This document shows, in pieces, positions 1 to 33,349 of a DNA stretch of 33,349 nt. Where the stretch lies: the IMG/VR virus record IMGVR_UViG_3300036823_000069, positions 1-33,349 of that record; one strand, written 5' to 3'. The notes below the pieces were generated by a model. The model saw nothing but the letters and a program-made list of their open reading frames with translations. It made no database searches and had not been told where the DNA came from. Source of the DNA: a virus. The position numbers and the translations under genes are program-made. Numbering within the stretch: the stretch's first letter is position 1; the number at the start of each line of letters is the position of its first letter.

Positions 1-139
1 CTCCGGTCTCTATCGAATGGACAACCTCTGGAAAGATCACAGGTGCCCCATCCTTGATGAGCAGCTTGCGATAAGGGTGGTGTGGCTGCCGGAATTGAGT
101 GTCCCCAATACAGACACTGGCTGTCCCCACTGGGGACAC
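1..139 (-). CDS. Possible partial reading frame off left edge (host flank?)
   Basis: A minus-strand frame stays open from a GTG at 139 to the window edge. From about 91 leftward it reads like protein (for example RKLLIKDGAPVIFPEVV). I do not recognise a family. The first third lies inside the inverted repeat at 91-147, so the true start may be elsewhere, or the frame may be a gene interrupted or preceded by the repeat. A second open frame (ATG at 179, three bases after the tail-tip stop) covers the same bases, but its composition looks less protein-like. If the phage ends near 148, this frame is host DNA; otherwise it is a further phage gene. It is too short to decide. Confidence 0.25.
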   Translation of the reverse strand, partial: MSPVGTASVCIGDTQFRQPHHPYRKLLIKDGAPVIFPEVVHSIETG

Positions 140-147
140 TCAATTCC
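91..147. repeat. Perfect 17-bp inverted repeat at left boundary
   Basis: Arms 91-107 and 131-147 are exact reverse complements (GGAATTGAGTGTCCCCA) around a 23-base centre. The centre nests a second palindrome, GTCCCCA-C-TGGGGAC at 123-137. It lies just downstream of the last tail gene. On the minus strand no T-tract follows, so it is not a standard terminator for the tail operon. On the plus strand a T-rich stretch follows (151-163). The shape resembles a REP-like intergenic palindrome, possibly of the host. Copy number in the genome would settle that. Confidence 0.75.
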
Positions 148-182
148 TGTATTTCATTTTTCATAGATCTTGCAGACATGGT
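148..182. other. Candidate prophage terminus (TG end)
   Basis: Transposable phages of the Mu group end in 5'-TG. Immediately after the inverted repeat, the plus strand begins TGTATTTCATTTTTCAT at 148, with TTTCAT repeated at 152-157 and 159-164. As I recall it, the Mu left end also begins TGTATT. This would leave only about 35 bases between the phage end and the tail-tip stop codon. No matching end is in the window, so this rests on position and a short motif only. Confidence 0.28.
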
Positions 183-2282
183 CTAAACCAGGCTGGCTGG
201 ACCCACAGTCGTGCCGGGAGTGGGAGGGTTTATGTTGACCAGATTATGGAAGCCAGGGGGGAAGATAGGCGAGCCTGGACCACTCGCTACAAGAGAGATG
301 TTGCCCGAAAATATCCCGTCGACGGCAATCAGTTGGGCGGTATAGGTGCTTTCAAACCCGCCGCTGCCATCAGGATAGTGGGTCACCGATCCAGATGGTT
401 CAGCGGCAGTGACGCCAGTCCAAGATACGACGACGGAATATGGACCGCCTCCACCGGTGCCCGCCACCACGGTATAAGTGCCAGAAAGGAGCGTCCACGC
501 GCCTGGAGTGCTACCGCCAAACAAGAAAGCGCCTGGAACGGTAGCGAAGCTGGCATTCGCTTCGCCCGATTCATCGGTAAAAGCGGCCGGCTGAAAAGAC
601 CAAAGAACCAATTCGATCATTCCAGCGTTCGCGGTCGGCTGAGTGATAGAAGTACCACCCTGCTGCTGAGGATCGACCTGGAGTGGGTGAGGGGCAAACT
701 CTATAACCTCATAGTCCCCGGCATACTCATAGAAGACCGTTGGATCGAGAGTAATAACCTTCCCTGGAAGCTGATCCCAGAGCATATTTCCGGCTGCGTC
801 AACAGACTCGGACCACAGTTGAAGAGTAATCCTTACCGGTGGGGTGTACGGGGCGGCGTCTGCGCCAAGATCGCGGTATCTCTCATATAGCAATATCCGC
901 ATCGCCTGGTCCCAGCTGCAGTTAGCGTAATCGTAACTGACCTTTATGCGCTTGAGCCGCTGGCCCCCCGCACTCGGCGGTAGAACCTGCCCTTGAGCTA
1001 TTTGGTTCTGAATATGCGGCGGAGCCTCCGGTGTGCGCAGGGCAAACCTCGATTCGATATAGCCAAGCGAACCGCCCGTGCTGGAAGCGGTATCTGTAGC
1101 CGAGGTGCTGCCCTTCACGACACCGCCTGTCACATCTGTGACGACGTATGCATTATCGAAAGAATCATCATCCACACCGCCCGCAACGATTAAATCGTTG
1201 ACGACGCAAGGATTCGGCTGAACCGTGTTGATCGTAACCACACCACCAGTCCGGGATATTGTAGCGATCTTCGAAATTGCAGGCAGTCCGGTCTCAAGGA
1301 AGCTTGCTGTGTACCTATTGGCATTCTGGTGAAGAAGCGTGTCGTCGGGAGTAAACGTCCCAGGCATCAGCATCTCGCCGGTCACTGTGAAAGTAGAAGA
1401 GCGAGGTTGGTCCACGAAAATCGCGATCTGGCCCGCGATACCCAGCTGGTAGCCTCTACAGCAAAGCAGCATCTGCTCGTGCATCGCAGCAAGAGTCGTA
1501 TCGGACGAAAAAGCATACGAGCCCTGAAAGCGAGGAGATCCATTCGGCAAAACCTCGTCGCAATACGCCGCAGAGGCCGCGATGATGTCCCAACGGAAGC
1601 AAGCCAGCTCATTAGTCGTCAACGCTGCAGGACCGCTACTCGCATCGATCGTCCACTGTGGTTTAATGGCCCGACGCAGCCAGGAATCAACGATGTGCCA
1701 GACGGGATTTGCCGTAAATCGATAATCAGTTTGAGTACCTGTGCTATCGAATATTCGACATTTAGTGGTGCGCATATCGCACACCACTTCCATCGTTGCC
1801 TGGTCTCCGTTTACCTGTGGCGTCCAGCCAACTCCCCAATAGGCTATCCGCGAGTAGCAGAGCGGGGTTACAAGTCCATCGAAAAAGCCCCAAACATCAT
1901 CAATATCCTGCTCAGACACTTCATCTGCGCCCTCTAGTGCCGCATCGACACCAGGATGGAAGTTGAAGGAAAGGAGTGTGCCAACGATAGGCGTGGTCTC
2001 ACTGTCGATGGTGCTCGTGGCGGGATTTGGACCGATAAAATTACCGTCCGAATCGTAGGCAATCATCCGATTTCCATTGATAAAAACTGCATCCGGACCG
2101 TCCCATTCTCCCTCTCCGCCGAGATAGATGCCGACTTGCAAGAGTGGATAAGTTTGGGTATCGGTGTCTGTCGAGGGCGGCACTGTGGTAGACGCGGCCT
2201 GATTGCCCGTGACGCGGATAAAGCCGTAGCAGAGCGGGACGGCAATGCCGACATTCGCGTTGGTCAAATCGCCAGCGGGCAT
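183..2282 (-). CDS. Tail tip / host-specificity protein (gpJ-like)
   Basis: A 699-residue protein, last of the leftward virion operon and directly after the hub gene, with which it overlaps by one base (TAATG). AGGAGG lies 8 bases before the ATG. Its position after tape measure, distal tail and hub matches the tail-tip attachment protein of siphophages, which closes the tail tube and contacts the receptor. The N-terminal part is rich in Trp, Tyr and beta-type sequence. The last 130 or so residues are Gly/Ser/Pro-rich and beta-structured, as in receptor-binding tips. No separate tail fibre or chaperone follows, so this protein and the distal tail protein may carry all adhesion. Assignment is by context and general character, not a diagnostic motif. 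Confidence 0.7.
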   Translation of the reverse strand: MPAGDLTNANVGIAVPLCYGFIRVTGNQAASTTVPPSTDTDTQTYPLLQVGIYLGGEGEWDGPDAVFINGNRMIAYDSDGNFIGPNPATSTIDSETTPIVGTLLSFNFHPGVDAALEGADEVSEQDIDDVWGFFDGLVTPLCYSRIAYWGVGWTPQVNGDQATMEVVCDMRTTKCRIFDSTGTQTDYRFTANPVWHIVDSWLRRAIKPQWTIDASSGPAALTTNELACFRWDIIAASAAYCDEVLPNGSPRFQGSYAFSSDTTLAAMHEQMLLCCRGYQLGIAGQIAIFVDQPRSSTFTVTGEMLMPGTFTPDDTLLHQNANRYTASFLETGLPAISKIATISRTGGVVTINTVQPNPCVVNDLIVAGGVDDDSFDNAYVVTDVTGGVVKGSTSATDTASSTGGSLGYIESRFALRTPEAPPHIQNQIAQGQVLPPSAGGQRLKRIKVSYDYANCSWDQAMRILLYERYRDLGADAAPYTPPVRITLQLWSESVDAAGNMLWDQLPGKVITLDPTVFYEYAGDYEVIEFAPHPLQVDPQQQGGTSITQPTANAGMIELVLWSFQPAAFTDESGEANASFATVPGAFLFGGSTPGAWTLLSGTYTVVAGTGGGGPYSVVVSWTGVTAAEPSGSVTHYPDGSGGFESTYTAQLIAVDGIFSGNISLVASGPGSPIFPPGFHNLVNINPPTPGTTVGPASLV

Positions 2283-2971
2283 TAGACCATCCTCCTGCGC
2301 TGCACGCTCATGGTGCTGATGCTTGCGATGGTAGGTGCCAGGTTGGTCTGGAACGTATTCAGCACGCCGAAGAAGCGTTTGGTCTGCCTGCAGGTCGGGT
2401 AGCTATTGCTACAGGGATTATTTGTGGTGTCGCCACAGCCGGGCTCAGCGTAATTCCACTGGCACGTCTCGCTGTACTCATATGGGTTGCCGTCATAGGA
2501 GTTTGAGTCGAATAGCGGCGTAGTGCCGAACTGACAAGTAGTTTCTGAAACCGCGACTACAGTCAGACGCCCATGCATCTCGAAAGAAGTCTTCTGTGCC
2601 TGTGGGTAATAAACGCGAAATGCGAATAGAGCTCCTTCAAAGCTGCTGGCTCTAAGGAAGCCCGCAATATCCCTCTGGAGTGAGTTCCCGCTGATGTTCT
2701 GCACAAGAAATTCGGCTGTGTCAGACTGCATCGATCGGTATAGATGGAAGTTGTCGACGGTCAGCAACCACGGATAGTAGTACGTATCCCAGTCGACCGG
2801 GGGATTCGCCTGAAGCGCCGCCCAAGGTGGCACGTTTCCTGTGTAGACAGGCGTCGCATTGATCGGAGCATTTGCCCAGTGATAGCTGTTGCCATCGATC
2901 GTTATGACGTCGAGCAAACACACCGGAGCCGTGCCTGTACGCGCGCCTACGATTTGAACGAGGCCGCCCAT
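2282..2971 (-). CDS. Tail hub protein, DUF2163/gpL-like, four-cysteine C-terminus
   Basis: A 229-residue minor tail protein from an ATG at 2971 that forms TAATG with the preceding stop; an in-frame ATG at 2998 would add nine residues and cannot be excluded. The C-terminal part has C170, C179, C187 and C194 followed by an Arg-Phe-Phe-Gly segment. This spacing resembles DUF2163 (BR0599-type) proteins and the [4Fe-4S]-binding C-terminal domain of lambda gpL, which caps the tail tube before gpJ. Position between distal tail and tip proteins fits. Iron-sulphur binding is inferred from the cysteines alone. Confidence 0.65.
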   Translation of the reverse strand: MGGLVQIVGARTGTAPVCLLDVITIDGNSYHWANAPINATPVYTGNVPPWAALQANPPVDWDTYYYPWLLTVDNFHLYRSMQSDTAEFLVQNISGNSLQRDIAGFLRASSFEGALFAFRVYYPQAQKTSFEMHGRLTVVAVSETTCQFGTTPLFDSNSYDGNPYEYSETCQWNYAEPGCGDTTNNPCSNSYPTCRQTKRFFGVLNTFQTNLAPTIASISTMSVQRRRMV

Positions 2972-3771
2972 TACCGCATCACCCGCAGAGCATCCCATAC
3001 GATCGTATTTCCGCTCGAAGAGGAGTTCTTAAGGCTGGTCGTGTTCAACTGGACAACATGCACTCCAAGCGGAATATTCAGGCGGGTCTGAATCGGCCCA
3101 GCCTCAGTTGAAGGCACAGGACTGTAGAAATCGATATTTCCTAGCACCGTGCCATCGAGCACCAACTGCCCGATGCCCATGTCAGGACCGGTCCGAGCCC
3201 AGAATTGGAACCCGTATCCTCGGTATTGATACGCTGCCGATCCAAAGATCGTGTTCGGACTTACAAGCTCAGACCCGCTTTTCGCCACAGCGTTTGCTGT
3301 CAGCGTCCACGATCCGTGAGTCGCAGCCATAGGACCATCGCCATAATCAGTGATGAGCTTCTGCCAGACCGCGTCCTTGTCCCAGCGATGTGGATATACC
3401 AGCATGGGAACAGTTGGAACTTCATCGAATGTGACCTGCTGAATAAACCAGTGATTGTGCGACGAAGGCGAAGGCTCGACGGGCGAAGTGAAGTGGCCAA
3501 CGTAGTGCCTGCCACCGCCCTCGTGATCGATGTAGGTGAAAAAGCCGTCCTGGTATTGCTCATAGTAATTTTTGAGAGCGTCCGCTTCGTCGACGGTCTT
3601 GTCTACCCAACTCAGAACGATCTGATGACCCACGTCAGTAAGATCGCGAAAGTATGGTACGCCACGATTCGCTTTTGCATTCAAATGCGTGATCGGCCGC
3701 TTCCGCTGGAACTGATAATCCGGATTCAGCGGGTGCCTCGGTGTGGGGTTGAGGATGTCATGCTGGCTCAT
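2971..3771 (-). CDS. Distal tail protein with C-terminal beta-sandwich domain
   Basis: 266 residues, starting in an ATGA overlap with the tape-measure stop. Residues 1 to about 120 look like a DUF2460-type minor tail protein (YEQYQDGFFTYIDHEGGG region) and should sit at the tail end of the tube. Residues about 130-266 look like a different domain: a Tyr/Gly-rich beta sandwich containing GYGFQFWARTGPDMGIGQ, then LVLDG, IDFYS, a Gly-Val-His-Val-Val strand and a closing Val-Trp-Asp-Ala strand. That pattern recurs in jelly-roll carbohydrate-binding-like domains of secreted bacterial proteins. The fusion suggests a glycan-binding head displayed at the tail tip. Binding is inferred. Confidence 0.6.
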   Translation of the reverse strand: MSQHDILNPTPRHPLNPDYQFQRKRPITHLNAKANRGVPYFRDLTDVGHQIVLSWVDKTVDEADALKNYYEQYQDGFFTYIDHEGGGRHYVGHFTSPVEPSPSSHNHWFIQQVTFDEVPTVPMLVYPHRWDKDAVWQKLITDYGDGPMAATHGSWTLTANAVAKSGSELVSPNTIFGSAAYQYRGYGFQFWARTGPDMGIGQLVLDGTVLGNIDFYSPVPSTEAGPIQTRLNIPLGVHVVQLNTTSLKNSSSSGNTIVWDALRVMR

Positions 3772-6700
3772 CGGCGTCCGATACCTCCGTACTGGCCAGT
3801 AGCCGCATTGACTGCCTGACTCATCCTCAAAGCCCCGCCGTTTCGCAGCCAGCTGTCCACGCTCGCACCATCCCAGGCTGTAATCGGAATGGTGAATCCG
3901 CCGCCCATGCTGGCTGGCACCATCCGCGAGCCTTGCGCGGCCGCTGGTGACACAGAGCGGCCGCTGTTGATCGCCTGAAGGAGTGCTCCATTGCCGGCCG
4001 CAGCGCCGTCATGCACCATGAATTCTCCGGCCTTGGCATGGATAAAGCCTTCCGTGGAGCTTGTACCGTAGTCACCGAAGTCACCGATCCAACCGCCTGT
4101 GTGGTACTGAGCCGCGCTCATGCCAACAAGCGAGCGGCCGTTCTTTTCTTCCGTTGCAATTTGCTGCTGGGCAGCCTGAATTTCGCTTAGGATGTGGCTC
4201 CGATACCAACTCGAAGCACCGCGGCCCCAAGTGCTGGTTTGCTGCTGTGCGCTTACTTGCAATTGGCTGAGATACTGCGTCGCCTGCTCGTAGCCCGTAG
4301 AGCCACTGTTGTACTGCTGCAGCTCGGCAGCTATGCCTGGTTGAATAGTTTTCGAGTCGTAGTCCTGTGCTTGACTCTTGCCCTGATCGCCAAAGACACC
4401 CGCCAGCAGCCCTGCAATGCCACCGACGACTGCGCCGATCGCCGTGCCTACGCCAGGGATGATACTGCCGACTGAAGCGCCGAGCATCGCTCCAGACAAA
4501 GCGCCACCGAGAGGATTGGAGTTTTGATAAGCGCTGTATACGCCGAGCGCACCGGTGATCGCTCCTCCAGCAGCTCCCAGATAGGGATTGCTGGCAGCGG
4601 CCGCAGTCCCCGTTGCAGAAGATCCAATTCCAGCCATCTCTCCAGTTCCTGTGACGCCCGTTCCGCCGCCAGACAAGGCATTACTTGTCGCCATGCCGCT
4701 GTACGATCCCATATCGGCGCCGCCATAGCCGAGGGAGAAATCAGAGCTGCTCGACGTCGATCCGCCATCACCCGCAGAGCCGCCGCCGAGGTTCGCAAAG
4801 GAGCCAAGTCCCGTGCCGCCACCTCCTGTTCCCATTCCGCCGCCGAAACCGCTTGTGCTCACGCTCTGCTGGAACATCTGCACTGCCGTCAGGAACGTCG
4901 AAGACGCCGTAGTCATCGTTGTGCTGGCCGTGGTGAACGTTGTTCCAGCCTGACTGATGGAAGACATCCCCGTGCCGCCTGCGCCGTGCCCACCCATGCC
5001 AAGGAGGCTCTTTCCAAATGTCTTTGGATCTGTCGAAGTCGAAGCCTGTCCGTTCATTCCGAAAAGCCAGCCGAGACCACCAACTACCGGATTGCTGCCG
5101 TCCTTTTGAAACAACTGCATCATCTCGTTGGCCGCGAACTGGAAGGCCGTGTCCATCGCCTTCTTTTCGATGAATTGCTCAGGATGCTGAAAGAAGCTCT
5201 GTAGCTGCGACGCGAGCTGGTCGCGCGTCTGCTGCATTTGCTTCGTCATCTGTGCCTGAGCTACAGCCGAAGCCGCGACCATCGTCGCGTTATATTCTGT
5301 CTGATCTATCTGCTGGTGATCGAGCGCCTCCTTGGCCTTGCGTACACGGTCGTTGTAGGTATCGGCTATCGCCATCTCTGCAGCCATCCAAGGCGGCAAG
5401 CTGTCGCGTGCGGCGAGCTCCTCCTCTTTAGTCAATGACTCCATCGTCTGCCTGTGCAGGCGCTCTCTCTGTTGATTGGCGTCGGCCTCTACCTCGACGA
5501 TCTTGCCCATAGACTGGGTGAACGCAAGAACGCTCGACAAGTCCATTGCGTCCATCTGCCCATAGGATTCCTGCCAGTGCTTGGTGATGTTGTTTATCCG
5601 CTCCTGGGCCTCAGAATCGATCTTTGCGTAACCTTCGAGTGAGCTGGTGTCATAGCTTTCGCCAAGTTGTGTCAGCTCTTCATAGAACTGTCTCTCTGCC
5701 TCAATTTGCTTCTCATTTCCAGCACTGGCAGCCGCGCCCCGCAAGGCCTGGTAGCTTGCCGATTGCTGCGGTGTTTCAACGCCACCCCGGCCTATAGCCT
5801 TTTTCTCTTCGTCGTCGATCGCTTGTATCGCGGCTGACATCTCCGCCTGAATTCGAGCAATCCCGGTCAACCCGGCAGCGGCAGCGTCGGCAGTGGCCTT
5901 GCGTACGCGTGCGTCCAGCTCATCCTGGCGCTTGATTGCATCGCCATCGGACTTCGCTCGGATCGCGGCGGTCTCGGCGACTTCGGCTTGCTTTGAGATC
6001 TCGCCCTGCTGAAACTTCCGGACCACTTCATCGATTGACTGCTGCTCTTGCGCAGCATACAAAGCGTTTCCTGTCAGGCTCGCGTCAATGGCCTCCTTCT
6101 GGAGGTGGAGAATCTCGTCATGTTCTTTTTGAGCCTGTTCGATGCGCTTTGCGCTCGTCTCGGCGAGTACGATAGCGTCTTTCTGATCCTGCATCGCGTT
6201 TCCTGCATTGCCCGGTGTCACATTGCCGTGCAGCTTGTCCTGCTGGACTCCAAAGCGCTGATTTTCCGCATTGATCTGCAACTGTTTCTGCATCTCTGCC
6301 GTGATTGCAGCTTCGCCCTTTAGCCTGGCGTCTGAGGCGTGCTGCAGCTCGATTGCGCCCAGGTTCAATTCGTGCTGATCGGCTACCTGTTTCGGCTTAA
6401 GAGCATCCGCTTGCTCTTGCTTCACATTGCCCGCATCAGCCATCTTCCGAGCACCAAAAGTATCCATAATTGCGGCCTGCAGGCCACCCATCAGGCCTCC
6501 TGAGCTAGCTCCATTTCCGACATCACTGAAAAGGCCACCGTGCATCTGCTGAGCTAAAGCTTGGAGCTGCTGTGCAGATTTCGTAGCCTCGATAATCCTA
6601 GCGTTGGCAGTCTCGATCGAATGGGTGTTGATGAAATCCTCACCCTTCGTCTTTTCGATTTGCTTCTGGTACTCCTCTGCGGCACCGCTCAGGTCCAAAT

Positions 6701-7100
6701 ATTTTTCATAGGCGTTATAAATCTCCTCACCCATGTGTGCGAATATCTCGACCGCTCCGACGCCCAGTAGAGTACTACCGATCGCGCCGATCGCGCCGCT
6801 CAACACCGCGCTGCTCGCGATCGCCTTTTCCATGCTGCGCGGAATACGGATACCGAGGTCGTCCCGCAAGAGGCGCACATTGTCCAGCGAGGTAAGCATG
6901 TGCTGACTAGCTTCTTCTGTCTCGCGTATCCATGAAGACGGCCTGATTGGCGGGGGACCGAAGGCGCGTTGCATCTGGTTGCCGACCTTGTTGGATGTCT
7001 GCCCGAGTCCCTCGAGTGCGCCCTGCAACTCGATGACAGACTTCGTGCCGCCCTGGTCTATGACTGAGATCGTGATCGCTACATTGGAGTTGCTCGACAT
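3768..7100 (-). CDS. Tail tape measure protein
   Basis: At 1110 residues it is the largest gene in the window. It sits between the tail-assembly genes and the distal tail genes, as tape measures do. Residues 1-660 are mostly charged alpha-helix and coiled coil, with many Gln, Glu and Ala. Residues about 686-833 are Gly/Ser/Thr-rich. A strongly hydrophobic Ala/Gly stretch at about 837-905 could enter the host membrane during DNA ejection. A more polar C-terminus follows. The start forms TGATG with the upstream gene, with GGAG nine bases before it. Length sets tail length in this family; by the usual rule of roughly 1.5 angstrom per residue the tail would be about 150-170 nm. Confidence 0.92.
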   Translation of the reverse strand: MSSNSNVAITISVIDQGGTKSVIELQGALEGLGQTSNKVGNQMQRAFGPPPIRPSSWIRETEEASQHMLTSLDNVRLLRDDLGIRIPRSMEKAIASSAVLSGAIGAIGSTLLGVGAVEIFAHMGEEIYNAYEKYLDLSGAAEEYQKQIEKTKGEDFINTHSIETANARIIEATKSAQQLQALAQQMHGGLFSDVGNGASSGGLMGGLQAAIMDTFGARKMADAGNVKQEQADALKPKQVADQHELNLGAIELQHASDARLKGEAAITAEMQKQLQINAENQRFGVQQDKLHGNVTPGNAGNAMQDQKDAIVLAETSAKRIEQAQKEHDEILHLQKEAIDASLTGNALYAAQEQQSIDEVVRKFQQGEISKQAEVAETAAIRAKSDGDAIKRQDELDARVRKATADAAAAGLTGIARIQAEMSAAIQAIDDEEKKAIGRGGVETPQQSASYQALRGAAASAGNEKQIEAERQFYEELTQLGESYDTSSLEGYAKIDSEAQERINNITKHWQESYGQMDAMDLSSVLAFTQSMGKIVEVEADANQQRERLHRQTMESLTKEEELAARDSLPPWMAAEMAIADTYNDRVRKAKEALDHQQIDQTEYNATMVAASAVAQAQMTKQMQQTRDQLASQLQSFFQHPEQFIEKKAMDTAFQFAANEMMQLFQKDGSNPVVGGLGWLFGMNGQASTSTDPKTFGKSLLGMGGHGAGGTGMSSISQAGTTFTTASTTMTTASSTFLTAVQMFQQSVSTSGFGGGMGTGGGGTGLGSFANLGGGSAGDGGSTSSSSDFSLGYGGADMGSYSGMATSNALSGGGTGVTGTGEMAGIGSSATGTAAAASNPYLGAAGGAITGALGVYSAYQNSNPLGGALSGAMLGASVGSIIPGVGTAIGAVVGGIAGLLAGVFGDQGKSQAQDYDSKTIQPGIAAELQQYNSGSTGYEQATQYLSQLQVSAQQQTSTWGRGASSWYRSHILSEIQAAQQQIATEEKNGRSLVGMSAAQYHTGGWIGDFGDYGTSSTEGFIHAKAGEFMVHDGAAAGNGALLQAINSGRSVSPAAAQGSRMVPASMGGGFTIPITAWDGASVDSWLRNGGALRMSQAVNAATGQYGGIGRR

Positions 7101-7498
7101 CAGGCAGCTCCGTGCTTGCGGAACTCAAGCCCGCAGGAATGACATTTCTGGCTGAAGCGGCTCTCCTGGTGCGCGCCGCAAGCGCAGGTTGGGTGATCAC
7201 AGTCAAACCGAAGCCTGGCGCGGTCTAAAGCGACAAGTCCCTCTACCTCGCACATGTCCATGTAGCGGACGGTGATGCCATCCTTTAGACGCTCAGCAAG
7301 CCAAACGATGTAGTCAGCCCAGCGATAGTAGCCCGGAGAGAGCGTGCGCGGCGGCAGGGACGCGAGTACGTGATCTCGGTCAGCGCCCTCGCTCTCTTCA
7401 AAGCTGCGACGCACCCGCGAAAATGCGAAGTCCTGGTTGAGCACTTCATCGAGTGCTTGACCGAGGCCTTCGAGATCGCGGGTGACGTCGATTGCCAT
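7100..7498 (-). CDS. Probable tail-assembly protein with C-terminal zinc ribbon
   Basis: 132 residues between the putative tail chaperone (two bases upstream) and the tape measure (one-base overlap). Many siphophages have a second chaperone reading frame here, often reached by frameshift. This one has its own ATG and ends in a CDHPTCACG ... CHSCG pattern near residues 103-125, typical of a zinc ribbon. An internal segment (GYYRWADYIVWLAERLKDG) is helical. I see no classical slippery heptamer at the upstream junction, although the upstream -1 frame is open over the last 20 codons. Function is inferred from position. Confidence 0.5.
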   Translation of the reverse strand: MAIDVTRDLEGLGQALDEVLNQDFAFSRVRRSFEESEGADRDHVLASLPPRTLSPGYYRWADYIVWLAERLKDGITVRYMDMCEVEGLVALDRARLRFDCDHPTCACGAHQESRFSQKCHSCGLEFRKHGAA

Positions 7499-7500
7499 CG

Positions 7501-8226
7501 CTACTGCTCTACCTCGACCGCAGCAAAGAGCCGCTCTGCAGCAGCCACCTTGTGGCGTGCGTCCATCTTGTCGCTCATGAAGTTCGGAGACCCGTTGACA
7601 CAGTAACCCTCGTAATCCTTGATGAGCTCGTCATAGATGGAGCACAGCACGCGCTGCGCACCGGCGTAGATCGTCTTTCCGCTACGGCTTCCTCCTACGA
7701 CCTTCGACCGGCTGATCTGATTCATGTAGGAGCGGTAGTGCTCTGCGGATGGAGTCGCAAAAACATGCTTGAGGCCGCTCACCATCCGCATGTTGCCGTC
7801 TTCATCCGCCCCCCACAGCGCTTCAAGGTAAACAACCTCTCGATCGAAGATGAATGGATCGTCGTCGGGAGGTTCGACAGCTCGGACGTTGAGGACCGTA
7901 TCTAAAACTGCAAGTCTGTGGCCGATCGGCAGCTTCGATTGCCACCCTGGAATACTCTCGATCGAGACTCCATCGTTCGATGCCGCGTATCCCACTACCC
8001 CCACAAGGAGGCTCTCCACAAGATTCAGTCCGGCCGCTCCATGGTCTATGCTGCGAGACACCTCTCTGCCATGCTGCTCAGCAGTGACGACGATCGCGTC
8101 GAAGTATTTGAACCAGTCGATCTCCATCACCGGACGAAGGCGAAGCATAAATTCGTGGCCGCGCTGGCGCAGCACAATGCGGCGATCAGCGGTGAGGTCA
8201 ATTTGATTGGAAGCTGTGACTGTCAT
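7501..8226 (-). CDS. Putative tail-assembly chaperone-position protein
   Basis: A 241-residue protein with AAGGA six bases before the ATG, preceded by a 176-base non-coding interval containing the tail-tube terminator. It lies between the tail tube and tape-measure genes, where siphophages encode the chaperone that coats the tape measure during assembly. The sequence is mixed alpha/beta, acidic and without a membrane segment. I recognise no diagnostic motif. It may be the G-type partner of the zinc-ribbon gene two bases downstream. Confidence 0.45.
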   Translation of the reverse strand: MTVTASNQIDLTADRRIVLRQRGHEFMLRLRPVMEIDWFKYFDAIVVTAEQHGREVSRSIDHGAAGLNLVESLLVGVVGYAASNDGVSIESIPGWQSKLPIGHRLAVLDTVLNVRAVEPPDDDPFIFDREVVYLEALWGADEDGNMRMVSGLKHVFATPSAEHYRSYMNQISRSKVVGGSRSGKTIYAGAQRVLCSIYDELIKDYEGYCVNGSPNFMSDKMDARHKVAAAERLFAAVEVEQ

Positions 8227-8359
8227 GGGAATCCTTCACGGTTGGGTTAGCCAGATTTCTGGCTTTCTTGCTTTCGTTACCACGGTGAAGGACCGTGCCC
8301 AGCTTGAGGCCCGCGTAGGAGGTGCGTGCGCCTCGACGGCCGCGTAGGATGCAGCCGGT
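8227..8359 (-). promoter_or_regulatory. Non-coding interval with two palindromes before the tail-assembly genes
   Basis: No gene is supported here. It contains AGCCAGA-TT-TCTGGCT at 8249-8264, about 22 bases before the ATG at 8226, and CACGGT-GAAGG-ACCGTG at 8281-8297. Because a terminator precedes it, a late promoter for the tape-measure segment would have to lie here. I see no convincing sigma-70 hexamers. The palindromes are candidates for activator binding or mRNA structure. Confidence 0.35.
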
Positions 8360-8391
8360 AAAAAGAAGGGCGTGCGGTTGCGCACACGCCC
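8360..8391 (-). terminator. Intrinsic terminator after the tail-tube gene
   Basis: Read on the minus strand, a GC-rich stem (plus-strand arms 8368-8376 and 8381-8391) is followed by TTCTTTTT (8360-8367). It begins 11 bases after the tail-tube stop. The stem has a two-base bulge. This is a standard rho-independent layout and would separate high tail-tube expression from the longer tail genes. Confidence 0.8.
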
Positions 8392-8402
8392 CGGAAGGAA
8401 CT

Positions 8403-9410
8403 CTAGGTGCTCAGGAAAGTCGCGATTGCATTGATCGCCTGCGCGGAGATTGCCGGAGCTCCGGATGCCCAAAGGCAACTGGTCTCGTCGCCCGAGATCT
8501 GCCAGACAACCATGTTGCCGTCGAAGCCGAGTTTGTTGGCCTTGAGATGGAAGGCTGGAATGCTGATATTCAGCTGCGCAGACGCCCCCGAGTTGATTGC
8601 CCACAGACCGCCGCAGGCTGTGTCGTTTTCGAGCAGGGTGCTGATGTCGTCAGTGTCCTTCGCTGCGATCGTTGTCTCGAACGAAAACTTGCGCAGACCA
8701 GTGCGCGGGAAGATGCCATAGAGACCGGCTCCGGGAGCCGTGTGATTCATTACTCCTGTCGAGAGCTTGATCGTGGAAGACATGTGCCGTCCCACTAGCG
8801 AAGCCAGGGAACCAACGGGGCCTAGAGTCAAAGTGCAGTCTGAGCCGAGTAGATAGGTGGGCTGATCGAGCGCTGGAAGCGAACCCAAGGCACCGTTGGT
8901 CCAAATGCCAGTTCCGAGAAAGTTCGCTTCGAGAGTGCAGGCGCCGCGCGCCGGAATGGTCAGCGTAAGATCGGATACCGCCATGTCGATCAGCATGCGC
9001 TCGATGGCAGCAGTGTCCTGGACATAGAGGGTTGTGGCTACTGCCTGAGTCGTCGACTCATCGAACGACATCGCATGCGTGTATGGTGCGGCCGAGCCAG
9101 TCACTGTATCCTTGCCCATCGCAAAGGCGAAGGCCCATCCTGCCAGACGCGCATCAAGGTCGCTCTTGAAGCCGAACTTTGTGTCCCAGCCGGTGGTCTG
9201 CTGATTCGTCGTGAACTCGGTGCCTTTGCCGGACATTTCTTTATCTGTGCGCTTCGATGGCGTCATATCCGGGACGCCAGATCCATCGAATCTCTGCAGC
9301 CAACCGGCTGTCAGTTTCGAGCCGACCAGCGCTGTGCCGTAGCCAGCCTGCCTGCTGGGAGCTAATACAAGTAGCCTGGATGATTTTTTCTGACTCTCAA
9401 ATGCTGCCAT
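8403..9410 (-). CDS. Major tail tube protein
   Basis: 335 residues from an ATG at 9410. An upstream in-frame start at 9518 is rejected because it lies deep in the preceding gene and GGGAGAG precedes the 9410 start. The protein is rich in Thr, Ser and Gly with regular beta strands and lies after the connector genes and before the chaperone-position gene, the usual place of the tube subunit. It is followed by a strong terminator, as expected for an abundant structural protein. No sheath gene accompanies it, which supports a non-contractile tail. Family assignment is by context and length. Confidence 0.7.
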   Translation of the reverse strand: MAAFESQKKSSRLLVLAPSRQAGYGTALVGSKLTAGWLQRFDGSGVPDMTPSKRTDKEMSGKGTEFTTNQQTTGWDTKFGFKSDLDARLAGWAFAFAMGKDTVTGSAAPYTHAMSFDESTTQAVATTLYVQDTAAIERMLIDMAVSDLTLTIPARGACTLEANFLGTGIWTNGALGSLPALDQPTYLLGSDCTLTLGPVGSLASLVGRHMSSTIKLSTGVMNHTAPGAGLYGIFPRTGLRKFSFETTIAAKDTDDISTLLENDTACGGLWAINSGASAQLNISIPAFHLKANKLGFDGNMVVWQISGDETSCLWASGAPAISAQAINAIATFLST

Positions 9411-9690
9411 TGTTCTCTCCCTCTTCCTTGATTTGTTCGTCTGGGTCCGCGCTGTTGTCCGCCTGGATGTCTTCAACCACTTCGAATAGTGGATCGCTGG
9501 TACCAGCGGCTCGCTCATGGCGGAGAACAGCGTTCCACTCGTAACGCAGGACCACTTCTTGCTCTTCGCCCGGCTTGAACGTGTAGTGCATGTGCCGGTT
9601 GCTGAAAGTGAGTGCTCCGCCTGAGCCCACTTGATTTACGCCTGCAGCGGTCAGGCGGATATTCACGAAATCGGTACGTTCAGCTCTCAT
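9397..9690 (-). CDS. Small acidic protein between connector and tail-tube genes
   Basis: 97 residues from an ATG at 9690, with AGGAGG eight bases upstream; it overlaps the previous gene by 11 bases and the tail-tube gene by 14. The N-terminal part (residues 1-55) forms beta strands with a TFKPGEEQEVVL segment. The C-terminal part is very acidic (ADNSADPDEQIKEEGE). I do not recognise it. Position suggests a tail-terminator or head-tail joining role, or a tube assembly factor. Confidence 0.6.
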   Translation of the reverse strand: MRAERTDFVNIRLTAAGVNQVGSGGALTFSNRHMHYTFKPGEEQEVVLRYEWNAVLRHERAAGTSDPLFEVVEDIQADNSADPDEQIKEEGENNGSI

Positions 9691-10162
9691 TGACAGCTCC
9701 TCCTGGGAATTGCGCGATGCCCGGTACTGCAATTCGCACCAGGTAGATCATGCCGATGACGTCGCCAGGCACAGACGAGACCCCGAGCAGCCTTACCGGG
9801 CATGACGTTTCCTCGGTTCCATCTGGGATTGTGAGGATTGCTCCGGCCATGACTGCGAGTACCCTTCCCGCTATGGCCTTCGAGGCGCGGCGCTCAGCTG
9901 CCTTGCTCACGAGGTTTTCGTCTGCGCACCAGATCTCGTAGATGTGCTCGCACTCTGGATAGGTGGTCTGCGTGAGATCGCTTCCGTTGCCATAGTTCGA
10001 ATCACGGTAGCGCGGGCGGGCACACGGTAGCTGCAGGACGAGTTGATCATCGTCATCAAGCTCTGCATCGCCCAGCGACGAAGTATCCACGCCGGTCAGT
10101 TCCTGAGCTAGAAGCGCCTCAATGGCCAGCTCAACGTCACCCGGCAAAAACTGAGTCGGCAT
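9680..10162 (-). CDS. DUF1834 family protein (Mu gp37-like)
   Basis: 160 residues, starting in a TGATG junction with the gpG-like gene. The layout (N-terminal helix, strand with a Leu-Gln-Leu-Pro core, central conserved region, C-terminal beta strands) and its place after DUF1320 and gpG genes match the DUF1834 proteins of Mu-like phages, thought to act at the tail end of the head-tail connector. The identification rests on overall resemblance and gene order. Confidence 0.6.
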   Translation of the reverse strand: MPTQFLPGDVELAIEALLAQELTGVDTSSLGDAELDDDDQLVLQLPCARPRYRDSNYGNGSDLTQTTYPECEHIYEIWCADENLVSKAAERRASKAIAGRVLAVMAGAILTIPDGTEETSCPVRLLGVSSVPGDVIGMIYLVRIAVPGIAQFPGGAVNES

Positions 10163-10830
10163 CAGTTCACCTTCAGTCCGGCGTCTTTCGCCTGGGTAAC
10201 ATAGAAAAGCGCTACCTGCTCTTCAATCCTCTGAGGGTCTTCTGGCCGGAACACCAAATACGGACGAGCCGGGATGTTCTGGAATCGGCTATGCGATCGG
10301 ACTGTCGTTTTCTTGCGCTGGAGAGGGCCGATCTCTTTCTTGACGACAGTTCTTTTTTTACCGTTCTTATCCACGATTTGAACGCCGCGTAGCCCGCGCC
10401 GCTGCATCCAGTGCGACTCATGGCTGTCGACCTTTACATCACGCCCTGCAATGCGCGCCTGCGGTCCAGCGCCAGACCCGCGATCAGCGGAGCCGCGTTG
10501 GTGGACGCCTGCGTATTTCACGTTTGTGCCGATTACGACAACGTTCTGAGTGACCTCCGCACGGATCGAATTGCGCAGACGCCCGCTACGAATCAAGAGC
10601 TTATGACCGCTTGCGGCACCCTTCATTCGCTTCACCGTGGATGCAGCCAGGCGCGGCCAGGAGCCTGCTGGCGATCCTTCCTCATCGAAGGTGCGGTAGA
10701 CACTCACCAGCTGCCCTGCGCCGATCACAGCCATGAGCTGTGCGCGTTTGCCCGAAGACGTATTGGCTGCAAATTGGCCGAGCGCCTTGGCAACTCCATC
10801 GCTGTTGACATTGACACGAAGAGCCGCCAT
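10162..10830 (-). CDS. Virion morphogenesis protein (Mu gpG / tail completion family)
   Basis: 222 residues. The N-terminal half reads like the Mu gpG family: an amphipathic helix, a WPRLAASTVKRMKG segment, and the LLIRSGRLRNSIR motif, followed by a strand containing IGTNVKYAGVHQRG. These are hallmarks of HK97 gp10-like tail-completion proteins that join head and tail. The C-terminal 80 residues are unusually basic. In Mu this gene lies between F and I, upstream of the capsid gene; here it follows the capsid and DUF1320 genes. Both ends are one-base overlaps (TAATG and TGATG). Confidence 0.85.
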   Translation of the reverse strand: MAALRVNVNSDGVAKALGQFAANTSSGKRAQLMAVIGAGQLVSVYRTFDEEGSPAGSWPRLAASTVKRMKGAASGHKLLIRSGRLRNSIRAEVTQNVVVIGTNVKYAGVHQRGSADRGSGAGPQARIAGRDVKVDSHESHWMQRRGLRGVQIVDKNGKKRTVVKKEIGPLQRKKTTVRSHSRFQNIPARPYLVFRPEDPQRIEEQVALFYVTQAKDAGLKVN

Positions 10831-11273
10831 TAGATGTACCCTTCGAGTTTGTGATTGCTGAAGCGCAGATGCCGGTCACGCTCTGAGATCTGCGGGCCTG
10901 CCGTCGACGTCTGAGGAGAGACCTGCGTTACAGGCTGATCGAGCGACGCCTTTGCTGCGGCGATGTCTTTCAGGAAGGCGATGGCATCCTCATAACGCTG
11001 CCGAATCGTCTCTGTCATCTTGGCGTTGCGACGCCGTGAGAACAGCAGATAGAGACCAATGTCCAGAGTCATGCCCTTGACGTCGTCGCCGACCTGCAGC
11101 GGCGTCGCATAGCGGCCACGGCAGTAGCTGTCGACGCGGCCGCTGGCTTCCTCAAGAGCAGCGGACACCGTATCAGTGTTCACTTGCCCAGAGTTATCAT
11201 CATCCGTAAGCTGTACCAGCTCCGCCAGGGTAAGGCGGAGCGGTACGAGATCGGATTGGACGGCGTAGGCCAT
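10830..11273 (-). CDS. DUF1320 family protein (Mu gp36-like head-tail connector)
   Basis: 147 residues. It has the family pattern: an AYAVQSDLVPL start, a short helix, an EEASGRVDSYCRGRYATPL helix ending in the conserved Tyr-Ala-Thr-Pro-Leu, then DIGLYLLFSRRR and RYEDAIAFLKDIA helices. DUF1320 proteins are gp6-like adaptors that bind the portal. The position just after the capsid gene and before gpG is usual. The C-terminal 40 residues contain repeated Gln, Ser and Thr and look disordered. Confidence 0.88.
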   Translation of the reverse strand: MAYAVQSDLVPLRLTLAELVQLTDDDNSGQVNTDTVSAALEEASGRVDSYCRGRYATPLQVGDDVKGMTLDIGLYLLFSRRRNAKMTETIRQRYEDAIAFLKDIAAAKASLDQPVTQVSPQTSTAGPQISERDRHLRFSNHKLEGYI

Positions 11274-11299
11274 TGACTTTGAGACTTCCTCGAAAACTT

Positions 11300-11539
11300 C
11301 TACTCAGTTATGGTTTCGCCGGTCGATTCATCCGCCGTCGTCTCAGATTCGGCTGCACCTGCTCCGCCGCGAATAGGCTCAACAACCTTGCGATCGATCA
11401 GAATCTTCGCGTCTTTCGCAGTGAGCTGCACCGTCTTGCCCGGATTGATATGCTTCCCGTTGTGGCGCAGGTTCTGCAGGACTCGATGCTGCGTGGTGCG
11501 GGCTTTCGTAGTTTCGGTTGCAGGCGCTTTAGCGGCCAT
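11300..11539 (-). CDS. Small hypothetical protein after the capsid gene
   Basis: 79 residues with AGGAGG ahead of the ATG. The N-terminal 15 residues are Ala/Thr/Lys-rich. The middle (RHNGKHINPGKTVQL then KDAKILIDRKVVEPI) resembles the small beta-hairpin proteins found just downstream of capsid genes in several Mu-like and other phages. The tail is acidic and Thr-rich. It is separated from the capsid gene by a terminator, so it may depend on read-through or its own promoter. Function unknown. Confidence 0.65.
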   Translation of the reverse strand: MAAKAPATETTKARTTQHRVLQNLRHNGKHINPGKTVQLTAKDAKILIDRKVVEPIRGGAGAAESETTADESTGETITE

Positions 11540-11574
11540 CGGTTAAATCCTCCTCTGTGTTCTGACTGTCTGCG

Positions 11575-11605
11575 AAAAAGGCGCGCCTCGCGAACGCGGC
11601 GCGCC
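11575..11605 (-). terminator. Intrinsic terminator after the major capsid gene
   Basis: Two identical self-complementary arms, GGCGCGCC at 11580-11587 and 11598-11605, flank a 10-base loop. On the minus strand TTTTT follows (11575-11579). It begins 19 bases after the capsid stop codon. This is one of the clearest terminators in the window and would let capsid mRNA exceed that of the genes downstream. Confidence 0.87.
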
Positions 11606-11624
11606 CGGTTACCCCTCGTAAGGT

Positions 11625-12674
11625 TTAGCCCTCGATGTCGCTGGCTACGACGCCCATCGTCGGAGCAGTGACGGCATTCAGGATCGGGATCGCGGTCTCG
11701 ACTGCGGTTACTTCGAGTCCGTAGTACCAATCGACGCTCTCCCAATAGCGCTTGGCGGAGAGGTCGGGATCGATCCACTCCTGGACGCCATAGCCGTCGA
11801 CGGTGTTCATCGGCCCTGGAATCGAGCGGCCGCTGTCTCCCTGGCTGCCAGTCCACACGAACGTCTTGGCGCAGGAAACATCCTGCATGGACGGCGCGGC
11901 CTGCGCATAAGCGAGTAGCGCATTGTTGCCCCACACCCAGCTGGCAACATTGCCTGCGCTCAACTGAATGGCCGAAGCCTGAACCACCTTCACTCCGAAC
12001 GCCGCGCTCAGCTGGGCATTCGTGATGCCGCCCTGCGGATTGGTGAACTTGAAACGGTCAATCAAATCAGGATGATTGCGGAGCTTCACTGCCACAGGAT
12101 CAGACAGGAGGAGCACCATGTCTTGATCCTGGACGCCGGCCTGCCGCAAGAGCGCCTTATAGCCATCGACCACCGGGATCGGATGCGAGCCATCCGTACC
12201 CGTCTCAGGCGTGGTTGGGTAGGCATCCCACATTGACGTGCCGCTCAGCGTGACGCCGTTTGGAAAATTAGTGGTATTCAGCAGCAGATTGGCGATTGCT
12301 ACTTCGCGATCCAGATTGATCTGGCTGATCAGCTGCTTCGTGAGTTGCATCTTGGTGCTGAAACCAAGGCCGAGCCCGTATGCCTCACTCTCGAAAGGAA
12401 CATTCCCCTTCAGGGCATGGCTCTGACACATGTAAGGAGCGACCGAATAGGATCGGCGCGTGGTGGACGCCGTGTCGCCCGGCGCACGCAGCGTGGCACC
12501 GGGGACGCGCATGTCGTCGCGGTTCCAAACAACGTACTGGAAGCTCTGGTGATCGACGGGCACGCGAGGCGCAAGCATGTCTCCCACCAAAGCATTGTTG
12601 CGAAACTCTTTGGCGTAGTTGCTTAACGCCACATTGAGAGCGCCGACTGGCATTGTTGCTACGAAACCGCCCAT
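11625..12674 (-). CDS. Major capsid protein
   Basis: 349 residues, with AGGAGG eight bases before the ATG. It lies after protease/scaffold and decoration genes and before DUF1320, the position of gene T in Mu. The sequence has the features of an HK97-fold capsid family common in transposable and other phages: an N-terminal ANNALVGDMLAP-like arm (here FRNNALVGDMLAPRVPVDHQ), a FESEAYGLG helix start, a LLNTTNFPNGVTLSG segment, and a C-terminal WIDPDLSAKRYWESVDWYYG strand region. The 86-base interval upstream (12675-12760) holds a GC-rich hairpin (near 12726-12743) but no gene. A strong terminator follows. Confidence 0.85.
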   Translation of the reverse strand: MGGFVATMPVGALNVALSNYAKEFRNNALVGDMLAPRVPVDHQSFQYVVWNRDDMRVPGATLRAPGDTASTTRRSYSVAPYMCQSHALKGNVPFESEAYGLGLGFSTKMQLTKQLISQINLDREVAIANLLLNTTNFPNGVTLSGTSMWDAYPTTPETGTDGSHPIPVVDGYKALLRQAGVQDQDMVLLLSDPVAVKLRNHPDLIDRFKFTNPQGGITNAQLSAAFGVKVVQASAIQLSAGNVASWVWGNNALLAYAQAAPSMQDVSCAKTFVWTGSQGDSGRSIPGPMNTVDGYGVQEWIDPDLSAKRYWESVDWYYGLEVTAVETAIPILNAVTAPTMGVVASDIEG

Positions 12675-12760
12675 CTGATCTTCCTCCTGCCCTTGCGGGT
12701 AGATTTCTGTTTCGAATCACCAGCGCCGCCTTGGCAGCGCCAGTGGGTGCTACTTGACTA

Positions 12761-13465
12761 CTAGGAGAGCGCCGCCGTCCCGACGAGGGCATTGGCATAC
12801 CACACACCGCCTACCGCGTTCAGGACTGCCGAGTCACCTTGCGCCGCGAAGGTGAGTATGTGCTTGTTGCCGTTGATTCCGTTGGCGGGCGTCGTGATCG
12901 TGTGGGCATGAGCCGTCTCAGCAACGATGAAGATCTCCGTCCCATCCTGCAGCGCTGTCGGAGCCGCGAGGGTCATGGCAAGCGCGGCGGCACTGCCGAT
13001 ACCTGCATCACCCGAGACCACCAGGATCGCACCGGCGGCGGTGTAGTGCGTAGCCGCATTGCCTGGCGCATAGCCTCCTGGTCCAAAGACGAAGACCGTG
13101 ATGTAGTCGCCAGCATTCGGATTACCGGAGAGTGCAATCGCGATTACCGGCTGCCCCGGACCTGCAGGGATCAGCTGGCCACTGGCGTTGCAGGTCAGCA
13201 GCTGGAGTGCGGAAACGGCTGCGCCGATCTGGGCCACCGTCTGTCCATGCTCAATCACTCGGACAGGAAGCTGCAGCGATACAGCGTCCTCTTCGAGTAG
13301 ACCAACGCACAGCGAGCCAGCTGCAGTCGGCAAAGCCGCATGCGAATTGTCGGTCCCATAAACCACAGCGAGGCCGCGCGTGAAGCCCGAAACAGCTGCA
13401 GGCAGAAGGCTTTCCGAAATCTGAGGCCCCTTGGGCCCCTTCAGTTCAACGTTGATGTTCGTCAT
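12761..13465 (-). CDS. Putative head decoration protein
   Basis: 234 residues, with AAGGAG eight bases before the ATG. Residues 1 to about 115 are a Gly/Ala/Val-rich beta domain with an RGLAVVYGTDNS strand and repeated Ala-Gly-Pro turns, like DUF2190-type capsid cement proteins that occur before capsid genes. Residues about 125-234 (Ala/Thr-rich, with AHAHTITTPANGINGNK) look like a second, separate beta domain that could project from the capsid surface. Position between scaffold and capsid genes fits. Assignment is inferred from composition and context. Confidence 0.6.
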   Translation of the reverse strand: MTNINVELKGPKGPQISESLLPAAVSGFTRGLAVVYGTDNSHAALPTAAGSLCVGLLEEDAVSLQLPVRVIEHGQTVAQIGAAVSALQLLTCNASGQLIPAGPGQPVIAIALSGNPNAGDYITVFVFGPGGYAPGNAATHYTAAGAILVVSGDAGIGSAAALAMTLAAPTALQDGTEIFIVAETAHAHTITTPANGINGNKHILTFAAQGDSAVLNAVGGVWYANALVGTAALS

Positions 13466-13602
13466 CGAAAACGCTCCTTAAGTTCAAAGAAATCGCAAAC
13501 TCACCTCGGACTTACCCCCGGTGTATTTCCGAGTCCGCGCCACGACCTTAGTCATGGCGCTTAGCCAACGTACCGCAGTAGCCGGAGTGGCCCACTAAGC
13601 TT
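13466..13602 (-). other. Non-coding leader with strong hairpin before the decoration and capsid genes
   Basis: No gene is supported. A 10-base stem with one mismatch spans 13537-13560 (GCGCCACGAC and GTCATGGCGC around CTTA). Next to it, 13506-13536 can pair CTCGGA with TCCGAG. No T-tract follows on the minus strand, so it is not a plain terminator. It sits between the protease stop and the decoration-gene ribosome site, so it may be a structured leader, processing site or weak attenuator adjusting capsid expression. Confidence 0.45.
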
Positions 13603-14703
13603 CTAGACAGAGCCAGACGTCCCAGATCCCGCGTTCACCAGCTCAGGATTCTCACGGACAATCTGTTCCATCGCCTCAGAGAAAGAAATGCTCTTTTCAG
13701 AGGATCGCTTGTAAGCTGCCGCCGAGAGGGGGTCGCCCTTTCCGCTGGCCGCTGATGCCGATTGCTGGCCCGTGAAGTGAGTACCGCCTGGAACGATCTT
13801 TGGAAGTCCTTCCATGAAGAGCACCAGGGCTTCGAGCGGCGTTACGGTCTTCTTCTTATCGCCCTCACCGAACTCAATCGTTGTGGTGGTCTTGGCCAGC
13901 TCGTCGAAGACTACGTCGAGGCCCATCTTGTCGAAAGCTGGCACCCACTTACCTTCAGCCTTCAACTTGCCAATCGCAGCAGTGGCGCGTTGCTTCACTT
14001 CGCCACTTGCAAACTGTTTCTCGCGCTCGCTGAACTGAGTGGTCTGCGTCTTCAGGTTGGTTTCAAGCGTGGTGATCTGTGCCGTCAAAGGGGCTGTGGC
14101 GGCCGTCACGGCCTCGGTAGCAATGCGCTTGACATCAGCCTCGCTAAAGGTTGCGGTACCCGGCTTGCTGGTAAACATCTCGGCAAAGAACGCGCGGATA
14201 CGCTCGTCCATCGTTTTGGTTTCGTCTGCCACAACTTCCTCCTCACCGAAGTCCACTGTTATGAACTCGCGGCCCTTGTCTTCGAAATTGACATTCTGCA
14301 AACCCTTGACTTCAGGCGGCTGCGCACCGAGCCAGCCGACATGGCGAAGGCCGGTGACATTGCCGTCTGCGTCCTGATAGAAGGCGGCGGAGCGCTTCTT
14401 ATAGCGCCCGGCCTTGCGAGCCTCATTAAACTGAGGATCGACCTGTTTTTCTTTGGCTAGAAGCGTATCGCCGTTGAGCGCCAGGCGATCGATCCATGCG
14501 AATGCAGGGAGATCGTTCTTGGGATGGCCTACAGTAACAGGCGCTTCGTGGAAGCTGGGATCATAATTGCGAATCACGCGCTCAAGATCTGCGCGGGTGA
14601 TTTTCGCTTTACCCTGGGCGGTGTAGTCGCCAGCGCGGAATATCTCTATCCACGGTGAGTTGTTCTCAGCCTGTCCTGCAACCGTCTTGGTAACTTCCGC
14701 CAC
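13603..14703 (-). CDS. Prohead protease / scaffold (Mu gpI-Z-like)
   Basis: 366 residues from a GTG at 14703. Residues 1 to about 150 resemble the Mu I protease: an FRAGDYTAQGK start, DLERVIRNYDPS helix, then APVTVGHPKNDLPAFAW with His60 and YKKRSAAFYQ with Ser105, plausible catalytic residues. Residues about 165-366 are charged, coiled and Thr/Gln-rich, as expected for the scaffold. Met165 (MDERIRAFF) could be an internal start giving a separate scaffold, as the nested Z gene does in Mu. The gene precedes decoration and capsid genes. No strong ribosome site is visible ahead of the GTG, so the start is moderately certain. Confidence 0.82.
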   Translation of the reverse strand: MAEVTKTVAGQAENNSPWIEIFRAGDYTAQGKAKITRADLERVIRNYDPSFHEAPVTVGHPKNDLPAFAWIDRLALNGDTLLAKEKQVDPQFNEARKAGRYKKRSAAFYQDADGNVTGLRHVGWLGAQPPEVKGLQNVNFEDKGREFITVDFGEEEVVADETKTMDERIRAFFAEMFTSKPGTATFSEADVKRIATEAVTAATAPLTAQITTLETNLKTQTTQFSEREKQFASGEVKQRATAAIGKLKAEGKWVPAFDKMGLDVVFDELAKTTTTIEFGEGDKKKTVTPLEALVLFMEGLPKIVPGGTHFTGQQSASAASGKGDPLSAAAYKRSSEKSISFSEAMEQIVRENPELVNAGSGTSGSV

Positions 14704-14758
14704 ACACCGAGTCTCACTGTTGAGTCATAAGGCTCGGTGAGTTTCTTGCAAAGATTGG

Positions 14759-15598
14759 TTATGCTGCGAATACTTTCCCAAAGCCCGGCTGTGGAACCTT
14801 CGCTTTGGCCAGCAGCGGAAGCCTTGCATAGCCTGGCTGTTCCCAGTCCTTCGGCGCTTCGCTGGCCGGAATCGGTACGACGCTGCAGCGGCAATTGAAC
14901 CCGTTCGGTGGATATATCTTCAACCACACTGGATCATCTGCGCGAGCTGCGAATTTATGCAAGACGCGATGCTCCGGCCGCACACGCGCATCGCCTACTG
15001 TCCAGTACTGCCACGCGGGGAGAACCTCCATCGTGGCCGGATCTCGCATCTGCTCGTAGCGGCCGAGGCTGTAAGCCTTCTGCATCGCAGTCTGGAATGC
15101 AGTGTCGAGGGTGAACGCGTTGATGGCCTCGACGCCGGCGTCCGAGAGCATCTTGTTGACGGCCGCTTCGAACTCCTCTACCGTGCCGCCTTCTTCCGCG
15201 ACGTCGGCCAGTTCGTCGCGCACCTTCTGAATCAGGCGCACGTCGCTTACACCGGCCAGCGTGAATGCATCCTGCCGATACTGCGCAGAGAGACCGTCGA
15301 AGACTTCCTTGGTGACCGGAGTCAGCCCGCGAAGGTACGCGGCGACGTCCTCTCCGGACATGCCGGTGTCAAAGCCAGCCGTAAAGTCATCGCCTTCAGC
15401 GAAGTGGCTGAGAGAAGGACCGTGTATCCATCCACCCTTGCGGGAGATACCTGTCATCTGCAGGATGTGGCCAGTCTTGCGATGCGCCTGACGAATCACC
15501 TGGGCGCGGCCGAGTACGTTGGCAGCAGCCAAGTGCATCGACAGCAAGTTACCGACACGGTATTGCACGGCGCTATCGCGCATCACATTTGGGCGCAT
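14759..15598 (-). CDS. Minor head protein (Mu gp30/F, SPP1 gp7-like)
   Basis: 279 residues, with GGGAG nine bases before the ATG. It has the family signatures: a LRGLTPVTKEVFDGL helix region, AINAFTLDTAFQTAMQKAYS, then GRYEQMRDP, WQYWTVGDARVRPEHR and the closing PPNGFNCRCSV motif near residues 248-258, the conserved Asn-Cys-Arg-Cys of phage head morphogenesis proteins. These proteins associate with the portal inside the procapsid and help DNA ejection. It follows the portal gene after one small ORF, as expected. Confidence 0.9.
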   Translation of the reverse strand: MRPNVMRDSAVQYRVGNLLSMHLAAANVLGRAQVIRQAHRKTGHILQMTGISRKGGWIHGPSLSHFAEGDDFTAGFDTGMSGEDVAAYLRGLTPVTKEVFDGLSAQYRQDAFTLAGVSDVRLIQKVRDELADVAEEGGTVEEFEAAVNKMLSDAGVEAINAFTLDTAFQTAMQKAYSLGRYEQMRDPATMEVLPAWQYWTVGDARVRPEHRVLHKFAARADDPVWLKIYPPNGFNCRCSVVPIPASEAPKDWEQPGYARLPLLAKAKVPQPGFGKVFAA

Positions 15599-15600
15599 CG

Positions 15601-15897
15601 TTACTTGGCTCCCAGATACTGCTCGAACGAAACACTCTTTTTCTTTCGCGGATAGAAGGTGAATTCGAAGAGCTGAGAGCTGCCCCGTCTCAATGCAGAC
15701 TTGAGCAATCGATTCTTTAATTCCGGATCGATGTCATTTGCCTTGGCCACAAAGAGTCGCGCTCTGGGCACAGCTACTGGGTCTCTACGCTTGACCTGGC
15801 GAGATCCCATCACCCAGTACAAAGTGCGCGGAGATGACAGCCTGTCACCGCGTCTTGGAATTGGTCGACCATCCAGCATGTCCATGACGAGCTGCAT
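15601..15897 (-). CDS. Small basic hypothetical protein between portal and minor head genes
   Basis: 98 residues, its ATG directly following the portal stop (TAAATG) and its stop two bases before the next ATG, so it is embedded in the head operon. It is basic, with a PRKKKSVSFEQYLG C-terminus and a central ARLFVAKANDIDPELKNRLL segment. I do not recognise a family. Tight spacing and consistent codon use argue that it is real. Confidence 0.6.
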   Translation of the reverse strand: MQLVMDMLDGRPIPRRGDRLSSPRTLYWVMGSRQVKRRDPVAVPRARLFVAKANDIDPELKNRLLKSALRRGSSQLFEFTFYPRKKKSVSFEQYLGAK

Positions 15898-17355
15898 TTA
15901 CTTCACCACTGACTGTCGAGCCGCATCAGCGACCTCGCCGATCCGCTCCTTGAACAGCCCGCGCGATTCATTCTGTAGCTGCGCAAAGAGCTTATCGAAC
16001 TCGCCCAGCTCCGCCGCGGCCTCCTGCTCTGCCTCGCTGAAGTCGGATGAAGATTTGTCCGTGAGCATGACCTGCGGTGCACTCACATTCGGCACTAGGA
16101 TGTCATCCGGATTTTCGCCTGGTGCAATCGGTGCGTCAAAGCGATCGGCAACATACCCAACGCTGAACTTTTTGCCCATACGCTGCAGGCCTGAATCGAC
16201 CGTAAGCCGCGCCTGCAAATCTTCCTCCTCCTCAATGTCAAAGCCCCACTTCGGCATTGGAGCATCCGGCCCATAGTTCCAAATCACCAGCGGTCGGATC
16301 ATTTGGCGGTTAACCACTGAAGATACCGCGCGAGAAAGTTCAATCGATCGCTCATTCTTTGTAGCTGCATGAACGTCGCCCTGAGCCTTGGAACCGCCGC
16401 CGCCTTCGTTTCCAAAGCTGGTCAACGTTTCGCCCAGAATCTTTCGCGCAATCGAATATTGCATCGCCTGATAGAACTTCTCGTAGACGGCAGGGTCTTG
16501 GGTGCGGGCGATCTTGAGCAGCTCCTGGTCGTACTGCATCCCCATAGGCATCGCGATGGCAGTATTATCGATAATCGCCTGCGCGATCGCTGCTGCGTTC
16601 GTCTTCTCCGCGATATTGTCGGCGTCGTTGTATCGGACCACGGCAGTGCCCGGCCCCTTTTCCGCGTACTGCACCCAAAGGCGAAGCATGTTGCGCTTGA
16701 ACCAACTGGGCCAGAAGACGTTCTTGAGCAGCGGCCGACCCATGCGGTTGCGCCCACGCATCCGGTAGCTGTAGACGATGAACTTCTGTTCTGGCACAGG
16801 TGTGCCCGTCGACGCCCACGGCTGGTCGAGAAACTGCAGCTGCCCGATCTGCGGCTGGTAGCGATCGCCGAACAGGAAAAGCTCCTGCGGACAATCGTTG
16901 ATGCCGATCAGTGATGCCTGGCCTTCGCTAGTATCGAAGATCATCTCCTGCACGCTGAAGCCATAGCCAGGTGCATCGAGTATGCAGTCCAGCGTCGAGT
17001 GAAAGTCTGGGAGGTTGTCCAGCTGCTGCTCGATGAACTGGGCGACCTCCAGCCCGAGCGATGAATCGTCACCAGGCGTCACGCCGCGATCGCGCTCCAA
17101 CACACTGAGGCGAAGACTGTCGAGCGCATTGCCCACGTCCTCGTCTTTCTCCTCCAGCTCGCGGTAGAGCAGCATTGCCTGCGGATGGTTGTAGACCATC
17201 GTCGCCCAAATCGTGCTGGGATCTCGCTGGCCACCGAAGGCCAGGGAGTTCCGGTAGAGCGAGATCTGCGTCATGTACAACGCCTGGTCGGAGACGATAG
17301 CTCCCTTGGGCGGCGCCTCTGGAATGTTCTGCGGTTTGTCTAAGTCTTCAGCCAT
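15898..17355 (-). CDS. Portal protein (DUF935, Mu gp29-like)
   Basis: 485 residues from the ATG at 17355, preferred over an ATG at 17364 because AAGGA is spaced about eight bases from it but abuts the other. DUF935 features include the SLRLSVLERDRGV segment, a WPSWFKRNMLRLWVQYAEKG motif (residues about 230-250) and AIPMGMQYDQELLKIA. The protein forms the dodecameric ring through which DNA is packaged. It is next to the terminase, minor head and protease genes as in Mu. Eight bases of its start overlap the small Cys-rich ORF upstream. Confidence 0.92.
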   Translation of the reverse strand: MAEDLDKPQNIPEAPPKGAIVSDQALYMTQISLYRNSLAFGGQRDPSTIWATMVYNHPQAMLLYRELEEKDEDVGNALDSLRLSVLERDRGVTPGDDSSLGLEVAQFIEQQLDNLPDFHSTLDCILDAPGYGFSVQEMIFDTSEGQASLIGINDCPQELFLFGDRYQPQIGQLQFLDQPWASTGTPVPEQKFIVYSYRMRGRNRMGRPLLKNVFWPSWFKRNMLRLWVQYAEKGPGTAVVRYNDADNIAEKTNAAAIAQAIIDNTAIAMPMGMQYDQELLKIARTQDPAVYEKFYQAMQYSIARKILGETLTSFGNEGGGGSKAQGDVHAATKNERSIELSRAVSSVVNRQMIRPLVIWNYGPDAPMPKWGFDIEEEEDLQARLTVDSGLQRMGKKFSVGYVADRFDAPIAPGENPDDILVPNVSAPQVMLTDKSSSDFSEAEQEAAAELGEFDKLFAQLQNESRGLFKERIGEVADAARQSVVK

Positions 17356-17527
17356 TGAAATCATCCTTTGCCAGAGCCGCTTCTACTGCCTCGCGCGGGT
17401 CCATCGAGTGCTGGCCGGCCAGACAAAGTGCGCACCGATCACCAGCCTGTTGTTTGGGTCTGACACACATACAAACGTGAGTCTCCGTCTCGAATGGACA
17501 CATACAAATTTCGTCAGCTGGTGCCAT
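17348..17527 (-). CDS. 59-residue Cys-rich ORF between terminase and portal
   Basis: A small gene starting in a TAATG junction with the terminase stop and overlapping the portal start by eight bases, with GGAGG eight bases before its ATG. It encodes CMC, CMC and CALC cysteine pairs within 40 residues (ICMCPFE, VCMCVRP, RCALCLAG), then a charged helix. The pattern suggests a metal-binding mini-domain. Such an ORF is not part of the Mu head cluster. Spacing, ribosome site and exact fill of a 163-base gap support expression; function is unknown. Confidence 0.62.
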   Translation of the reverse strand: MAPADEICMCPFETETHVCMCVRPKQQAGDRCALCLAGQHSMDPREAVEAALAKDDFNG

Positions 17528-18954
17528 TACAGATAGCCTCCAAGCCTTGAGTAGGAAGTGGGCACAGCTGGCGTTGTCGCGCCCAGCTCGCAGATCCCAG
17601 TGTCAGCTGCCATATCTGCCAGCGCCTTCGCCCAGAACGCATCGGCGTGGGCAAAGAGTTTCTTCTTTACTCCACCGGCTACAGCAGTGTCGACTTCGAC
17701 CCTCGGCGCGTCAAAGGTTACGCCCGTCGACGTGGCCTGGCGCTTGATGGCCTGTAGTTCAGTGCGGATGCCTGGGTCGTAAGGGATTCGGCTGCGATTC
17801 TGCTCGAAGCGTTTCTTTATCCGAATCGCCAGATCCGTCTTCATCCGCACGCCATTGTCGCTGGTGCCGGAGAAGCTCACGCCCATCAAGCGCCCAGCAT
17901 TCTCCAGATTCAACAAATCGAACAGGCCAACGCCCATACCCGTCTTGTCGATCGCAGACCTCGTGGTCATGCGCACGATTGGATTGAGTCTCTTTGCCTG
18001 CTCTGGAAAGGGCATCGCATGTAGCTTCGTCACTGCACGAGTCCAGGCCACGTCGCCGATCTGCTCATCGAGCCAGAGGCAAGTAGCGTCATGATCGCGG
18101 CCAACGTCGATACCAGCATGGAGGCGTCCGCGAGGTATGAAGCCAGGAGGCAGTTCAATCGTTGCGCCAGCATCCTCACAGGCGGAGATGAGATCGAGCG
18201 TCAACCACGCACCGGTCGACTTGAGGAAGGTGCACAGGAACTCCTGATTCCATGTGTCCTCGTCGTTCAGGCCGAGCCGCATCCCTTCGATGTCGATCGG
18301 GCAGCCTTCGGCTACTGCGCGGTGTACATCCACCCAGTGTCCGCTCCAACCATCACGCATAACCGGTAGCGAATCAGGAGCCACGCCAAGCTCAAGACCG
18401 AGGTTGCGCGCAATATCGTAGAACTTACCCTGCTCACCGTTTGGCGTCGAGATGACTTCCAGCGAGTTGCCGAGAGCGACCTGGCGGAAGACGGCCGCGA
18501 AGATGGCGTAGCTGTCTTCGTGATGAGCGAACTCGTCCAGGACCGCATCGCCGGGATAGCCACGCGCCGTGCGGGGGTTAGCCGGGAGCGCAATGATACG
18601 CGAGCCATTCGGAAAGCTGATCCGGCTCTGGATGGCCTCAATTTTCCCAAGGTTGTCCACGAAATCTTCATCGCTTACGTGCCTCGCTGTTTCGCCGATC
18701 AGTTCCACCAGCTTTGCGCAGGTCTCGACGAACTCTACAGACTGGGCCTTCGACGCGCTCAGCACTGTGCAAGTCAAGCCGGGCTTCTGCATTGCCTTCT
18801 GGACGCGCCGCCACGCGGTAGCGAAGGAGAATCCGATACGCGCGGATTTGACCACGCACTTGAATCGAGTGTCGTCATCGATCCAGCGTTGCTGGTACGG
18901 CCGCATCTGAAGTACGGCAGGCAGCTTGACAGAGGATTGGTATACCTCAGCCAT
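17527..18954 (-). CDS. Terminase large subunit (Mu gp28-like)
   Basis: 475 residues from the ATG at 18954; a longer in-frame extension to 19110 is antisense-like and lies within the preceding gene. The ATPase domain has a variant Walker A KSARIGFS at 36-43, a Walker B-like AVLDEFAHHED at 137-147 with the catalytic acid, and a VISTPNG coupling motif at 167-173. The RNase-H-like nuclease domain starts with GIDVGRDHDA at 281-290. This motor packages DNA; Mu-type enzymes cut host-flanked DNA by headful. It overlaps DUF3486 upstream by eight bases. Confidence 0.95.
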   Translation of the reverse strand: MAEVYQSSVKLPAVLQMRPYQQRWIDDDTRFKCVVKSARIGFSFATAWRRVQKAMQKPGLTCTVLSASKAQSVEFVETCAKLVELIGETARHVSDEDFVDNLGKIEAIQSRISFPNGSRIIALPANPRTARGYPGDAVLDEFAHHEDSYAIFAAVFRQVALGNSLEVISTPNGEQGKFYDIARNLGLELGVAPDSLPVMRDGWSGHWVDVHRAVAEGCPIDIEGMRLGLNDEDTWNQEFLCTFLKSTGAWLTLDLISACEDAGATIELPPGFIPRGRLHAGIDVGRDHDATCLWLDEQIGDVAWTRAVTKLHAMPFPEQAKRLNPIVRMTTRSAIDKTGMGVGLFDLLNLENAGRLMGVSFSGTSDNGVRMKTDLAIRIKKRFEQNRSRIPYDPGIRTELQAIKRQATSTGVTFDAPRVEVDTAVAGGVKKKLFAHADAFWAKALADMAADTGICELGATTPAVPTSYSRLGGYL

Positions 18955-19660
18955 TGGACACCGGCAGCGGCGGCATGCCGAACACCTGCGAGCGGATGCG
19001 GTTGATGTCGTCGATGTTGAACTGGCCGTCTGCGACCTTCGCGGCCGCGCGTTGCGTCTCATCCTCCAGACGCTGGCGAGCGATCTTCTCGCGGGCCTCG
19101 ACGATCTCAATCTTTCGTTCGTCCACCTTTACTTGGCGTTCCTTGATGTCGTTCAGTCGCGCTTCCTGCATGACCTCAGCCAGGACGATCAGAGCCTTGG
19201 CAGCGCTCATGCGGCCTTTCTCGCTGGCATCCTCGCTGAGAATAGACATGATCTGGTCGCGGGCCGCGTTGAGCACGGCGCTATCGCCGCCGGTCACTAC
19301 AGACTTGGCAAAGGCTTTCGCGATCACGCGCGCCTGAACGGAACGTGCCTGGACCTCGGCTTGCACTTGGCTGATGCGCAGGTCATACCAGCGGTGGAGG
19401 TTTGTGTGTGGCAGCTTCATGTCTGGATACAGCTCCAGCACATCGAGCGGGAGCGCTTCCCAGTTCACGAAGCCGCCAAAGTCTGTGGCCCACTTCTGGC
19501 TATACGGAAGCGCGGATTGCTCTTCGATCTCCTGCCAGGTCTTACCTCTGGTGTTCTTGAGGTATTGAATAGCTTCCCGCACATCAGCAGGAAGCCGGTC
19601 TATTTTCAGAGGCTGTTGTGCGCGGCGCTTATCGCCCGTGCGCGGCCTGGGATTCGTCAT
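18947..19660 (-). CDS. DUF3486 family protein (Mu gp27-like; small terminase candidate)
   Basis: 237 residues from the ATG at 19660, with AAGGAG before it; a longer frame upstream to 19939 is rejected as it overlaps the winged-helix gene in another frame. It shows the DUF3486 pattern: RLPADVREAIQYLKNTRGKT, then an HTH-like EIEEQSALP segment, NLHRWYDLRISQVQ, and a long coiled coil with KERQVKVDERKIEIVEAREK. In Mu-like phages this family directly precedes the large terminase and is considered the small, DNA-recognising subunit. Confidence 0.88.
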   Translation of the reverse strand: MTNPRPRTGDKRRAQQPLKIDRLPADVREAIQYLKNTRGKTWQEIEEQSALPYSQKWATDFGGFVNWEALPLDVLELYPDMKLPHTNLHRWYDLRISQVQAEVQARSVQARVIAKAFAKSVVTGGDSAVLNAARDQIMSILSEDASEKGRMSAAKALIVLAEVMQEARLNDIKERQVKVDERKIEIVEAREKIARQRLEDETQRAAAKVADGQFNIDDINRIRSQVFGMPPLPVSNG

Positions 19661-19670
19661 CGCGCACTCC

Positions 19671-19982
19671 TTAGAACTGCACCGCCGGGTCTTGAATCGT
19701 TTCTTCGCGCAGATCGCGGCCTTTCGGCGTGAGCTGGATCTGCCAAACCTGGACTCGGTTGGTGAGCCGGTTCTTGCTGTCCTGGTAGGTGACGTAAGAG
19801 CGCTCACGCATATCCTGCAGAGCTGTGAGTAGGTCGAACTCGCCAATATCAAAGCCCAGCTCTCGCAAGATGCGCCAGAGCGCCACATGGTCGACGCGAG
19901 ACTGCTGAGCCTGATGCCGTGCATAAAGCACCTCGACAATCGCCCCCCTCAACCGTTTGATCTGCGCCACATCCGGCCCCAT
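19671..19982 (-). CDS. Winged-helix protein (Mu gp26-region / VpaChn25_0724-like)
   Basis: 103 residues, ATG two bases after the previous stop. Pattern: N-terminal helix (RGAIVEVLYARHQA), HTH (HVALWRILRELGFDIGEFDLLTALQDMRERSYV) and a beta wing ending in WQIQLTPKGRDL. This matches the small winged-helix proteins encoded just before DUF3486 and terminase in Mu-like phages. A DNA-binding role in packaging is inferred. The region is compact and has no extra domain. Confidence 0.78.
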   Translation of the reverse strand: MGPDVAQIKRLRGAIVEVLYARHQAQQSRVDHVALWRILRELGFDIGEFDLLTALQDMRERSYVTYQDSKNRLTNRVQVWQIQLTPKGRDLREETIQDPAVQF

Positions 19983-19984
19983 GT

Positions 19985-20464
19985 CTACCCCTCTCGGTCT
20001 TTCGAAATACTCTGTATCAGCGCTTCCATCCGCGCATTGTGCGCCCTCTGCTCGGCGCGTTCGTCGCGCGCCTCCTGCGCCATCCGTTCCAGCCGCTGCC
20101 CGATGAAGGCTGTCTCGGTGATCATGCGATCGCGCTCGCGATCATCTTTGTCTGCAATCCGGCTCATGGCCACAGCTGACTCTTGCACCGAGTCCGACAG
20201 CTTTCCAAGATGAGCTACGCCACTTTTCAGTAGATCCCAGCCGAAGTACATTGCGACCAGGCCAAGCAGCCAGTAAAGTCCCTGCTGGCGGAGCATCCCA
20301 AAAACCTCAGCTGGGTTTTCATGAGCCAGATCGAAGGCCGCGACAGCCAGGCCGATGCCGCTCGCGCTACCGAGAGAAAGCGCCACCATCCGGACCCAGC
20401 CGGAGCGGAAGCCAATCCGAACCTCTCCACTCGGCTGCTCGCCGGTCAAACCGAGAAGGGTCAC
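19985..20464 (-). CDS. Membrane/coiled-coil protein in DUF2730 position
   Basis: 159 residues from a GTG at 20464 (GTGA overlap with the previous gene; GGGAG seven bases upstream). Two hydrophobic segments lie at about 26-43 and 62-79, followed by a long charged coiled coil (residues 85-159) rich in Arg, Glu and Ala. In Mu-like phages the matching position often holds DUF2730, a membrane-anchored coiled coil. It could be an inner-membrane spanin or lysis factor. I cannot assign it firmly. Confidence 0.6.
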   Translation of the reverse strand: MTLLGLTGEQPSGEVRIGFRSGWVRMVALSLGSASGIGLAVAAFDLAHENPAEVFGMLRQQGLYWLLGLVAMYFGWDLLKSGVAHLGKLSDSVQESAVAMSRIADKDDRERDRMITETAFIGQRLERMAQEARDERAEQRAHNARMEALIQSISKDREG

Positions 20465-20904
20465 GAGTTCGCTCCCGGTACGGCTGTGGGCGCATTTTGA
20501 CTCGGATAGGTATGTACAAGAGTCGACAGCTGCGGAGAGGAGATGGCGTCTATGAACGCAGAAACGTGATCCGGGTCTCCCGTAATATGCAGCCCCGTCT
20601 CAGCGGCGATAGTTGGCAGCAGCCGCGCGGCCACCCCTTCGATCGCCTCTACTCCGGCCACCGGCTGGCCAGCCTTCAGATCTGCGATCGCGGTCGCCAG
20701 CCCCTGCAGTCCAATCAGGATCTGCGGCAGGTATCGCTGCAGCTTGTCGCCCAGGCCGAGAGCAATTCCGACAAAACCGAACATCTGAATCGCCTGGAGA
20801 ACCGTGAGGTCGCCCCGCCAGAAACCGACTGCGGTAAACAGCAAAGTCAGCACCGAAATGAGGACCGTTTTCTTGCCCTGGAGAAATCTGCAGATCTTGG
20901 CCAT
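20461..20904 (-). CDS. Small membrane protein, holin candidate
   Basis: 147 residues from the ATG at 20904 (GAGGTGG upstream), preferred over a GTG at 20916 without a ribosome site. Basic N-terminus, then hydrophobic segments at about 14-28 and 37-54, then a soluble C-terminal part. Two membrane helices, a basic start and position upstream of another membrane protein suggest a holin, but no holin family is recognised. It is the most holin-like gene in the window. Confidence 0.55.
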   Translation of the reverse strand: MAKICRFLQGKKTVLISVLTLLFTAVGFWRGDLTVLQAIQMFGFVGIALGLGDKLQRYLPQILIGLQGLATAIADLKAGQPVAGVEAIEGVAARLLPTIAAETGLHITGDPDHVSAFIDAISSPQLSTLVHTYPSQNAPTAVPGANS

Positions 20905-21193
20905 TTTCCCGTCCACCTCAAAAAATCGAATTCAACATCCGAACCTGCCTCGAAATCGAGGCAACTTTCGCGTTTCTGACCCCGTGGTACGCGTTCCACA
21001 ACCCGAAAACGTCCTACCCCCGCCAAAATCTTCCCCGCCGCCGTGTCGCCGCCCCGTGGCGCGAAATCCAAAAACTGGCTTTTGGGCCCTCAGATGTGCT
21101 CCCACTAGGGCTCCCAGTCCCGCCACGTATCCTTGGCCCGAAGGCTGTAAAGGTGAAGTTAGTCCGGAGCCCTAGCGGCAGAACATCTGCCAA
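20905..21193 (-). other. 289-base non-coding interval with a palindrome
   Basis: No convincing gene is seen; small frames lack ribosome sites and look like shadows. TGCCTCGA-AA-TCGAGGCA at 20946-20963 is a perfect palindrome 42 bases before the holin-candidate ATG. On the minus strand an AT-rich stretch (around 20921-20927) follows it. This may be a promoter/operator or leader for the membrane-protein genes. Confidence 0.35.
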
Positions 21194-21409
21194 TCAGCTC
21201 GGAGGCAAACCTGGAACATTCCCACCCGGCAGACCAGGAGGTTTGGGCGGGTCGGGCTTGCAGCATGGCGGTCCACCTGGTCCTAACCAGCAGCATCCGC
21301 CCGGAGGTGCCGTATCCGGCTTCGGCTGAGGCTTCGGTTGTGTGGACTGGGCATCGCTCAAACAAACAGAGCAGGCCACGATGAAGATGAGCGTGTAGAG
21401 CTTTTTCAC
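21194..21409 (-). CDS. Secreted Pro/Cys-rich small protein
   Basis: 71 residues from a GTG at 21409 with AAGGAGG four bases upstream; GTGA overlaps the previous stop. The N-terminus (MKKLYTLIFIVACSVCLSDA) is a signal peptide, probably cut after SDA (or lipidated at a Cys). The mature part is half proline and glycine with Cys-Cys pairs (GGCCWLGPGG, GPPCCKPDPP) and a PGLPGGNVPGLPPS tail. No known family. Low-complexity exported proteins in lysis cassettes include Rz1-like outer-membrane spanins, which are Pro-rich lipoproteins; this is a loose comparison. Confidence 0.6.
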   Translation of the reverse strand: MKKLYTLIFIVACSVCLSDAQSTQPKPQPKPDTAPPGGCCWLGPGGPPCCKPDPPKPPGLPGGNVPGLPPS

Positions 21410-21810
21410 TTTTCCTCCTTGGCAAAATCCCGTACATCCACGCATGTTGCAAAGCAGGCCTTGCACAGCTCATGCTCCGCCGCGTCTTCATACACCTGTC
21501 CAGAGATCGGCTCCCCGCATCCTTCGCATTCGGTGGCGTCGTCGACATCCTCAGCGCTGGATTCATCCGGCAGAGAGAGGAGAGCGCCCATGACACTCTC
21601 GTCGACAAAATCCGCGACCTTCTCCTGCGCCTGGGAAAGCAGGATTACAGCCTCGGTCAGATGCACATGCGCACCTGCTTCCTCCACGGCCAGCTTGGCG
21701 GCGCGAATCGCCAGCTCGGCCGGAACCATCAGATCAACTCGGCAGCGGCGCGGAATGCCGGCACAGCAGACCGGCTGGATGGCTGGCTGAACTGTCCTCG
21801 TCGTCGGCAT
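21406..21810 (-). CDS. Zinc-ribbon protein (DksA/TraR-like C-terminus)
   Basis: 134 residues; ATG at 21810 in a TGATG junction with GGAGG upstream. Residues about 30-75 form helices (AELAIRAAKLAVEEAGAH; ILLSQAQEKVADFVDE). The C-terminal part has CEGCGEPI ... CKACFATCVDV, a C4 zinc ribbon like that of TraR/DksA-type proteins, which Mu-like phages often encode here. The N-terminal Cys cluster (VCCAGIPRRCR) is additional. If DksA-like, it could alter RNA polymerase activity during infection; the DxxDxA-type acidic tip is not clearly seen. Confidence 0.6.
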   Translation of the reverse strand: MPTTRTVQPAIQPVCCAGIPRRCRVDLMVPAELAIRAAKLAVEEAGAHVHLTEAVILLSQAQEKVADFVDESVMGALLSLPDESSAEDVDDATECEGCGEPISGQVYEDAAEHELCKACFATCVDVRDFAKEEK

Positions 21811-22181
21811 CACTTACCCCTCCGCCTGTGAACCGATGCAGCCCCCGCCAAATACCGCTGCAGCGTATCCAGCGCTTTAATCTGTGGCCGCATGCCAGTC
21901 AAGGCCGCGTCCGTCTGGCGCAGCTGCGCATCGTTGAGCGCCCCGATCTGCCGCCAGATGGGCCACAGCTCCGCAACGATCATGGTCAACACGGCCGGAT
22001 CAGTCGTTTGCCGAAACTGCGCCTGCAGATCTGCGTAGCGAACTTCAAGCGCGGCGCGGTCCGACTCCTGGACCTCAACGGCCTGAGCGAAGCATTCGCG
22101 GCCGCTGCCGCATCCCTGGGCCAGCAACACGCCGAGCAGCAATGAACGCGTGAGCAACGCACATAAATTTATGTGCTTCAA
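21810..22181 (-). CDS. Exported helical protein, possible lipoprotein
   Basis: 123 residues from a TTG at 22181 that overlaps the upstream TGA (TTGA), with GGGAGG seven bases before it. The longer frame to 22322 overlaps the hairpin-domain gene and has no ribosome site. N-terminal LLTRSLLLGVLLAQGC is a signal sequence with a degenerate lipobox at Cys24. The mature part is helical, with Gln/Ala-rich amphipathic helices (DRAALEVRYADLQAQFRQ; WRQIGALNDAQLRQT). Possible spanin or envelope factor; not recognised. Confidence 0.6.
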   Translation of the reverse strand: MKHINLCALLTRSLLLGVLLAQGCGSGRECFAQAVEVQESDRAALEVRYADLQAQFRQTTDPAVLTMIVAELWPIWRQIGALNDAQLRQTDAALTGMRPQIKALDTLQRYLAGAASVHRRRGK

Positions 22182-22525
22182 TTTCGCCCCTCCCGAACGA
22201 TGGCGGCATTCGCCCACATCCTTGATTCCCGCAGACACCGCATAGCGGCGCTTCTGTCCGCCGACGCTGGACCGCTCTGAAGAATGACCCGAGCCGTCTG
22301 GAGAAAGGCCTCCCTTACGCAAGCCAGAGCAACCTGCTGCTCTGAAGTCGGAGAGTGGTAAGCAAAGCAGTCATCGAGCCACGCTTGATCCCCGTCCGAG
22401 ATCGGGCCGGGCTCGGCGATCCTGCGAAGCGCGACCAACTCCAGAGCCTGCTTTTCTGTGGCATTCACGAGTCTGCGGTTCTCGGTCAGAGCGTCCACAT
22501 AAATCTGTCGTTCGTCTTCGGTCAC
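22178..22525 (-). CDS. Acb2/Tad1 hairpin-domain protein (candidate anti-CBASS/Thoeris sponge)
   Basis: 115 residues from a GTG at 22525 with GAGGGGG six bases before it. Residues about 53-113 follow the Acb2/Tad1 hairpin family closely: an FAYHSPTSEQ start, a first helix (ACVREAFLQTARVIL), a Pro-Ala-Ser-Ala-Asp turn, and a second helix (ALRCLRE-like, here AAMRCLRESRMWANAAI) ending in the Trp-Ala-Asn-Ala-Ala-Ile signature. In characterised Acb2 and Tad1 proteins this hairpin binds cyclic oligonucleotides or gcADPR and blocks CBASS or Thoeris signalling. Residues 1-50 are an extra helical arm. Sponge activity here is inferred from the motif. Confidence 0.72.
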   Translation of the reverse strand: MTEDERQIYVDALTENRRLVNATEKQALELVALRRIAEPGPISDGDQAWLDDCFAYHSPTSEQQVALACVREAFLQTARVILQSGPASADRSAAMRCLRESRMWANAAIVREGRN

Positions 22526-22544
22526 TCGATCCCCCTCGTTAAGG

Positions 22545-22579
22545 CTCTGGCGTCCGGCAAGTTCGCTCGGACGCCAGAG
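22545..22579 (-). promoter_or_regulatory. Perfect 12-bp hairpin in the leader of the hairpin-domain gene
   Basis: CTCTGGCGTCCG at 22545-22556 pairs with CGGACGCCAGAG at 22568-22579 around an 11-base loop. The stem ends 20 bases before the GTG start, next to its ribosome site (22530-22536). No T-run follows, so it is not a simple terminator. It could control translation or end a partly terminated transcript. Confidence 0.6.
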
Positions 22580-22689
22580 GTGTTGGTTGAGTTACCCAGG
22601 TAAGCGGCCTCTCGAACAATCCCCGCAATGGGGCGAGCAGGACTATCTCCGATCTGGGACCGTTCGCTTCTGTCGTTGTATGTCGAGTG

Positions 22690-22718
22690 CCAGGCGACGG
22701 TCTGTCGCCGCCGCCTGG
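22690..22718. repeat. Imperfect 11-bp inverted repeat
   Basis: CCAGGCGACGG at 22690-22700 and CCGCCGCCTGG at 22708-22718 pair with one mismatch across a 7-base loop. It lies 44 bases downstream of the lipoprotein stop on the minus strand. The interval 22580-22689 between this and the next hairpin holds a small CCCC...GGGG stem-loop and no gene. No T-tract is present, so the function is open: a terminator-like end, or part of a structured RNA. Confidence 0.5.
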
Positions 22719-22761
22719 TTTAGGAAAGCCTTACTGCAGTAGCGCTCCCCTCTCTTGAAAC

Positions 22762-23463
22762 CTAGTAACCGACCTGCGCTAGCTTCATCTGAGTCCAGGC
22801 GATCTGCGCAGAGGCCTCGGCGTCGCTCTCGCCATAATGTTCAGCGACCATCGCGATAGCCTTGCGCCTATCGATCAGCGGTTCAACCTGGGCAATCCTT
22901 ACAGCAGCTTTTGAAGCTGTGACTGTATTGCCCTTAATGCTCGCGATCAACGCCAGCACCGCATTCACGCCCACGGACAGCGCCTGAATTGCGGCGATGA
23001 TCTGCTGCTGGCTCTGCGGGTTCGCAATCTTCACAGCCTGCAGCAAAGCTGTGTTCACGGACTGCTGGAACGTGGACACTTGTATCTGCATAACCTGCAG
23101 CAGCGTCGCATTCGGATTGGACAAGTAGGCCTGCGCCTGGCTGGAGACTGTCTGAGCAGTCACATCAAACCCCGCCACGAAAGCCGCGATCACAATGGCA
23201 TCTTGCGGCGCAAGCGCTGAGACCGTCGTCCCGACAACGTTCGCCGTCGATACGATCGTCGGCGTCCAGTTCACGATGTCCTGCGCAACCTGGGTCCCGG
23301 TGCATCCGACCATCGAGAACGACGCTGCCAGGACGAGGCAGCACATCGCAAGTACTCCCAGTAACCGCGTCGACGGGTTGAATTTCCGAAGGGAACCCAT
23401 TCCCTTCACAAACTCGCAGGGATTCTGCGAGAACAACGAAAGTGTCGATAACAATGCCGTCAT
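22762..23463 (-). CDS. Putative lipoprotein with helical Gln/Ala-rich body
   Basis: 233 residues from the ATG at 23463 (AAGGAG five bases upstream). A second ATG at 23400 begins right at a basic-hydrophobic signal (RLLGVLAMCCLVLAASFSMVGC) and could be the real start; the lipobox Cys is residue 54 or 33 respectively. The body is rich in Ala, Gln, Val, Ile with repeating helical segments (FVAGFDVTAQTVSSQAQAYL; QQQIIAAIQALSVGVNAVLALIA). The last 45 residues resemble a small helical domain (ERR/AEASAQIAW). Likely an outer-membrane or periplasmic protein, possibly for superinfection exclusion or lysis. Not recognised. Confidence 0.6.
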   Translation of the reverse strand: MTALLSTLSLFSQNPCEFVKGMGSLRKFNPSTRLLGVLAMCCLVLAASFSMVGCTGTQVAQDIVNWTPTIVSTANVVGTTVSALAPQDAIVIAAFVAGFDVTAQTVSSQAQAYLSNPNATLLQVMQIQVSTFQQSVNTALLQAVKIANPQSQQQIIAAIQALSVGVNAVLALIASIKGNTVTASKAAVRIAQVEPLIDRRKAIAMVAEHYGESDAEASAQIAWTQMKLAQVGY

Positions 23464-23484
23464 GCCGCTCCTTCAGGGCTGGGA

Positions 23485-23509
23485 GGCGATAGCCGGGGGG
23501 ACTATCGCC
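23485..23509 (-). promoter_or_regulatory. 8-bp hairpin before the lipoprotein gene
   Basis: GGCGATAG at 23485-23492 and CTATCGCC at 23502-23509 form a perfect stem around a 9-base C/G-rich loop, 22 bases before the ATG at 23463. The surrounding interval 23464-23660 (197 bases) contains no supported gene. CGCCAT-C-ATGGCG at 23656-23668 overlaps the methyltransferase stop. Confidence 0.45.
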
Positions 23510-23660
23510 ATCTCAGCTCGCTCTGGCGCTCCACGATTTCCTCTCTATGAAGATCGCGGTGCCAATGACCACTCGGGTCTAGAGCAAAGGCTATGGTGGG
23601 CCTAACAACAGTAGGTGGCAGTCTTGAGAAGGTTGATTAACTTGAGAATTTGTATCGCCA

Positions 23661-24455
23661 TCATGGCGCAATAGGATAGTTAGCGATTAGAACTTCCGGC
23701 GACGGATTGTTACGCGAAGGAGTCGTCGACGCGAGCGTGTATTGAACCGATACCGGTTTCACAATGAAACCGGCCTCCGCAGCTCTCTTGCGAACCTCGG
23801 GATGATCGTCGAAGCTCATCAGGAATTTTCCCTTCAGCCGAGACAGCAGCTTGAACAGTTCGCCGCGCCTCAGTTCCGGCAACGGCTCGTATCGCCCATT
23901 GGCCTGGAACTCGACGTAAGGTGGATCAAGATAGAAGAAGCTTTCCTTGCCATCGTAGCGAGTCAGGATCTCCGCGAAGTCCCGCTGCTCGATCAGAACC
24001 GCACTGAGTCTTTTAGCAATCTCAGTGAGCAGGTCGCGGACGCGGCCGAGCGGACGCCGCATCCTGGTCGACTTGGCGGAGCTGCTGGCGAAGTGCTCTC
24101 CCTTGGCTCCGAACGAATACCAGGCCAGGTAGGCAAAGCGTAGTGCACGTTCGACCTCACATGCTGCAGCTCCCACCGACTGCAGATCCCGCAGCTCGCG
24201 AAAGCGCCCGGCGTGAATGCATTCAAGTTCCAGGCGCTCAGCCAGTTCCGATGGACGGTGCTTGGCTACGCGGAAGAAGTTGGTTACCTCTCCATTGAGA
24301 TCGTTGAGAATTTCGAAGCGGGTTGGAGTCTTCGCGAACAACAACTTCGCACTTCCGGCAAATACCTCGACATACATCGAATGCGCCGGCATCAGCTTCA
24401 GCAATGTGGGCGTGAGGGCTCGTTTTCCCCCAGGCCATGCAAAGGCAGATTTCAT
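23661..24455 (-). CDS. DNA adenine-N6 methyltransferase (class D12, Dam-like)
   Basis: 265 residues from the ATG at 24455; an extension to 24509 is unlikely as it enters the divergent promoter region. Motifs: FAWPGGKRAL at 5-14 (S-adenosylmethionine-binding Trp-x-Gly-Gly-Lys), VEVFAGSAKLLF at 29-40 (motif I) and LDPPYVEF at 176-183 (catalytic DPPY). The target-recognition region lies between about 85 and 160. No restriction partner is encoded, so it probably protects phage DNA from host restriction or regulates phage genes. Specificity (GATC or other) cannot be read from sequence. Confidence 0.93.
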   Translation of the reverse strand: MKSAFAWPGGKRALTPTLLKLMPAHSMYVEVFAGSAKLLFAKTPTRFEILNDLNGEVTNFFRVAKHRPSELAERLELECIHAGRFRELRDLQSVGAAACEVERALRFAYLAWYSFGAKGEHFASSSAKSTRMRRPLGRVRDLLTEIAKRLSAVLIEQRDFAEILTRYDGKESFFYLDPPYVEFQANGRYEPLPELRRGELFKLLSRLKGKFLMSFDDHPEVRKRAAEAGFIVKPVSVQYTLASTTPSRNNPSPEVLIANYPIAP

Positions 24456-24531
24456 GCCGTCATCATCTCTCGCAACTAAGGCGAAGACAAGGCGAATTAT
24501 TTTGTACAATTCAGGAGTGCATCGGGTCTAC
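24456..24531. promoter_or_regulatory. Divergent intergenic region with TTGTACAA palindrome
   Basis: 76 bases separate the methyltransferase start (minus) from the small gene at 24532 (plus). TTGTACAA at 24502-24509 is palindromic and includes TACAAT, a possible -10 box for the plus strand. No good -35 is seen. AGGAG at 24513-24517 is followed by an overlapping GTG and, 14 bases on, by the ATG. Confidence 0.35.
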
Positions 24532-24804
24532 ATGTCGTTCGGCTTTGACGGCGTTTGGCGCTGCCATTTCCGCGAAGGAAAGATTGCGATCGGACGCCCC
24601 CTTCAGTTCAAAGACGAGGCCAAACTGCGCCAGCTGGTGAACGAAGGGAACGGCGTCCGAAACTCGGAAGACAGGTGCATGTTCGATTTAGCCATCCAGC
24701 ACAGAGGCGGAGGCCTGTTCCTGCACCTGACTCCCGAGCAGTACACGAGGCTCAAAGGATCTGGCGAACAAACCACCACAGCAGCCCGAGAAAGGCGACG
24801 CTGA
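24532..24804 (+). CDS. Small hypothetical protein divergent from the methyltransferase
   Basis: 90 residues from an ATG at 24532; a GTG at 24517 would add five. A longer frame back to 24217 is the antisense of the methyltransferase. The sequence begins MSFGFDGVWRCHFREG and includes EAKLRQLVNEGNG and LFLHLTPEQYTRLKG, giving an alternating beta-alpha pattern. It overlaps the 3' end of the convergent zinc-ribbon membrane gene by 53 bases. No family recognised. It is the only plus-strand gene left of the repressor. Confidence 0.5.
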   Translation: MSFGFDGVWRCHFREGKIAIGRPLQFKDEAKLRQLVNEGNGVRNSEDRCMFDLAIQHRGGGLFLHLTPEQYTRLKGSGEQTTTAARERRR

Positions 24805-24997
24805 GAGTCCAGAGCCACAGGCCCCAAAAGACACCGGAAACAATAGAACCGACAGTGAGCGGCGGAACGACGTGAACGGCTGCGGTCTCCGCCTCTATCA
24901 GAGCCACAGTAGTGCCCTGCTGGGCAGCCTGTGCGCAATCAAGATGCTCATTATCGAAAAGACCGGCGAACTTCCCACAGTACTTACATTTGGGCAT
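24752..24997 (-). CDS. Zinc-ribbon membrane protein downstream of repressor
   Basis: 81 residues starting six bases after the repressor stop. The N-terminus has CKYCGKFAG and a DNEHLDCAQA segment, a zinc-ribbon-like half. Residues about 50-78 are strongly hydrophobic and Trp-rich (GVFWGLWLWTLSVAFLGLLWW), one membrane-spanning helix. Co-transcription with the repressor suggests expression in lysogens, so superinfection exclusion or another prophage-conferred trait is plausible. Inference from context only. Confidence 0.6.
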   Translation of the reverse strand: MPKCKYCGKFAGLFDNEHLDCAQAAQQGTTVALIEAETAAVHVVPPLTVGSIVSGVFWGLWLWTLSVAFLGLLWWFVRQIL

Positions 24998-25003
24998 CGG
25001 CGA

Positions 25004-25801
25004 TCACTTCCTCACCTTGGGCACTACAGGCTTCTTTCGCGCCTTGCTGGGCGCACCACCCTCGGGTGCATCGCCGATCCATTTAACAACTCGCCCGATA
25101 ATGCTCCAGTCGCCGCTCTGACGGAGAATCCTGGCCGGATGAAGAGCGCTTTCGTGCAAGGGGATCAAAAGATATGAACTCCCGTCTTTACGTAGCGTCA
25201 TCGGCCTGTTGCCCTCTGGCGTTCGGGCGATGATGATGCTTCCAGCTAGACGGTCTGGATCGCGGCGGGAGATGTCGACCAGAGCTATCAGGTCTCCAGT
25301 GATATAAGGTGAGATTTCGTGGGCGAGCTTCGCCGCTTGGATGTCCGCGCCTTTAGGTAACCAGTTACTAGGTAGAGATAGTGTGTAGTCCACGACTGCG
25401 TTGTGATCCCCCAATTGATGTAGGTACTTGATGAGGGGAATGCTACGCGGGCCAGAACCGCCTCGATATAACACTAAAGTTTCTGCGCTGCCCGAAAGGG
25501 AAGATGCAACCAACTTCGTTGCGTCCTCCGCCTCTCCGGGCGTCATCTTCGCGCCTTCAAAGAAAGCGGGCGGTACCCCCGCTGCCTCCAGAAAAAAGAA
25601 CTTGTCCTCCTGGTCGGTGAGCCTTGCGAGCGCGATCAATGCGTCCGGAATCGGCCGGCTCAGACCCTTTTCCCATTTCGATACGGCTCCCTGCCCTACA
25701 CCTATGGCCGTCGCGAAAGCAGTTTGGTTCATCTGGAGACGTTCCCGAAGCGCCTTCACACGCACAGCATAAGGCGGAATCGGGATATTTTTCGAACGCA
25801 C
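25004..25801 (-). CDS. CI-type repressor: XRE helix-turn-helix plus S24-like domain
   Basis: 265 residues from a GTG at 25801, chosen because AAGGGGG lies just upstream and because the longer frame to 26122 is antisense to the Ner-like gene. Residues about 13-65 are an XRE domain (RVKALRERLQMNQTAFATAIG, then VGQGAVSKWEKG). The C-terminal part reads like an S24 peptidase fold (SPYITGDLIALVD; WSIIGRVVKWIG). The catalytic Ser and Lys positions of LexA/CI proteins do not seem conserved, so self-cleavage is doubtful. It should maintain lysogeny by blocking the early promoter it faces. Confidence 0.85.
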   Translation of the reverse strand: MRSKNIPIPPYAVRVKALRERLQMNQTAFATAIGVGQGAVSKWEKGLSRPIPDALIALARLTDQEDKFFFLEAAGVPPAFFEGAKMTPGEAEDATKLVASSLSGSAETLVLYRGGSGPRSIPLIKYLHQLGDHNAVVDYTLSLPSNWLPKGADIQAAKLAHEISPYITGDLIALVDISRRDPDRLAGSIIIARTPEGNRPMTLRKDGSSYLLIPLHESALHPARILRQSGDWSIIGRVVKWIGDAPEGGAPSKARKKPVVPKVRK

Positions 25802-25812
25802 GTACTTCCCCC

Positions 25813-25840
25813 TTGACAGTTTTACTACCGCAGGAATAAT
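25813..25840 (+). promoter_or_regulatory. Early promoter (TTGACA-16-AATAAT) in the genetic switch
   Basis: TTGACA at 25813-25818 is a perfect -35. AATAAT at 25835-25840 matches TATAAT at five of six positions with a 16-base spacer. Predicted transcription begins near 25847, about 20 bases before the TTG of the Ner-like gene. The -35 box begins only 12 bases from the repressor start codon, so the promoters overlap in the 66-base switch. No convincing repeated operator was found. Confidence 0.72.
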
Positions 25841-25867
25841 CTCGGTTTCATATTTCTGAGGTTCAAC

Positions 25868-26077
25868 TTGACCGTACAACTTCACTCTATATCTTCCGAG
25901 CTTATCCAAGCCTCTCAGTTCTATGGGGTCTACAGCCAGATTGCCCGGAAATTGGGGGTCACCCCTCAGCATGTCAGCCAGGTCGCCAAGGGGCAGCGCC
26001 GCTCTAAACGGGTGACGGCAGCGCTTCGGCGGGAGATCCAGAGAATTCGGGCCAAGCGGGTTGGTGTTGCGGCATGA
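25868..26077 (+). CDS. Ner/Cro-like helix-turn-helix regulator
   Basis: 69 residues from a TTG at 25868, with TGAGG six bases before it. The protein is a single HTH (YSQIARKLGVTPQHVSQVAKG at about 22-42) with a basic C-terminus (ALRREIQRIRAKRVG). It is the first gene of the early transcript, divergent from the repressor, the position of ner in Mu, and would turn down early and repressor transcription. It overlaps the next gene by four bases (ATGA). It differs from the Mu Ner sequence, so the name reflects role and position. Confidence 0.78.
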   Translation: MTVQLHSISSELIQASQFYGVYSQIARKLGVTPQHVSQVAKGQRRSKRVTAALRREIQRIRAKRVGVAA

Positions 26078-26568
26078 GTTCATCGCGTTCTCAGAATTAT
26101 CCACAGGTGCCTTCTGTAGCAACGGCTAACTCTCCGCTTTTTTCGACCGCGAGACAGGTGCAGTTGCCCTTCGATCGCGATGAAACGCCGCTTCCAGGTG
26201 CCTTCAATGACTCTGAGCTTGTTCGTGGCGTTCTGATGCTGGCTATCAAGAGGTCGGGCAAAAGCCGCGCCCAGCTTGCAGATGAGATCACGCACCTCAC
26301 TGGCCGGGAGCTGACGGAAATTTCGCTCAACAAATATACCGCCCCGAGCCGTTCAGACTACCGTTGGCCCGCTGAATTGGACCGCGCCTTCTGTTATGCG
26401 ACTGGAGACGACACCCTTTTGCGCTGTCGCGTTGAGCTGGCGGGCTACCTGGTCATAACCAAGGAAGAAGCCAAGCTCCTCGATCTCGGGCGGCAATACC
26501 TCGTCCGCAAACGTTCAGCAGAGACGATCGACATGTTGGAGCGTAGTCTCCAGGGGGTTGAGATTTGA
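26074..26568 (+). CDS. Early regulator preceding the transposase
   Basis: 164 residues, ATG overlapping the previous stop. Residues 1-45 are Ser/Pro-rich and likely flexible. Residues about 48-130 (VRGVLMLAIKRSGKSRAQLADEI, ISLNKYTAPSR, WPAELDRAFCYATGDDTLL) match a small helical DNA-binding family that sits just before the transposase in several Mu-like phages. The pattern is HTH followed by a conserved Thr-Gly-Asp-x-x-Leu-Leu helix. It may help control early transcription or transposase. Function is inferred. Confidence 0.65.
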   Translation: MSSSRSQNYPQVPSVATANSPLFSTARQVQLPFDRDETPLPGAFNDSELVRGVLMLAIKRSGKSRAQLADEITHLTGRELTEISLNKYTAPSRSDYRWPAELDRAFCYATGDDTLLRCRVELAGYLVITKEEAKLLDLGRQYLVRKRSAETIDMLERSLQGVEI

Positions 26569-28661
26569 CCGCAGCCCCGAATCTCTTTCCCCAACCAGTT
26601 GCGGATGCCTGGATCTCCGGCGACCAGGTACTCCGCCTGACAAAGTGGACTGACCGCTGGCTCCGTAAACAGGTGCAGCTGCAGGCGGTGGTCGCACGCG
26701 ATTCCAAAGCCATCACCTCGAACGGCAGGCCAGCCAAGGAATACCTGCTGTCCTCGCTGCCTGCCGACGCCCAGGCAAAGCATCTAGGCCCGGCGCTGCA
26801 GCTGGTGACCAAGGGATATTCACTGGCGTCCTCGCCGCTCTTCGCTGGCGTCGAGCAGGCGGCTCCGAGCGATCGCACTCAACTGACCGAGGCTGAAGAT
26901 ATTGCCCAGGCGGATCAGCGATACGCCATTCTCAAGCCGCTGATCGACTTCCGCGCAGATCCTGCCCGCTTCGCTTCGATCGTTCTGGCAGATCGCAAGC
27001 CGATTAACAGCGAAGCTCGGATGATCGATTGGCTGGCTGCTCAGAAGGGCGTGAGCGCCAAGACTCTGAAGCGCTACAAGGCTCGTTATCTCGCAGGCGG
27101 ATGGGCAGCGCTCGCCGACCGCACCCGCAGTGACAACGGCACGTCGCGGTGGTTTAACCGTTATCCCAACGCGGCAATGATCGCAGCCTACGTCTACCTG
27201 GAACAGCGCCAGAGCGCCACAGTAGCCTGGGAAGCGATCAAGCGCGACAAGGATACGCTGGGCATCCCTGACAACGATCTGCCGAGCTATGAGACCGTGC
27301 GCGCCGCTCTCCAGTCGGTGACTCCTGCGCTGCGCATTCTGGCCCGTGAAGGCGCGACGAAGTACCGCGAACTCTGCGCCCCGTACATCAGCCGTGGTTA
27401 CACCGAGTACGCCAACCAGATAACGGTCTCCGATCATTGCATCCTTGACGTGGAAGTAATGAACGACGTATTTCCTCACGAGCCGTGGGGAATGCCTATG
27501 AGGATGCAGCTCACCTGCCTGCTGGACTTCCGCTCGCGTTTCGTCGTGGGCCTTAGCTGGTGCCGGGTCGGTTCAAGCCGTTCGATCGGCACTGCGATGC
27601 GCCGCGCGATTTCCACTTATGGTCCTCCCGAGAGTTTCTATTGCGACAACGGCAAGGACTACCTGAAGGTGGCCAAGGGAGCGATCCCTACCTATCTGCG
27701 GGATGCTGGGCTGTCGCCCGCCAAGTGGCATGAGCAGGAGCTGCACGAGCTGGACAAGCTCGGCCTGATGGCGCGCCTGGATATTGCGGTAACACACTGC
27801 ATCGTCAGGCATCCTCAATCGAAGCACGTCGAACGTTTCTTTCGCACCATGCATGAGCGCTTCGACAAGCGATGGCCCACTTACACAGGGGGAAATCCAT
27901 CGCGTCGCCCGGATCTGACCGAGGCCGCGATGGCTTCGCATCGCAAGCTGATGCGCCACGGCAAAGTGGAGCAATCGCGGCATCCACGCGCCAGCATGTT
28001 CATTGCCTGCTTTGAGGCGTGGCTGGAGGAGTACCACAACGCCCCACATTCCGGTAGAGGAATGGACGGCCGCACGCCCGCCGAAGTCTTCGAGCAGGAG
28101 CGCAATCCCAACCAGAAGCCAGCCCCCGAGCCTCACGTCCTCGCCATGATGTTGGCGGAGCGAGAGTCGCGCGTGGTGCAAGAGGGAAGCGTGGAGCTGG
28201 CAAAGCGTCGCTACGTGGGCTACGACGCCGAGAGCTACGACCGCCTGCACCGTCGCAACCGGACTCAGGTCATCGTGGCCTATGACCCGAACGATCCAGA
28301 GGCCGTCGCAATCCTCGACCAGGATGGCGTCTTCCTGACCTGGGCAAGAGCTGAGCAGTACACGGCTCAATCGAACTCTATTTCGGGCGCGGCGATCGCA
28401 GATTCGATGCAGGTACGCCGTCACCTCGAAAAGCAGGATCGCCAGACCTTGCGCGGCATCACCCTGGCCGCGCGACAGATCGGCGCACGCAGCGAGGTTG
28501 AACACCTCGCAGAACGCGCCGCGCTAATGCCCTCGATCGACCACAACCTGACCCACCGGCCATTCTCGGCATCCGCGCCGGATGTGCCGGACACATCAAC
28601 CAGGCTACACAGCGGCGACATCGCAGACCGGCTGATCGAGCAACTTCGGAGCAATCAGTAA
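26565..28661 (+). CDS. MuA-type DDE transposase
   Basis: 698 residues from a TTG at 26565, with AGGGGG about eight bases upstream. Residues 15-66 form the Mu-type winged-helix DNA-binding domain (GDQVLRLTKWTDRWLRKQVQ). Residues about 140-270 are the Ibeta-gamma-like end-binding part. The RNase-H core has catalytic D290 (TVSDHCILD), D361 (YCDNGKDYL) and E423 (KHVERFFRTMHERFDKR). The C-terminal part (about 560-698) contains segments that should contact the MuB partner. It catalyses strand cleavage and transfer for integration and replicative transposition. TAATG couples it to MuB. Confidence 0.96.
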   Translation: MTAAPNLFPQPVADAWISGDQVLRLTKWTDRWLRKQVQLQAVVARDSKAITSNGRPAKEYLLSSLPADAQAKHLGPALQLVTKGYSLASSPLFAGVEQAAPSDRTQLTEAEDIAQADQRYAILKPLIDFRADPARFASIVLADRKPINSEARMIDWLAAQKGVSAKTLKRYKARYLAGGWAALADRTRSDNGTSRWFNRYPNAAMIAAYVYLEQRQSATVAWEAIKRDKDTLGIPDNDLPSYETVRAALQSVTPALRILAREGATKYRELCAPYISRGYTEYANQITVSDHCILDVEVMNDVFPHEPWGMPMRMQLTCLLDFRSRFVVGLSWCRVGSSRSIGTAMRRAISTYGPPESFYCDNGKDYLKVAKGAIPTYLRDAGLSPAKWHEQELHELDKLGLMARLDIAVTHCIVRHPQSKHVERFFRTMHERFDKRWPTYTGGNPSRRPDLTEAAMASHRKLMRHGKVEQSRHPRASMFIACFEAWLEEYHNAPHSGRGMDGRTPAEVFEQERNPNQKPAPEPHVLAMMLAERESRVVQEGSVELAKRRYVGYDAESYDRLHRRNRTQVIVAYDPNDPEAVAILDQDGVFLTWARAEQYTAQSNSISGAAIADSMQVRRHLEKQDRQTLRGITLAARQIGARSEVEHLAERAALMPSIDHNLTHRPFSASAPDVPDTSTRLHSGDIADRLIEQLRSNQ

Positions 28662-29656
28662 TGAGCATTCAGCATCACCGCCTGCCTTACCTCAAGTCCC
28701 TTGGTCTTCCAAACGATGCGGAGATGATCCGGCGCGTTCGGGCGTTCCTGATCGAGTCGGGTCTTACAGTCGTTGAGTTTGCAGAAGCGGTCGGCATCAA
28801 TGCGAGCACGTTCCGCGTGTGGCTCTCCGGAAACTACTGCGCGAACAAGCCCCACCCTGAAGAGCAAAACTCTCTTTCGATCCGCGCGGTCGTAAAGGAA
28901 TACCTCGACCAGTTCGAAGAGCGGCACGATAACTTTCTCAGTCGCCCGCACTATCAAACTCGCGACTACACGCTGCTCAGGGAGTCAGCATTAACCGCAC
29001 TCGACCAGGGAGTCGCATTTCTTGTCGACGGTCCCCCTGGAACACAAAAGACGTACTCACTTAGGCGTGTTGCTCATGAGATTAACGAGAGTGGGGCGGG
29101 GCGAGCAGTTTACATGCGTGTCCGATGTGAGCAGGCCCCACAGTCGTTCTTGGTTGAGTGTGCAGTTAGAGCTGGTATCCCATGCCGTGGCTACATCGAC
29201 CAACTCATCCGCAAGCTCCGCTTTTATCTAAGCGATAAGCGCACTGTGTTGTTCGTCGACGAAGCCCAGGCGCTCTCCAAGAATGGTCTGGAGATCGTTC
29301 GCCAGCTACTCGACGAGCCGCCTTACTTCGGTGTCATCCTAGCGGGAAGCCACAATCTCAGCGTTACTCTCGATGACTGGCGCATGGAGCAATGGCGTTC
29401 GCGGCTGCGCAAGACACATCTGCTCTCGGGGCCGTCGCGCGAAGAGGCCGAGTCCATCCTACTCGCACAGCTAGGCCCGATGAGCCGCCAGCAGCTGCAA
29501 GACATCGTCGACGCGGCCATGACCCAAACGAAGCGCGGCGATAAGACGCTCAGCTACATCTCAGCCCGCACTCTCTTCGATGCGATCCAGACCGCCCGTA
29601 AGGCGATGGATGCCCATCGCAAACCCAACCTCGTAGCTGCAGGAGGTGCCGCTTGA
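28661..29656 (+). CDS. MuB-type AAA+ ATPase, target-DNA activator
   Basis: 331 residues, one-base overlap with the transposase stop (TAATG). Residues about 25-62 are an N-terminal HTH (LTVVEFAEAVGINASTFRVWL). The ATPase core has Walker A GPPGTQKT at 124-131 and Walker B VLFVDEAQ at 196-203. The C-terminal part is a small helical domain. MuB binds target DNA, recruits MuA and stimulates strand transfer; it also provides target immunity. The N-terminal HTH is typical of MuB. Confidence 0.94.
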   Translation: MSIQHHRLPYLKSLGLPNDAEMIRRVRAFLIESGLTVVEFAEAVGINASTFRVWLSGNYCANKPHPEEQNSLSIRAVVKEYLDQFEERHDNFLSRPHYQTRDYTLLRESALTALDQGVAFLVDGPPGTQKTYSLRRVAHEINESGAGRAVYMRVRCEQAPQSFLVECAVRAGIPCRGYIDQLIRKLRFYLSDKRTVLFVDEAQALSKNGLEIVRQLLDEPPYFGVILAGSHNLSVTLDDWRMEQWRSRLRKTHLLSGPSREEAESILLAQLGPMSRQQLQDIVDAAMTQTKRGDKTLSYISARTLFDAIQTARKAMDAHRKPNLVAAGGAA

Positions 29657-29889
29657 ACACCCACAAACATCGTCTCGATCAGCCTGCCGTTATGCCGGTG
29701 ACTGGCACGATTACGCGCCGGATGGTCGGCGACCAGGTAAGGCTCGAAATCCGTCTTCATCGCGCTGGCAGCCGCCTCTTCTATGGACTCATGGCCATCA
29801 CCATCACAGGCCTCTGCTGGATGGGTTGGCAGGTCTTCTATGCCTTTGTGTCTGGCCGGGTAACGGCAATTCTGGAGAGCCACCGATGA
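29653..29889 (+). CDS. Small early membrane protein
   Basis: 78 residues from a TTG at 29653 that overlaps the MuB stop; AGGAGG lies just ahead. Residues 1-40 are polar and basic. One hydrophobic helix lies at about 44-66 (YGLMAITITGLCWMGWQVFY), then a short tail. The next gene starts in its stop codon. A single-pass protein made with early proteins might act on the host membrane or block superinfection; no family is recognised. Confidence 0.6.
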   Translation: MNTHKHRLDQPAVMPVTGTITRRMVGDQVRLEIRLHRAGSRLFYGLMAITITGLCWMGWQVFYAFVSGRVTAILESHR

Positions 29890-30110
29890 TCGCTCCCAAC
29901 ATCACCTGCGACGTCTGCGGATGCCTGAAACAGGAGACGAACCACTGGTTTCTGGCTTTCACCCGCAAGGGCGCGTATGGCATCACGTTTGGTCGCTTCG
30001 CTGACCGCGATCTTGTGCCCACCAAACGCGGCCTCGTAGTCGAAGACATCTGCGGCCATGCATGTGCGCAAACCCGGCTATCTCGATTCCTCAACTCAAT
30101 CAGCGCCTGA
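29886..30110 (+). CDS. Small zinc-ribbon protein (early)
   Basis: 74 residues from the ATG at 29886 (ATGA overlap with the membrane protein). A CDVCGC pair is near residue 8 and CGHACA near residue 60, a C4-type zinc ribbon enclosing a beta-rich middle (NHWFLAFTRKGAYGITFG). Longer frames upstream are shadows of other genes. Likely a DNA- or protein-binding early factor. It is not recognised as a named family. Confidence 0.6.
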   Translation: MIAPNITCDVCGCLKQETNHWFLAFTRKGAYGITFGRFADRDLVPTKRGLVVEDICGHACAQTRLSRFLNSISA

Positions 30111-30119
30111 AAGGAACAC

Positions 30120-30728
30120 ATGCACCAGATCACCGAAGCATCGATTACCGAGCGCATTGCGCAGCTCGAACCACCAACACCGAAACAGATTGATGATCTC
30201 TGCCTCGCTTATGACAGCGCCCGCGCAAAGGTTGAAGCCGCCGAGGCTATCGCCAAGGAGGCCAAGGACGCGCTGCTCGTCGTCGTCCGCGCTCACGGCT
30301 TCGTGCCGGTGGGTGCAGAGAAGACACGCAGGCTGGAAGGCACTCTCTACATCGCAGACTCGACGGTGAGCACCAAGACGGAAGTTAAGGAGTCTTCGGT
30401 GATCAACCTGATGTTCGAGCTGCTGCGTTGCAAAAAGAGCAAGCTCTTCCACGAGTGCTTCGAGCCGATCACCAAGCACATCCTGCGCAAAGGTGCCAGC
30501 GAATATCTGAAGCTCGGCATCGCATCGATGCCGCAGTCGCGGCAGAACATCATCCTCGCCATGTTTGCCAGCTGCTTTGACGCCAAGACCTCCGCGCCCT
30601 CGCTCAGCGTCGACCTGGTCGAGACGCTGAAGCGCAAGGAAAACGAGGCCGCGGCGAAGGCATTGAAAAAGGCCGCCGCTGCTGCGAAGAAATCTTCCAA
30701 GCCCGCGATGAAAGGTGCGGGCCGATGA
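30120..30728 (+). CDS. Early coiled-coil protein in Gam-like position
   Basis: 202 residues. The N-terminal region (PPTPKQIDDLCLAYDSARAK, VEAAEAIAKEAKDALLVVV) is a helical coiled coil, as in Gam-type host-nuclease inhibitors. The middle (residues 65-150) is alpha/beta and contains KESSVINLMFELLRCKKSKL. The C-terminus is very Lys/Ala-rich (ALKKAAAAAKKSSKPAMKG). Mu places gam in the early cluster after B. Length and position fit a DNA-end-protecting role, but Mu Gam signatures are not evident, so the name is not given. It overlaps the next gene (ATGA). Confidence 0.5.
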   Translation: MHQITEASITERIAQLEPPTPKQIDDLCLAYDSARAKVEAAEAIAKEAKDALLVVVRAHGFVPVGAEKTRRLEGTLYIADSTVSTKTEVKESSVINLMFELLRCKKSKLFHECFEPITKHILRKGASEYLKLGIASMPQSRQNIILAMFASCFDAKTSAPSLSVDLVETLKRKENEAAAKALKKAAAAAKKSSKPAMKGAGR

Positions 30729-30919
30729 TCACCGCGCAATTCAGCCTGGACTGCAACGAGTGCCTGGAATCGTTCTGGCACGAAGGCAGCGCCAAGTTCG
30801 ATCTTTCGCTCTATTCAACGGCAGATGTACGACGCCTTGCGAAAGCTGCTGGGTGGAAGCGCACAAGGACCGGCGACATCTGCAAGGCATGTATCGCTGA
30901 AGCCGCCGGAAGTAAATAG
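30725..30919 (+). CDS. Small zinc-ribbon protein (early)
   Basis: 64 residues from an ATG at 30725 inside the previous stop. Cysteines are arranged as DCNEC near residue 10 and CKAC near residue 53, separated by a helix (TADVRRLAKAAGWKRTRTG). This is a C4 zinc ribbon. Not recognised further; likely a nucleic-acid-binding or host-modifying early protein. Confidence 0.6.
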   Translation: MITAQFSLDCNECLESFWHEGSAKFDLSLYSTADVRRLAKAAGWKRTRTGDICKACIAEAAGSK

Positions 30920-30954
30920 CAGAACCTGAACCACGCACCATCGGGGGATAAAAG

Positions 30955-31458
30955 ATGATTGATGTCAATTTCCACAAGGACAGCCTCGGCAGCCGGATTC
31001 TCCAGTTTCTCGGCAATTCCATGCTTATTCATGGCGCAGGCTGTGTAGAGCTGCAGCTGATGTTAAATGAGCACTATTCACCTCGTGAGTTCTACTTTTC
31101 CGAAACTGTCTTCCACGAACTAGAGAGGCTGCGACTGCAATCCTTCGTCATCCGTGTCCCGGAAGTCCTGCGGCAGGATGGCTTCTGGAAGATCACAGAG
31201 GAGGGCCGTGAGTATCTCGAAGCGCTAAACGTCAAAGCCAGCGAACCTATTCAGGTCACGGTTTGCAACGCGCCGGAAGTGCCATCTGTGGCCGTTGCAA
31301 CGCTCTGCGTCACAGAGGATGAGCTTAACGACTGGTGGCATGAGTTCGACATCGACATCAAGGCGGAGATCTTCGCGATGTTCGTCCTGGGATCGTCGCG
31401 CAGCCTGTCCCGCACTGCCATGCCTGTGAGCAAGTTTCCCGATGCGGTGAGCGCATGA
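30955..31458 (+). CDS. Early protein with winged-helix-like N-terminus
   Basis: 167 residues, with GGGGGA before the ATG and a 35-base gap upstream, the largest gap in the early cluster. Residues about 30-90 (VELQLMLNEHYSPREFYFSETVFHELERLRLQ, then WKITEEGREYLEAL) look like a winged helix ending in a typical wing. The C-terminal part is acidic (WWHEFDIDIKAE) then polar. It may bind DNA. No family recognised. Confidence 0.55.
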   Translation: MIDVNFHKDSLGSRILQFLGNSMLIHGAGCVELQLMLNEHYSPREFYFSETVFHELERLRLQSFVIRVPEVLRQDGFWKITEEGREYLEALNVKASEPIQVTVCNAPEVPSVAVATLCVTEDELNDWWHEFDIDIKAEIFAMFVLGSSRSLSRTAMPVSKFPDAVSA

Positions 31459-31625
31459 ACCATGTTCCTGTTTACCCACACTGGCTCGTCGCCGCAGCCA
31501 TCATCTGCTTTTTCCTCGCCCTGTCTGTGCTGGCCTCCGGATTGGGGCTGCTCTTCATGAGTGTCAGCAATTGCCCGGACGAAGACGAGGAAGACGGCAT
31601 CGAGCAGCAGGCGGTGCAGCAATGA
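31455..31625 (+). CDS. 56-residue membrane protein with acidic tail
   Basis: ATGA overlap with the gene before and the gene after, which supports expression. Residues 10-36 are hydrophobic (WLVAAAIICFFLALSVLASG, then LLFM), a single membrane helix. Residues 41-50 are acidic (PDEDEEDGIE). It is short, so its coding status rests on start-stop coupling at both ends and composition. Possible superinfection or membrane-acting factor. Confidence 0.6.
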   Translation: MNHVPVYPHWLVAAAIICFFLALSVLASGLGLLFMSVSNCPDEDEEDGIEQQAVQQ

Positions 31626-31981
31626 CGCTTCCTGAGATGATCGCCTATTTGCGCGGAGCCGTCACGCGGCAGGGTCTTGAACGAATCCGGTTCGCGCTCA
31701 CTAGCTCGGAGATGGACAGGCACCGCACAGAGCAGAAGGAAGCGCTCGATGCGATCGGGGTGTTGGCCTTGACTGCTGCGCCGCTGTCAACCTTCCCACA
31801 GGATTGCATTTGCTGTGGCGGGGTCATTCAGTCCGCTGGCGTTCGCGAATGCCACGGCCTGGGTGAGTGCGTCGAGATCTGCCCGCTATGCTGCGGATCT
31901 GGAGTCGAGCCAAAGATGCTTGCAAAGCTCGTTAAGCCCCACGACATCAATAGAAGCCTGGATGGTGAGGCGAGGGCATGA
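31622..31981 (+). CDS. DnaJ-type zinc-binding protein (early)
   Basis: 119 residues from the ATG at 31622; an extension to 31571 belongs to another frame. Residues 1-60 are helical (LPEMIAYLRGAVTRQGLERI). Cysteines form CICCGGV and CPLCCGSG, with further Cys between (ECHGLGECVEI); the CxxCxGxG-like motif recalls DnaJ zinc-finger repeats. A protein- or nucleic-acid-binding role is inferred. ATGA overlaps on both sides. Confidence 0.58.
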   Translation: MTLPEMIAYLRGAVTRQGLERIRFALTSSEMDRHRTEQKEALDAIGVLALTAAPLSTFPQDCICCGGVIQSAGVRECHGLGECVEICPLCCGSGVEPKMLAKLVKPHDINRSLDGEARA

Positions 31982-32262
31982 CAGCAAAGACCAAGTCGAA
32001 GATGCCTACCCAGCTTGCAGAGTGCCTGCGGCAATCAAAGCGCCTGACGCAGGAGCTGAGTGTCATTAAGCAGGACATGGAGATCACAGCGCGCACGCCG
32101 TCGCAGGAAAACCTTCACATGCTCAGGTCTCGTGGCCATCTACTCAGGCAGCAAACTTGGGCCTTCGATGAAGCTGTAAACGGCCTGCTCAAAATGATCA
32201 CCGATGCAGCTGAATACTACGACGATCTGGACAAGAGATCGCTGCCTGCGGAGACGCGATGA
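31978..32262 (+). CDS. Small early coiled-coil protein
   Basis: 94 residues, ATGA overlap with both neighbours. It begins with a basic, Lys-rich stretch and is almost wholly helical (AECLRQSKRLTQELSVIKQD; LRQQTWAFDEAVNGLLKMIT). No metal or membrane motif. Unrecognised. Coupling to both neighbours and consistent composition support it as a gene. Confidence 0.55.
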   Translation: MTAKTKSKMPTQLAECLRQSKRLTQELSVIKQDMEITARTPSQENLHMLRSRGHLLRQQTWAFDEAVNGLLKMITDAAEYYDDLDKRSLPAETR

Positions 32263-32570
32263 ACCTACCCTTCGATGAAGAGATGACGCCGAAACACCGC
32301 ATCGCCGCGCTGACTTTTGACAGTGAGAGCGAAGCCCGGCGCCGTCTCGTCAACTCGAAGTTCTGCGGCATCTGCTGCAAGCTCTCGCTCCTGAGCGAAG
32401 CGGATGCCAGAAGCTACATCGGACTATTGCTGGCAAAGCCCATGCCGCGCCGGAATCCTCGGCCAGATGGATGCACGCTCAAGCCTTACGAATGTCCGCA
32501 TGGCCAGGGATGGCACGTTGGCCGCGATCAGAAGACCGCCGAGATTCTTCGGGAAAGGAAAGCACGATGA
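32259..32570 (+). CDS. Small early protein with Cys/His pattern
   Basis: 103 residues, ATGA overlaps at both ends. A CGICC cluster lies near residue 36 and YECPHGQGWHVGR near residues 77-89, giving a possible zinc-binding set. The CPHGQGWHV stretch is familiar from small phage and plasmid proteins of unknown role, but I cannot name a family. Basic C-terminus (EILRERKAR). Confidence 0.55.
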   Translation: MNLPFDEEMTPKHRIAALTFDSESEARRRLVNSKFCGICCKLSLLSEADARSYIGLLLAKPMPRRNPRPDGCTLKPYECPHGQGWHVGRDQKTAEILRERKAR

Positions 32571-32722
32571 CGAAACGCTGCGGAATGTTGCGAGACGGCA
32601 AGCGCTGCCCGGCGAAGGTTTATTCGGACGACGCGATCTGTTCTGACTGTGCCCAGCTGCTGGGCACGGAGCTGAACCAACGCTATGCCGCCTGGATTGC
32701 GCGGAGAGAGGACGAGCGATGA
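32567..32722 (+). CDS. 51-residue zinc-binding early protein
   Basis: Starts at the ATG at 32567 (ATGA overlap with the upstream gene; frames from 32471 are shadows). Cys pattern RCGMLRDGKRCPAK then CSDCAQL, a compact C4 ribbon, followed by a helix (NQRYAAWIARREDER). Short, but coupled on both sides. Confidence 0.55.
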   Translation: MTKRCGMLRDGKRCPAKVYSDDAICSDCAQLLGTELNQRYAAWIARREDER

Positions 32723-32976
32723 TGAAACCACTCACCGAGTCACAGATCAAGATCGATGCCCTGATAGCTATCGCAGCCAAGCACGCGTATCTGGCAGCTG
32801 GCAGCCTGGTCGTAGCGGGGATCGCTAACCGTCTTGACAACCAAGCGCAGCGCACAGCCGCCTGGAACTCGATTTGCCTCCACCTTGAAATCGTCGGCTC
32901 GACTATGACAGACATCGTCGCGGCGCTGATAGTGCAAGCCACGCTAGGCGCTCAGCCGCAGGAGACGATCCATTGA
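32719..32976 (+). CDS. Small early helical protein
   Basis: 85 residues, ATG at 32719 overlapping the previous stop. Alpha-helical and Ala/Ile-rich (IKIDALIAIAAKHAYLAAGS; SICLHLEIVGSTMTDIVAAL), with moderately hydrophobic helices but no clear membrane segment. Unrecognised. Its TGA overlaps the TTG of the last gene. Confidence 0.5.
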   Translation: MMKPLTESQIKIDALIAIAAKHAYLAAGSLVVAGIANRLDNQAQRTAAWNSICLHLEIVGSTMTDIVAALIVQATLGAQPQETIH

Positions 32977-33349
32977 GTGCCCAGCCGAGTCTCTTCCCGG
33001 AAACCGAGCAAGATCGCGCCTACCGCATCGACTGCATGATTATGGACGTGCTCTGCGGCCGCTCACAGTATCCGCTCAGCGAGCGGCAACGCAGTTTGCT
33101 CGAAATCCTTCGCCATAAGCGTGGTCTGTCTCGCGCCATTCAGATCGGCGAGCTGGGAGAGCGGCTGAAGATGAATCCCCGTTCGATCAAGCAGGAGATC
33201 GCCGACCTGACCGTGCGCTTCCGCATCCCGATCGGTTCTTCGCGCGATGCAGCCGATGGCGGCTACTACATTGTCATGACGCACCAGGAATGCCTTGACT
33301 CCGCCAATCCGCATATCAATCAGGCTATGGCTCACCTCCGGCGCGCGGC
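32973..33349 (+). CDS. Winged-helix protein, cut by the right edge
   Basis: A frame from a TTG at 32973 (overlapping the previous TGA, with AGGAG eight bases upstream) runs open to the window end for 125 codons. Residues about 45-105 follow a winged helix: SLLEILRHKRGLSR, IGELGERLKMNPRSIKQEI, then a wing ending GGYYIVMTHQE. Proteins of this type occur among early regulators of Mu-like phages just before GemA and Mor. The C-terminus lies outside the window, so family and length are open. Confidence 0.72.
   Translation, partial: MSAQPSLFPETEQDRAYRIDCMIMDVLCGRSQYPLSERQRSLLEILRHKRGLSRAIQIGELGERLKMNPRSIKQEIADLTVRFRIPIGSSRDAADGGYYIVMTHQECLDSANPHINQAMAHLRRA

Follow-up and report, generated by a model that had tools for sequence, protein, structure and literature searches.

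The window analysed here, a 33,349-base virus record, encodes on its minus strand a 115-residue protein whose membership of the Acb2/Tad1 hairpin family (PF24729) is well supported and which, judged from its sequence, is a plausible anti-defence sponge. Acb2 forms hexamers, sequesters cyclic di- and trinucleotides and acts as an inhibitor of CBASS. We think it probable that the acb2-like protein of the window is a late-made, oligomeric sponge of Acb2 architecture for CBASS-type cyclic oligonucleotide signals, which would keep effectors off until lysis. The acb2-like gene and its surroundings comprise the following features.

21810..22181, minus strand: downstream lipoprotein-like gene (from the sequence; a relative lies in L123)
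22178..22525, minus strand: acb2-like ORF, 115 aa, GTG start (translation; PF24729 and phrog_1454 matches)
22193..22363, minus strand: Acb2/Tad1 hairpin domain, residues 55-111 (PF24729 match; AlphaFold2 (AF2) helices 61-84 and 89-111)
22367..22525, minus strand: N-terminal extension, residues 1-53 (AF2: long helix 3-37, short helix 44-53)
22531..22537, minus strand: Shine-Dalgarno (SD) sequence GAGGGGG, 5 bases before the GTG at 22525
22545..22660, minus strand: structured RNA leader, made of the P1 stem, the conserved linker AACTCAACCAAC and the GC-rich hairpin P2
22654-22658 with 22595-22599, minus strand: leader stem P1 (RNAalifold)
22545-22556 with 22568-22579, minus strand: GC-rich leader hairpin P2
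22762..23463, minus strand: upstream lipoprotein-like gene, conserved among several of the related phages
23661..24509, minus strand: D12-class adenine DNA methyltransferase (Pfam E 2.4e-21), at the edge of the cassette that holds the acb2-like gene

The ORF carries the motifs FAYHSPT (residues 54-60) and MWANAAI (residues 103-109), which an earlier sequence-only reading had pointed out at this place. No start codon in frame with it lies further upstream, and because the GTG is preceded by a strong SD the long N-terminal part of the protein is very probably translated. The codon-position GC of the ORF follows a pattern that broadly resembles that of the neighbouring genes.

In the Pfam search the protein matched the PF24729 model "Acb2/Tad1, hairpin domain" over residues 55-111 with an E value of 8.9e-9 and 35.9 bits, above the curated gathering score of 27 bits and across the full model (positions 1-58 of 58); the same search at whole-record level gave 37 bits. 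Such a profile match had been set beforehand as a test of the sequence-only reading, and it was obtained. The PHROG search matched phrog_1454 (E 3.8e-12), which carries no assigned function in the PHROG library. At the level of sequence these matches to the Acb2/Tad1 family are far beyond chance. As a positive control, the PF24729 model recognised T4 Vs.4/Acb2 (E 7e-20) and PaMx33 p26/Acb2 (E 2e-18), both experimentally established as Acb2, and the relatives tested with the model were likewise recognised. Relatives of the acb2-like protein are encoded on at least 349 viral stretches, and those inspected are mostly about 68-75 residues long, scarcely more than the hairpin. In kind the protein is an ordinary family member. 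PF24729/phrog_1454 proteins of Gordonia, Paenibacillus, Mycobacterium, Lactococcus 1706 and Tunturiibacter phages have the same domain with about 30-44% identity; they are mostly about 68-75 aa in length and lack the long arm, and are annotated as hypothetical in most records. Two scans of bacterial genomes, with the acb2-like protein and the transposase as queries, returned no relatives.

When the single protein was run against the PDB with phmmer only chance-level matches were obtained, so that a profile was required for this search. We built an alignment and profile from 61 sequences of the family and compared it with all PDB sequences. The top ranks were taken by Acb2 homolog 43 (2e-4), Tad1 (0.05) and T4 Vs.4/Acb2 (0.08), among which homolog 43 alone is significant by itself. 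It is telling that known sponges or homologues of them fill all three ranks.

The collected relatives include some unusual members. Four divergent relatives (L005 6001-6105, L006 6001-6105, L007 1097-1198 and L004 2394-2618) retain the second helix (RMWANAAIVFDG) and have NPMQYID or NPMEYID in place of the FxYHxP motif, with loss of the conserved His and Pro; judged from their sequences they possibly have a different ligand or function. At L018 2986-3558 the hairpin domain carries a fused C-terminal domain, about 120 residues long, with only a weak AraC-binding/cupin hint (E 0.05).

AlphaFold2 supplied with the 61-sequence alignment predicted the fold of the protein with a mean pLDDT of 94.6, whereas the single-sequence model reached 52.8 and was discarded. 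The model is all-helical, with no strands. Residues 3-37 form one helix and residues 44-53 a short second one; helices 61-84 and 89-111 then make up an antiparallel hairpin, which reaches a pLDDT of 96-98 in ten-residue blocks across residues 61-110. Both the intervening hairpin and the N-terminal helical arm that had been expected from the sequence are therefore present in the model, although the "helix-turn-helix" of that reading is here a helical hairpin and not a DNA-binding HTH. In the published Acb2 protomer a short helix precedes two long antiparallel ones, whereas Tad1 has an N-terminal antiparallel beta-sheet instead (PMC12043709). With helix 44-53 ahead of the hairpin and no beta-sheet, the model matches the Acb2 architecture, helix 3-37 being additional; Tad1 membership was rejected on the missing beta-sheet, and the protein is Acb2-like rather than Tad1-like. 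Foldseek against the PDB returned T4 Vs.4 with cGAMP as its first match (probability 0.85, E 1.0) and Tad1 at ranks 4 and 5, with E values of at least 1 for these matches. VIA-align placed model residues 49-115 on T4 Vs.4 residues 1-86 (Z 6.8) in a register that agrees with Y56 at T4 Y8, and in a viral structure library the top matches were nearly all annotated Acb2/Tad1 hairpin proteins. Short helical hairpins are common folds, and as unrelated hairpins score nearly as well, the predicted fold supports the Acb2 case and does not carry it: taken alone, the similarity of the model to Acb2 is weak evidence.

The N-terminal arm is predicted as a single, partly amphipathic helix of 35 residues (3-37), for which sequence searches found no convincing relatives. 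The matches in L098 and L099, a P-loop-type protein sharing mainly ELVALRRI, were judged to be chance and rejected, and the long tblastn matches in L058, L059 and L082 are interrupted by stop codons and do not represent homologues of the arm. The extra helix probably adds contacts within an oligomer or to another protein.

We compared the protein with the solved members of the family. T4 Acb2 (Vs.4, 7uq2) and PaMx33 Acb2 (p26, 8h2j/8ixz) belong to the same Pfam hairpin family as the window protein and, like it, have a short helix ahead of the hairpin, and the MW motif of T4 Acb2 is present in it. The hairpin of the window protein is about 20 residues shorter than theirs, however, the long N-terminal helix is additional, and identity in the structural alignment is about 16-18%. 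Acb2 homolog 43 (9ptq, 76 aa, six chains in the entry), the best profile match in the PDB, is a short, hairpin-only form which, unlike the window protein, has no N-terminal arm and whose second helix is of the RE...T...E type. Tad1 (7uav, 8kbb) has a motif like ASADRSAAMRCLRESRMWAN in the second hairpin helix, including the Asn that corresponds to N106.

The register of the T4 and PaMx33 residues was taken from the profile alignment to the PDB, in two segments that are each gapless. In this alignment Y56 corresponds to the binding Tyr of both proteins (T4 Y8, PaMx33 Y11), which fits the structural register, and the Tyr is kept in 60 of the 61 sequences. R71 stands where T4 has K23 and PaMx33 K26, a change from Lys to Arg; it is kept in 54/61, and we take PaMx33 K26 to be a position that matters for ligand binding. 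Y8A in T4 Acb2 abolishes cyclic-dinucleotide binding (PMC12657218; PMC12657230). R96 is aligned with T68 of T4 and T74 of PaMx33; T4 T68M is described as lowering binding (PMC12657230). V110 is aligned with T4 F82 and PaMx33 A88, so that PaMx33 Acb2 likewise lacks a Phe here; F82C was found in a phage escaping Panoptes (PMC12657218). Across the 61 sequences position 96 is Arg in 49 and Thr in 12, and position 99 (R99 in the window protein) is Arg in 49 and Glu in 12. In the aligned chains of solved Acb2 and Tad1 structures the position equivalent to R96 is Thr, and solved members have Glu or Lys at that of R99. By its sequence the acb2-like protein sits in this Arg-type branch, which makes up the bulk of the collected relatives, and PDB sequence and structure searches found no solved member of the branch. 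Nearly or fully invariant in the alignment are F54, Y56, H57, P59, Q63, P86, E100, M103, A105, N106 and A107; W104 is shared by 17/61 sequences, most Arg-type sequences having Thr.

The window derives from a Mu-like phage: it has transposition genes of the MuA/MuB type together with Mu-type portal, terminase and tail genes. Its portal gene is common to 57 related contigs, whose backbone runs from a repressor, a small membrane protein, an optional D12 methyltransferase and a variable cassette to conserved genes leading to the terminase. In relatives the cassette contains lysozyme, spanin-like, membrane and PLD-like genes. Among the 57 contigs, some of which end short of the cassette, the hairpin gene was found only in L127, L128 and L154. 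There it lies in the same cassette, with the portal gene about 5 kb downstream of it, but at a sub-position other than that in the window, and the idea of a single fixed slot was therefore rejected. A search for recurring neighbours of family members found no constant partner gene. Sporadic occurrence within a variable cassette fits an accessory (anti-defence) gene. A point against the sponge reading is that in the late lysis cassette of the window we found no recognised anti-defence gene beside the acb2-like gene, save possibly the methyltransferase. The position in the operon suggests late expression, and according to a review Acb2 acts during induction and not lysogenic maintenance (PMC12043709).

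By eye, the genes on both sides start with hydrophobic, lipobox-like signal sequences, in line with the exported neighbours that had been proposed. The downstream lipoprotein-like gene starts at a TTG (22181) that shares bases with the stop codon of the acb2-like gene (TTGA), and its own SD, GGAGGGG, is located inside the acb2-like gene, so that translational coupling of the two genes is probable. Just past the stop codon (22159-22176), in the first codons of the coupled gene, lies a perfect 18-base palindrome, GCACATAAATTTATGTGC, which is operator- or hairpin-like. The same operon encodes a small protein (21406-21813, minus strand) with a zinc-finger-like CxxC...CxxC C-terminus, for which no family scored above cut-off. 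Within the L123 lysis cassette an apparently exported PLD-like protein (4762-5346; PF13091, E 1.3e-11) was observed, with similar frames in L116, L142 and L146, an unusual cargo beside lysozyme and spanin-like genes.

The 3' end of the RNA leader lies about 20 bases upstream of the acb2-like start. Among the sequences collected, the leader is also present in 16 further distinct phage sequences, including the following copies.

L102: 5050-5135
L113: 2385-2505
L124: 4330-4435
L135: 4885-4985
L142: 4225-4368
L147: 4130-4265
L148: 2730-2832
L150: 2900-3045
further loci: L158, L160, L162, L163 and L166

RNAalifold on 15 sequences predicted 21 pairs, 17 of them with compensatory changes, and independently recovered the P1 strands, which we had first chosen by eye. 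No Rfam family matched the leader at gathering threshold. In most relatives the gene that follows it is a different one, of about 83 aa (VTFSSISRLRYHAVRARIRAQ), in L102 it is yet another, and the leader was not found at the hairpin-gene loci of L127, L128 and L154. Standing ahead of different genes across Mu-like phages, it looks like an undescribed leader that acts in cis on a slot with exchangeable genes.

We propose that the acb2-like protein would be produced late, from the lysis/accessory operon of the Mu-like phage, and that its hairpin would drive assembly into a small oligomer. This oligomer would bind, without cleaving them, cyclic oligonucleotide alarm signals from host CBASS-type defences, and with the signals sequestered the effectors would stay off before lysis. 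The candidate sponge of the sequence-only reading is supported by the family match and the predicted Acb2 protomer fold, with the qualifications that the beta-sheet of Tad1 is absent and that one ligand-site position differs from the solved sponges compared. The replacement of the Thr and Glu/Lys of solved members by R96 and R99 raises another reading, a sponge for a different signal (for instance one of gcADPR type, a larger cyclic oligonucleotide or some other metabolite rich in phosphate) that would counter Thoeris, type III CRISPR or some other system and not CBASS. With Arg in 49/61 at each position the change is conserved and is therefore not decay, and extra Arg by the pocket would suit more phosphates. 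The Tyr and the hairpin motifs are unchanged, however, and solved Acb2 and Tad1 already bind several ligands (PMC12043709), so that a change at one position need not shift the ligand class; we hold this alternative to be unlikely.

The protein might instead have a structural or regulatory role in the lysis/late cassette, as a hairpin protein without nucleotide binding. The gene lies between lipoprotein-like genes and is probably coupled to one, the family member of L128 is found between a lysozyme and a spanin-like gene, and a partly amphipathic arm could bind a partner. Against this, F54, Y56, H57, P59, Q63, R71, E100 and N106 are nearly invariant despite quite different neighbours, which fits a shared ligand over local partners, and we consider such a role very unlikely. 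The chance that the frame is accidental or decayed is negligible; we excluded it on the Pfam and PHROG matches, the strong SD, the neighbour-like codon-position GC and the intact conserved motifs. A wider proposal, to which we give only a low probability, is that the Arg-type branch would be a separate sponge class for a different signal, that the arm of the window protein would alter assembly or tether a partner, and that the structured RNA leader would serve interchangeable genes.

Sponges help determine whether CBASS, Thoeris and Panoptes defences succeed. The window shows that an uncultivated Mu-like phage has a member of the hairpin family in its late cassette, and points to a numerous branch of this family with Arg at a position where each solved homologue compared has Thr.
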